DNA from: Telopea speciosissima
Taxonomy: Eukaryota > Streptophyta > Magnoliopsida > Proteales > Proteaceae
Reading direction: 5' to 3'
Length of the DNA: 64,000 nt
Assembly (NCBI RefSeq): GCF_018873765.1
Contig: NC_057924.1
Coordinates: 4,836,001-4,900,000, forward strand
The translations under genes and the position numbers were made by a program. This document shows, piece after piece, positions 1 through 64,000 of the stretch (position 1 is its first letter; each line of letters begins with the position of its first letter). Under the pieces are notes generated by a model. It saw only the letters and a list, made by a program, of their open reading frames with translations. It was not told the DNA's origin and searched no databases.

Positions 1-842
1 AAGCTTCAAATTCACCAGTCAGATCACATGGAATGGATTTCTGAGCAGCCTCTTCGATTCTTTGGCAAAGCTCTTCATATTCATTCTGTGAACTCAAAGA
101 TAGAGATGAGAGATATATGGGAAGATATAAATAATGGAAAGAAATATCTGGAGCTATATACAACCTTAATCTTCTTCCATTCCCTTTGGAAATCTGAGGA
201 TGAGAGATGGGAATTTGGCTTGGTGGGCTCAGTAGAAAAATACATGAAAGGGGCTCTAACTTGAACTTCATACTTTTTGCAGAAAGGAACCCAAAGCTTT
301 GCAAACTTAGATGCTTCCAGAAGAGAATAAAAGGTAAGAGGAGAAGCTCCATCATCAGAGACATAACAAGCTAGCTTGTGAGCTGGGTAGTCCACAGCCA
401 ACAAGGAGAGCACAGTGTTGACAGTGATAATTGGTGGTTCAAGAACTGAATCTGCTGTTGTCACAAACATGTCCACTGGGGGTAGCTCATCACCAACCCT
501 ATCACAAAGAGTGGTTTAATTAGGTAGTAAAAAAGAAGAAGAAGAAGAAGAGAGAAAGAAAGAGAGAAAGAAATCTTCTCTATACCATTGTAAGAGGCGT
601 TCTGGGTAAGTGGTGTAATCAACAGGAGTCCATTTAGCATTCATGGTGAGGATCCAGCAGAAGGTGAACCATGACTCACAGAAGAATGAAAGCTTCCAAG
701 CTACGCCATGAACGTTGAATGATAGTAGACGATAGAAGAGAAGGAGAAGAAGGAGAAAGAAGATGATGAGATCTATGACTCTCTGAAGGGTGTTTCTACC
801 AGGGATTCTCTCTTGGAGTGGGAGAGATATGGGATTCGCCAT
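1..842 (-). CDS. CSLH: CslH-like glycan synthase, copy 1, 5' part only (cut by window edge)
   Basis: Cellulose-synthase-like membrane glycosyltransferase (GT2 family, CslH/CslB group). Visible exons are 842-586 (exon 1), 498-165 (exon 2) and 85-1 (start of exon 3), with GT-AG borders and the same lengths and phases as copy 5. The start ATG at 842-840 opens with [17 protein letters not shown]. Exon 1 carries two predicted membrane segments (a run of I/F/L around residues 26-46 and FTFCWILTM). Exon 2 holds the first catalytic motif, YVSDDGAS. The rest of the catalytic domain would lie left of position 1. No lesion is visible. By eye, positions 1-500 differ from 60361-60860 at only seven sites. 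Family assignment is solid; H versus B within it rests on motif wording ([16 protein letters not shown]) and is less certain. Confidence 0.85.
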
Positions 843-2520
843 TGAGATTTGGGATACAGGGTCACTTAAGAGAGCGATGAGAATAATGGGATTGTGATAT
901 ATGGGCTCAAAGAGGGTTTTTGGTCCCAGATGTGATGTTTTTGGTCCTCATAATTAAATAGATGGTACGTGTGTGAGATCCTGGTGGTTAAATGTAGAGA
1001 TGTAAATGGATAATCGAAATTTCGAATCCGATTTGTATCTCTATCCATTTAGGGATATCCGTATTTGTTTAGAGATATCCGGAAAAAAAATTGAATACTT
1101 TGACAAAAATTTATCCGGAAATTTTTTTTTCCGAATACTTAATAATAAAAAATAAAATAAATAATGATCTTGAGGGTTTTTGAAGATTCAATAAGTTCTA
1201 AAATACGAGGAAAACAGAATCATGATCTGAGATATTGACCTAGGAAGTAGGAAGTGATGTTTCTCTTTTTTGCCCTTTCAGAAGTCATAGTTAATAAATT
1301 CAAATTTGGGAATTATTCGAAATAATTCATTTTGTTAATTTAAAAATCCTATCAAAAAAAATATATATATAGGAACAAAAATAAAATTCGGATTCAAGAA
1401 TAATTTTAATTTTAGAAAAAAATAATTCAGACCTTACTTTTAATATTTGTAATACTTGTATCATATTATCAACCAATTATCATATATGCACAATATATAA
1501 GTGATATAAAAATTGAAATAATATTTGTTTCATTCATCAAAATACATAACACAGATTAAAAATCATAACTATTAGGATTTACGTATAAGGATCTCAAGTT
1601 AAACTTTACGATGATTTGTACACAGGAGTTGGGGATTGAAACATCCACTTGCAGTTCTATTTCAGTTGCATGCTAGGTTCCCTTCCCAACCTTTCCAATA
1701 ACCAAGAGGATCTTTATTCATCATTTTAATACATTATTTTGATCAAATTACAAAATACTTTCTTCCTCCTTTTCTCACAAGGATCAAGATAGTATGTTTT
1801 AATTTTATTTGATAGTGTAATATTTACCCACCCAATATGCCATGTGGCAAAAAAATAGATACATGGCATGAAATAAGTACCTTTGTCATTTATTGGATCA
1901 TTTTATTTTTAATTCATATCATCTCAACACTCCACTACCTACTCAAAAGTAGAATGGTTGTGCATAATATAATATTAATAATAATATTGTAATATTTCTC
2001 TCATTATAATATTATATTAACCGTAAATTATAATCAAATGAAAATAAGGTGAAAAGGTTCCCTCCAAAGAAACATAAACTTTGATTTTCAAACTTTTAAA
2101 TCTTCCATGGGTCCTCACCTTTTCTTGCCAAGATGGAGTTTTGACTTTTGATTTTGTTTACATTAGATTTTGTCAGCCATTTTGTTTTGTTTATATTAAT
2201 AATGGTCGAAATAGTATAGTAATTGGGTAATGTAGTTTTGAATCTCAACGAAGAGACTTTTTTAGGTATTTTTTTTTATAATGATCGAATAATTCGCATA
2301 TAATTCGGTTCAACCTAATTTATCGCAAATTGTAAAAATTCTCTAAATATCATGACTTTTTTCGAATCTTTGAATCTGATTCAGATTTGGACAAATAATT
2401 TGTGTTTACTAAATTATTCGTGAATAATTCAGTGAATTAAACAATTATGTTTCAAGTCCCTCTCAATTTTTAGAAGAAAGCCATTCAAATTATCATTCCT
2501 TCTTTTCCCTTCTCTTTCTC
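843..2520. other. AT-rich 5' flank of CslH copy 1, no gene seen
   Basis: No open frame with recognisable content. Around 1000-1140 there is a fragment of the repeat family built from 'ggatatccg' units (compare 62392-62663). A TATA-like 'gatatatgg' lies about 50 bases upstream of the copy 1 ATG, at 895-903. The remainder is A/T-rich sequence without clear repeats. Confidence 0.5.
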
Positions 2521-2717
2521 CTACGTACTGGGAATATTATCACCTCTAGTTTGCTGACCGGCCCAGTTCCCCAGTTCCTCTAATAGGGGGATGGTGGATC
2601 CCACCCGGGCAGAGTGTTTGGGCATGGGTAGAGAGGTCATTTCAGCCCCCCCTTTGTTAGAGGAACTGGGGACTGGGCCGGGCAACCAACTGGAGGTGAT
2701 AAAGATCCTACGTACTG
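2521..2717. mobile_element. Hairpin MITE, MULE-like, with 10-bp target duplication
   Basis: The direct repeat ctacgtactg occurs at 2521-2530 and 2708-2717 and encloses an element whose two halves are inverted copies. The left half reads 'cggcccagttccccag', 'ttcctctaat'; the right half reads 'gttagaggaactgggg', 'actgggccggg'. A 9-11 bp target duplication is typical of Mutator-like elements. Relatives are at 37287-37463 and, in partial form, near 3160-3285. Confidence 0.7.
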
Positions 2718-3360
2718 AAGTTAGATCAGCGCTAGTACACGTGATGATGCATCTTCCACATGGCAATTACAAACACTCCCCTACATTTATCAATATTAGT
2801 CAAATTGTCTTATATTAATTTTTTTGATTCCCCTAAAATAGTAAACTTGAAAATTTACTTAATTGAAGATCAATATGAGAAGAAGGTTGGAAGTTGTTCT
2901 TGGATTAAGAGAGAAGTTCAAACTCTGATTCCAACTCACTCGAACACTATGATTTCAAATTCACTCTTTCTAATTCACTAAAGCCAAAAGTTTATCAAAG
3001 AATAAAAAAGATTTAAGAAAAAGTTTATCTGAGAGGACTTACATTTATAAATTTAGAAATGACTATACAACTCTAAGCACCTCGTAGGTTCATATTGCCA
3101 TAGTCACAGTCCTTTACTAACTGCATCATCCCTATATGGATCTTTATCTCTTATAGTTCCCTGTCCGATACAGTTCCTACAATTCTCTAACAAGGGGGGA
3201 AGGTGAAATGATCATTCTACCCCCTGACCGAACACTCCGCCCGGGTGGAGTTCACCCCCCTCTTTTTCCCTGTTCTTCTAGATACTTCATAAAAATTAAT
3301 CCTTTATTTTATTATAGATTTGCCTAAGCTATTCTAGATTTATGATTGCTTGCACTTCAT
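2718..3360. other. Intergenic, partial MITE only
   Basis: No gene seen. Positions 3160-3285 resemble a degenerate half of the 2521-2717 MITE family ('ctctaacaagggggga', 'cgggtggagttcaccccc'). Confidence 0.4.
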
Positions 3361-3500
3361 TACAATACTTAATTCTTCATCTTTCTCTCCATTCTTCTAG
3401 AAATCTAAAGAAAAACCCTTTATTTTAATGTACAATACTTAATTCTTCATCTTTCTCTCCATTCTTCTAGAAACCTAAAGAAAAACCCTTTATTTTAATG
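3361..3500. repeat. Two-copy 70-bp tandem repeat
   Basis: 3361-3430 and 3431-3500 are the same 70-base unit, starting tacaatacttaattc, with one mismatch (aaatctaaag versus aaacctaaag). It is a very recent local duplication next to the CslH last-exon relic. Confidence 0.95.
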
Positions 3501-3519
3501 TTGAAAAGGTCATTACATT

Positions 3520-3922
3520 CGTTCGCCTCTTGGGATCAAATCCTGCGGTCCTGCCTCTACTTCATTTTCTGTGGGATAGGGTTTTGCAATAAATCTCTAA
3601 TTTTCCAATCCCAAAGAAGGTGACCAAGCTTATTCAAGTTTGAACTTTGAAGGGTACATGAGTAAATCTTCAAAATTTGACCTTTAGGACCCACACGCAT
3701 TAAAAAGTAAATGAAGAGTAATGCCAAAGTGGCAGACTTGTACAAGATTGATGAGGGGATCCCATAAATTCCTCTCCGGAAAAGCCCTTTTAGAAATAAC
3801 AAGAAGCTCACCACTAACCATGAACAACAAATTATCTCTCCAATTCCCGGCCCGGCCCGGCCTGACTGTCACGAACCATCTGAAAAGGTTGAACCCACAT
3901 CCCGGCCATTGCAAGTGCAGCA
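3520..3922 (-). pseudogene. CslH last-exon relic (exon 8 C-terminus plus 3' UTR)
   Basis: The minus strand matches the end of exon 8 and the 3' UTR of copy 5 (about 54186-53840). The readable residues include [29 protein letters not shown] and a drifted tail. Frames break around 3800, with fragments of the match in two minus frames. Homology stops at 3922, where a T-run begins. No exons 1-7 accompany it, and the next CslH sequence to the left is the 5' end of copy 1. It is therefore the residue of a sixth copy. The flanking 4200-4270 ('cataaaaccttctcccc') still resembles copy 5 intron 7 near 54740. Confidence 0.8.
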
Positions 3923-3932
3923 GTTTTTTTTT

Positions 3933-4142
3933 GGTAAATCTTTCATCGTGTCATAAAGGAAGATTTTCAGTTACAAAGATTTTTGGATGAAACCACGATC
4001 CACCACTAAAATTGCTGGTGGAGGAGAAAGCCACGATTGATTTATGTGTTAGAGCGGTAAATGATCTTAGATTTGTGGGTAAATCTTTCATCGTGTCATA
4101 AAGAAAGATTTTCACTTACAAGTCACGATTGATTTATGTGTT
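3933..4142. repeat. Degenerate direct repeat in relic intron
   Basis: 'ggtaaatctttcatcgtgtc' occurs at about 3931 and again at about 4078, each followed by 'ataaag', 'aagattttca', then 'cacgattgatttatgtg'. The two copies are about 147 bases apart, with extra sequence in the first copy. The origin is unclear. Confidence 0.6.
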
Positions 4143-4434
4143 TGTCTCTTTCTCCTCAAATTCTAAAAAGAAAGTTTTGAATTTTTTCTTCTCAAAACAA
4201 GTCGGACCAATGAGCACATGACAGACACACTTCTCTGTCAACTCATAAAACCTTCTCCCCACAGCTGATGTATGAGTATTGAGGGTGCATTAATTTTTCG
4301 ATCAGGTCGGTCCCCACATGGGGTCAAATCTGGATCTGGACCCTTCTAGGGTGTGGGCCCTACACACCGTAGGTGGGTCCTTTTGTCCCGGCTGGATGGG
4401 GACTTGTTCCGGACTCAGGTACGTAAGCTATGGG

Positions 4435-4700
4435 ATAGGTTAGGGATATAAATGAATTGTCAAAAGTCGTTTTCATATCCGTGTCTGTATCCGTTTAGTA
4501 CTATCTGAATCCGTCCAAAAGCTAAACGGATGTGGATACGGATAGGCTATAGTTATTCAAAAAGCTATATTATATGTAAACGGTTAAAACATCCGATCTA
4601 TATCCATGTTCGTATCCATTTAGCACTATCCGAATCCGTCTGAAAGCTAATCGGATGCGGATGCGAATATAGCACTATCCGAGCTGAATATGCCCAAACA
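4435..4700. mobile_element. MITE of the 'gggatgtaaacggat' family
   Basis: Contains many copies of 'tccgtatccg', 'tatccgaatccgtc' and 'agctaaacggat', in the same order as the well-preserved member at 62392-62663. It begins near 'agggatataaatgaat'. The termini are degraded. Confidence 0.6.
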
Positions 4701-4814
4701 CATGGGTCTGCCATTCAGGGGGCAAGGTGGTCATTTTACCTACCCCATGTGTCTGGGCGCAACCTGCACCTCCAACACAGAGAAAGTCTGACCTTTATCA
4801 TTATCTTCTTTTTG

Positions 4815-5190
4815 GGAAATAGAATGTTACTTGGTCGTGCGCCTTGTGTGGCTCCATGCCTGGACACATAAGATAGTCATTTTCAAGTGGTCAAGGGGCC
4901 TTGTGTGTGTAGATGTGGGAGCCACACAAGGCACACAACCAGGTAGCATTCTATCCCCTTATTTTTGTTTTTGTTTTTTGGGAGTGGGACGGGAAGGGAG
5001 GAGGGAGGAGGGAGGGAAGAACACTACCTAGTTGCGTGGCTCCTATACATGCTTAGACACCAGAGTGCGTGAAATTACCGCCCAACCGTTTTTGAAATAA
5101 AAAGTCTCACCCATGTTGAAACTTGTGTACGATCTCGTTGCCCCTCGCGTTGGTGCAAACGCTACACAACCAGACACGATATCTTGGCCT
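4815..5190. mobile_element. Two adjacent hairpin MITEs of the 'ttggtcgtg' family
   Basis: 4820-4965 folds back: 'gaatgttacttggtcgtgcg' on the left, against 'gcacacaaccaggtagcatt' on the right. 5020-5190 is a second, weaker member ('actacctagttgcgtggc', against 'gctacacaaccagacac'). Related elements are at 11255-11400, 11446-11597 and 55662-55830. Confidence 0.6.
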
Positions 5191-5202
5191 ATTTTGTGTT
5201 GT

Positions 5203-5973
5203 TAAATAATTGAAAGATGGTGTCAAAACGGTGGAGGACTTGCAATGTTGTAGAAGATTGGGTCTCCCTATGATCCCCTCTCCTCCTAGGCAAATCATTG
5301 AGGTAACTTGGAGCAAACCTTCTCATCCTTGGTTGAAGCTTAATGTTGATGGAAGCTGCCTAGGTAACCCAGAAAGATCTGGTGTGGGCGGCATTCTTCG
5401 TGATCACATACGTAATGTGGTGTTCTCCTTCAAGATTTTCTTGGGAGTCAAAACTATCTTCGAAGCTGAGTTTGCTGGCCTCATGGAGGGATTCCTCAAA
5501 GCGAAAGAGTTGAACGTGCCTGCCTTGTGGATTGAATTGGATTCTGCATCTGTCATTCTCTCCGTTCAATCTAGATCAATTCCTTGGTTTGTTCTTCAGG
5601 GTTGGATATTTCTTCAACCAGTCTTGTGCTCTATTCCTTGGAAGATCACACATTGCTCTAAAGAGGCAAATCACATAGCAGACTACTTGGCGAAAGATGT
5701 TGTAAAGTCAGGGGCTTCAGGGTATTTAATCCATTTTCCAAATCATATTGTTGAGGAGTTTGGTTTCGACGCAATGTCAAGACCGAGGTTTAGATTTGAT
5801 TAGTTCAAGGGGGAAAGGTCCAGCTTTGGTTGAGAGCTTTGCTATAGGTGGGGCTGGTTCCTCTTTTTCGCTTCTCGCTTGGGAATACCCAGGCTTTGAT
5901 TTTGTATTTTCTTTTTCTCCTTTCTTTTTAATGAATCCTTTTAGCAAAAACAAAAAAGATAAATAATTGAAAG
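5203..5973 (+). mobile_element. 5'-truncated LINE tail with RNase H domain and 14-bp TSD
   Basis: The perfect direct repeat taaataattgaaag lies at 5203-5216 and 5960-5973. Between them is a LINE 3' end with an open frame to the stop at 5803. It encodes an RNase H-like domain (WLKLNVDGS, a Glu in FEAEFAGL, LDSASVI, HCSKEANHIADYLAKD) ending RPRFRFD. A 3' UTR and an A-rich tail 'gcaaaaacaaaaaaga' follow. The ATG at 5210 lies in the target duplication, so it is not the native start. The catalytic Asp/Glu/Asp series is readable, but the element lacks reverse transcriptase and is dead. Position 5604, within this frame, is the left edge of the tandem segmental duplication. Confidence 0.9.
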
Positions 5974-6226
5974 GAAAAGGCTTTCTAATAAAAGAATAAT
6001 AATGATTAAAATAATTAATGTGAGAGGATGTAGACTCAGAGAACCCCTTCCATAATTGGGAAAGTGTTTCCTATGGGATTGTTTTCAACTCAACTTGAGA
6101 TTATGACACTGTTCAATTCAACTTCACGGTGTCTATCAAATAAATTCGAATTAAGCAATCAATGTGATCCCATAAAAGAAACATGGTTCTTCTATCACGC
6201 TTCCACTCCACTATACATTTGGATTT

Positions 6227-6395
6227 TTATCCTTTCAAGTGCAGTGTATTGCCCAGTGCATCTCACTTGAGAATCCAATCGGACACCTAACACTTGAGAA
6301 GATAAAAAGACGCCGGCCATTGCCTATGTTTTAACGGATGGATTCTCAAGTGAGGTACACTGGACAGTGCCCCACACTTGAGAAGATAAAAATCC
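6227..6395. mobile_element. Hairpin MITE, 'ggatttttatcctttcaag' family
   Basis: Left arm 'ttggatttttatcctttcaa' and 'gcagtgtattgcccagtg', against right arm 'actggacagtgccccacac' and 'ttgagaagataaaaatcc'. The unit B copy is at about 19016-19184. Smaller relatives lie at 7405-7545 and 15117-15180. Confidence 0.65.
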
Positions 6396-6700
6396 GCTAC
6401 ATTGATCATCACATAATAAAAAAATTAAATATTAATATATCTGAGTTAAAGAAACCAACCCTCCAATTGGGTTATCCAACAGAAATACATAATATAAATC
6501 AAAAGGGAAAGAGAGACGGAGAGAAACAGAGAATGCCATCCATCCGAAACATGGTCGTTCTAGTCCTGTTGGGATTAAATCCTGCCTTCACTTTACCTGT
6601 GTGGGTTAGGTTTTAGCAGTAAATCCTTTCCTATCCCAAAGAATGTGACCAGACTTCAAGTTTGAACTTTGAAGGGTAAATGAGTAAATCTTCACAACGT

Positions 6701-9700
6701 TTAACTTTTTGAACCTAGCCGCATTGAGGAGTAAATGAAGAGTAATGCCAAAGTGGTCGACTTATACAATATTGAAGAAGGAATCCCATAAATACCTTTC
6801 CGGAAAAGCCCTTTTAGAAATGGCAAGAAGCTCAGCACTATCCATGTACTACAAATGATCTCTCCGATGCCTGGCCCGGGCTGACCATCATAGACCATTT
6901 GAAAAGATTGGACCCTCAAACCAGCCATTGCAAGTACAGTTAGGTGAACCAATAAGAGGGTTGTAGCTGGCACAAAGATTGGCGACTCGTCGAAAGTGAA
7001 CCGGCCGCTTTCAGAGTCTGTGTCACCACTACCTTCACTTGATGTGCTTTGGTCTTTCCGTGTTACTTCAAAGACAGTCTCTGATATCCCTAATAGCTTG
7101 AGAATGACAGCTAACAGCCCAAACAACCACGCAGTAGACGATTGTATCCTCGCCATTTTCTGGTTATTCCACCATGCTCGGACCGATAAGCCACATCGGA
7201 GGTAGTCTGATAGGGTGCTAAGGTTGTAAACCAGGAAAAGAGAACCAACAACGAAGAAGGCCGGTTCGGAGACCTGCATATCAAGTTTCCACGATTTAAG
7301 AAACTATCTTGGCATGTAATTAGCCAACGTATATAAAATTTTCCTATAATTCATATCTTTATATATTCTCCTCCATATATATAAAAGCTACAATTTTAAA
7401 GTGCATCAGACGGTGCACCGCATTGGAGATTTGGATTTTTATCTTCCCCAATGCAATGGCCATTGTTGGATACACTTTAAAGGCTACACATTAAAGCTGC
7501 ACTAGGTAGTGCACAGCACTTGAGAGGATGAAAATCCTTTCAAGTTCAAATTGATTTGTGTGTTTCACTGGCATAGTTCATATCTTTATGCTTTTACCAA
7601 AAAAAAAAGGTTCATATCTTTATGCTGTTTTATATTTTTTTTCTGCGCTTTGGTTTCTGTTTTTGTTATGTTATGCCTGTGCTTCTTTATAGTTACGATG
7701 TAAATGGATATCTGAAAATCTAAATTTGTTCTACATCTGTATTTGTTTAGGGACATCCATAGAGATATCCGGAAAAATATTTGAATACTCTGATAAAAAT
7801 CCGTCTGGAAAAAATCCAAATACTTAATAATAAAAAAATAAATAAATAATGATCTTGAGGGTTTTTGAAGATTCAACAAGTTCTAGAATATGAGGAAAAT
7901 AGAATCATGATCAGAGAGATATGGATTGAGAGTGAATTGTATCTCCTAGGGGGAGTAGGGGTGCAAGTTTGGCCCTGATGGCCCGAACCCACCTTAGCCC
8001 GCCCTGTGCCCGAACAGGGTTTGGATTGAGATACCTTGGCCCTGAGGGCGGGTTAGGGTTGGGGATTTTTGACCCTAAGTCAGGGCTGGGCGGGGTTAGG
8101 GTTGAGGCCTCAGGCTAAGCCCGACCCAGCCCGACCCTATCTTCTTCTTCCTATTCATTCTTTTTTTTTTGGTTCTTCTTCTTCTTCAGCCTGGCCACCC
8201 CATGCATCTCCCTTTCCTAGCTTGCCCAGCCCATGTATCTCTCTTCATATCTCCCTCCTCAGCCCCATTATCAGGGCCAATCAGGGTCGGCCCGGCCTGA
8301 CCCAACCCTGAGGGTGGGTCAGGGTTGGATTTTTCTAGCTTTGAGTCAGGTCTGGGTCGGGCCTGGGCCCAGCTAAGGACACTTAGGGCTGGATTGGGGT
8401 TTTAAAAGGCCCGGCCCAACCCGACCCTGTTGCAGCCCTAAAGGGAGGAAGGTATGGGTTACACAAGACAAACATATAAACGAATGTTCGAAAATCCGAA
8501 TTCGATTTGCATCCAAATCTGTTTAGAGGTATCCGTATTAGGCCAGAGAATATCCGGATTCGATCACATCTGATCCGTATCTGAGCCAAATCCGATCCGT
8601 TTACATCCCTAGTTCATAGCCACAGGGTTTTAGTGTGAGGGGTCCTAATCCTCTCGTTCTTTGGGGGTGGGACACTTCTTGTTCTTTGTATATCTCTTTC
8701 CCCTTTCTCTGAATAAATTGATATGAAATAAAAAAAAAATAAATAAAACACTACTACTACTCCAACTCCTAGTTCTATTTTGAATCTGTGGTGCTTTGGT
8801 TACTTATGCAATGATACATACTAATAATACTAGTAAGTAGGACCGAGTTATCCTCAAGCCACGGTGAAGGCTCTTTCACCAATGATCATCCTTGCATTTG
8901 AATGGGGAATAATGAAGGGCATTTTAGACTTCTAACGTATAAAGAGAGGGAGTGATGATGACCATATATTCATGGGTATATCCTTCAGATCGGGCTCCTC
9001 TCCTGTGAGTCCAACGCCCAAGGAGACAGTCAATGGCACTGGGCTGCTGGGTGCATCGGAATGTGTGCCTGTGTGGGGCTCAATGCGCCCAACAACCCAG
9101 CACCATCAAATGCCTCACTGGGCACTGGGCTCACAGGAGAGCAGCCGAATCCGTATCCTTTGTTGTAGGTGAAGGAAAACTTTTCCTACAAAGATTGTTG
9201 GATGAAACCACCAAGACTCATGACTTAATTGGCTAGTAGATGAAATTGTATGAATGGCACATAAAATCCATGACAAAAAGCAAAACTTATGGAGAGGGTT
9301 CTCTTGGCAAACGGTATACAAAGCATACGTATGGTGTGCTCCTCTATGCCGCTTGCTGAGAGAAACTTCTCCCATTAAATTATTACTTATGTGTTTTTTA
9401 ATGAGAGTAAGTTTATATTAAATTTTAACCAAAAAAAAAAATATTATATTAAATAATTATGTATGTATTTTTTTATAAGAGTGAAAATTTTAATGTAGCA
9501 TTTTTTTATAAAACGGTTTAAAATCAATAACCATTTAATAAACCATTCAATTTTAATTCCATTATATGAAAAACTATTCAATAATTGTTTTTTTTTTTAT
9601 GAAAAAAAAAAAGTTACACTAAAAAATTTACTGTTATAAGAAAAGAAATAAGTGTTTATTTCTATTTTTTATAACAGTAAATTTTTTAGTCTAACTTTGT

Positions 9701-12700
9701 AAAACCTTTTAAAAATCATATAACCGTTTAATAAACCATTCAATTTTGATTTCATTATATGAAATCATTTAATAAACGGTTTGATTTTCGTTTCAACACC
9801 TTCGCATTGTGAATCGAATCTACTGTACCATTTAACCAGAACCCATCCACCGTTTAAATATCCACTTAGTTTCACCCACCAAAAAAAAAAGGGTTTAAAC
9901 ACTCCTAGGGTTGTCAATCGGTTGGTTCGGGCTGGTTTTGATTTGGGTTAAGTCAGTTTTGGTGTGGGAATGGTAAATTCAAAACCAAACCAATAAATAA
10001 AGTTTAGTTTCAGCTTGGTTTGATTTCAAGTTGTATCGGTTTGTTATTGTGGTCGGCTTCGGTTTCGGCCCAGTTTGGATTCGATTTAACATCAGTATAC
10101 AAAAAAAACTTTGAAAAATCTTAATTTTTTTTAATGGGTTTCGGGTTGTTATCGATTTTTTTATCGGGGTAGATCGGTTCTGTTTCGGTTCGAGTTTTTT
10201 AGCTGATTTTGGTTTTATTTCAAGTTCTTTCGATTTCCAATGTGATTCAGTTTCGATTTTGATTTTGGTTTTGGGATCACAATACCTCAATCCGAAAACT
10301 GTCCAATAAGACATCGGTGCAATGCGGTCCAAGCCATTTCGGTTCAGTTTGGTGTCACTTTTGACACCCCTAGACCCTAAAGACCCCTTTAACGGCGTGC
10401 TGCCCAGTCCTGCCTGTGCTGCCCAAACACAGGGCCACGCACAATGATTGCCTTACCCCCGCTCGAACAAGGCGCTCGGACAGGGGTAAGGCGATCAATG
10501 CATGCCCCCTTGTATCTATGCAGCACGGCGAGACGGGCAGCCCACACCGTAGAAGATCTGGATCCCCGTATCACATGCTTAAAGTAGCAGTCATTTAGGT
10601 AAAAAACATGGGCGGGTAGACTTTATTATCGGGCAGCGCAATGTCAATGATGAAAAGGCCGTGGCTTTGTGGCAATACATAGGGTAGGTACACTGGTAGG
10701 TACACTTTAAGCATTTGTGACCATACAATGAGTAGGTGGACCTGCAAAAAGATTCTCTCCAACCATCCAACAAGGTTCCAATCACTTGTTGAATTATAAG
10801 TTCGAGTCCAGACATTCTTCAATGACACTTAACCACCAGAGACTATCTCACACCATCCATGGGATATAGGGGCGGGACTACCTCTAGGGTACATGGTTCT
10901 AAGTATTGGTTCGTAGGGCCATATGTATCGGTTTTTTATGTATTGTTTTTTATCCGGCTCCTCTCCAGGGAACTCAGCACCCTGGGAGTGCCCAGGGGGC
11001 ATCCTAGGGTTGGATTGTGTTGCTCACATCTCAAGCATGCCTAGGGATGTGTGCGGCACAGCCCAACGGCTGGATGCTCCCTGGGCATGCTGGGCTCCCT
11101 GGAGGAGAGCTCAATCCATCTATCTCTCTCTTCACCATATGAAAAGACATCTCTGCCCCCTTGTTTTGAGGATGAGAGAGATAGACACATGGGAGTGCTT
11201 GCATAGGCCACACTCCCTAACAGAAAACTACTTCCCTTATTATTATATGGGAAAAAGAACGATGTCTGGTCTTGTAGCCCCTAAGCCCAAACACATGAGT
11301 GCATGAATCTATCACTACAGCCTCCGTGAAATGAAATATCCCATACATGTATATGTCCCTGTGCGCACTTGCAAAGGCTACACGACCAGCCAAAAATCTC
11401 TTTCCCTTATATAGAAATAAAAAATGGGAGAGAGAGAGAGAGAGAGAACGTTGCTTGGTCGCGTTACCCCTACGCCAGCATGGGACAAATGGGATCGCGT
11501 ATTAGGCAACCCACATGGGGGCGGGGTAGTCATTTTGCCACCGCCCTATGTATGGGTGTAGGGATTTGCGACCAAGCAGCGTTCTTTTTTCCTAAAAAAA
11601 TTACCTTTGGTAGGAAACTAGTGTTGGTGAGGATGGAGTAAGCTGGTAGTAGACTGTAGCACAATTCAGGCAAAGAACATAGAGCCCAACTCAACGAGAA
11701 GAGATAGCTCAAGCATTGCCGGAAGTGAAGCTTTGCAATGAGGGAGCCGAGGATAGGACTGTTGTTGCTCAATAGAATCTCTAGGAGACCAGTGGACCAT
11801 CTCTTCATTTGGGTCAATGTTACGGGCCCAGTTGGGGGTGCGCACCCAAGAAATGCAGATGGGTTCGAGTCAAAATAAATGGACTTCCAGCCCTTTGTAT
11901 GAATCTTGAGTCCTGTGAGGATGTCTTCTGTTGTGGAGCCATAGAACCACCCCACCTGTTTACCCCACTGTGTGTTGTACTCGTAGTCACAAGCTGCAAC
12001 TGAGATAGCTGCCTTGACAGATATCGAAAGATCTTTCGGATTGTCCGGATTTTCATTCATAACAAATAATACCCGACCCGCTGATTCCATAAATTCAAGA
12101 CATTTTCCAAATTTCGCTTGAAGTGCTTCATAAGGTGATTTTCCTAGCAAAAGAAGAAAGGATTAACTTAAGGAGAGAGTTTTCATACATGATCGTGCAT
12201 GGTGCACGGTTATGCTTTAATTTCATTCATTGGATGGACATGATTGTGTACAATACACGGTTCGGACTTGATCGTGTACAATACACGGTTCCTCATCCCC
12301 ATCCAACGGTTGCAAGCACTATCGTGACATGACACTCTGATTGAACTCTGAGTTCATTATTTATCTCCCACCTCTTATTGTTCATGGTTTGAAATACCCT
12401 TCTCTGGCCAAATAAAAGGGCATGGGATGGATGAAGAGATTCTCTCTTCACCATGGGTGGAGAGAAACTAGGTCCAAGAAGAAAAATGCCAAAACTCGAG
12501 AGATTTAAACATTTTACCTCAATATGAAGAACTACGTACCATTTATGAAACTTATATATCTTGCTTTAGTTTCTGCTTCATCTGGTGATAGCCCATATAT
12601 AACTTCCCTTCTATGAAAGCATCCTGTTCCACTATAAAAGGGCCCTTGTATTCCTGCTATTCCGCGGCCCAAATTCTGAGAAAAAAACGTAATAAAAGTG

Positions 12701-14693
12701 AAGGCAATTTTAGAAAATAAATTAAGAGAAGATGGCATTTAAAGGCTGACTCAATCGGACTCCTCTACTTTCGCCTGCCCCTACTGTCCTGTGCGCCCCT
12801 CACACAAGTAAGGCGGAATGTACCGCCTTACCCCTGTCCAAGCACCCTGCCCGAGTGGGGATAAGGCGGCACTTTCCACCATGCTTATGTATGGGGGCGC
12901 ACGGCAGTACCGGGCAGGCAGAAGTAGAGGAGTTGGACTTGGGTGTTTTCTATGTGTTTAACTCACATGTTGTAGTACAACCAATTGGTTTCCAAATGGG
13001 TCATCCTTCGGGGCTCCGTAGAACTGTTGTGGGTGCTGAACAAATCCACTTTCGCTTTCTTTCTTGAAACCAAGTAGGAAACACATTGCCATGAGAATGA
13101 TCTTTGGGTTGTTTGCGAACATATCACAGTCAACGTTGAGCATGAAAGGGGAGTTTGTCATCACTCCTGAGACTCTAGTCTGAGCATTTCAAAGTTTTCA
13201 AAGTTAATATTCTAAGTAATGTAAGTGTATTTAGATTTTGATATACTTTTCAATTGTTCTTTATCTTATTCTCAAAAGTTCTTTTAAGTCAAGTTAAAAT
13301 ATAGTTTTCAAAAATAATTTGAAAATGAGTTATTTTTCAAGTATACTTATCATACGATTGAATTTACCCTAGTTTAAAAAAAAAAAAGGTACGTGAGCGT
13401 ATGAAAACGGCTCACAGCCATCAAAATGGAATCCACCCCGTGTGCGTACGTGAGTGTGAGCCCAACTCAATAGGGATGGTAAAGATGTACTGCTACTAGG
13501 ATATCATTTTCGATACCAGATACTGAAGCCTTCTTAGTTCTTACCAAGACATTCATGGCCCCTGCTTTGTAATGATGCGGGTGCTTGGGCCGCTTCTCTC
13601 TGGACACATATACCAGGTGTGGCACCACATCCGAAAGATTTCCATTGTTTTCCCATATGACCTGCAAATTAAATGTTATAAATAACAAATTAATGAATCC
13701 TATTTGGCTTCGGTTAGTACTAAGCAAGGAATATTGGGTTACCTTAACTATACTCGGATGGTTTCTGCCTTCTATATTTGAGAAAGCTTCAAATTCACCA
13801 CTCAGTTCACATGGAACGGATTTCTGAGTAGCTTCTTCAATTCTTTGGCAAAGCTCTTCATATTCATTCTGTAAACTCAAAGATAGAGATGAGAGATATA
13901 TGGGAAGATATAATGGAAATTAGAAAGATCTGGAGCTATATACTACCTTAATCTTCTTCCATTCCCTTTGGAAATCTGAGGATGAGAGATGGGAAGTTGG
14001 CTTGGTGGGCTCAGTATAAAAATACATGAAGGGGGCTCTAACTTGAACTTCATATTTTTTGCAGAAAGGCACCCAAAGCTTTGCAAACTTAGATGCTTCC
14101 AGAAGAGAATAAAAGGTCAGAGGAGAAGCTCCATCATCAGAGACATAACAAGCTAGCTTGTGAGCTGGGTAGTCTACAGCCAACAAGGAGAGCACAGTGT
14201 TGACAGTGATAATTGGTGGTTCAAGATCTGGATCTGCTGTTGTCACAAACATGTCCACTGGGGGTAGCTCATCACCAACCCTTCAATTTGACATAACTTT
14301 AGTATATACACAAAGAGTGGTTTTAGGTACTATTTTTATCATCGGAGAATGCAAAGTAGACCTAGAATGCATACCAAACACTGCCAAAAGAAAAAGAAGA
14401 AGAAGAAGAAGGAAGAGAGATCTCTATATATACCATTGTAAGAGGCGTTCAGGGTAAGTGATGAAATCAACAGGAGACCATTTAGCATTCATGGTGAGGA
14501 TCCAGCAGAAGATGAACCATGACTCACAGAGGAATGCAAGCTTCCAAGCTACGCCATGAACGTTGAATGATAGTAGACGATACAAGAGGAGGAGAAGAAG
14601 GAGAAAGAAGATGATGAGGTCTAGGACTCTCTGAAGGGTGTTTCTACCAGGGATTCTCTCTTGGAGGGGAATAGAAGAGATGGGATTCCACAT
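6701..14693 (-). CDS. CSLH: CslH-like glycan synthase, copy 2 (intact, 8 exons)
   Basis: Membrane GT2 glycan synthase. Known CslH proteins make mixed-linkage (1,3;1,4)-beta-glucan in grasses; the product here is unknown. Exons (minus): 14693-14434, 14280-13947, 13868-13743, 13661-13545, 13179-12967, 12675-12540, 12143-11605, 7273-6701. All have GT-AG borders and compatible phases, giving 2298 nt or 765 residues. Exon 1 has two TM segments. The catalytic motifs are YVSDDG (about 135), NVDCDMF (about 297), STTEDI (about 468) and QMKRW (507-511). Exon 8 supplies the C-terminal TM block, with [11 protein letters not shown] and [11 protein letters not shown]. Residue 2 is Trp (MWNPIS) where the other copies have Ala. 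Intron 7 is 4.3 kb and full of MITEs. No lesion was found, so it is probably functional. CslB is the alternative family name. Confidence 0.88.
7405..7545. mobile_element. Small hairpin MITE in copy 2 intron 7
   Basis: 'aaagtgcatcagacggtgca' near 7407 and 'ctgcactaggtagtgcacag' near 7498 flank paired 'ggatttttatctt' and 'gaggatgaaaatcc'. The unit B copy is near 20185-20330. Confidence 0.5.
7947..8445. mobile_element. GC-rich MITE, 'aggggtgcaagtttggccc' family
   Basis: Ends with inverted termini 'aggggtgcaa' and 'ttgcagcccta'. The interior is made of 'ggccctgagggcgggt' and 'cggcccaacccgaccc' repeats, which give strong foldback. The unit B copy is at 20737-21215, with many small indels. Other members are 54776-55070 and a fragment at 35625-35790. 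Intronic in copy 2. Confidence 0.65.
8455..8618. mobile_element. Fragment of 'gggatgtaaacggat' MITE
   Basis: 'gaatatccggattcgatcac' and the terminal 'ccgtttacatccctag' match the right end of 62392-62663. A left-end-like fragment lies at 7690-7840. The unit B copies are near 20480-20610 and 21240-21395. Confidence 0.55.
8993..9165. mobile_element. Hairpin MITE, 'gggctcctctcctgtgagtc' family
   Basis: Left 'cgggctcctctcctgtgagt' pairs with right 'gggctcacaggagagcagcc'. The central part holds repeated 'caacgcc' and 'cactgggc' motifs. The unit B copy is at 21767-21922. The element at 10958-11110 is related. Confidence 0.65.
9395..9800. repeat. AT-rich stretch with near-perfect inverted repeat
   Basis: Around 9613-9697, 'aaaaaatttactgttataag' is followed about 25 bases later by its complement 'tataacagtaaattttttag', making a stem of about 30 bp with a short loop. 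The flanks repeat 'ccatttaataaaccattcaa'. The unit B copy is at 22380-22464. It is intronic in copy 2 and looks like an AT-rich MITE. Confidence 0.6.
9905..10375. mobile_element. MITE with 'tgtcaatcggttggtt' / 'tttgacacccct' ends
   Basis: Left end 'agggttgtcaatcggttgg', right end 'tcacttttgacacccct'. The interior is rich in 'tttcggttt' and 'cagtttggatt'. The termini are like those of 44961-45604. The unit B copy is at 22680-23149. Confidence 0.6.
10391..10565. mobile_element. Hairpin MITE family 1 (core 'gtaaggcg'), in copy 2 intron 7
   Basis: Foldback of about 175 bases: 'acggcgtgctgcccagtc' on the left, 'gggcagcccacaccgtag' on the right. The core carries paired 'cgctcgaacaaggcgctcg' and 'ggggtaaggcgatcaatg'. 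The unit B copy is at 23163-23337. Confidence 0.75.
10958..11240. mobile_element. Composite of two hairpin MITEs
   Basis: 10958-11110 pairs 'ggctcctctccagggaac' with 'gctccctggaggagagc'. It is followed directly by half of the 'cactcccatgtgtc' family ('atatgaaaagacatctctgc', then 'gataggccacactcc'-like sequence to about 11230). The unit B copy is at about 23729-24010. Confidence 0.55.
11255..11597. mobile_element. Two hairpin MITEs of the 'ttggtcgcg' family beside exon 7 donor
   Basis: 11255-11400 pairs 'gtctggtcttgtagcccc' with 'ggctacacgaccagcc'. 11446-11597 pairs 'acgttgcttggtcgcg' with 'gcgaccaagcagcgttc'. The second ends about 8 bases inside intron 7 from the exon 7 splice donor of CslH copy 2. 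A (ga)n tract at 11427-11447 separates them. The unit B copies are at 24027-24180 and 24230-24374, with a longer (ga)n. Confidence 0.7.
12757..12933. mobile_element. Hairpin MITE family 1 in copy 2 intron 5
   Basis: 'ggactcctctactttcgcct' on the left pairs with 'aggcagaagtagaggagt' on the right. The inner stem is 'gtaaggcggaatgtaccgcc'. It lies about 33 bases downstream of exon 5 in the sense of the gene. The unit B copy is at 25527-25703. Close relatives 48728-48907 and 61359-61536 sit upstream of copies 4 and 5. Confidence 0.8.
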
Positions 14694-14742
14694 GGAAAAT
14701 GGAGATTGAGAATTGGGTCACTTTTAAGAATTAAGATCGTCT

Positions 14743-14761
14743 TATATATATATATATATAT
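14743..14761 (-). promoter_or_regulatory. TATA-like (TA)n tract upstream of CslH copy 2
   Basis: A (TA)n run starts about 50 bases upstream of the copy 2 ATG. In the same place the other copies have shorter tracts: copy 3 at 27644-27653, copy 4 at 48601-48609 and copy 5 at 61243-61251 (tatatata). Position and conservation suggest the core promoter TATA box; no transcript evidence is available. Confidence 0.45.
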
Positions 14762-14839
14762 GATAATCCGGCTAGGTTTTGGTATTTTCCAAAATATCCA
14801 TTAAGATTCCTTTTCTCTAGTTGAGAGTTGGGGCGGCAC

Positions 14840-15010
14840 GGATTCCTCTACTTTTGAGCTGCCCGTACTACGCTGCCCTACTGTGCTGACAAAGTAAGGC
14901 GTGCAATGACCTGCCCAAATGCTTTTCCTGAATGGGGGTAAGGCAATCATTTCATGCCCTATTGTGTCTGCATAGTAGAGAAGTTGGGGCAGCTTGGCAG
15001 TAGAGGATCC
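14840..15010. mobile_element. Hairpin MITE family 1 upstream of copy 2
   Basis: 'ggattcctctacttttgagc' on the left pairs with 'gcttggcagtagaggatcc' on the right. The core has 'gtaaggcgtgcaatgacc' and 'gggggtaaggcaatcatt'. It lies about 150 bases upstream of the copy 2 start codon. The unit B copy is at 27732-27902. Confidence 0.8.
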
Positions 15011-15949
15011 GGATCTTCATGCATCTTAGTAACAGCAAAATTTTGTCCCAATTCAAAAACACATAGTCATAGTCATAGGCCTCTATTAAGTGTCGTTCCT
15101 ACTAAAATGTCTCAGTTGGAATTTTTATCCTCTCAAGTGTGGTGCAACGCTCAATGAATCTTTAAAGTTGAGAGGATGAAAATCCCTTAGTTGGTTCCTT
15201 CACTAGATGGAGATAAATTATTTTCCAGATTAATCGTCTTGGTAGCAATTTTGCTCTCAGAAATAACAAAAAAACACCGACATATAAAATGCTATTCTAT
15301 ATGCCATCTGCTCCTCCTGATGAGCAAGATAGAAACCAATGAAATCACTTCCAAAGAATAGTTAGAAGATTAGAACGAAGAGGATAATGGAATTGTGGTC
15401 TGTGGGCTTCCAAAATGGACAACACAACAGATGTTTTTGGTCGCTACAAGTGGCTGATCCAGCTACTGGTCATGAACGGTGGAGAATGGACTCAAGGACA
15501 CGGAACCAACATTCTGATCCATAGGAAAAAGATGAAGCCACATTAAATGACCTAAGAAGTGACGTCATTCCTTCATTAATCTTCTATTTCCTATACTTTT
15601 TTTCTTTTTTTGTTAAATTTCTCTTTCCTATGCTGCAGTTAGATGCTAGCACTGTAGCACATGCAATCACTTCACAAGTGGGTCCCAGATAAAATGACCA
15701 TCCCACTCTTATTTTTGCTGTCGTTTAGCGGGGTTGATCGTTCCAGCTCCCGTCAAGGCTTGATAGAAATCTTTTCCTTGACTATCTTGCTTATGCCAAC
15801 TCTCATCCTTGGTCTTTTTGAATTGTCTTTTACCAGGAAAATTCAATTTTATCTTAAAAAATAATTTTATTTTTATTTTTTTTACTTTTTCCTCTTCACC
15901 TACTGAAAGGAATTATGATCTCAGAAAAACAAAAATTGGAAAAAGAATT
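15011..15949. other. 5' flank shared by CslH copies 2-5
   Basis: No gene. The text near 15475-15510 ('cggtggagaatggactcaag', 'ccaacattctgatcc') and 15580-15920 recurs upstream of copies 3, 4 (49415-49465) and 5 (62035-62085, 63030-63260). The ancestral duplicated block therefore included about 1-2 kb of 5' flank. Confidence 0.6.
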
Positions 15950-16092
15950 TTGTCTGAGAGTGTGGTCTATGACAGCACTCCCATGAGTCTATCTCTCTCC
16001 TCCCCATATGAAAAGACACATTTACCCTCTTATTTTGAGGAGGAGAGAGATAAACAAATGGGAGTGCTGGCATAGTCCACACTCTCAGACAG
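15950..16092. mobile_element. Hairpin MITE, 'gtgtggtct...cactccca' family
   Basis: 'tgtctgagagtgtggtctat' pairs with 'tagtccacactctcagacag'. The inner arms are 'cagcactcccat' and 'atgggagtgctg'. The unit B copy is at 28901-29044. Confidence 0.75.
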
Positions 16093-16268
16093 AAAACTAC
16101 TTCCCAAAAAATATATACCTTAACCTTCCATTTCCTTGACAAATGAGAACCAAGTCGTTCCAAACTTTTAATGGAATGTTTTGATCACGAAGCTTCCTCG
16201 TTGAGCCAAGTGCACAACAAGTTTTCAAACAAAAGTATTCGACTTTTACATCACAAAAGATTGGACTG

Positions 16269-16488
16269 AATTTCCCTCCACCCTACCAATGCTGTCAGTT
16301 GGGAGGCACTGGGGCGACCTAACTATAGATTTAAGTAATGCTTTGTTTGATTTGTTTTGAGTTTCCAGGACCTTTTGGATCAGTGGTTTCTCTTTAAGGA
16401 TTTTCACAGCCATTCTTTGTACCATATTTTTTAATCTCTAATACAATCTTTGCTGACCATTAGCAAAAAAAGAAATTTCCCTCCACCC
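16269..16488 (+). mobile_element. 190-bp LINE tail with perfect 15-bp TSD
   Basis: aatttccctccaccc occurs at 16269-16283 and 16474-16488. The 190 bases between end in 'gcaaaaaaag', a poly-A-like tail, and have LINE 3' UTR character ('gtaccatattttttaatctc'). It is an extreme 5' truncation. The duplicated copy in unit B is at 29219-29438, so the insertion predates the segmental duplication. Confidence 0.85.
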
Positions 16489-16712
16489 ATAGTGAATGGG
16501 ATCCAAGAGGTGAGAATATGTATCAGAAGGGTATTTTAGAACATACAAAAACCTTAGGAGGGATTTGTGAACCCTAGGATGGTGAGTAAATTGTCCTCTA
16601 TGGGTGGAGGAAAACTTTGTGCCAAAGATTTACAGAAAATTAGGAGTTCAGTTCCTCTGCACAAAGGGGGAAGTTGGGGGACTTTATTTAGTTTATGGGA
16701 CGCAGTTTTCTA

Positions 16713-16850
16713 TTTGGGAGTGTGGCCTACGTGCACTCCCATGTGTCTATATCCTCCCTCCTAAAAAAAGGGGGGCAAAAGTGTCTTTTCATATGGGGAC
16801 GAGAGAGATAGACTTGTAGAAATGCTGGCATAGGCCACACTTCTGGATAG
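16713..16850. mobile_element. Hairpin MITE, 'gtgtggcct...cactccca' family
   Basis: 'tttgggagtgtggcctac' pairs loosely with 'ggcataggccacacttctgg'. The inner part has 'aaaagtgtcttttcatatgg'. The unit B copy is at 29657-29801. Confidence 0.6.
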
Positions 16851-17452
16851 AGTTCTTTTTTTTATTTTTTTATTTATGAGACAAAAAACGTTAAGTGATT
16901 CTGTGCTTCAGCGTGTATCTATGCCCAACTTCAACCACGCTCAAAATGACCGACACCCCTGGTAACTTACTTTGATAAAGACATTTGTACAAACGAAGTC
17001 CTAGTTTTCTTTTACCCACGGTGAAGGTCCAAGTCTCTTGGCTTTACGTGAGTTGATTGTTGGCCTCTGACTGCTGCCATGAGGTTTGCTGCTACCTTTG
17101 TCTGTAAGCTTATCTCTTGAATTCTGCCTTGTGAAACATGAGTAATTGGATTCATCAGTCGTATTAGGTGATTCATATCGGTATTGATACCATGCCGGTC
17201 TATATTGATATCGTATCAGCCATCCGGAAGCTCGATATCCGAACTGATATTGTGCACCAAATCCATGCTGTGAGATGTAGCCAGCTGTGAGCCTTATGGC
17301 TGTATATTCTTTTCTCCCTTATTTTTCCCTTTTGTTTGATATTAATTATCGAAGAAAAAACAGATTATCTTTTTGTTTCTTTTTTACTTGATAACTTGAT
17401 TGAGTTAATTGGTTTTCTTGTCCTCCAATACATGGGTTACATATTTGAGTAT
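16851..17452. other. Intergenic, no gene
   Basis: Near 17160-17255 there is a repeat of 'gatattgatatcgtatc' character, similar in wording to 56799-57210. Otherwise nothing recognised. Confidence 0.35.
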
Positions 17453-17629
17453 CCAGATCTTCTGCGGCGCTGACCCAACGGCTTTGTGCTATGTAGGACC
17501 ATACGCAATGACCGTCTTATCCTCACCCATGCAAAGCGTTCGGGCAGAGGTAAGTCAATCATTACATGCGGCCTTGTGTCTACGCAGCACGGCTGTTGGG
17601 GCAGCTGGCACCGTAGGGGAACTGGATCC
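17453..17629. mobile_element. Hairpin MITE family 1
   Basis: 'ccagatcttctgcggcgc' and 'accgtaggggaactggatc' ends, with the core 'atgaccgtcttatcctcacc' and 'gaggtaagtcaatcatt'. The unit B copy is at 30397-30573. Confidence 0.7.
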
Positions 17630-17758
17630 CATATTTGATTAGAATTATAGAATTAGGATATCTGATAAATAAATGAAAAATTTTAGAATTATGAAACAAG
17701 AGACGTTGGAATTCTTGCTCCATGCATGACGTATCAATGTATCATCAGATTTGCAATT

Positions 17759-17942
17759 CAGATCTTCTACGGCGCAGCTGCTCATAGCGGCTTGTGTGGC
17801 GTAGACTAGGCCATGCATGCAAAGACCGCCTTATTCTTGCCCAAATGCCTTGTCCGAACGAGAGTAAGGCGGTCATTGCGCACACGGCCCAGTCTGCGCC
17901 GCACAGGCCGCTACGGGCAACGCGCCGTAGAGGATCTGGATC
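17759..17942. mobile_element. Hairpin MITE family 1 (well preserved)
   Basis: 'cagatcttctacggcgca' against 'cgcgccgtagaggatctg'. The inner stem is 'agaccgccttattcttgcc' against 'gagagtaaggcggtcatt'. The unit B copy is at 30703-30886. Confidence 0.8.
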
Positions 17943-18396
17943 ATCAGATTTGGGCTTCTATTACTTGTGTTGTCCTATTGAAAGCTCTCACGTGCCCCTT
18001 TCTCCAAAGCGAACTCGATAAACCAGTGTATTGCTTCTTCCTTGGATCTTCCAACACCCCCTCTCCTCCAATTCTCTCTTTTTAGTTTGTTTGTTTTGGT
18101 GGCTGTTTTGGCTTCTGCTTGTTAGAAATTTTACAGGATCGATATGCCGAATCATTGAACAAGACATAAATAATAATATAAGATTCAATTCAATATGTAC
18201 CCGGATCCATATCGTTTGATGAAGTATTCTTCACAACGTTTATCCCTCCCTGTTGATCTTGTCTATTCCCTTGTCAATATAATTGTCAAAGTTAGCAATT
18301 GATGGTCACTGCTAACATTATTTAGATTGGGAGCAGGGACCAACCCTATCAGACTGAACAATTGATGTTTCATTCATAATGGGCTCAGTTGTTGAT

Positions 18397-18748
18397 GTTT
18401 CTTCAACCAGTCTTGTGCTCTATTCCTTGGAAGATCACACATTGCTCTAAAGAGGCAAATCACATAGCAGACTACTTGGCGAAAGATGTTGTAAAATCAG
18501 GGGCTTCAGGGTATTTAGTCCATTTTCCAAATCATATTGTTGAGGAGTTTGGTTTCGACGCAATGTCAAGACCGAGGTTTAGATTTGATTAGTTCAAGGG
18601 GGAAAGGTCCAGCTTTGGTTGAGAGCTTTGCTATAGGTGGGGCTGGTTCCTCTTTTTCGCTTCTCGCTTGGGAATACCCAGGCTTTGATTTTGTATTTTC
18701 TTTTTCTCCTTTCTTTTTAATGAATCCTTTTAGCAAAAACAAAAAAGA
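18397..18748 (+). mobile_element. LINE RNase H fragment created at duplication junction
   Basis: Copy of 5608-5959, starting mid-domain at FLQPVLCSIPWKITHCSKEA. It keeps the frame to the stop at 18592 and the 3' UTR. It lacks the left target duplication and the 5' half because the duplication breakpoint fell inside the element. It is a junction product, not an insertion. Confidence 0.9.
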
Positions 18749-21700
18749 TAAATAATTGAAAGGAAAAGGCTTTCTAATAAAAGAATAATAATGATTAACA
18801 TAGTTAATGTGAGAGGATGTAGACTCAGAGAACCCCTTCCATAATTGGGAAAGTGTTTCCTATGGGATTGTTTTCAACTCAACTTGAGAATATGACACTG
18901 TTCAATTCAACTTCATGGTGTCTATCAAATAAATTCGAATTAAGCAATCAATGTGATCCCATAAAAGAAACATGGTTCTTCTATCACGCTTCCACTCTAC
19001 TATACATTTGGATCTTTATCCTTTTAAGTGCAGTGTATTGCCCAGTGCATCTCACTTAAGAATTCAATCGGACACCTAACACTTGAGAAAATAAAAAGAC
19101 GCCGGCCATTGCCTATGTTTTAACGGATGGATTCTCAAGTGAGGTACACTGGACAGTGCCCCACACTTGAGAAGATAAAAATCCGCTACATTGATCATCA
19201 CATAATAAAAAAATTAAATATTAATATATCTGAGTTAAAGAAACCAACCCTCTAATTGGGTTATCCAAGAGAAATACATAATATAAATGAAAAGGGAAAG
19301 AGAGACGGAGAGAAACAGAGAATGCCATCCATCCGAAACATGGTCGTTCTAGTCCTGTTGGGATTAAATCCTGCCTTCACTTCACCTGTGTGGGTTAGGT
19401 TTTAGCAGTAAATCCTTTCCTATCCCAAAGAATGTGACCAGACTTCAAGTTTAAACTTTGAAGGGTAAATGAGTAAATCCTCACAACGTTTAACTTTTTG
19501 AACCCAGCCGCATTGAGAAGTAAATGAAGAGTAATGCCAAAGTGGCCGACTTATACAATATTGAAGAAGGAATCCCATAAATACCTTTCCGGAAAAGCCC
19601 TTTTAGAAATGGCAAGAAGCTCAGCACTATCCATGTACTACAAATGATCTCTCCGATACCTGGCCCGGGCTGACCATCATAGACCATTTGAAAAGATTGG
19701 ACCCTCAAACCAGCCATTGCAAGTACAGTTAGGTGAACCAATAGGAGGGTTGTAGCCGGCACAAAGATTGGCGACTCGTCGAAAGTGAACCAGCCGCTTT
19801 CGGAGTCTGTGTCACCACTACCTTCACTTGATGTGCTTTGGTCTTTCCGTGTTACTTCAAAGACAGTCTCTGATATCCCTAATAGCTTGAGAATGACAGC
19901 TAACAGCCCAAACAACCACGCAAGACGATTGTATCCTCGCCATTTTTCTGGTTATTCCACCATGCTCGGACCGATAAGCCACATCGTAGGTAATCTGATA
20001 GGGTGCTAAGGTTGTAAACCACGAAAAGAGAACCGACTACGAAGAAGGCCGGTTCGGAGACCTGCATATCAAGTTTCCAAGATTTAAGAAACTATCTTGT
20101 CATGTAATTAGCCAACTTAAATGACAATTTCTTGTAATTCATATCTTTATATATTCTCCTCCATATATATAAAAGCTACATCTTTAAAGTGCATTGGACG
20201 GTGCACTGCACTTGAGATTTGAATTTTTATCTTCTCAAGTCCAATGGTTATTGTTGGATACATTTTAAAGCTACACATTAGAGCTGCACTAGGTAGTGCA
20301 CTGCACTTGAGAGGATGAAAATCCTTTCAAGTTCAAATTGATTTGTATGTTTCATCGGCATAGTTCATATCTTTATGCTTTTACCAAAAAAAAAAGTTCA
20401 TATCTTTATGCTGTTTTATATTTTTTTTCTACGCTTTGGTTTCTGTTTTTGTTATGTTATGCCTCTGCTTCTTTATAGTCAGGATGTAAATGGATATCCA
20501 AAAATCTAAATTCGTTCTACATCTGTATCTGTTTAGGGACATCCATAGAGATATCCGGAAAAATATTTGAATACTCTGATAAAAATCCGTCCAAAAAAAA
20601 TCCAAATACTTAATAATAAAAAAATAAATAAATAATGATCTTGACGGTTTTTGAAGATTCAACAAGTTCTAGAATATGAGGAAAATAGAATAATGATCAG
20701 AGAGATGGATTGAGAGTGAATTGTATCTCCTAGGGGGAGTAGGGGTGCAAGTTTGGCCCTAATGGCCCGAACCCACCCTAGCCCGCCCTGTGCCCGAACA
20801 GGGTTTGGGTTGAGACACCTTGGCCCTGAGGGCGGGTAAGGGTTGGGAATTTTTGGCCCTAAGTCAGGGCTGGGCCGGGTTAGGGTTGAGGCCTCAGGCT
20901 AAGCCCAACCCAGCCCAACCCTGTCTTCTTCTTCCTGTTCATTCTTTTTTTTTTTGGTTCTTCTTCTTCTTCAAGCCTGGCCACCCCATGCATCTCCCTT
21001 TCCTAGCCTGCGCAGCCCATGCATCTCTCTTCATATCTCCCTCCTCCGCCCCATTATCGGGCCAATCGGGGTTGGTCTGGCCCGACCCGAGGGTGGGTCA
21101 AGGTTGGATTTTTCTAGCTCGAGTCAGTCCGGTCGGGCCTAGGCCCGCCTAAGGACACCAGGCTGGATTGGGGTTTTAAAAGGCCGGGCCCAACCTGGAC
21201 TTGCTTGTACCCTAAGGGGAGGAAGGTATGGGTTACACAAGACAGACATATAAACGAATGTTCAAAATCCAATTGACCGCATCCAAACCGTTTAGAGGTA
21301 TTCAGATTAGGCCGGAGAATATCCGGATTCGATCACATCTTATCCGTATCCGAGCCGAATCCGATCCATTTACATCCCTAGTTCATAGCCACAGGGTTTT
21401 AGTGTGAGGGGTCCTAATCCTCTCGTTCTTTTGGGGTGGGACACTTCTTGTTCTTTGTATATCTCTTTCCCCTTTTTCTGAATAAATTGATATGAAATAA
21501 AAAAAAAAAAAAAAAACACTACTACTACTCCAACTCCTAGTTCTATTTTGAATCTGTGGTGCTTTGGTTACTTATGCAATGATACATACTAATAATACTA
21601 GTAAGACTTTGAGGACCGAGTTATCCTCAAGCCACGGTGAAGGCTCTTTCACCAATGATCATCCTTGCATTTGAATGGGGAATAATGAAGGGCATTTTAG

Positions 21701-21766
21701 ACTTCTAACGTATAAAGAGAGGGAGTGATGATGACCATATATTCATGGGTGTATCCTTGGATCGGG

Positions 21767-21922
21767 CTCCTCTCCTGTGAGTCCAACGCCCAAGGAGACA
21801 TCAACGGCACTAGGTTGCTGGGTGCACCCGAATGTGTGCCTGTGTGGGGCTCAATGCGCTCAACAACCCAGCGCCGTCAAATGCCTCATCGGGCACTCGG
21901 GCTCACAGGAGAGGAGCCGAAT
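21767..21922. mobile_element. Unit B copy of the 8993-9165 hairpin MITE
   Basis: 'cgggctcctctcctgtgagt' and 'gggctcacaggagaggagcc' ends, as in unit A. Confidence 0.6.
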
Positions 21923-23162
21923 CCGTATCCTTCATTGTAGGTGAAGTAAAACTTTTCCTACAAAGATTGTTGGATGAATCCACCAAGACTCATGACTTAA
22001 TTGGCTAGTAGATGAAATTGTATGAATGGCACATAAAATCCATGACAAAAAGCAAAACTTATGGAGAGGGTTCTCTTGGCAAACGGTATACAAAGCATAG
22101 GTATGGTGTGCTCCTCTATGCCGCTTGCTCAGAGAAACTTCTTCCATTAAATTATTACGTATGTGTTTTTCAATGAGAGTAAGTTTATGTTAAATTTTAA
22201 CCAAAAAAAAAATATTAGATTAAATAATTATGTATGTATTTTTTTATAAGAGCGAAAATTTTAATGTAGCATTTTTTTATAAAACGGTTTAAAATTATAT
22301 AACCATTTAATAAACCATTCAATTTTAATTCCATTATATGAAAAACTATTCAATAATTGTTTTTTTTTATGAAAAAAAAAAGTTACACTAAAAAATTTAC
22401 TGTTATAAGAAAAGAAATAAGTGTTTATTTCTATTTTTTATAACAGTAAATTTTTTAGTCTAACTTTTTTTTGTAAAACCTTTTAAAAATCATATAACCA
22501 TTTAATAAACCATTCAATTTTGATTTCATTATATGAAATCATGTAATAAACGGTTTAATTTTCGTTTCAACACCTTCGCATTGAGAATCGAATCTACTGT
22601 ACCATTTAACCAGAACCCATCCACGGTTTTAATATCCACTTAGTTTCACCCACAAAAAAAAAGGGTTTAAACACCCCTAGGGTTGTCAATCGGTTGGTTC
22701 AGGCTGGTTTTGATTTGGGTTAAGTCAGTTTTGGTGTGGGAATGGTAAAGTCAAAACCAAACCAATAAATAAAGTTCAGTTTCAGCTTGGTTTGATTTCA
22801 AGTTGTATCGGTTTGTTATTGTGGTCGGCTTCGGTTTCGGCCCAGTTTGGATTCGATTTAACATCAGTATACAAAAAAAACTTTGAAAAATCTTAATTTT
22901 TTTTAATGGGTTTCAGGTTGTTATCGATTTTTTTATCGAGGTAGATCGGTTCTGTTTCGGTTCGAGTTTTTTAGCTGATTTTGGTTTTATTTCAAGTTCT
23001 TTTGATTTCCAATGTGATTCAGTTTCGATTTTGATTTTGGTTTTGGGATCACAATACCTCAATTCGAAAACTATCCAATAAGACATCGGTGCAATGCGGT
23101 CCAAGCCATTTCGGTTCAGTTTGGTGTCACTTTTGACAGCCCTAGACCCTAAAGACCCCTTT

Positions 23163-23337
23163 AACGGCATGCTGCCCAGTCCTGCCTGTGCTGCCCAAAC
23201 ACAGGGCCACGCGCAATGATTGCCTTACCCCCGCTCGGACAAGGCGCTCGGACAGGTGTAAGGCGGTCAGTGCATGCCACCTTGTATCTACGCAGCACGG
23301 CAAGATGGGCAGCCCGCACCGTAGAAGATCTGGATCC
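23163..23337. mobile_element. Hairpin MITE family 1, unit B copy of 10391-10565
   Basis: Same ends and core as in unit A, with a few substitutions. Intronic in pseudogene copy 3. Confidence 0.7.
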
Positions 23338-24026
23338 CCGTATCACATGCTTAAAGTAGCAGTCATTTAGGTAAAAAACATGGGCGGGTAGACTTTATTA
23401 CCGGGCAGCGCAATGTCAATGATGAAAAGGTCGCGACTTTGTGGCAATACATAGGGTAGGTACACTGGTAGGTACACTTTAAGCATTTGTGACCATACAA
23501 TGAGTAGGTGGACCTGCAAAAAGATTCTCTCCAACCATCCAACAAGGTTCCAATCACTTGTTGAATTATAAGTTCGAGTCCAGACATTCTTCAATGACAA
23601 TTAACCACTAGAAACTATCTCACACCATCCATGGGATATAGGGGTGGGACTACATCTGGGGTGCATGGTTCTAAGTATTGGTTTGTAGGGCCATATGTAT
23701 TGGTTTTTTATGTATTGTTTGTTATCCGGCTCCTCTCCAGGGAACTCAGCACCCTGGGAGTGCCAGGGGGCATCCAAGGGTTGGACTGTGTTGCACACAT
23801 CTCACGTACGCCTAGGGATGTGTGCAGCACAGCCCAACGGCTGGATGCTCCCTGGGCGTGCTGGGCTCCCTGGAGGGGAGCTCAATCCATCTATCTCTCT
23901 CTTCACCATATGAAAAGACATCTCTGCCCCCTTGTTTTGAGGATGAGTGAGATAGACACATGGGAGTGCTTGCGTAGGCCACACTCCTGAACAGAAAACT
24001 GCTTCCCTTATTATTATATGGGAAAA

Positions 24027-24196
24027 AGAACGATGTCTGGTCTTGTAGCCCCTAAGCCCAAACACATGAGTGCATGAATCTATCACTACAGCCTTCGTGA
24101 AATGAAATATTCCATACATGTATATGCCCCTGTGAGCACTTGCAGAGGCTACACGACCAGCCAAAAATCTCTTGCCCTTATATAGAAATAAAAAAT

Positions 24197-24233
<37 letters not shown>

Positions 24234-24374
24234 TTGCTTGGTCGCGTTACCCCTACGCCAGCATGGGACAAATGGGATCGCAGTACTAGGCAACCCACAT
24301 GGGGGCGGGGTAATCATTTCGCCACCGCCCTATGTATGGGTGTAGGGATTTGCGACCAAGCATCATTCTTTTTC
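24027..24374. mobile_element. Unit B copies of the 'ttggtcgcg' MITE pair
   Basis: Match 11255-11597. The (ga)n spacer at about 24198-24230 is longer than its unit A counterpart. Confidence 0.65.
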
Positions 24375-25526
24375 CTAAAAAATTACCTTCGGTAGGAAAC
24401 TAGTGTTGGTGAGGATGGAGTAAGCTGGTAGTAGACTGTAGCACAATTCAGGCAAAGAACGTAGAGCCCAACTCAACAGGAAGAGATAGCTCAAGCATTG
24501 CCAAGTGAAGCTTTGCAATGAAGGAGCCGAGGATAGGACTGTTGTTGCTCAATAGAATCTCTAGGAGACCAGTGGACCATCTCTTCATTTGGGTCAATGT
24601 TACAGCCCAGTTGGGGGTGCGCACCCAAGAAATGCAGATGGGTTCGAGTCAAAATAAATGGACTTCCAGCCCTTTGTATGAATCCTGAGTCCAGTGAGGA
24701 TGTCTTCTGTTGTGGAGCCATAGAACCACCCCACCTGTTTACCCCACTGTGTGTTGTACTCGTAGTCACAAGTCGCAACTAAGATAGCTGCCTTGACAGA
24801 TATCGAAAGATCTTTCGGATTGTCCGGATTTTCATTCATAACAAATAATACCCGACCATGATTCCATAAATTCAAGACATTTTCCAAATTTCGCTGAAGT
24901 GTTTCATAAGGTGATTTTCCTAGCAAAAGAAGAAAGGATTAACTTAAGGAGAGAGTTTTCATACATGATCGTGCATGGTGCCGGTTATGCTTTAATTTCA
25001 TTCATTGGATGGACATGATTGTGTACAATACACGGTTCGGACATGATCGTGTACAATACATGGTTCCTCATCCCCATCCAACGGTTGCAAGCACTATCGT
25101 GACATGACACTCGATTGAACTCGAGTTCATTATTTATCTCCCACCTCTTATTGTTCATGGTTTGAAATACCCTTCTCTGGCCAAATAAAAGGGCATGGGA
25201 TGGATGAAGAGATTCTCTCTTCACCATGGGTGGAGAGAAACTAGGTCCAAGAAGAAAAATGCCAAAACTCGAGAGATTTAAACATTTTACCTCAATATGA
25301 AGAACTACGTACCATTTATGAAACTTATATATCTTGCTTTAGTTTCTGCTTCATCTGGTGATAGCCCATATATAACTTCCCTTCTATGAAAGCATCCTGT
25401 TCCACTATAAAAGGGCCCTTGTATTCCTGCTATTCCGCGCCCAAATTCGAGAAAAAACGTAATAAAAGTGAAGGCAATTTTAGAAAATAAATTAAGAGAA
25501 GATGGCATTTAAAGGCTGACTCAATC

Positions 25527-25703
25527 GGACTCCTCTACTTCCACCTGCCCCTACTGTCTTGTGCGCCCCTCACACAAGTAAGGCGGAATGTACCACCTTA
25601 CCCCTGTCCAAGCACCCTGCCCGAGCGGGGGTAAGACGGTACTTTCCACCGCGCTTATGTATGAGGGCGCACGGCAGTATCGGGCAGGCAGAAGTAGAGG
25701 AGT
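25527..25703. mobile_element. Hairpin MITE family 1, unit B copy of 12757-12933
   Basis: Intron 5 of pseudogene copy 3; same arms 'ggactcctctacttcc' and 'agaagtagaggagt'. Confidence 0.75.
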
Positions 25704-27731
25704 TGGACTTGGGTGTTTTCTATGTGTTTAACTCACATGTTGTAGTACAACCAATTGGTTTCCAAACGGGTCATCCTTCGGGGCTCCGTAGAACTGTTGT
25801 GGGTTCTGAACAAATCCACTTTCGCTTTCTTTCTTGAAACCAAGTAGGAAACACATTGCCATGAGAATGATCTTTGGGTTGTTTGCGAACATATCACAGT
25901 CAACGTTGAGCATGAAAGGGGAGTTTGTCATCACTCCTGAGACTCTAGTCTGACCATTTCAAAGTTTTCAAAGTTAATATTCTAAGTAATGTAAGTGTAT
26001 TTAGATTTTGATACCTTTTAATTTGATAGTTTTCGATTGTTCTTTATCTTATTCTCAAAAGTTCTTTAAGTCAAGGTAAAATATAGTTTTCAAAAATAAT
26101 TTGAAAATGAGTTATTTTTCAAGTATACTTATCATACGATTGAATTTACCCTCGTTGAAAAAAGAAAAAAGAAAAGGTGTGTTACACAAAAGGGCAAAAA
26201 AAGTAAGGCTACAAATTATTTGACATCTCAAGTGATGTCAATAAGATGATCCTATTGCATAATGGGGGAGTCCAGCTCACGTTCACGTACGTGAGCGTAT
26301 GAAAACGGCTCACAGCCATCAAGATGGAATCCACCCCATGTGCGTACGTGAGTGTGAGCCCAACTCAATAGGGATGGTAAAGATGTACTGCTACTAGGAT
26401 ATCATTTTCGATACCAGAGACTGAAGCCTTCTTAGTTCTTACCAAGACATTCATGGCCCCTGCTTTGTAATGATGCGGGTGCTTGGGCCGCTTCTCTCTG
26501 GACACATATACCAGGTGTGGCACCACATCCGAAAGATTTCCATTGTTTTCCCATATGACCTGCAAATTAAATGTTATAAATAACAAATTAATGAATCCTA
26601 TTTGGCTTCGGTTAGTACTAAGCAAGGAATATTGGGTTACCTTAACTATACTCGGATGGTTTCTGCGTTCTATATTTGAGAAAGCTTCAAATTCACCACT
26701 CAGTTCACATGGAACGGATTTCTGAGTAGCTTCTTCAATTCTTTGGCAAAGCTCTTCATATTCATTCTGTAAACTCAAAGATAGAGATGAGAGATATATG
26801 GGAAGATATAATGGAAATTAGAAAGATCTGGAGCTATATACTACCTTAATCTTCTTCCATTCCCTTTGGAAATCTGAGGATGAGAGATGGGAAGTTGGCT
26901 TGGTGGGCTCAGTATAAAAAATACATGAAGGGGGCTCTAACTTGAACTTCATATTTTTTGCAGAAAGGCACCCAAAGCTTTGCAAACTTAGATGCTTCCA
27001 GAAGAGAATAAAAGGTAAGAGGAGAAGCTCCATCATCAGAGACATAACAAGCTAGCTTGTGAGCTGGGTAGTCTACAGCCAACAAGGAGAGCACAGTGTT
27101 GACAGTGATAATTGGTGGTTCAAGATCTGGATCTGCTGTTGTCACAAACATGTCCACTGGGGGTAGCTCATCACCAACCCTTCAATTTGACATAACTTTA
27201 GTATACACACAAAGAGTGGTTTTAGGTACTATTTTTATCATCGGAGAATGCAAAGTAGACCTAGAATGCATACCAAACACTGCCAAAAGAAAAAGAAGAA
27301 GAAGAAGAAGAAGGAAGAAAGATCTCTATATATACCATTGTAAGAGGCGTTCAGGGTAAGTGATGTAATCAACAGGAGACCATTTAGCATTCATGGTGAG
27401 GATCCAGCAGAAGGTGAACCATGACTCACAGAGGAATGCAAGCTTCCAAGCTACGCCATGAACGTTGAATGATAGTAGACGATACAAGAGGAGGAGAAGA
27501 AGGAGAAAGAAGATGATGAGGTCTAGGACTCTCTGAAGGGTGTTTCTACCAGGGATTCTCTCTTGGAGGGGAATAGAAGAGATGGGATTCGCCATGGAAA
27601 ATGGAGATTGAGAATTGGGTCACTTTTAAGAATTAAGATCGTCTTATATATATGATAATCCTGCTCGGTTTTGGTATTTTCCAAAATATCCATTAAGCTT
27701 CCTTTTCTCTAGTTGAGAGTTGGGGTGACAC

Positions 27732-27902
27732 GGATTCCTCTACTGCCGAGCTGCCCGTACTACGCTGCCCTACTGTGCAGACAAAGTAAGGCGTGCAATG
27801 ACCTGCCCAAATGCCTTGCCCGAGTGGGGGTAAGGCAATCATTTCATGCCCTATTGTGTCTGCACAATAGAGAAGTTGGGGCAGCTCGGCAGTAGAGGAT
27901 CC
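27732..27902. mobile_element. Hairpin MITE family 1, best-preserved palindrome
   Basis: 'ggattcctctactgccgagc' on the left, against 'gctcggcagtagaggatcc' on the right, an almost perfect long stem. It is the unit B counterpart of 14840-15010. Confidence 0.85.
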
Positions 27903-28900
27903 GGATCTTCATGCATCTTAGTAACAGCAAAATTTCGTCCCAATTCAAAAACACATAGTCATAGTCATAGGCCTCTATTAAGTGTCATTCCTACTAAAAT
28001 GTCTCAGTTGGAAATTTTATCCTCTCAAGTGTGGTGCAATGTTCAATGAATCTTTAAAGTTGAGAGGATGAAAATCCCTTAGTTGGTTCCTTCACTAGAT
28101 GGAGATAAATTATTTTCCAGATTATTCGTCTAGGTAGCAATTCTGCTCTCAAAAATAACAAAAAAACACCGACATATAAAATGCTATTCTATATACCATC
28201 TGCTCCTCCTGATGAGCAAGATAGAAACCAATGAAATCACTTCCAAAGAGTGTTATCAAAGAGTGCAAATGGAGTAGAGAACTTGAAGAGTAGTTAGGAG
28301 ATTAGAACGAAGAGGATAATGGAATTGTGGTCTGTGGGCTTCCAAAATGGACAAAACAACAGATGTTTTTGGTCGCTACCGTTTATACTTTACCTACAAG
28401 TGGCTGATCCAGCTAATGGTCATGAACGGTGGAGAATGGACTCAAGGACACGGAACCAACATTCTGATCCATAGGGAAAAGATGAAGCCACATTAAATGA
28501 CCTAAGAAGTGACGTCTTTCCTTCATTAATCTTCTCTTTCCTATACTTTTTTTCGTTTTTTGTTAAATTTCTCTTTCTTATACTGAAGTTAGATGCTAGC
28601 ACTGTAGCACATGCAATCACTTCACAAGTGGGTCCCAGATAAAATGATCATCTCACTCTTATTTTTGCTGTCGTTTAGTGGGGTTGATCGCTCCAGCTCC
28701 AGTCAAGGCTGGATAGAAACCTTTTCTTTGACTATCTTGCTTATGCCAACTCTCGTCTTTGGTCTTTTTGAATTGTCTTTTATCAAGAAAAATTCAATTT
28801 TATCTTAGAAAATAATTTTATTTTTCTTTTTCTTACTCTTTCCTCTTCACCTACTAAAAGGAATTATGATCTCAGGAAAACAAAAATTGGAAGAAGAATT

Positions 28901-29044
28901 TTGTCTGAGGGTGTGGTCTACGCCAGCACTCCCATGTGTCTATCTCTCTCCTCCCCATATGAAAAGATACATCTACCCCCTTGTTTTGAGGAGGAGAGAG
29001 ATAAACAAATGGGAGTGCTGGCATAGTCCACACTCTCGGACAGA
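28901..29044. mobile_element. Hairpin MITE, unit B copy of 15950-16092
   Basis: 'tgtctgagggtgtggtctac' against 'tagtccacactctcggacag'. Confidence 0.7.
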
Positions 29045-29218
29045 AAACTACTTCCCAAAAAATATATACCTTAACCTTCCATTTTCTTGACAATGAGAAC
29101 CAAGTCATTCCAAACTTTTAATAGAATGTTTTGATCACGAAGCTTCCTCGTTGAGCCAAGTGCACAACAAGTTTTCAAACAGAAGTATTCGACTTTTACA
29201 TCACAAAAGATTGGACTG

Positions 29219-29438
29219 AATTTCCCTCCACCCTACCAATGCTGTCAGTTGGGAGGCACTGGGGCGACCTAACTATAGATTTAAGTAATGCTTTGTTTGA
29301 TTTGTTTTGAGTTTCCAGGACCTTTTGGATCAGTGGTTTCTCTTTAAGGATTTTCACAGCCATTCTTTGTACCATATTTTTTAATCTCTAATACAATCTT
29401 TGTTGACCATTAGAAAAAAAAGAAATTTCCCTCCACCC
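29219..29438 (+). mobile_element. LINE tail with TSD, unit B copy
   Basis: aatttccctccaccc at 29219-29233 and 29424-29438 encloses the same 190-base tail as 16284-16473. Confidence 0.85.
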
Positions 29439-29656
29439 ATAGTGAATGGGATCCAAGAGGTGAGAATATGTATCAGAAGGGTATTTTAGAACATACAAAA
29501 ACCTTAGGAGGGATTTGTGAATCCTAGGATGGTGAGTAAATTGTCCTCTATGGGTGGAGGAAAACTGTGCCAAAGATTTACAGAAAATTAGGAGTTCAGT
29601 TCCTCTGCACAAAGGGGGAAGTTGGGGGACTTTATTTAGTTTATGGAACGCAGTTT

Positions 29657-29801
29657 TCTATTTGGGAGTGTGGCCTACGTGCACTCCCATGTGTCTATAT
29701 CCTCCCTCCTAAAAAAGGGGGCAAAAGTGTCTTTTCATATGGGGACGAGAGAGATAGACTTGTAGAAATCTTGGCATAGGCCACACTTCTGGATAGAATT
29801 C
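29657..29801. mobile_element. Hairpin MITE, unit B copy of 16713-16850
   Basis: Same arms as in unit A, with small indels in the G-run. Confidence 0.55.
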
Positions 29802-30396
29802 TTTTTTTATTTTTTTATTTATGAGACAAAAACGTTAAGTGATTCTGTGCTTCAGCGTGTATCTATGCCCAACTTCAACCACGCTCAAAATGACCGACAC
29901 CCCCGGTAACTTACTTTGATAAAGACATTTGTACAAACGAAGTCCTAGTTTTCTTTTACCCACGGTGAAGGTCCAAGTCTCTTGGCTTTACGTGAGTTGA
30001 TTGTTGGCCTCTGACTGCTGCCATGAGGTTTGCTGCTACCTTTGTCTGTAAGCTTAACTCTTGAGTTCTGCCTTGTGAAACATGAGTAATCGGATTCATC
30101 AGTCATATTAGGTGATTCATATCGGTATTGATACCATGCCGGTCTATATTGATATCGTATCAGCCATCCGGAAGCTCGATATCCGAACTGATATTGTGCA
30201 CCAAATCCATGCTGTGAGATGTAGCCAGCTGTGAGCCTTATGGCTGTATATTCTTTTCTCCCTTATTTTTCCCTTTTGTTTGATATTAATTATCGAAGAA
30301 AAAACAGATTATCTTTTTGTTTCTTTTTTACTTGATAACTTGATTGAGTTAATTGGTTTTCTTGTCTTCCAATACATGGGTTACATATTTGAGTAT

Positions 30397-30573
30397 CCAG
30401 ATCTTCTGCGGCGCTGACCCAACGGCTTTGTGCTATGTAGGACCATACGCAATGACCGTCTTATCCTCACCCATGCAAAGCGTTCGGGCAGAGGTAAGTC
30501 AATCATTACATGCGGCCTTGTGTCTACGCAGCACGGCTGTTGGGGCAGCTGGCACCGTAGGGGAACTGGATCC
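30397..30573. mobile_element. Hairpin MITE family 1, unit B copy of 17453-17629
   Basis: Almost identical to the unit A element. Confidence 0.7.
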
Positions 30574-30702
30574 CATATTTGATTAGAATTATAGAATTAG
30601 GATATCTGATAAATAAATGAAAAATTTTAGAATTATGAAACAAGAGACGTTGGAATTCTTGCTCCATGCATGACGTATCAATGTATCATCAGATTTGCAA
30701 TT

Positions 30703-30886
30703 CAGATCTTCTACGGCGCAGCTGCTCATAGCGGCTTGTGTGGCGTAGACTAGGCCATGCATGCAAAGACCGCCTTATTCTTGCCCAAATGCCTTGTCCG
30801 AACGAGAGTAAGGCGGTCATTGCGCACACGGCCCAGTCTGCGCCGCACAGGCCGCTACGGGCAACGCACCGTAGAGGATCTGGATC
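30703..30886. mobile_element. Hairpin MITE family 1, unit B copy of 17759-17942
   Basis: Almost identical to unit A; arms 'cagatcttctacggcgca' and 'accgtagaggatctg'. Confidence 0.75.
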
Positions 30887-31237
30887 ATCAGATTTGGGCT
30901 TCTATTACTTGTGTTGTCCTATTGAAAGCTCTCACGTGCCCCTTTCTCCAAAGCGAACTCGATAAACCAGTGTATTGCTTCTTCCTTGGATCTTCCAACA
31001 CCCCCTCTCCTCCAATTCTCTCTTTTTAGTTTGTTTGTTTTGGTGGCTGTTTTGGCTTCTGCTTGTTAGAAATTTTACAGGATCGATATGCCGAATCATT
31101 GAACAAGACATAAATAATAATATAAGATTCAATTCAATATGTACCCGGATCCATATCGTTTGATGAAGTATTCTTTACAACGTTTATCCCTCCCTGTTGA
31201 TCTTGTCTACTCCCTTGTCAATATAATTGTCAAAGTT

Positions 31238-31915
31238 AGCAATTGATGGTCACTGCTAACATTATTTAGATTGGGAGCAGGGACCAACCCTATTAGACTG
31301 AACAATTGATGTCTCATTCATAACGGGCTCAGTTGTTAATGGGCTCACACATAAAATACGAGTTCGGTTCCTCTGCACGTACCAAGAGGTGAACGTACAT
31401 GTGAGAGCCAACCACCTGTCCTATTTTTACCATTTACAAGGGGAAGAGGAGATTTTATGGAAATAAAATGTGATTGGCTCTGAGATGTACGTTCACCTGT
31501 TGATACGTGCAGATGATCCATTCTGTAAAATACAAACTTTACACTTTTAGAAACGGATTAACTGAATCATCTACCATTAAGGAGACCACCCTCCGCATAG
31601 AGCCTCATCCAACCATGCCTATCAGTCAACACTCATCCACTAATCTATATTCATAGAATGACTAAATGCTAACCCATAAAATTGTCAGAGCTAGCAACTA
31701 ATGGGCACTGCTAACATTATATAGACTGGGAGTAAAGACCAACCTTGTCGAACTAAACAATTGATGTCTCTTTCATAATGGGCTCACACATAAAATACAG
31801 TACAGTTTTAGAACGGATTAATTGAAGCTTCTACCACTAATGATACCACCTCCTGTATAGGGCTTCATCCAACCATACATACCCATCAGCCAACACCCAT
31901 CTATTTTTATAGTAA
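31238..31915. repeat. Diverged direct repeat, with a MITE inside the first copy
   Basis: 31238-31660 and 31685-31915 both carry 'cactgctaacattat', 'gggctcacacataaaatac' and 'atccaaccat'. The first copy is split by a foldback element at about 31359-31525 ('gaggtgaacgtacatgtgag', against 'gatgtacgttcacctg'). Part of the repeat also lies at 18294-18396, and a diverged trace is at 53520-53700. Confidence 0.6.
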
Positions 31916-32271
31916 CCGAAAACATATATAATTGGGGAGTAGGTTTAATATAGTAATAAAGCTTTGTGATCAGAAAATCAGATCTAAAGAATGTACAAAT
32001 CATTTATCCAAACTTTGATAGAAAGTGAGACATCAATTAAATAGCAAATAATATGTTAGAGCCATCCAACGGTCTGTAATTCAGATCCTCTACTTCCAAC
32101 GGTCTGTAACACCACTAAAACAACAACATAGCCAAGCTCGAGCAACCACGTTGCTTCTTATCAAGTCACAAAAAATATTACTCTTAAAGCTTTGAACTCG
32201 ATCTTCAAGGTCATGGGCTCCCACTCCTTCTCCTTCTCTCAGGTATTATTAAGGTCCCCTAATATCCATGC

Positions 32272-34604
32272 ATGGCAACCCAAAACATGGCTTCTGCAAC
32301 CCATTCTCTCCTCTTCTCGTTTCTATTAGTAACTTGTCTGGTCTCAACCTCACAGGCATTCTTGGGAGGCTATGGTTATGGGTCTGCTGGATCATCAGGG
32401 AAGAAAGTCATGAACAAAATTGATGGTTGCTGGCGCTGGACTTCTAACTGGGAATCCAATCGCCGTGCCTTGGCCAACTGTGCCATAGGCTTTGGTGAGG
32501 GGACGATTGGAGGCAAATACGGAAAAATTTACGTAGTTACTACTCCGGCCGATGATCCAGTCAATCCGAGGCCCGGCACACTTCGGTATGGCGTAATCCA
32601 AACAGAGCCTCTGTGGATAATATTTGCTAAGGATATGGTCATTAGGTTACAGAATGAGCTCATTATGAACAGTTTCAAGACCATAGATGGTAGAGGGGTT
32701 AAGGTGGAGATAGCTTATGGACCTTGCATCACAATACAAGGTGTGAGAGAAGTCATAATACATGGAATTAGTTTACATGATTGTACACTTGGGAAGTCAG
32801 GAATGGTCTGTAGCACTCCAACACATGTCGGTCATCGAAATGGGTCAGATGGCGACGGCATTGCCGTGTTTGCATCGTCGAATGTATGGATTGACCACTG
32901 CTATCTTGCACGATGCGCGGATGGCCTCATCGACATAATCCATGGTTCAATAACCATCATAGTCTCCAACAACTACTTCACCCAACACGACAAAGTAAGT
33001 GTTATGGGTCTAATGGGGCTCGATCTAGTGTATGGGTATTAGATTGGACCAGCCTGACTAATATAAGATAGGTTAAAGTGTTTGATTTAACGCGTTCCAT
33101 TAGGATGTATTAGGTCAAATAGAAAAATATGTTTCTAAATGAGCTTGATTTAATTTACAGGTGATGCTATTGGGACACAATGATGCTTTTACAGCAGACA
33201 AGATTATGAAAGTTACAATTGCCTTTAACAATTTTGGCCCAGGTTGTGTGCAGAGGATGCCAAGGTGAGGGATGGGTTTATGAAAGGGTAAATTACACGT
33301 CACCCCCTAGTTTTCAAACGAAACTCAGATCATCCCCTAGTTTTTGAAAAAACTCAAATCACCCTGGTTTAGACTCCAATATGACAAATTAGTCCCTATC
33401 GTTAGATTTAGGGTAAATTACACGTCACCCCGTAGTTTTCAAACAAAACTTAGATGACCCCCTGATTTTTGAAAAAACTCAAATCACCCCCTGGTTTAGA
33501 CCCCAATATATCAAATTAGTCCCTAACGTTAGTTTTATGCCGTTAAGTGTTGATGTCACCCAATTAAATAAATTTAAATCCCTAAACTATCCTTCAACAG
33601 TGTATTGTAAATTTAATTCTAATGTTTTAGTACAAGGGTAAAATAGTCCTTTCACACCAATAACTAACAGCAGACTAACACTGTTACTGTAGAAGGGGTG
33701 GTTTGAGTTTTTTCAAAAACCAGGGGGTGATCTGAGTTTCGTTTGAAAACCAGGGGTGACGTGTAATTTACCCTCAGTTTTATGTTGTTAACTGATGATG
33801 TCACCCAGTTAAATAAATTTAAATCCCTAAACTACCCTTGACCAATGTTGAAGATGAAGGAAATGTAGTATTGTAAACTTAATTCTAATGTTTTAGTACA
33901 AGGGTAAAATAGTCCTTTCACACCAATAACTAACAGCAGACTAACACCGTTACTGTAGAGGGGGTGATTTGAGTTTTTTCAAAAACCAGGAGGTGATTTG
34001 AGTTTCGTTTGAAAACCAAGGGGTGACATATAATTTACCCTTTATGAAATTGGAATTTGATAATTATTAATGAGCAGTTGTACTTTCTAATCAGGTTTCT
34101 CCCTAATATATATTAATCCTCTGATTTGCATTACAGGGTGAGGTTTGGGTATGCCCATGTAGTGAACAACAGATATGATCAGTGGCTAATGTATGCTGTC
34201 GGTGGAAGTGCCAATCCAACGATCTTTAGTCAAGGAAACTACTATGTAGCCTCTAACAATCACAATTTCAAACAGTTATTATATATAAATATCTAGGTGT
34301 GAAGCCTTTTACTTAAAATTAATAATTACAATTGGGAACGCTAGTTGTTGTTTTAATTAACTGAGATTGTTGAATTGGATTGCAGGTGACTAAGAGAGAT
34401 TGTAATGGAGGGTGGGTGAATTGGAAATGGAGGACTTCCGGGAATTTATTTTTGAATGGAGCTTATTTTGTTCAATCTGGATATGGGTCATGTTCTCCGC
34501 AATATGCCGGAAACCAGTGGTTCATAGCTGCTCCGGCATTCATGGTTCCTGCCCTAACAGGCGATGCTGGTCCTCTCCGCTGTGTTCCAGGACAACGGTG
34601 CTGA
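32272..34604 (+). pseudogene. Pectate lyase (PL1), copy PL-A, exon 3 splice donor lost
   Basis: Secreted pectate lyase, which cleaves de-esterified pectin by Ca-dependent beta-elimination. Exons: 32272-32994, 33161-33264, 34137-34275, 34386-34604; exon lengths are identical to PL-B. Signal peptide at the N-terminus (SLLFSFLLVTCLVSTSQA). Family residues are present: VWIDHC, CADGLIDIIHG with both Asp, FTQHDK with the conserved Lys, and [16 protein letters not shown]. The exon 3 end reads aaacag followed by ttatta instead of gt, so the intron cannot be spliced normally. Reading on gives LLYINI and a stop at about 34294, losing the last 72 residues. The only nearby gt (ctag|gtgtga) lies after that stop. 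Intron 2 has swallowed a nested MITE. The 5' flank resembles that of PL-B. Confidence 0.85.
33286..34045. mobile_element. MITE inserted in a copy of itself, in PL-A intron 2
   Basis: Ends 'gggtaaattacacgtcaccc' (33287) and its complement (to about 34045). A second, complete start lies at about 33413 and a second end at about 33775, so an inner copy (33413-33775) sits inside an outer copy. Both carry internal 'aaataaatttaaatccctaa' and 'taaaatagtcctttcacacc'. PL-B intron 2 lacks it. Confidence 0.75.
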
Positions 34605-34752
34605 ATTAAAAAGTTCTACCTAGCTTTGTGTGATATTTTTCTACGTTTTTTTTCCCTTCCTTCTTCATGGAAGAGAATTTTCTTTTCCATGCAAAATTTT
34701 CCCCTTTTGTATGGGTTGATCTTTTTCTTGTAAACTTTGAGAACTTCTCGGA

Positions 34753-34933
34753 TCCAGATCTTCTACGGCGTGGGTTGCCCGTTCTATCGTGCTGCACAGA
34801 CACAAAGCGGTGTGCATTGACCACCTTACCCCTGCTCGAATGCCTTGCCCGAACGAGGGTAAGACGGTCATTATGCACAGTCCTGTGTCTACGCAGCACA
34901 GACAAGACAGGACAGCGCGCCATAGAAGATCTG
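34753..34933. mobile_element. Hairpin MITE family 1, 3' of PL-A
   Basis: 'ccagatcttctacggcg' against 'gcgcgccatagaagatctg'. The core is 'gaccaccttacccctgctcg' against 'gagggtaagacggtcatt'. Confidence 0.75.
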
Positions 34934-34999
34934 TGTTGAAACTTCCCATAAGAAAAGAGAGAGAGAGAGAGCGAGAAAGAACACACCTATGTATAATCA

Positions 35000-36036
35000 A
35001 TTGACGACTGGTTATAGAGGAGATTTTCCCTTTCATGCAAACTATTTGCACCAGATATAGAATAATTTTGTGTGAGAACAATGACCCTTTTCATCCCCCA
35101 AGATGTGGGATAAGGGATTTGGGATTTGTTTTCAACTACATCACTTTAAGAAGTGAGAGGGAACGAATACGGATTAGGGTCTAGGACCCATAAAACAAAC
35201 TAACAAATGACTCTGACAGTTCCAATGGGGACTAGTTCAATCAAAAATAGGATTCGCGTCATGTTGCGGTCTAAGAAAAGTGTTATGCACTCCGATCTGC
35301 CCGGTTAAATCGGTCTTCTTAGTACTTAATTAAAATATTAAACTAAATATACAAGAAGCCAAATAAACATAACTACTGAAATACACATGAAAAATAAAAA
35401 GGTAGGGTTAGAACCACATACCTGAAGTGGTTGAGTGCAAGGTAGGATTAATATACAGAATGTAAAGATAAAGTTTGTGTTCTAACATCCCGGATCGAGT
35501 TGGTTCTAGAGGAAGAAGAAGAAGAAAGAAGAAAGAAGAGGAAGGGCAAGACGAAGGAAAAAAAAAAAAAAAAAGAAAGAAAAATAAGAATAAGAAGAAA
35601 GAATAGGAAGAAGAAGACAAGGTCGGGTTGGACCGGACCGGACCGGGCTTGGCTCAGCCTAAGGCATCAACCTTAACCCGGCCCGGCCCTGACTCAGGGT
35701 CAGAAATTCACAACCCTGAACACCTCTAGGACCAGGATATTTCAACCCAAGCTTTGTTCAGGCTCAGGGCAGTCCATGGCAGGCTTAGGCCGTTAGGACC
35801 AAACTTGAGGTAGGATTGCGTACACCACCTTACATGAAATATCAAAAGAGAAGAAGAAAACAATGACAGAGCGTGAAATACAACAAAAGAGGAGGAACCC
35901 TTACCTTGTATAAAGATCACGAAGTAGAAGGGTAGGGGAATGCCCTTGACGAGATACAGAGAGTGTGTGTGTGCGTGAATCACGTAGTCAAAATCCTCAA
36001 GGAACTAGAGTTTTAAAACTCCCTTTCAATGGCTCT
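35000..36036. other. 3' flank of PL-A, no gene
   Basis: 35515-35610 is a purine-rich (gaa)n/(a)n stretch. 35625-35790 is a fragment of the 'ggcccgg'-rich MITE family (compare 7947-8445). 35810-36030 is paralogous to 42370-42600 downstream of PL-B ('accttgtataaag', 'ggggaacgcccttgac'), showing that the PL duplication included the 3' flank. Confidence 0.55.
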
Positions 36037-36759
36037 TGATGAGGCATAAAACAGCCCACCAATCAGAGGCTGCCACGTGGCCGTCCTAACCTCAGTCCGA
36101 GAATCGAATTGAGCCGAGCAGAAAACCGGGTCGACCCGATCTCCGATAAGTCACCTGACAGAGCCGGATTCGCACAAGTTAGCCGGTGGCTGAGGCCGAG
36201 CTCACACAGGTCAGCCATAAACCCTTGGCCGAGCTGACTGCCAAGACCAACCTCTCGGGCCGACCTCCCAGGCCAAGGTGACTGCCAAGGCCGACCTCCC
36301 AGGCCGAGCCCTCCTACGTGGAAGCTACCATAGCGCCCCACTGGGGATCGCGGGGCCACGTCAGCGCATCTCGAGAATCACGGGATAAGAATCGAGTCAC
36401 GATCCCAACGCGATACGAAGTCACACTCTACATGGACTCTTACCTTAATAAGCACCCGGCCCCGAAATTAGCTCCCCACTCCGCTCTACACGAGAAAGCC
36501 TTCCGAAAGAAAGACTCCTACCATACTAGGACTCTCCCAACCGCCTCATCTCATCCTCACTCTATAAATACCCAGGTATGGAGTATTATTCCTCATCTCG
36601 CTTTTTACTAGCTATTACGCTGTTGCACTAGTGATCTAACTTGAGCATCGGAGAGTCCTAGACCGGAGCCACACCGGCCCTCTTGTGCTCATCACTTAGT
36701 CCTTGCAGGCTCCTCCGAGGGCGAACCAAGCGTCGGAGATTTCCACACGCAATAGCTCT
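36032..36759. mobile_element. Probable solo LTR (718 bp) with 5-bp TSD gctct
   Basis: Compared with the empty site at about 42590 ('aatggctctcaactttg'), 36037-36754 is an insertion flanked by gctct at 36032-36036 and 36755-36759. It starts TGATGAGG and contains a TATA-like 'tctataaataccc' near 36561 and 'acttgagcatcggagagtcc', wording common near plant gypsy-type LTR ends. The 3' end (CAATA) is not a clean CA. GC-rich internal repeats 'gccgacctcccaggcc' occur at 36245-36305. Confidence 0.55.
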
Positions 36760-36911
36760 CAACTTTGCTAAAAAAACCCTCTAAAACATGAGAGAATAGT
36801 ATGCTTATAGGTTTAAGAGGTTCCACAACTCCTTAACACATCATAGAACTGGAAATCCCCATCTTAATCGTTCATTTGTATGAAATTAGATGGTTTATCA
36901 TCAATGGCCAG

Positions 36912-37510
36912 GGATGCATCATATCCTTCCTTTTCAAAGTGAATGGCGTTGGGTAATCTCAGCCTTCAACGGGAATTCTTGTTGTGATTGGGTGGGAAGG
37001 CTTGCGTTTTATACTACTTTGTACCATATTTGGTATGAGAGAAACCTGAGAATCTGGGCAGGGAAATCTAGAACGCACCAGCAAATTTGGGATTGTATTT
37101 ATTTGAGATTGTGGGGAGGCTTTGAAGCTATATTCCATATGTTCCAGACTCTTGTAGAAACAGTCTTATTGTCTAGTTGGAGTATTCCTGTTTCCTTTCT
37201 TGTAATTTCCTCCCCTAGGGCCTCTCCAATTGAGTAGCCTCTTTCTTTATCCTTTTCTTGTCCCCTTTTCTGAGTGTCCTTGACTACGAAAATTATTTCT
37301 TCCAATTCCCTGTCTGGCCCAGTTCCCCCAGTGCCTCTTATAAGGGGGGTGGACTCCACTTGAGCAGAGTGTTCAGACAGGGGTAGGGTGGTCATTGTGC
37401 CCTCTTGTTAGAGGTATTGGAGAACTGGCCCAGACAGAAACTGGAGGGGATAAAGATCCTGTATTTTGGCACTTTGTTGAATATATACTTCCATTCATCC
37501 AAAAAAAAAA
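36912..37510 (+). mobile_element. 5'-truncated LINE tail (zinc-binding end of ORF2)
   Basis: The frame to the stop at 37237 encodes the C-terminal LINE segment with RLAFYTTLYHIWYERNLRIW. A 3' UTR and 'ccatccaaaaaaaaaa'-type tail follow near 37500-37510. The left border at about 36912 is where homology with the PL-B flank (42724-42746) ends. No clear target duplication. A MITE is nested in the UTR. Confidence 0.75.
37287..37463. mobile_element. Hairpin MITE nested in LINE 3' UTR
   Basis: 'tgtctggcccagttccccc' against 'gagaactggcccagaca'. The ends are 'ttccaattccctg' and 'actggaggggataaagatcc'. Same family as 2521-2717. Confidence 0.65.
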
Positions 37511-37679
37511 TATAAGATATTAATTAAACTTTCATCACCATTATCACATGATATTAATTATCACAATTATCACATGATATTGATACTCAATGATTGTTTT
37601 GTTGATCAATTAACTTCACACTTTTGAGAGATAAATTAACGAGTTAAGGTGTCCAAGTGGACCAAGATTATTGGTGTTC

Positions 37680-38233
37680 AAGTTTAACCCGGAAAGGATG
37701 GATGGCTTGCGCCAGTGTGCTAGACTTGGGTTGGTGGGATGCCTTGTGAGCTCGAACTCTAAGGCTATAGTGCATCTAGTTACCACGAAAAGATGTGAGA
37801 TTTGGAACTGTTGGTATTGGTTCGAAGAGGTGTTACAGCTGGTGGAGATTCTTCAAGCTTCGGTGGATTTCTCTTTTAGAGAGAGTAATAGAGCTGCGGA
37901 TTTCCTTGCAAATTGGGCTTGTGGCAACCGGGCAAATTCGATTTTTGAGTCTCAAGGGGATTTACCCGCGAATTTGCGACCCATAATTAGGGAGGACAAG
38001 GCTGGGCTCCCAATTTTTCGCTTTTAAGGTAAATCCCTGGTTTTTTTGCTATTGTAAGGTTGGGAACCTCTTGAGTGTTGAGAGAGCTTTGTTTTCTTTG
38101 GGTTTGGGGTAAGGCGGGCTATGTCCCCCCCCCCCCCATGTATTTGCTTAGCTTGATTTTAATAAAATCCTAGGGGCCATCTGGCCGGGTCCCAGAGAAT
38201 ATTCGGGGTAAAAAAAAAAAAAGTTTAGCCCGG
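37680..38233 (+). mobile_element. 5'-truncated LINE tail with 13-bp TSD
   Basis: aagtttaacccgg (37680-37692) and aagtttagcccgg (38221-38233) flank 528 bases. An open frame to 38027 encodes the end of an RNase H domain (VDFSFRESNRAADFLANWA) and a terminal AGLPIFRF. A 3' UTR with a C-run and a terminal A-run follow. The unoccupied counterpart is at about 43263 ('caagtttatcccagtgag'). The ATG at 37671 precedes the element and is not native. Confidence 0.85.
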
Positions 38234-38816
38234 TAAGTCCGAGCCTACCAAAAATTACAAGGCCTTCGTTGGGATTTTCAGGCTGGGGTGGGTCAAGTTG
38301 AGCCGGGCCCCTCATGTGTGCCTAAGATAAGGGTCATGGATTAAGTATCTTATATTTAATAGGACAAAATTTTCTTCCACCTCTAGAACATTCACCACAC
38401 CCTCCTAGGGTTTGTATAAAATTTTAGTATTTTCTAAAAACACCCTTCTGATGCCCTCTCCAATCCATCCCACATCCGTGGCTAATGGATTCCCATTCGC
38501 CGTGGCTAGAGGGAAACTCAATCTTATTTAATATAGTCATTGATTGAATATATTAAATATATAAAATTATAAACATGTAAATTTGATTATTCTATTACTA
38601 ATACATTGAATTAAGAATATTCAGCAAAAATAATTTAAGAGCAATTTTAGATTTGGAGATTAGCTGCATTAGTGCATATTCTTCTAGGCGATGGCTCGTA
38701 CACATGTCTAGTAATCTAATTTTCATATTAAACAAAAGCAGAGGCAGCGGTTGGGGGATTATTTTTGTTCCCCACATTCCATTTTTATAGTAACCAACAA
38801 TAGGGCGGTGTGAAAA
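38234..38816. other. Intergenic between PL copies, no gene
   Basis: 38234-38300 resembles 43275-43340 (3' flank of PL-B). 38600-38820 has partial similarity to the PL-A 5' flank ('tttttatagtaacc'). Nothing coding. Confidence 0.4.
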
Positions 38817-39038
38817 GAAAGTCAAATTATAATGAATTAAGGTACAAATAAGTGTATAAACTATTTTGTATTCTTGTATGCTTCATTTGAGAAAGTCAAA
38901 TTATAATGAATTAAGGTACAAATAAGTGTATAAACTATTTTATATTCTTGTATGCTTCTTTTGAGAAAGTCAAATTGTAATGAATTAAGGTACAAATAAG
39001 TGTATAAACTATTTTGTATTCTTGTATGCTTCATTTGA
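38817..39038. repeat. Minisatellite, three 74-bp units
   Basis: Units at 38817-38890, 38891-38964 and 38965-39038, each starting gaaagtcaaatt and ending cttttga or catttga, with two or three mismatches. An A-run follows at 39042-39060. Confidence 0.95.
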
Positions 39039-39161
39039 TACCAAAAAAAAAAAAAAAAAAATTTGACGACATCAATTAAATAGCATATATGAGATCAATT
39101 CAACACCACCCCTAGTACAAAGTCTAGGTCGTGCAACCACGTCCCTTCACTCTATATTTAA

Positions 39162-39390
39162 GGAATTTGGATCTTCTGCGGTCATCACCACAAGTCGTCA
39201 CACGGATTTGATGCAAATTCAATGATTGATAGACAAGCTCAATTTAAAATTTAAGATTGTCGCTCAAAATTAAAAAATGTCAAGTCACGCTCTACCAACT
39301 ATTGAATTTGCATCAAATCCATGTGATGGCCTGTGAGTTGAGCGCAGCACGATTGCTGCTCAACCCCAGGTCGTAGAGGATCCAAATCCT
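39162..39390. mobile_element. Foldback MITE just upstream of PL-B
   Basis: 'ggaatttggatcttctgcgg' on the left, against 'gtcgtagaggatccaaatcc' on the right. The inner arms are 'ggatttgatgcaaattcaat' and 'attgaatttgcatcaaatcc', with a central 'aaaatttaagattgtcgctc' region. It ends about 110 bases before the PL-B ATG, so it may lie in or next to the promoter. Confidence 0.75.
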
Positions 39391-39498
39391 TACTCAAGAC
39401 TCTTGAAGGTCATGGGCTCCCACTTCTTCTCAGGTATTATTAAAGTTCCCCAACTATATCTATCCATGGACATCTCAAGCTAATTAGCAAACCAAAAC

Positions 39499-41177
39499 AT
39501 GGCTTTTGCAATCCATTTCCTCCTCATCTCTTGTCTACTTGCAGCATATCTAGTCTCAACCTCACAAGCTTGGGGAGGCTATGGCTATGGCTACGGTCAT
39601 GGTTTTGGGCATAAATCTCCAGTGAAGAATGTTGTCATGAACAAAATTGACGGTTGCTGGCGCTTGAATTCTAACTGGGCAGCCAATCGTCGTGCCTTAG
39701 CCAACTGTGCCACAGGCTTTGGTGAAGGAGCAATTGGAGGAAAATATGGAAAAATTTACGTAGTTACTACTCCGGCCGATGATCCGGTTAATCCGAGGCC
39801 CGGTACCCTTAGGTATGGTGCAATCCAAACAGAGCCTTTGTGGATAATATTTGAGAGGGATATGGTCATTAAGCTACAAAATGAGCTCATTATGAATAGT
39901 TATAAGACTATAGATGGGAGAGGAGCTAAGGTGGAGATAGCTTATGGACCTTGCATCACAATACAAGGTGTGAGCCATGTTATAGTACATGGAATTAGTT
40001 TACATGATTGTACAGCTGGGAATTCTGGGATGGTTCGTAGCTCTCCGAGTCATGTCGGCCATCGACAAGGATCACCTGGTGATGGTATTCAAGTGTTGGC
40101 TTCCTCGAATGTCTGGATTGATCACTGCTATTTCGCACGATGCACCGATACCCTACTTGATATAATCCATGCTTCGACAGCCATTACTGTCTCCAACAAT
40201 TATTTCACCCAAAACGACGAAGTAAGCCTAAATCCCACTTCTTCTATTTTTTAACCCGAATATTATCTGGGACCCGAGTTTTTAAATGAGTTTGGTTTAA
40301 CTTACTATACAGGTGGTTCTGTTGGGACACAATGATGGTTATACTGCGGACAAGATTATGACAGTTACATTGGCTTATAACTATTTTGGCCCAGGTTGTA
40401 ATCAAAGAATGCCAAGGTGAGTAATGGTATATTGAAATTTAATAATTATTAGTTGGGAGAGGGTTTCCTACGAGGGCAGTGTAAGAAAGAAATCTACACA
40501 TCACAACCAATGAGAGGTTGAAAAATAGTATCATCCATATGAGGCCTACATGACACTCACATGGTGAAAGAAAAATGTTAATTAGTGCAAATCCCAGAGT
40601 ATAAAAGAATCTGTAAAACGGCAGTGTAGAAATCTTTTTTTACCCTAATTGGGCATATTATTTAATTCATGTAATAATATTGATCCTTTGATTTGCATTG
40701 CAGGATTAGGTTTGGATATGCCCATGTAGTGAACAATAGATACGATCAGTGGGGACTGTATGCTATCGGTGGGAGTTCCAATCCAACGATCCTTAGTCAA
40801 GGAAATTACTTTGTTGCCTCCAACAATCCTGGTTCGAAACAGGTATATTTATAAAATATTTTCTACTTATAATTAATTAATAATTTTAACTTTTAGTAGA
40901 GCTAGTTGTTTAATTTTAAGATATATTGATTAGGTGGGCTAATGGAATTGCATTACAGGTGACTAAGAGAATTTGTGGAGGGGGATGGGAGGGTTGGAAA
41001 TGGAGGTCGTCCGGTGACTTATTTTTGAACGGAGCTTATTTTGTTCAGTCTGGATATGGGTCATGTAACCCACAATATGGTGGCTACCAGTCGTTCACAG
41101 CTGCCCCGGCATTCATGGTGCCTACCCTAACAGCCGGTGCAGGTCCTCTCCAATGTTATGCAGGACGACGGTGCTGA
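39499..41177 (+). CDS. Pectate lyase (PL1), copy PL-B, intact frame
   Basis: Secreted PL1 pectate lyase, 394 residues. Exons 39499-40221, 40313-40416, 40704-40842, 40959-41177, all GT-AG, total 1185 nt. Signal peptide about 1-24 ([18 protein letters not shown]), then a Gly/Tyr/His-rich linker (about 25-37) and the DGCWR...NRRALANC N-terminal domain. VWIDHC is at 205-210. Odd points: the usual DGLID is DTLLD, with both Ca-ligand Asp kept; and the usual HDK is NDE at 239-241, replacing the Lys that is conserved and catalytically important in characterised PL1 enzymes. [15 protein letters not shown] is kept. It could have altered or no lyase activity. The start was chosen at the first ATG before the signal peptide. 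Confidence 0.9.
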
Positions 41178-41203
41178 ACCAAAAGTCTTATAGTTCTGCG
41201 ATT

Positions 41204-41378
41204 TTATGGACTGCGTGGCGATCATTTTGCCCCCTTCATATATGCAGATACCACCCTAGCTAGCTCTCTCATAGAGTTTTTTTTCTTTTCTCGTTTTGGG
41301 ATTTCATGGATGGCGCGGTGATCATTTTGCCCCCTTCATATATGCAGAGACCACTCTCTCTCATAGAGTTCTTTTTTT
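41204..41378. repeat. Imperfect tandem repeat in PL-B 3' UTR
   Basis: 'gatcattttgcccccttcat' plus 'atatgcaga' occurs near 41220 and again near 41322, each followed by 'ctctcatagagtt' and a T-run. The two units are about 100 bases apart. Confidence 0.8.
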
Positions 41379-41399
41379 CTTTCTTTTTTCTTTGTTTGC

Positions 41400-43680
41400 T
41401 CACCCCTTGCATGTAAAATTTCCATGGAAATTTTCCCTTTTGTATTGGGGATATTTTTTTTTTTTACTTTTTTTTTGTAAACTTTGAGAACTTCCCGTCA
41501 AAAAATAAAAAAAAAAGAAAGAACACGCCTATTTATAATCAATTGACAACTGTTTAATTATAGAGGAGATTTTCCTTTTCATGCAAAATTGGACCATGCA
41601 TGCTCCATTTGTATCAAGCTTTTAATATAAAATATGTTCTTGTTGTAATGAAGCGATTTGACATGAAACAATTATGATGGGATTAATAGAACTAAAATGA
41701 AACATAAATAAACTGGAAATATTTTTTGGGTTGGAAGGCTTAAACAATAGCAACACACACAATCGTTTATGCCACATAAAACTGTAATTGCCCACATCAT
41801 TGTATATTACACACAAATACGTAAATGAAGAAACTAGAAACACAAAAAATAAAACTAGTACATGCACAAGTGATAAGACATTTACGTAGTTAAATATCGC
41901 TTACGCCCATGGAGTGAGATCCAGTCTTCCACTAGAAGCAAGAGAAGAAATATAGTATAGGGTCCTAATTCTAGGCATCACTATGCCTAGTGAGGTAAAA
42001 CGTCTCACTATTTGCCATTTGGAAGTACATGGGTTAGGCCATGTGATAGAGAACCCCATATACATCTTAATGGCCAAAATTTAGTCTAGAAAAAACAAGG
42101 AAACTTGCTCAAACTTTGATTCAAAATTTTAGTAAAATACCGAAATGCCATCAAATGGATATGAATAAAAAATATAAATTAAAATAGCATCTATAGTAAT
42201 ATTTTAGATAACACCCAGCATAGGAGACACATATTGCGTGGATCTCTCCCAATAGATCACGATCACGCTAATAGGAAAAGAATTCATGGATTTCTTTGAA
42301 TATATTAATCATTCACCCCCAAAAAAAAATACAAAGAGTAGGCAACTATACAATACCTAGAAAGTTAGGATTGCATACACCATCTTTACATGAAATACCA
42401 AAAGAGAGGAAGAAAAAGAAGACAATGAAAGAGAGTGAAATAAAACAACAAAGGAGGAACTCTTACCTTGTATAAAGGGCACGAAGTAGGAGCGTAGGGG
42501 AACGCCCTTGACTCAAGAGAGAGAATGAACCACATAGTCAAAGTACCTAAAGCCCTCAAACAAACTAGAGTTTTAAACTCCTTTTCAAATGGCTCTCAAC
42601 TTTGTCAAATGATCCTCTAAAACATGAGAGGGTAATATAGTGATACATTTAAAAGGTTCCACAGCTCCTTAACACATCATAGGACTGAAAATCTCCATCC
42701 TATTCGTTCATTTGGAATGAAATTTGATGGTTTATCATCAATGGCCAAAAAGAGGACAAAAACCCTTGATCAATCAAATTGAAGGTAAAAATGTGATTAA
42801 TCATGTCACGGGGGAGTCTTGGGGACCAAGGAATGAACTAGGACGAGTTCCAGACCTCCAAGGATAAACCCCAACTCGTGATAACGAGAACCCCCAAAAA
42901 AATAAATAGTCCACAATTCTGGAAAAAAAAAACTTAGAATTCAACGTGGAATGGACTCAGTTTGGTACTCGATGCTTGAACTTCAACATTAAATACATGC
43001 CAAAGAAATGCCACTCGATGTCGACTTGAAGGCATTAAGTGTTGAATAAAGACCAATGCACGGGGCAATGATCGAAAGGGCCATTTGCTGCACCTCAAAG
43101 CTGATAGATGACCAGATCTGTTGGTAGGAAGGCGAAGAGCTAGACCATTTCATCAAATTACTCTTCCAACAAATATGGTAGATTAATTTTTATCATGATT
43201 ATCACATTATATTGATATTTAATGATCGTTTCATTGATCCAAAAGGACCTACACTAGTTGTTCAAGTTTATCCCAGTGAGTCTGAGCCTACCAAAAATTA
43301 AAGGGCCTTGGTTGGGATTTCAAGGCTGGGGTCAAGTTGAGACGGGCAGGACGTGTATGGCCAAGATGGAAAAAAAATTCTCTAGTGGTGCACTGCAGTG
43401 GAGATCTGAGAACTTGACATGTGAAAGAGTTGACATCGAACAGTGCTGAGCTCGAGAAGAAAAAATAGAAAAAAAATACCTTGCATCTAGCTCGCACCGT
43501 TGGATGAAGCTTCTTCCATGTGTCTAGCTCTCAGAGTCACACTGCAGTGCTCCACCAGATGCTCGCACTGCAGAGGATTTTAATCCGCTCAAGATAAGGC
43601 TCATGGATTAGGTATCCTATATTTCATAGGACAAAGTTTCCACCACCGGAGTAGAACATTCGCCCCACCATCCTAGGGTT
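41400..43680. other. 3' flank of PL-B, no gene
   Basis: 42360-42746 is paralogous to 35810-36036 plus 36755-36911. 43160-43340 is paralogous to 37520-37690 plus 38221-38300. 42747-43150 has no counterpart near PL-A. Scattered short foldbacks occur around 43385-43580 ('gtggtgcactgcag'). No coding content recognised. Confidence 0.5.
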
Positions 43681-43682
43681 CC

Positions 43683-43848
43683 CACATGGGTAGGCGGAAG
43701 TAGAGGATGTCGATTCCCCCTCCCCATGTGGTGGAAGGATCCACTCCCCTTGTGTCAGAAGGGGCGATGACATCATTTCAGAGCGGGAGAAGATCCCACA
43801 TGGGGAGGTCCCCAAGAGGGGGGCTGAATCGGATTTGGAATCTGCACT
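43683..43848. mobile_element. Hairpin MITE, 'tcccacatgg' family
   Basis: 'gggttcccacatggg' and 'gattccccctccccatgtgg' on the left, against 'ccacatggggaggtcccc' and 'ggggggctgaatcgg' on the right. Confidence 0.5.
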
Positions 43849-44024
43849 TTGTGTATTTCCCTCCAATTATTATATTGGCAAAGATTCTTTGGGCTGTCAG
43901 TGGAGGGTACACTAGCACTCTGTCTCTCTATTTCTCTCTGTTTCATTGTCTCATATTGGTGAGCCCCTTATAATGCTTGTTCAAAGAACCCTTTCTCTAA
44001 TCATATGGAATTGAAATAGAGAAA

Positions 44025-44195
44025 CAGTTTTCTGTCTTGGAGTATGGTCGACGCTAACACTCCCATGTATCTTAATCTCTCTCCTCCTCAAAACAAGGGG
44101 GCAAAGGTGTCTTTTCAAAAGGGAAGAAGAGAGATAGACTCATGGGACTACTGGTGTAGGCCATGCACACTCTTAGATTGAGTTCTTTTTCCCAT
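44025..44195. mobile_element. Hairpin MITE abutting CslH copy 4 exon 7 donor
   Basis: 'gtcttggagtatggtcgac' and 'aacactcccatg', against 'catgggactactgg' and 'gtaggccatgcacactctt'. Its end lies about 12 bases past the exon 7 splice donor at 44207. Family of 15950-16092. Confidence 0.65.
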
Positions 44196-44950
44196 AAAAA
44201 TATTACCGTAGGTAGGAAACTGGTGTTGGTGAAGATGGAGTAGGCTGGCAATAGACTGTAGCACAATTCAGGTAGAGAACGTAGAGCCCAAATCAATATG
44301 TAAAGATAGCCCAAGCATTGCCGGAATTGAAGCTTTCCGGTGAGGGTGCCAATGATGGGACTATTGTTGCTCCATAGAATCTCTAGTAGACCAGTGGACC
44401 ATCTCTTCATTTGGGTCAATGTCATGGGCCCAGTCACAGGTGCACACCAGAGAAATGCAGATGGGTCCGAGTCAAAATAGATGGTCTTCCAACCCTTTGT
44501 ATGAATCCTGAGTCCGGTGAGAACGTCTTCTGTTGTGGAACCGTAGACCCACCCCACCTGTTTACCCCACTGTGTGTTGTACTCGTATTCACAAGAAGCT
44601 CTGAGATAGCTGCCTTGATAGAGCTCGAAAGATCTTTCGGATGGCCCGGGTTTTCATCCATAACAAACAATACCCGACTCGTAGATTCCATAAATTCAAT
44701 GGAATTTCCAAATTCTGCTCGAAGTGCTTCGTAAGATGATTTTCCTAGCAAAAAGAAGAAAAGATTAAGTTAAATCTCTTTATCAATGGTGATGTGATAC
44801 TATGATTGGATTCTTGATTCATCGTTAATTCCCAACCTTATTGTTCATGGTCTGAAATACCCTTCTCCGGGGTCCATATCAGACGGTAGGTGTGGAGAGT
44901 AACTAGGTCCAAGAAGAAAAATGCCAATACTCCGAGAAAATAAACATCTT

Positions 44951-45614
44951 ACCTCAAGATAGGGGTGTCAATTTTGGACCGGAACCTATAACCAGACCGA
45001 AACCGTCCCGCTAGGAATCGGAAATGACCCACCCAATAGCTTATTGATCCGGATCTGGTCTTAGTGATAGGTTATTGGTTCGGCCGGATTTGGTTGGGTC
45101 CCCGGAACCGTTGGAACCAGAAGAAATGCATACACTTGAACTTGTCTTGCACAATTTTTTTTGTTTTAAAATGTTAAAAGATGATCTTTGCTATTTTAAC
45201 GTATAGTTAAAGTGACTTTTATTATATAGTTGTTGTCCAGTTACTATTAGAACAAGACCCAAGACTAAGCAAGACACTTGGCCCCTCAAATTCTAGTATT
45301 CTACCCCTCTCATATTGTTGCACATAGAGGACACACACCAGTAGTTAATGAATTGCTTTTGAAAGATTCTAGCTTGCTTGAGATTTCTAGTTCCAATGGG
45401 AAAAATGCTTTACATTTGGCTACTCAACAAGGGCATGTTTGGGCCCGATTAAAAACCGAAACCGGACCACCCATTAGTTAATGGTCCTGGATCTCAAATT
45501 TGGAACCGGTGAGCTTATTGGTCCAGATCTGGTCTTGACACCTTAGAGCCGAAACCCCTAGAGAACTGGACCGATAGCCCAGAATTGGACCAATTGACAC
45601 CCCTACCTCAAGAT
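44951..45614 (+). mobile_element. MULE-like element carrying an ankyrin-repeat gene fragment (10-bp TSD)
   Basis: Perfect direct repeats acctcaagat at 44951-44960 and 45605-45614 flank a 644-bp element with inverted ends aggggtgtcaatt and aattgacacccct. At 45311-45439 (plus) the interior encodes an ankyrin-repeat segment: RGHTPVVNELLLKD, then SNGKNALHLATQQGHV, the wording of plant ITN1/ACD6-type ankyrin proteins. No stop occurs within it, but there is no complete gene. Outside this segment the interior resembles the 'accggaacc' non-coding family. It sits in intron 6 of CslH copy 4. Confidence 0.85.
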
Positions 45615-46675
45615 TACATAATTTTCATGCAATGTTACCAATGTAATAATATCAACACGTTATGTTGACATACTATGATTGAACATATGAGATTCAGAAA
45701 AACAAAGAAGAACTACCATTAATTAAACTCATATATCTTGCTTTAGTTTCTGCCTCATCCGGTGATAGTCCATATATAACTTTCCTTCTATGAAAGCATC
45801 CTGATCCACCACATAAATACCCTTGTATTCCTGCTAATCCACGGCCCACAATCTAAGCAGAAAACGTAATGAAGTTGAAGACAATGTTAGAAAAGAAATC
45901 AAGAGAATAAAATGGCAATAATAGGTAAAATGACTCGTTGTAGTAGAACCAAGAATTGGTTTCCCAACTAGTCATCCTTTGAGATTCCATAGAATTTTTG
46001 TGGGTACAAAACAAATCCGCTTTCGCTTTCTTTCTCGAAACCAAGTACGTGACACATTGCCATGAGAACAATCTTTGGGTTGTTTGCGAACATATCACAA
46101 TCGACGTTGAACATGAAAGGGGAGTTTGTCATCACTCCTGAGACTCTGGTCTGATCATTTCAATATCGTAAGTAATATTAGGTAATTTGATTGTCTGAAT
46201 GACACATTATAAGAGTATTTAGAACATGTAATCTTCTTTTATCTGTCCTATACGGGTAAAAAAAGGTTTTTAAAAATTATTTAAAAGTGATTTACTATTA
46301 TGTCATTTTCAAGAATTCCCATTGTCTCTCACATTTTTCGAATACATATGTAAAATGATAGATTTTACTATCAATTAAAAGAAAAAATGTATTCAACTTA
46401 GAGATAAAAAATTTAGGTTACAAATTAATTGACACTTTGGAGTGTCAATACGTAAAGGGAAAATCTTGCTGTAACCAATAAGATTGTAACCTTACTTTAT
46501 TTCACCCTTTGTTTTATTTTCAAAAAGTTATTTAATGTATATTTAATGCATGGGTAAAATGGTTTTTCAAAATATTGAAAGTCATTTAATGCATATCTAA
46601 TGTAGTGACATATGAAATTACAAGATTACCCTTTTATATATTAAATAACTTTTCAAAATAAAATAGGGATTCGAC

Positions 46676-47108
46676 TCCTCTACTTCCATTCGTGGTACTT
46701 CCATCCTACTTCCAAGCTTCTACATCGGCCACATGGCAAGACAGCCATCCAACGTTTGAAAATGAAACAACTCAAAAAATTTCAAATTTTCTTCCAAAAC
46801 CTAATGAGAGCTTTGAACCGTACCTTCAACCCCTAAACAACCCAACCCAACCGACTCATAGTTCACTCAAACCAAACCCCAAACCCATCTTGTTTCAAAT
46901 CCCTAGACTATACGAAGCCCCAAACCCATCTTGTTTCTCCTCTTCATCTTCCTCCCAAAAACTCAGAGTTTCTTCACGGATGGCTCACACCTGTCCTATT
47001 TTTGCCATTTACAAGGGAAGGAGGAGTTTTTATGAAAACAACATTAAAATGTGATTAGCTCTAACATGTACGTTCACCTGTGAGTACGTGCAGATGATCC
47101 ATGTATGC
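46676..47108. mobile_element. Possible composite element in copy 4 intron 4
   Basis: Begins with a family 1 MITE arm ('attcgactcctctacttcc') and ends with half of the element seen at 31359-31525 ('catgtacgttcacctg', 'gtacgtgcagatgatcc'). In between, 46840-46985 is C/T-rich with a repeated 'ccccaaacccatcttg' and a final 'cacggatggctcac', like a gene leader. The plus frame is not recognised as any protein, and no target duplication was found. Confidence 0.4.
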
Positions 47109-47598
47109 TGTGGGCTACCCATTTAAAGAAACTTTAATAACTTGAAGTACGTAAGGGAGGGACTACAGTCTACAACGATTGATTTCCTTTGTATAAGTTC
47201 TTACCAAAACATTCATGACACCTGCTTTGAAATGATGCGGGTTCTTGGGCCGCTTCTCTCTAGACACATATACTAGGTGCGGCACCTCATCTGGACGGTG
47301 TCCCTTGTTCTCCCATATGACCTGCAAATGAAATACAAAGAACAAATGAACCCTATACTTCTAATGGTTTCAGATAGTTTTTTTTTTTGGGTTTGATTTA
47401 ATCAAGAAATGGGTTATTTACCTTGATTATGCATGGATGGTTTCTGGGATCTATATTTGAAAAAACTTCAAATTCACCAGTCAGATCACATGGAACAGAT
47501 TTCTGAGCAGCCTCTTCGATTCTTTGGTTAAGCTCTTCATATTCATTCTGTGAACTCAAAGATAGAGATGAGAGATGGGAAGATGGGAAGATATATCT

Positions 47599-47814
47599 TT
47601 ATTTGTTAGGGTTTAGGGTTTAAGCATAAGGTTACTTAAAACAATATACCCTGCATGTCAATAGGTTGCTGCCTCTAGGTAGTATTTATAAGAAAGACTA
47701 GGGTTTTAGGTTAGATGAGCATTATCCAGTGGGATCCATCACAGTCTTATTCTTTATTCAAGTAAACTTATATTAGAACATATATTAGGGTTATAGAATA
47801 TACCCAACATTATT
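47599..47814. mobile_element. Small solo LTR / TRIM-like element (206 bp) with 5-bp TSD
   Basis: TGTTAGGG...ACCCAACA at 47604-47809, flanked by ttatt at 47599-47603 and 47810-47814. The interior has 'tatttataagaaag', a TATA-like site. Copies 1, 2, 3 and 5 have no insertion here in intron 2. TG/CA ends plus a 5-bp duplication is the LTR signature; the length suggests a TRIM or SMART-type miniature LTR. Confidence 0.8.
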
Positions 47815-48727
47815 GAGCAATACAAGATACAAATAATGGAAAGAAATTAAGATCTGGAGCTGTATACTACCTTAATCTTCTTCCATTCCCTTTGGAAGTC
47901 GGACGATGAGAAATGGGAATTTGTTTTGGTGGGCTCAGTAGAAAAATACATGAAGGGGGCTCTAGCTTGAACTTCATATCTTTTGCAGAAAGGAACCCAA
48001 AGCTTTGCAAACTTAGCTGCTTCCACAAGAGAATAAAAGGTAAGAGGAGAAGCTCCATCATCAGATACATAGCAAGCTAGCTTGTGAGCTGGGTAGTCTA
48101 CAGCCAACAAGGAGAGCACAGTGTTGACAGTGATAATTGGTGGTTCAAGAACTGCATCTGTTGTTGTCACAAACATGTCCACTGGGGGTAGCTCATCACC
48201 GGCCCTATATAGAAAGAGTGGTTTTAGGTATTAAAAAAAGGAGGAGAAGAAGAAAGAAAGAAAGAAAGATCTGTTATCAATACCATTGTAAGAGGCGTTC
48301 AGGGTAAGTGGTGTAATCAACAGGAGTCCATCTAGCATTCATGGTGAGGATCCAGCAGAAGGTGAACCATGACTCGCAGAAGAATGCAAGCTTCCAAGCT
48401 ACGCCATGAACGTTGAATGATAATAGAAGATAGAAGAGGAAGAGAAGGAGGAGAAAGAAGATGATGAGGTCTAGGACTCTCTGTAGGGTGTTTCTACCAG
48501 GGATTCTCTCTTGGAGGGGAATAGAAGAGATTGGATTCGCCATGGAAAATGGAGATTGAGAATTGGGACACACAGGGTCACTTAGCAGTTAAAATCGTCC
48601 TATATATAATGGGCAAAATCCAGCTGTGAAGCTAAGTTTTCCTGCCATGCCAGTGATGCCACATGCAGCCATCATCATCATGCCTTCTCTTGTGAGAGCG
48701 GCTAGTGGCATAAGAGATCTAGCATTT

Positions 48728-48907
48728 CGACTCTTCTACTTCCGCCTGCCCCTACTGCCACGTGCGCCCCCACATACAAGCAAGGAGGAATGTACAGTCT
48801 TATCTCTGCCCAAGCGTATTGTCCGAGCAAGGGTAAGGTGGTACTTTCCGCTGCGCTTGTGTGTGGGGGTGCACGGCAATACCGGGCAGCGGAAGTAGAG
48901 AAGTCGA
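48728..48907. mobile_element. Hairpin MITE family 1 upstream of copy 4
   Basis: 'cgactcttctacttccgcct' against 'cagcggaagtagagaagtcg'; core 'caaggaggaatgtacag' and 'gggtaaggtggtac'. Confidence 0.75.
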
Positions 48908-49472
48908 ATCCAGGGAACTAATGAGCCTTTTTAAATTCTTCCAAATTTGCTTCGATGAGATAAACCGTAATCAAAACAAAATAGACCGACTCAATTGGAC
49001 CAAACCAAAACCAAAATAAAAAACAAAACAAAACCCTATTTTCCAAAAGCAAGAGATTCACGATGGGGAGTCTGGGTCTGCACATTTCGACTTCTTCCTC
49101 TCACACATTTCAAGAGCCATGGTAGAAAACAATAGAAAATAAAAGGAACCAACGATTGAAACAAAAACCATAAGGCAATTAATATAAATAGACCAACTGA
49201 TGAACTTCTAAAAATTTCAAAGAATGAATAACCAAACAACCCTTCGAGAAAAGAAGAACAGGAAAATAATATTGAGTTATGATTTAAAGTGAGTGAAATA
49301 TTCAATTACGGCACGGAATTGAGTAGAGAATACAGTTCACTTTGAAGAAAAGGTTGGATAAGATCGATGGAAATTAGGGTTTTGGTCTCAACTAACATTC
49401 AAGTACTGGTCATAAATGGTGGCGAATAGACTCAAGTCCACTGGGACCAACGTTCTGATCCAACATTCAATG

Positions 49473-49837
49473 TATGGGTGTCAAATCCTTTACGAACCGG
49501 TCAAATTGAGTGACTGTGATCGAAAAAAACCTAAATTGATTCGAACTAATTATTGTTGGATCAGTTTGATTTGGGGTATTATGTCGACAGAAATCCGCAT
49601 CGAGCATAGAAAATCGGATTGAAATCGATATGAAATGATATAAACCAATAAGAAACAGATACCAACCTAACCCAAGTGGGCTCCCTATGAAATGACCAAA
49701 CTCCCCCCTCCCCCTTCCCCACCCAACCCAACCCAACCCAACCCAACCCAAAAACACTTATTATTGATTTGGTTTGGAATTCACCCATTTTCACCTAAAT
49801 TAAATGAGACCAAACTGACTGATTGACATCCTTAGGT
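49473..49837. mobile_element. Degenerate 'gggtgtcaa' element with (cccaa)n tract
   Basis: 'atgggtgtcaaatcctttac' on the left and 'ctgattgacatcctta' on the right form weak inverted ends like 44961-45604. 49716-49752 is a (cccaa)n microsatellite. The counterpart is at 62098-62790. Confidence 0.45.
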
Positions 49838-50290
49838 TTTTTTTTGGGTAATATTGGCGCCTTTAATTCAATGATTTCGATGTTTAGATTTCAAATTCAT
49901 CCATTCTCAGCTAAAATCACCAAGTGACAATTTGTTCGTCCATTGTACTTGCCCACCTTATCTGCTTGCCGACTCACTTCCTTGGTCTTTTTGAATTGTC
50001 ATTCGTTAGAAAAAGAAAAAAAAAAATCATTTTTAAGTAAATTTACAAATTTTCCATGTTAATTACTTTCTCCTCTTCCTATCCTAAAGAATTTATGATC
50101 TCAGGAAGAGATATATACCATAATTTCTTTTCAAGTTTTACACTACAAAAGAGTTGCAGAAAAACTAACGGCCCATGGAGGAAGGTCACCCAAGAATTTG
50201 ACTCAAAACTTTGCTACAGCAATTTGAATGGGAATTAAAATTTGTGGACATGTAGAACCCAAGATCCCCTCTCACATGCATTATTGGCAC

Positions 50291-51329
50291 ATTCTTAGAA
50301 TTAACTAATCACATATATCAAGTCCACAAGCTTGCTAAAAGGGCCATCTCACATCCTTGTAAGGATTTCTGGACCATAGTTAAAACTGGAACGTGTAACT
50401 TTTTGTTGACGTGGATATATATCTTGCAAAAGGTGAGAAACACTGAAGAGACCCAGAGCAGACTCCGAGGGGGATCATCTGATGCTTAAGTCAGTCTGGT
50501 GAATAGATAATATTTTCAGAAAGGGTACGGAGAGATCGAGCAATAAGTGAAATCAAGATGCCTTTACCTGGGGTCCCCCTGTGGGCATTTATACTCGGGG
50601 TAGTTATTGAGGTGGGTGTGCATAGTTAGTAAGTTCAGGTACGATGATAATACGAGAACGGATACGTACGACAATTAATCGGCCACACGTTAATAGTTCA
50701 TTTTTCAAAAATCCAGCGCAATAAAACGTGTACGTCAATTAATTGGTACATGTTTAATATGTGTTTTAATACGGTTGCTCTGAAATAGTAAGGGAACAAA
50801 AATACGGATTTATCCTAGTAAAAATCCAGGGGAAAACTGATTTTTTTGCAACTAAATTCTAATCTTCTCATGCAAACCAATATAGCTTTCCAAAAGGAAG
50901 AAATTTCATGCATCCCAATTCTGCTGAGGTGGTAACATAAATTCCACTATGAAATAATAGACAGTAATTGATTAATCATGTAGCAATAGAGGCATCAAAA
51001 TATGAAATAGTAAACTCAATTTAGAATTTGGTATGCTTTTTAACAGAGTTATCGGATTTGGAGATATTAAACAGAGCTCTAAGAATTGGAAAGAAGAAGA
51101 AACAAAAGACAAATAGGCTTACTGGCTTAATGAAGAGAGGAGTGGACATTTTACTGACTGACTCGAAGCTTTGAAAAATGGGGTCGAACGTAACAGAGCT
51201 GTTGAAGAAAGAAAAAAACATTATATATTGACAATGCTAATCTTACAATGCATTATAGGCAATTTTGAGATGGGAGATGGGAGATGGGAGATGGGAGAGG
51301 AAAGGGTTCTCTTACAACTTACATTTAAG
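50291..51329. other. Intergenic, no gene
   Basis: No coding content recognised. 51267-51299 is a (gagatgg)n short tandem repeat. 50540-50620 has a 'gcatttatactcgggg' TATA-like patch of unknown meaning. Confidence 0.4.
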
Positions 51330-53173
51330 TGTAGACACTTGATTTTTGTCACCCCTCCCTGGCGATGATGAGACACGGAGTACCGGCGATCTCTGTCTCA
51401 GATACCAAGAAATAATAAAATAAAAAAAATAGACTGCATAAACCCCGGCCCATTGAGGTTATGGCCTGGCAGGGGCAAAATAGGAAATCACAAAAAAAGA
51501 GAGAAGAAGAAGAAATAAACTTTAAGAGGGGGAGGGTAAAAAGGTAAAAATAGAAAAGAAAAAAGGAGAGAGAATGTGTGGACTTGGCCCATGGAAAAGC
51601 CCATTGGTGCCAAGTCCATAGAGAGATGCCACATGGCATCTAAAGGGAATTCAAAAGAAAGAGGTGGGTAAAATGGGGAAAGCTTTTAAAAGAAGATATC
51701 TAAAACCTAAAAGAGAGGGGTAAAATGGGAAAGTAAAAGAAGAAAGAAAATCTAGACCTAGGTTGGGAAAGGGGTAAAACAGTAAAAGCCTAAACCCTAG
51801 ATAGGGGCTTTAAAAAGAAAAGAAAGGAATGTTTGAAAGATGGGTTTAGCCCTTAATTTCTGGCCCATAATAGGTGGGACATCGACCAAAAGGGAAGGGA
51901 TGTGGTCGGCCCGTGTAACCAATTGGGCTTGGTTTTGGTTCGGGCTTCCCATTTAATAAATTGACAAATTAGAAATGGGCTCAATTGAATTTATAAACAT
52001 GATTAAATAGTTGGGCTTTTGGAAGGTTGGGCCCATTTCTAGGTTGATATGACCGTGGCCCTCCAATGGTAATTGGCATTTAATTGGGAATTGGGTTTGG
52101 GCTTGAATTATGAGATTTTGGATTTGGGTTAATTAGGATTTTGGGTATGGGCCGTGTTCCCATTCTAGGCCCATCTGGATTTGGAGCCATTTAGCCTTGG
52201 CTTTGGTTTGGGTGTTGGCCCATTAACCTAATTTTGCTTGAGTGGGGAGTTTGGGCCCATGAGTGCACTTTAGTATTGACTTAGGATTAAGTAATAATTA
52301 TTCTCCTCCTAATTCATTTCATTTCGAATCGGGGTTAAGGGATTCCAAATGAATTTTTAAAACCTATTTTGGGTAGAATTAGAACGTGTGCGAAGGAGTG
52401 AGAATGCCCATCTAATGGCCCGAGTTGAAAATGTTACATGATGGGATCCCGTGGGACGTAGGTGTACGCTCTTGAGGATGGGGTTGGGCTAGCCCGTCAT
52501 CTAGCCCATGAGTGATCATGTTCCTTTGCTTAATCATCTTGATGTATGTTTTCTGTCTTTCATGCTCCATGCTCATTGTACTAAATTTCATGCTCCATGC
52601 TCATTGTATTATACTCCATGCTTTGTGTTTAATATGTCTTTGCATGTTAGTGTGATGCTAGTTAGTTTAATCATTTTGCATAATTATCTGCTTACACTTA
52701 GTCTAGAATAACTTAGAAATCTGGCTTAGGCTTTGAACCCCTGTACATAGCTACCTAGCCTTAGGTGCCTAGCTTAGGATGACCTAGATTTAGAATGCCT
52801 AGCTTTAGGGTTTGCAAGCCAACTCATGCAAGCAATGGTCAAAAGAAGGATGACCGGCTCTGGGCCGGGCAGACTGGGTGCCTAACACCTTCCCAGTCCG
52901 TAACCTGACACTTGCCCAATGATCTGGGTAGACCACGACCTTTATCCAATGAGTAATTAGTCTCTTCCCCAGTGGGGAACATTTGTGGGTCCTAGACCCT
53001 TTCTTGGTGGCGACTTCCTATTGACCTGTTTACCCTCTTAGGAGGGATCATGGTCATTTGCTTTAGGGTTCGTCGGCGAGATCTGGTTTTCCGGCGAGAT
53101 CCGATTCGCATCGAGAAACAACCCCTTGTCAGGGGAATTTGGATTTTTCGAAATCCATGGTTCTTACAGTAAG
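51325..53173. mobile_element. Large solo LTR (about 1.84 kb), gypsy/Tat-like ends
   Basis: Starts TGTAGACACTTGATTTTTG at 51330 and ends ATGGTTCTTACA at 53168. Flanks ttaag (51325-51329) and gtaag (53169-53173) are a near 5-bp duplication with one mismatch. The interior has 'gggtgcctaacaccttccca' and 'ttggtggcgacttcc' near the 3' end, both common in long plant Ty3-gypsy LTRs, and G-rich 'tttgggcttgaatt' segments. No gag, RT or second LTR is nearby, so it is a solo LTR. Confidence 0.75.
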
Positions 53174-53936
53174 AATCGCCTTCAGAGCTATATATGTTCA
53201 ACAATCCTGATGTTTCATCAAAAGTTCAGACTTCAAAATTCCTTCAGGTTCAACAATTTTCCTTCTTTTTTTTCCCGATGTGTAGATGATTTGTAGGAAA
53301 GAGAAGGGGTTTAGGCTGTTTAGGGTTCAACGTTTCTCATTTTTATTTGGATTTGGAAAGAGAAGTTAAAGAGATGGGAAAGAGATGGGGTTTAGGGCTG
53401 TCTTGTTTTTGAATGGGTTTAGGTTTGGGGGTTACACTCTTCTCCCATAGGGAACACTTGAAAATGACATTTGATGTCACGGACCATTTGAAATGGTTGA
53501 ACCCTCAAGCCATAACTACAAATAAATTTACATATAAAATAGATTTAGAATAGGGACCGACCTTGTAATTAAGAACAATTGATGTCTCTTCCATGATAAG
53601 ACATAACTACAAATAAGTTCACATATAAAACAATATTTTATACTTTAAAGTGGATTAATTGACCGCCTGTTGATGCTTCTATGCGTAGGGGCTACACTCT
53701 AGTCCCATAGGGAACACTTCCCCATCTTTAAATTCTAAGAAGGGTTATTTCATTGGGAATTAATTTAAATTGCATTCATGGTGGGTTCAAGAAATCATTT
53801 CCCATGCCAAAACTTATCCATTGCATGCTTACATTAACATGTGTGGGTTAGGGTTTTGCAGTAAATCTTTTCCTATCCCAAAGAAGGTGACCAGCCTTAT
53901 TCAAGTTTGAACTTTGAAGGGTACATGAGCAAAACT
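53174..53936. other. 3' flank of copy 5 with a tiny exon 8 duplicate
   Basis: 53476-53511 ('cacggaccatttgaaatggt', 'tgaaccctcaagcc') repeats about 40 bases of CslH exon 8 (54136-54172). 'cccatagggaacactt' occurs at about 53444 and about 53703. 53520-53700 is a diverged trace of the 31238-31915 repeat. No gene. Confidence 0.6.
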
Positions 53937-56900
53937 TCACAACATTTGACCTTTGGAACCCATACGCATTGAGAAGTAAATGAAGAGTAATGCCAATGTG
54001 GCGGACTTGTACAAGATTGATGAGGGGATCCCATAAATTCCACTTCGGAAAAGCCCTTTTAGAAATGGCAAGAAGCTCAGCACTACCCATGTACTGCAAA
54101 TGACCTCTCCAATACCCGGCTCGGTCCGGCCATCACGGACCATTTGAAATGGTTGAACCCTTAAGCCGGTCATTGCAAGTGCAGTTAGGTGAACCAATAA
54201 GAGGGTTGTGGCCGGTACAAAGATAGGCGACTCGTCGAAAGTAAACCGGCCGTTATCGGAGTCTATAACACCACTACCTTCGCTTGATTTATTTTGGTCT
54301 TTCCGTGTTACTACGAAGACAGTCTCTGATATCCCTAACAACTTGAGAATGACAGCCAATAGCCCAAACAACCATGCAGTAGACGATTGTATCCTTGCCA
54401 TTTTCTGGTTGTTCCACCATGCCTGGACCGGTAAACCACATCGGAGGTACTCTAATAAGGTGCTAAGGTTGTAAACCACGAAAAGAGAACCAACAACGAA
54501 GAAAGCCGGTTCGGAGACCTGCATATCAAGTTACCAAGATTTAAAAAACCATCTTAGCATGTAATTAGCCAAATACAAATTTTTTTTGAATTTTTTTCCT
54601 TTTCTTTTCTTGCCATCCAAACATAGACTTAAGGAGAGGGCTCTCTAAGCAAGCGGCATACAAAGCACACCAAGTTCATGTGGGGGGAAAGAAGTCATTT
54701 TTTTTGTTTAAGGAAAAAGGTCATTCCTTTGTGGTCAGCTCATAAAACCTTTTCCCCACAACTTATGTAAGATAGGAGTGTAAGTTTAGCCTTGTCGGCC
54801 CGAGCCCGAACCCAAAGAAAAGTCTAATAGTCAATTGAGTATGAAACAAACCACTACCCAATCTCATGAGACTGGTCAATCAAGGCCAACCAGGTGGCAA
54901 AAATCAGGGTCAATTAGGGCCAAGCTGAGCCGACAAGGTGGGGCCTGGGCTGAGATATCTCAGCCTGACCTAAGGCCGGGTTGGGCTTGGGTTAAGCTAA
55001 GAGGATTCAAGGTTGGGCTAGGGTTTTAAAAAACCCGGCCCAATCTGATCTTATTTCACCCCTAATATAAGAGTACGACTGGTGCATTAATTAATACTGA
55101 TGTATGGGTACGGTTTATGCATGACAATACATGAGGTTTGATAGACTTTGATAGATACCGGGGACACAATTTGGCTCTCCTCCAGCTGTGGCGAGAGCTG
55201 GAGGATCCAGCCCAACAAGACAAGGGGTGTTTGAGTCATTTCGCCGGGGACAGACCCATGTCAGTTGATAAAAAAGCCGTGAATATCTGACAATACATTG
55301 GGTTGGTAGACTTTATGCATTTAATACAACACATGGGCACTTTGGGTAGAATTTATGCATTTAGATTTCTATGTGCGAAATCTTTTTTTTTTTTTTTTGG
55401 GGTAAATGTACGAAACTTAATTTTACCTCCCAGATGCAATTCCCAGTACCAGTACCAGTGGGTGAAAGAAAACTTAGTCCTTGTTTGGACTAATGTCTGG
55501 ACTAAGGGATGGCATGCCGCTTGCTTACGTGCATGAGGGTCAGGGGCTGGACCAGGAGAGGGGGGGGGTGCATACCACTCTGTTTTGAAGATCTTGACTT
55601 TCTGGTCTAAGATAATTATTCAAAACCTTGCAATCAAATGCTTGTTAATAATTAGGGAAAAAGATTAATGTCAGATTGTGTGGAATCTACGCCCAAATAG
55701 AGGACATGCGAAATTACCATCCCATTCTCATGAAATAAAAGATCTCTTCCATGTTGATGCTTATGCACTTGCTCTTATTGGCCCCCACGCTGGTGCAGGC
55801 CATGCAACTCAGTAGCGATCTTATGCCCTAATAATTATAAGGGAGAGGGTTCATCCCTACGGTGTCAATATGGGGAGAATCTATAGGCAACATCAATGTG
55901 AATTAGTTATTTGTGGCCGTACAATTCATAGTTATTGCACTCCTGCTTATTTTTTCCTATTTAATATAAGGGGCGTTGTTCTCGGTGCCGTAGCGCAACC
56001 TGCGCCTAGGCACATGGGGGTGGACACAATGACCATCTTGCCCCCTACACAAGCTACCCATGTGCATGGGCATAGGCTGCGCTACGGCACAGAGAACATT
56101 CTCCCTTAATATAAAGAAGTAAAAAGATTACCGTAGGAAAGAAATTGGTGTTGGTGAAGATGGAGTAGGCTAGTAGTAGATTGTAGCACAATTCAGGTAG
56201 AGAACGCAGAGCCCAAATCAATATATTGAGATAGCCTAAGCATTGCCGGAACTGAAGCTTCCCAGTGAGGGTGCCGATGATTGGACTGTTGTTGCTCCAT
56301 AGAATCTCAAGTAGACCAGTGGACCATCTTTTCATTTGGGTTAATGTCGTGGGCCCAGTCACGGGTGCACACCCAAGAAATGCAGATGGGTCTGAGTCAA
56401 AGTAGACCGAGTTCCATCCCTTTGTATGAATCCTCAATCCAGTGAGGACGTCTTCGGTTGTGGAGCCGTAGACCCACCCGACCTGTTTACCCCACTGTGT
56501 ATCGGATTCATAGTCACAAGCTGTGACTGAGATAGCTGCTTTGACAGAGCTCAAAAGATCTCTCGGACTATCCGGGATTTCATTCCGCACAAACAATACC
56601 CGATTCGCTGATTCCATAAATTCAGGAGAATTTCCAAATTTCACTTGAAGTGCTTCATAAGGTGATTTTCCTGGCAAAAGAAGAAAAGATATATTAAGTT
56701 GAATATCTTCACCAATGGCGATGTGACACTATCATTTAACTTTGGGTTCATTGTTAACTCTCACCCCCAATTGTTTATGATTAAAACATCTTTCCTCAGC
56801 GAGGTTCAAAATTCAGGTATCGGACTCGGGATCGGTCATGGTCGAAACCTTTTCGGATCGGGATTGGATCGGTCAAAAAACCCCCCAAAATCGTTTTTTT

Positions 56901-59900
56901 TACGGATCAGGTCATGTATCGGCCAAAGTTGGTGGGTGTTGTGATCTCAGGAACGGATCGGTCAAAATCGATTGGTATCGGTCGGTATCGATCAAGGTAA
57001 TATCAAAAACCAAAAAAAAAAAAAACTTAAAGCTTTTGAAAAAATAAAAAAAAATATTCAGTTGGATCGGTCAAGGATCGGATCGGCCGATCCAACCGAG
57101 TTGGGCGATCCAGTCAAACCTTGTTGTATCGGTGAAATCTCAGGAATGGCCTTGACCGATATCGATCTGATCCGGCCAATATTGACCGATCCGATCTGAT
57201 ACCTCAAACCATGTTCCCCAGTCCAATATCACAGGGTATGAGACATTTTACCTCAATATTGCATAATTTCATGCAATATAATAGTATCAACACATTGACA
57301 AACTTTTCTTTCTTAAGTTTAATATGGGGAGAATGTTCGGCGCAAGTTGCGACCAGACACATGGGGGTGGGCGCAATGACCACCCTGCCCCCCTGAGTGG
57401 CAGGCCCATGTGTCTGTGCTCAGCTTACGCTGCGGCACAGAGAACATGAGTCCTATTTGTCTCTCCCATAAAAGAGAAAAAGAAAAGAAAAAAAAAAAAC
57501 ATATGGGATTCAGCAAAATAAAGAAGAAGAACTACCATTAATTGAACTCATATATCTTGCTTTAGTTTCTGTCTCATCCGGTGATAGCCCATATATAACT
57601 TTCCTTCTATTAAAGCATCCTGATCCACCACATACAGACCCTTGTATTCCTGAGAATCCACGGCCCACAATCTGAGCACAAAATATAATGAGGGTGAAGG
57701 CAACGTTAGAAAAGAAATTAAGAGAAGATGGCAATAATGGGTGAAATGACTTGGCTGTTTCGGGTGTTTTCTTTGCTGACTCACTTCTTGTAGCATAACC
57801 ACTTGATTTCCGAATGGGTCATCTTTTGGGGCTCCATAGAACTTTTGGGGGCACAGAACAAATGCGCTTTTGCTTTCTTTCTCGAAACCAAGTAGGAGAC
57901 ACATTGCCATGAGAACAATCTTTGAGTTGTTTGCAAACATATCACAATCGACATTGAGCAAGAAAGGGGAGTTTGTCATCACTCCTGAGACTCTAGTCTG
58001 ATCATTTCAAAGTCAATATTGTAAGTAATATTAAGAAAATTCTTATTTTAATCAAAATAGTGAATTAAGAAGTTTGTAATCTTATTTTTTTGCCCTTTTA
58101 AGATAATATACTTCTAGGGTAAGAGATTGGTGTCTAGTCGTGTAGCGCCTGCACTAGTGCCAAGACCAGTAGGAATGTTGCAGGAGCATTTGACTGAAGT
58201 GGATTATTTAGTTCACTCGGGCTGAACGATAATATGATCCTATGTTTGAGCGTATGAATCACGCGACTGGTTAGCGTTCTTTTTCCCATACAGTTTTTTT
58301 TTCTTTCAACGAGGGCAAATCTTGTCATTTGTATAAATATTGCAATAAATAACTTTCAAATTTTAATTGAAAATCCCTTTTAACTCATACATTAAATATT
58401 GTATTAAATAATTTTTGAGAATAAGACAAGGATAAATTAAAAGAAGGTTTTTTTCGGTAAGAAATCAAAAGAAGGTTACAACCTCTTAATTCACTTCATT
58501 GCTGACAACAAGTTATACCTATTAAGCAATGAGATTGTGTGAATGACACATTATAGGCATATATAGTCGGAAAACCAGGTTTTGACTCAGCCGAGTCACC
58601 CTAGTCGAGTCAAAATTTTGGAAAACATGTTCAAAAGTCACGTAGACTTGATTAGGGTAAAAACTGGCAAGAATCAGTCACAACCCATCCCAGTCATATG
58701 AGATTCGATTTTTGCTCGAATCACACCATAATGGGAGAGTCTATTCATTTTTTAAAACTCATTAAATTAACCCACTTGAGTTGGGATTTGGGTCCTCTAT
58801 AGTGCGACAGGGAGTGTAGTGCACCATCCGACGGCCTGTAGTGCTTGGGACATAGCCCAACACACAGGGGGTGTTGGGCTGCGTGTCCAAGCACAACAGG
58901 CCGTTGGATGTGCGCTACATTCTCTGTCGCGAGGAGCCCAACGCCTTGAGTTGAGTAAAATATTAAACAACCTCAAAACCCTAAATTCAAGAGTTCCAAT
59001 ACTTGCACTTTGCTTTGCTGAGAAAAAACCGAATCCCTCTAGGGCTGTTTATTTGGCGGGAAAAAATGGGTGAGATAGTAAGAGGCCGGTGTGGGACCCA
59101 TGTGTAAAGGATAGGAAAAGTGGTTTTGGTGGTCCCACATATATAAAATAACCAATTCTCTCCATTCCTTATAAAATCCTTCCTAAAAGGGTGGGATTTT
59201 TGGAGAGGGATGGGATGAGAAAATTTAAATCAATTTGGATCCTTTACTGCCGAGCTGCCCGGCACGACCCTACTGTCAAGACATAGTAAGACGATAAATG
59301 ACCGTCTTACACCCATTTGGGCAAGGCACTCGGACCGGGGTAAGGTGGTAATTTACTGTTTTACTGTGTCTTGGCAGTAGAGTGGCAGCTCGGCAGTAGA
59401 GGATCAGGGTCCAATTTAAATAGACAATTCCTATTTTTTTGGTAAAAATAAACAATTCCTTAAATAATGGAAAATTGTCTCCCCATTTCTCCCACTTAAC
59501 AACCAAACAAACATGGGTTTTTTGTGTTTTATGGAAAACTTGTTTTTTTTTCCACCATGTTTAAACACTGGGTTTTTAACAAATGCCCCCTAAAAATGCT
59601 CATTTATTCAAATGCCCCCTTAATTTCAAAACATTGTAACACTGTGGTCCAGTCCGTTTATTTGGGACATTAGACATTAGACATTAGTTTTAAGGAATCT
59701 AATGACCAAAATGCCCTTCTAATAAAAACCCACCAAAATTAAAGAATAAAATGACCAAATTGCCCTCATCTTCCCCAAATGATTTGGGGTTTGAAACTGA
59801 AAATCAAACCTTAAACCATTTGGGGAAGATGAACCCTAAAATCAAACCTCCAAAATTTGATTGGTTGGCATCCCAAGGGTTTCTAAACTCGCCAAACCTT

Positions 59901-61186
59901 TCATTACTTGTGTAAAAATACTAAGTCATATTTGAGATTTATGACTGAGTCTCGTCAAATTTTACCCTAACTTTATCTACACGATTCTTTTCTAGGATTT
60001 TCAAAAGTATGACTAGACTCGGGGTGACTCGGACCCCAATCAAAATCCGATTTTCCAATGAATATTATTTTCAACACTGATACAGAAGCCTTCTTAGTTC
60101 TTACCAATACATTCATGGCCCCTGCTTTGTAATGATGCGGGTTCCTGGGCCGCTTCTCTCTAGACAGATATACTAGGTGCGGCACCCCATCTGGAAGATT
60201 TCCCTTGTTCTCCCATATGACCTGCAAATTAAATACAAAGAACAAATGAACCCTATACTTGTAATGGTTTCAGATAGTTTTTTTTTTATTTTGCTTGATT
60301 TAATCAAGGAATGAGTTACCTTGATTATACTTGGATGGTTTCTAGGATCTATATTTGAGAAAGCTTCAAATTCACCAGTCAGATCACATGGAATGGATTT
60401 CTGAGCAGCCTCTTCGATTCTTTGGCAAAGCTCTTCATATTCATTCTGTGAACTCAAAGATAGAGATGAGAGATATATGGGAAGATATAAATAATGGAAA
60501 GAAATATCTGGAGCTATATACAACCTTAATCTTCTTCCATTCCCTTTGGAAATCTGAGGACGAGAGATGGGAATTTGGCTTGGTGGGCTCAGTAGAAAAA
60601 TACATGAAAGGGGCTCTAACTTGAACTTCATACTTTTTGCAGAAAGGAACCCAAAGCTTTGCAAACTTAGATGCTTCCAGAAGACAATAAAAGGTAAGAG
60701 GAGAAGCTCCATCATCAGAGACATAACAAGCTAGCTTGTGAGCTGGGTAGTCTACAGCCAACAAGGAAAGCACAGTGTTCACAGTGATAATTGGTGGTTC
60801 AAGAACTGAATCTGCTGTTGTCACAAACATGTCCACTGGGGGAAGCTCATCACCAGCCCTATATAGAAAGAGTGGTTTTAGGTATTAAAAAGAGGAAGAG
60901 AAGAAGAAAGAAAGATCTGTTATCAATACCATTGTAAGAGGCGTTCAGGGTAAGTGGTGTAATCAACAGGAGTCCATCTAGCATTCATGGTGAGGATCCA
61001 GCAGAAGGTGAACCATGACTCACAGAAGAATGCAAGCTTCCAAGCTACGCCATGAACGTTGAATGATAGTAGACGATACAAGAGGAGGAGAAGGAGGAGA
61101 AAGAATATGATGAGATCTATGACTCTCTGAAGGGTGTTTCTAGCAGGGATTCTCTCTTGGAGTGGGAGACAGATGGGATTCGCCAT
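53937..61186 (-). CDS. CSLH: CslH-like glycan synthase, copy 5 (intact, 8 exons)
   Basis: Membrane GT2 glycan synthase. Exons (minus): 61186-60930, 60858-60525, 60445-60320, 60221-60105, 57997-57785, 57671-57536, 56670-56132, 54518-53937. All are GT-AG; phases join to 2304 nt, 767 residues plus stop. Two N-terminal TM segments (about 26-46 and 62-72). Catalytic series: DDG (134-136), DCD (295-297), TED (466-468), QMKRW (506-510). [20 protein letters not shown] precedes the DCD domain. The C-terminal exon carries the TM block with [11 protein letters not shown] and [11 protein letters not shown]. Start MANPICLP as in the paralogs. Introns 4, 6 and 7 are enlarged by MITEs. Most likely functional. 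Product unknown: CslH of grasses makes mixed-linkage glucan, whereas CslB has no settled product. Confidence 0.9.
54776..55070. mobile_element. GC-rich MITE in copy 5 intron 7
   Basis: 'aggagtgtaagtttagcc' on the left and 'atttcacccctaatat' on the right, with 'ggcctgggctgagatatctc' and 'ttttaaaaaacccggccc' inside. Family of 7947-8445. Confidence 0.6.
55662..56106. mobile_element. Two hairpin MITEs in copy 5 intron 7, next to exon 7
   Basis: 55662-55830 is a weak member of the 'tctggtcgtg' family. 55975-56106 is a clear hairpin: 'gttctcggtgccgtagcgca' against 'tgcgctacggcacagagaac'. The second lies about 26 bases past the exon 7 donor. A sister hairpin lies at 57327-57450 in intron 6 ('cggcgcaagttgcgacc', against 'cttacgctgcggcacagag'). 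Confidence 0.7.
56799..57210. mobile_element. MITE with 'atcggtat' repeats in copy 5 intron 6
   Basis: 'gaggttcaaaattcaggtat' on the left and 'gatctgatacctcaaacc' on the right. The interior is full of 'ggatcggtcaa' in both orientations. Confidence 0.6.
57327..57450. mobile_element. Hairpin MITE in copy 5 intron 6
   Basis: 'gagaatgttcggcgcaagtt' against 'gctgcggcacagagaacat'. The inner arms are 'agacacatgggggtgg' and 'ggcccatgtgtct'. Confidence 0.65.
58118..58293. mobile_element. Weak hairpin MITE in copy 5 intron 4
   Basis: 'agattggtgtctagtcgtgt' against 'cacgcgactggttagcgttc'; 'tttttcccat' at the right end as in the 11446-11597 family. Confidence 0.5.
58792..58943. mobile_element. Nested hairpin MITE
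   Basis: 'gcaccatccgacggcctgta' and 'gtgcttggga' against 'tccaagcac' and 'aacaggccgttggatgtgc'; ends 'tctatagtgcgacaggga' and 'tctctgtcgcgagg'. Confidence 0.7.
59237..59406. mobile_element. Hairpin MITE family 1, nested in copy 5 intron 4
   Basis: 'ggatcctttactgccgagct' against 'agctcggcagtagaggatc'; core 'aatgaccgtcttacaccc' and 'ggggtaaggtggtaattt'. Confidence 0.8.
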
Positions 61187-61358
61187 GGAAAATGGAGATT
61201 GAGAATTGGTTCACACAGGGTCACTTAAGAGTTAATATCGTCCTATATATAAATGGGCAAAATCCAGGTGTCAAGCTACGTTTTCCTGCCATGCCAGTGA
61301 TGCTGGCATCATCATCTCTTATGAGAACGACATTTGGCATAAGAGAGAGCTAACAATT

Positions 61359-61536
61359 CGACTCCTCTACTTCCGCCTGCTCCTATTGTCGCGTGTGCCC
61401 CACATACAAGCAAAGCGGAATATACCGCCTTACCCCTGCCCGAGCGCATTGCCCGAGTGGAGGTAAGGCGATATTTTCCGCTGCGCTTGTGTGTGGAGGC
61501 GCACGGCAGTACCACGCAACAGAAGTAGAGGAGTCC
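61359..61536. mobile_element. Hairpin MITE family 1 upstream of copy 5
   Basis: 'cgactcctctacttccgcct' against 'caacagaagtagaggagtc'; the orthologous position in copy 4's flank is 48728-48907. Confidence 0.75.
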
Positions 61537-62381
61537 AGAGATCTAATGGGCTATTTTAAATTTTTTCAAATTTGCTTCGATGAGATAAACGGTAATCAAA
61601 ACAAAACAGATCGACTCAATTGGACCAAACCAAAACCAAAAACAAAACAAAACCTTATTTTCAAAAGCAAGAGATTCACGATGGAGAATCTGGAGAATCT
61701 GGGTCCGCACATTCCGTCTTCTTCCTTTCACACATTTCAAGAGCCATGGTAGAAAACAATAGAAGATAAAAGGAATTTCCAAGAATTGAAGCAAAACCCA
61801 TGAGGCAATTAATATTGACCAACTATGAACTTCTAAAAATTTCAAAGAATGAATAACCAAAAAACTCTTCGAGAAAAGAACAACAAGAAAATAATATCTA
61901 GTTATGATTTAAAGTGACTGAAATATTCAATTACGGCACGGATCTGAGTAGAGAATACAGTTCATTTTGAAGAAAAGGTTGGATAAGATCGATGGAAATT
62001 ATAGTTTTGGTCTCAACCAACATTCAAGTACTGGTCATAAATGGTGGCCAGTAGACTCAAGTACACTGGGACCAACGTGCTGATCCAACATTCAATGTAT
62101 GGGTGTCAAATCCTTTACGAGCCGGTCAAATTGAGCGAATCTGATGAAAAAAACTTAAATTGATTCGAACCCATTATTGTTGGATAGGTTTGATTTGGGG
62201 TATTATGGAACCTGCTGAAAACCAGACTCAAATCTGACAGAAATCCGCATCGAGCATAGAAAATCGGATCGAAACCGATATGAAATGATATTAAACCAAC
62301 AAGAAACAGATACCAACCTGACCCAAATGGGCCTCCTATGAAATAACCAAACCCCCCCCCCCACCCCCTGTTTTTGGGTGT

Positions 62382-62669
62382 CTAGACTGGACTAGGGATG
62401 TAAATGAATAGCCGAAATCCGTTTCCGAATTCGTGTCCGTATCCGTTTAGCACTATCCGAATCCGTCCGAAAGCTAAACGGATACGGATACGGATAGGCT
62501 ATAGCTATCCGAAAAGTTATATTTACATGTAAACGGATAAAATATCCGATCCAGATCCGTGTCCGTATCCGCTTAGCACTATCCGAATCCGTCCGAAAGC
62601 TAATCGGATACGGATGCGGATATAGCACTATCCGAGCCGAATCCGATCCGTTTACATCCCTAGACTGGA
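62382..62669. mobile_element. MITE 'ctagggatgtaaa' with 6-10 bp TSD
   Basis: ctagggatgtaaatg (62392) pairs with cgtttacatccctag (to 62663). Outside it, ctagactgga occurs at 62382-62391 and 62660-62669, so the duplication is 6 to 10 bp depending on where the ends are drawn. The interior has two head-to-tail blocks of 'tatccgaatccgtccgaaag'. Confidence 0.75.
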
Positions 62670-63443
62670 CCCTCCAGCTCCTGCCAATCTGAAACTGACA
62701 GCAACCCAAAAACACTTAGTATTGATTTGGTTTCGAATTCACCCATTCTCACCTAAACTGAGACCAAACGGATTGATTGACACCCTTAGTTTTTTTTGGA
62801 TAATATTGGCGCCCTTAATTCAATGACTTAGATGTTTTGGTTTCAAAGTCATCCATTCTCAGCCAACGTCGAATCAGACCAAATTGACCGATTGACACCC
62901 TTAGTTTTTTTTTGGGTAATATTGTCGCCCTTAATTCAATGACTTGGATGTTTTCCCTTTTTTTAAGCCTGTCAAGTTCATCTCAATTCTAGAAACAAAG
63001 CCTTCAGATTCTAGTTTGTTTTCCTTTCACTTTCCCTGCCGAATTTAGATGCTAGTACAAGCAATCATGCATTTTCCATGAGACAATTTGTTCGTCTATT
63101 ATATTTGCCCACCTTATCTGCTTGCCGACTCACTTCCATGGTCTTTTTGAATTGTCATTCGTTAGAAAAAAAAAAAATCAATTTTAAGTAAATTTACAAA
63201 ATTTCCATGTTAATTACTTTCTCCTCTTCCTATCCTAAAGAATTTATGATCTCAGGAAGAGATATATACCATAATTTCTTTTCAAATAGAAACATTTGAT
63301 TTTTATACTACAAAAGAGTTGCAGAAAAACTAAACGGCCCATTGAGGAAGGTCACCTGAAAATTTGACTCAAAACATTGCTATAGCAATTTGAATGGAAA
63401 TTAAAATTTGTGGACATGTAGAACCCAAGATCCCCTCTCACAC

Positions 63444-64000
63444 GTAAGCAACGATTACTTTCAGCTCTTCAAATCCCTATTTGCAATTTCCCTACAGATA
63501 CCTTGGGGTTGGTCTCATAAAAGGGAGAGTTAAAAAAGAGATCGTAGTGCCATTGATGGATCATTTCAAGAAGAGGTTATCGGCTTGGAAGGGGCGGTTT
63601 CTTTCTATGGCAGGTAGGGTTGAGTTGGTGCGATCAGTAATGGGTAGTATCCCCCTACATAACTTCTCAATCTATCTCTGGCCTACTTCTGCAATTGAGC
63701 ACATGGAACGCTGGCTTCGCAACTTTATTTGGTCGGGTGAAGAAGATAAAGCCAAGGCAATCACGGTGCGATGGGATAGACTATGTAAACCGAAAAGTGA
63801 GGGAGGTTTGGGAATTCGCCGCTTGAGAGATATCAATTTGGCTCTAATTACTAAGTTTGCATGGGTTATAAAGGCTGCTGATTCAGACCTAGCAAGGTTT
63901 TTGAACAGGAGATTTGTAAACAAGGAAGGGTCTCTAAGAAAGGGGGTGGGAACTTCATCAATTCTCCCTGGTCTTCGTAAGGTGTGGGATTTTACACAAG
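63444..64000 (+). mobile_element. 5'-truncated LINE, reverse transcriptase C-terminal part, runs off window
   Basis: The plus strand is open from about 63440 to the window end, encoding the LINE ORF2 thumb/connection region: FPYRYLGVGLIKGRVKKE, LSAWKGRFLSMAGRVELV, IWSGEEDKAKAITVRWDRLC, GGLGIRRLRDINLAL. The active-site FADD region lies upstream in intact elements and is missing. The left border is where homology to copy 4's flank (50276) ends, near 63444. No stop is seen in the visible part. Confidence 0.85.

Follow-up and report, generated by a model that had tools for sequence, protein, structure and literature searches.

The window, a 64,000 bp stretch of Telopea speciosissima DNA, contains at positions 44960–45605 of its plus strand a non-autonomous element of 646 bp whose first base is T44960 and whose ends read TAGGGGTGTCAA and TTGACACCCCTA. 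It is bracketed by two copies of the octamer CCTCAAGA (44952–44959 and 45606–45613; no strand is assigned to either), its left and right target duplications. The original prediction had placed here an element of 644 bp with a perfect 10 bp duplication. The inverted ends AGGGGTGTCAATT are found where they had been announced, with a perfect direct repeat on both flanks, and in the window copy taken by itself this repeat extends over 10 bp and even 11 bp. The 10 bp reading is nevertheless too long because the duplication measures 8 bp among 36 genomic copies (see below); the window copy carries this 8 bp duplication extended by a chance A and a chance T, and the true size of the element is 646 bp. 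A brute-force scan of the window for perfect 12 bp inverted ends 200–2000 bp apart with perfect 8 bp flanking repeats returned just two elements, this one and 62393–62662, and the same scan returned none from 100 Markov-1 sequences. The second is a hAT-like element (TAGGGATGTAAAT...CATCCCTA, perfect 8 bp duplication GACTGGAC) nested within a repeat at 62091–62909.

The interior of the element includes a 304 bp piece of an ITN1-type gene located on C2 (45136–45439, plus strand). It comprises ~94 bp of intron (45136–45229) up to the 3′ splice site, which reads TATAG here and TACAG in the donor, and 210 bp of exon (45230–45439) coding for two ankyrin repeats in a broken frame. The frame 45269–45481 matches ankyrin models (Pfam Ank PF00023, 24.7 bits for a cut-off of 21.1). 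An 8 bp insert (ATTCTAGT/AGTATTCT, placed at 45290–45302 with an ambiguous boundary), absent from the donor and from the related locus L094 described below, shifts the ankyrin frame. Of the earlier claim of about 43 codons of an ITN1-type ankyrin the protein family thus stands, while the extent and coding state do not. The segment around the insert has a length of 20 in 36, 23 in two and 19 in one of 39 aligned genomic copies, and the uninserted length of 12 occurs in 0 of these 39. At 45435–45439 (plus strand) the motif ATGTT, a microhomology where two alignments of the family majority sequence to L094 overlap, marks an internal-deletion junction. The right arm carries an internal TIR-like motif TTGACACCTTA (45535–45545, minus strand), a close version of which, TTGACATCTTA, is present in the cargo-free loci L102, L103 and L106. 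The left arm recurs as the right arm in direct and not inverted orientation (74% identity along 120 alignment columns, E 8e-16).

The element is found within a cellulose-synthase-family gene of the minus strand, one of several arrayed in tandem along the window. The stretches 44075–44653 (125.8 bits) and 47850–48230 match PF03552; a nearer stretch, 45856–46128, has no Pfam match itself and aligns with the paralogous stretch 57551–58006, which matches PF03552. With exon-like stretches on either side, the insertion site would be intronic, in agreement with the predicted location in an intron of a cell-wall gene. The ankyrin sense strand of the window copy is opposite to host gene transcription. 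Compared with its counterparts in three paralogous copies, the neighbouring exon region of the host gene (44182–44773, minus strand) has a 1 bp deletion, and the gene is therefore possibly a pseudogene here.

Two tandem paralogs have the equivalent intron without the insertion (12457–12730 and 25230–25500, plus strand), and the target, TTACCTCAATAT, occurs once in each. In both of them the left flank runs to the target (12457–12525 and 25230–25298) and is followed directly by the downstream sequence (12526–12730 and 25299–25500). About 91 bp adjoining the target are also absent from both insertion-free paralogs; this looks like a separate deletion since a fourth paralog retains at least part of them. 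The fourth paralog is unreadable at the target itself, and its intron (56770–57250) has at about this place a repeat of another kind, rich in GGTATCGG. A 97.1% copy of the entire site, element included, lies at C9:4821547, so the insertion probably predates the segmental duplication that produced that copy. Other repeats of the window include a ~13 kb tandem duplication within the cellulose-synthase-like gene array (5601–31341, 95.6–97.3% identity), both copies of which carry an element listed at 9905–10375, and a 74 bp tandem repeat in three copies (38816–39038, 96%). A further repeat (49466–49840 and 62091–62909), for which no clear target duplication was found, was probably inserted before the duplication of two tandem segments because both of them have it.

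Family size and superfamily assignment

A search of 823 Mb of genome with the element as query gave 817 first-look candidates, and all 40 that were scored were near full length (86–100% identity). Alignment of 39 copies, which include the window copy and omit the duplicate L009, yielded a majority sequence of ~654 bp in which the ankyrin frame is broken; the copies are 91–96% identical to the majority sequence and 85–92% to one another (median 89%). An ankyrin segment of 218–225 bp is present in 39 of the 39, which are the best-scoring copies and so say nothing about the content of weaker candidates. Merging the element and ankyrin searches, genes excluded, places the ankyrin piece at 105 or more separate loci, many of them seen as this piece only. 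The amplified form counts at least about 100 copies and, if judged by the number of candidates, probably several hundred. The cargo thus belongs to a high-copy family and is no peculiarity of the window copy. The expectation of a very common non-coding repeat family with other copies is borne out by these numbers. Presence of the ankyrin segment in all family members had been named as an outcome that would speak against capture; it is found in every close copy aligned, and capture is still shown by the donor, the cargo-free sisters and the intermediate presented below. The family is small, non-coding and of high copy number as MITEs are, its ~654 bp being somewhat above their usual length of <500 bp (PMC10741241).

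Same-orientation family copies that abut or are less than ~1.3 kb apart were noted at C6:33858963-33859742 and C3:5450719-5452778. In six loci (L085, L087, L088, L092, L093 and L095) almost the entire 68-aa query can be aligned to an ankyrin frame devoid of stops, perhaps by way of compensating indels.

The TIRs of hAT elements have the consensus start YARNG, while Pack-MULEs and other Mutator-like elements have longer TIRs and target duplications of 9–11 bp. The duplication was studied in 40 copies (39 further copies fetched and the window copy; anchor TAGGGG...CCCCTA). Both ends are present in 37 of them, or 36 when the segmental duplicate L009 is left out. An 8 bp duplication with at most one mismatch flanks 25 of the 36 copies (11 perfect; anchor TAGGG...CCCTA). 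The other 11 differ by more than one mismatch, partly because their ends have decayed or the 12 bp anchor was misplaced. Position by position, each of the eight bases matches in 22–30 of the 36 copies and those directly outside in 11, which is background. When read as 10 bp (anchor AGGG...CCCT), the duplication is perfect in two copies and within one mismatch in ten. The TIR is ~12 bp long, with T as first base in 30 and A as last base in 33 of the 36 copies.

Published descriptions give hAT elements 8 bp duplications and TIRs of 5–27 bp (PMC10741241), and every annotated hAT of rice and maize has an 8-nt duplication (PMC8903248). For MULEs the TIRs are long as a rule, though not universally, and the duplications measure 7–12 bp (PMC10741241). 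The Pack-MULE label of the original prediction, meaning a Mutator-like non-autonomous element that captured a gene fragment and makes a 10 bp duplication, could appeal to this wide range and to the perfect 10 bp, even 11 bp, repeat of the window copy alone. It is very unlikely in view of the 36 copies: perfect repeats and those within one mismatch number 2 and 10 at a length of 10 bp but 11 and 25 at 8 bp, the bases just outside the octamer agree no more often than background, and TIRs of only ~12 bp contrast with the usually long ones of MULEs. Short TIRs that start with TAGGG, fitting YARNG, together with the 8 bp duplications, make hAT (Ac/Ds type) the most likely superfamily. This evidence is strong and not absolute, as 8 bp taken alone is compatible with the MULE range of 7–12 bp (PMC10741241). 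The case illustrates how one copy in isolation can mislead on the superfamily, two chance bases having made 8 bp look like 10.

Donor gene, cargo-free sisters and proposed order of events

A PGG-domain search of the genome gave 135 matches. Among the 34 PGG loci examined, the closest ITN1-like exons are at C2:6901097 and C1:12620947. The PGG exon on C2 (C2:6901097-6901417) scores above cut-off and matches an ITN1 PGG stretch at 87%. Upstream of it, ~1.5 kb apart and on the same strand, lies an ankyrin exon (C2:6902934-6903134); both exons are open, and they would be spliced into one ITN1-type gene with the PGG exon last. Majority positions 184–488 match this region over 305 bp (88.9%, E 3e-113), and the match spans the intron-exon junction, the ~94 bp that precede the 3′ splice site being intron and the remainder exon. 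The C1 paralog (L083) matches in the exon part only (84.5%), which leaves the C2 locus (L082) as the donor. The first 30 PGG loci and four other genes with PGG were rejected as donors since the best amino-acid identity in the stretches examined was 33%; the donor exon and the C1 paralog exon are found just upstream of two of those first 30 loci.

The match across the intron-exon junction argues that genomic DNA was captured, from the C2 gene or from a lost near-identical copy of it. A host gene fragment with an identifiable donor inside a TIR element places the family among Pack-TYPE elements. The original prediction that a common non-coding element had transduplicated a fragment of an ITN1-type ankyrin gene is supported by the donor match and by the insertion-free site in two paralogous introns, and the proposed search for a donor ankyrin gene led to the ankyrin/PGG gene on C2. 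Leaving out the 8 bp insert, the exon part differs from the donor at 11 of 203 positions, affecting two codons synonymously and eight non-synonymously, which looks like drift of an unconstrained passenger sequence.

The capturing family had also been predicted to exist without cargo, at 9905–10375 and 49473–49837. Apart from the end motif, BLAST (E up to 0.1) detects nothing in common between those two segments and the element, and no target duplication was found for either; cargo-free sisters do exist, but elsewhere in the genome. A query in which one arm follows directly on the other, with the cargo left out, gave no contiguous arms-only form in the 40 loci scored out of 977 candidates. Among ten loci obtained from the arms query, three are cargo-free. 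Both arms are present in L103; L102 has the right one and a portion of the left, and in L106 the right arm stands alone. The interior that these arms enclose or adjoin is a different one, ~400–440 bp long and without ankyrin. The target duplication of L103 is conserved at 7 of 8 positions (CATCGGGG/CATCGAGG). The sister interior gave 120 candidates, 40 of which were scored, ankyrin absence being read in L102 and L103 only. As the full-length matches other than L103 are 79–88% identical to L103, the cargo-free sisters look older and seem to number more than three. Six of the 40 scored interior places (C8:55612812, C1:28500149, C10:39887078, C14:135792, C8:7996007 and C1:26250790) were also returned by the arms query.

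The locus L094 (C2:8404478) is a mosaic of left arm, donor match, tail of the sister interior and right arm. Its donor match extends over 437 alignment columns (87.4%), is longer than in the amplified form and is devoid of the 8 bp insert; its target duplication has decayed (5 of 8). Aligned to L094, the majority sequence gives two matches that have exactly five bases, ATGTT, in common. The amplified form thus reads as an L094-type element minus the stretch between two ATGTT motifs, and L094, the sole intermediate known, as a capture intermediate.

These observations point to the following history, which as a whole we hold to be very probable: a hAT-type element underwent stepwise capture, deletion, amplification and intronic insertion. 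In a cargo-free element X, 430 bp or more of the ITN1-type ankyrin gene, intron and exon, would have taken the place of part of the interior, possibly by template-switch or gap-repair copying. An internal deletion at the 5 bp ATGTT repeat would then have eliminated the distal portion of the captured exon together with what was left of the X interior. An 8 bp insert would have broken the ankyrin frame, and the shortened form (~654 bp) would have been amplified across the genome, presumably with a hAT transposase supplied by another locus. The window copy would result from insertion into the intron of the cellulose-synthase-like gene with duplication of 8 bp, the fragment now being presumably non-coding passenger DNA. 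The direction from X to capture is the one we infer; in principle, the order could be the reverse, with the X interior having replaced the cargo.

Acquisition through neighbouring element insertions is the model of Gisby and Catoni 2022 (PMC8903248). Applied here, two neighbouring same-orientation elements would have fused and enclosed the ankyrin DNA that had separated them. The direct-repeat arms, the internal TIR-like motif of the right arm and the existence of abutting family pieces (e.g., C6:33858963-33859263) agree with such an origin, which we initially favoured on account of the arms. It was dropped, and now appears unlikely, since the cargo-free L103, and L102 in part, have their arms arranged in this way too although they enclose another interior, and since L094 keeps part of the X interior beside the ankyrin piece, for which replacement within an existing element is the better explanation. 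The arms suggest an earlier fusion of two elements which, being shared by the cargo-free sisters, is not tied to the ankyrin capture.

Known systems and possible function of the fragment

In the maize Ac/Ds system (hAT) the TIR starts with YAGGGATG and the duplication is of 8 bp; the window element resembles it in both respects and has no transposase. The Pack-MULEs of rice and maize are likewise non-autonomous TIR elements that transduplicate gene fragments; their longer TIRs and 9–11 bp duplications are absent here. Pack-hAT elements and amplified captured fragments are already in print (PMC8903248). The Pack-TYPE hAT elements of maize and rice are likewise non-autonomous, with short TIRs, 8-nt duplications and a host gene fragment inside, and hAT and PIF form the largest Pack-TYPE clusters (more than one hundred elements in maize). 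Unlike them, the present family is from the Proteaceae, and its donor, cargo-free sisters, intermediate and deletion junction are readable together; the explanation of capture also differs, neighbouring insertions in that report and a proposed interior replacement in our case. Zm-Pack-PIF cluster 18, with 52 cargo-free elements and 72 that all have one 163 bp gene fragment (PMC8903248), is similar in that the captured fragment was amplified along with the element. It differs by its superfamily (PIF) and because capture there adds sequence, whereas here the interior would have been replaced and later shortened. Literature searches gave nothing relevant for the end motif in the titles and opening lines of abstracts among the papers listed, no match for the ankyrin motif, and no work treating ankyrin, miniature inverted-repeat, hAT and gene fragment jointly. 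What is new is a member of the Pack-hAT kind with an unusually full history. Capture of host genes by transposons is mostly inferred from end products; because sisters, donor border, intermediate, deletion junction and amplified form are all present in one genome, the sequence of steps and the model of capture become directly testable.

Nothing in the sequences suggests a protein product from the captured fragment. Its identity to the donor would in principle suffice for small RNAs, and maize elements with captured sequences are described as siRNA reservoirs acting on donor genes in a 2026 review (PMC13317346). We therefore considered whether the fragment is in use, with family transcripts or small RNAs regulating the donor ITN1 gene. 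Exact matches in at least one of the 39 copies exist for 79 of the 183 donor-exon 21-mers, compared to 7 of 186 for the C1 paralog, and the antisense orientation of the ankyrin piece in the host gene would also suit such a role. Set against this, the window copy alone matches 36 of the 183, the majority sequence has lost the intact frame and, of ten codons that differ from the donor, eight are changed non-synonymously, resembling drift; regulation of the donor is improbable on balance. A more specific and similarly doubtful proposal is that the family forms a dispersed small-RNA reservoir that would selectively damp the C2 copy of ITN1 and not that of C1, insertions lying antisense in cellulose-synthase-like pre-mRNA coupling both genes. 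For the captured intron part, 2 of 73 21-mers match in any copy.
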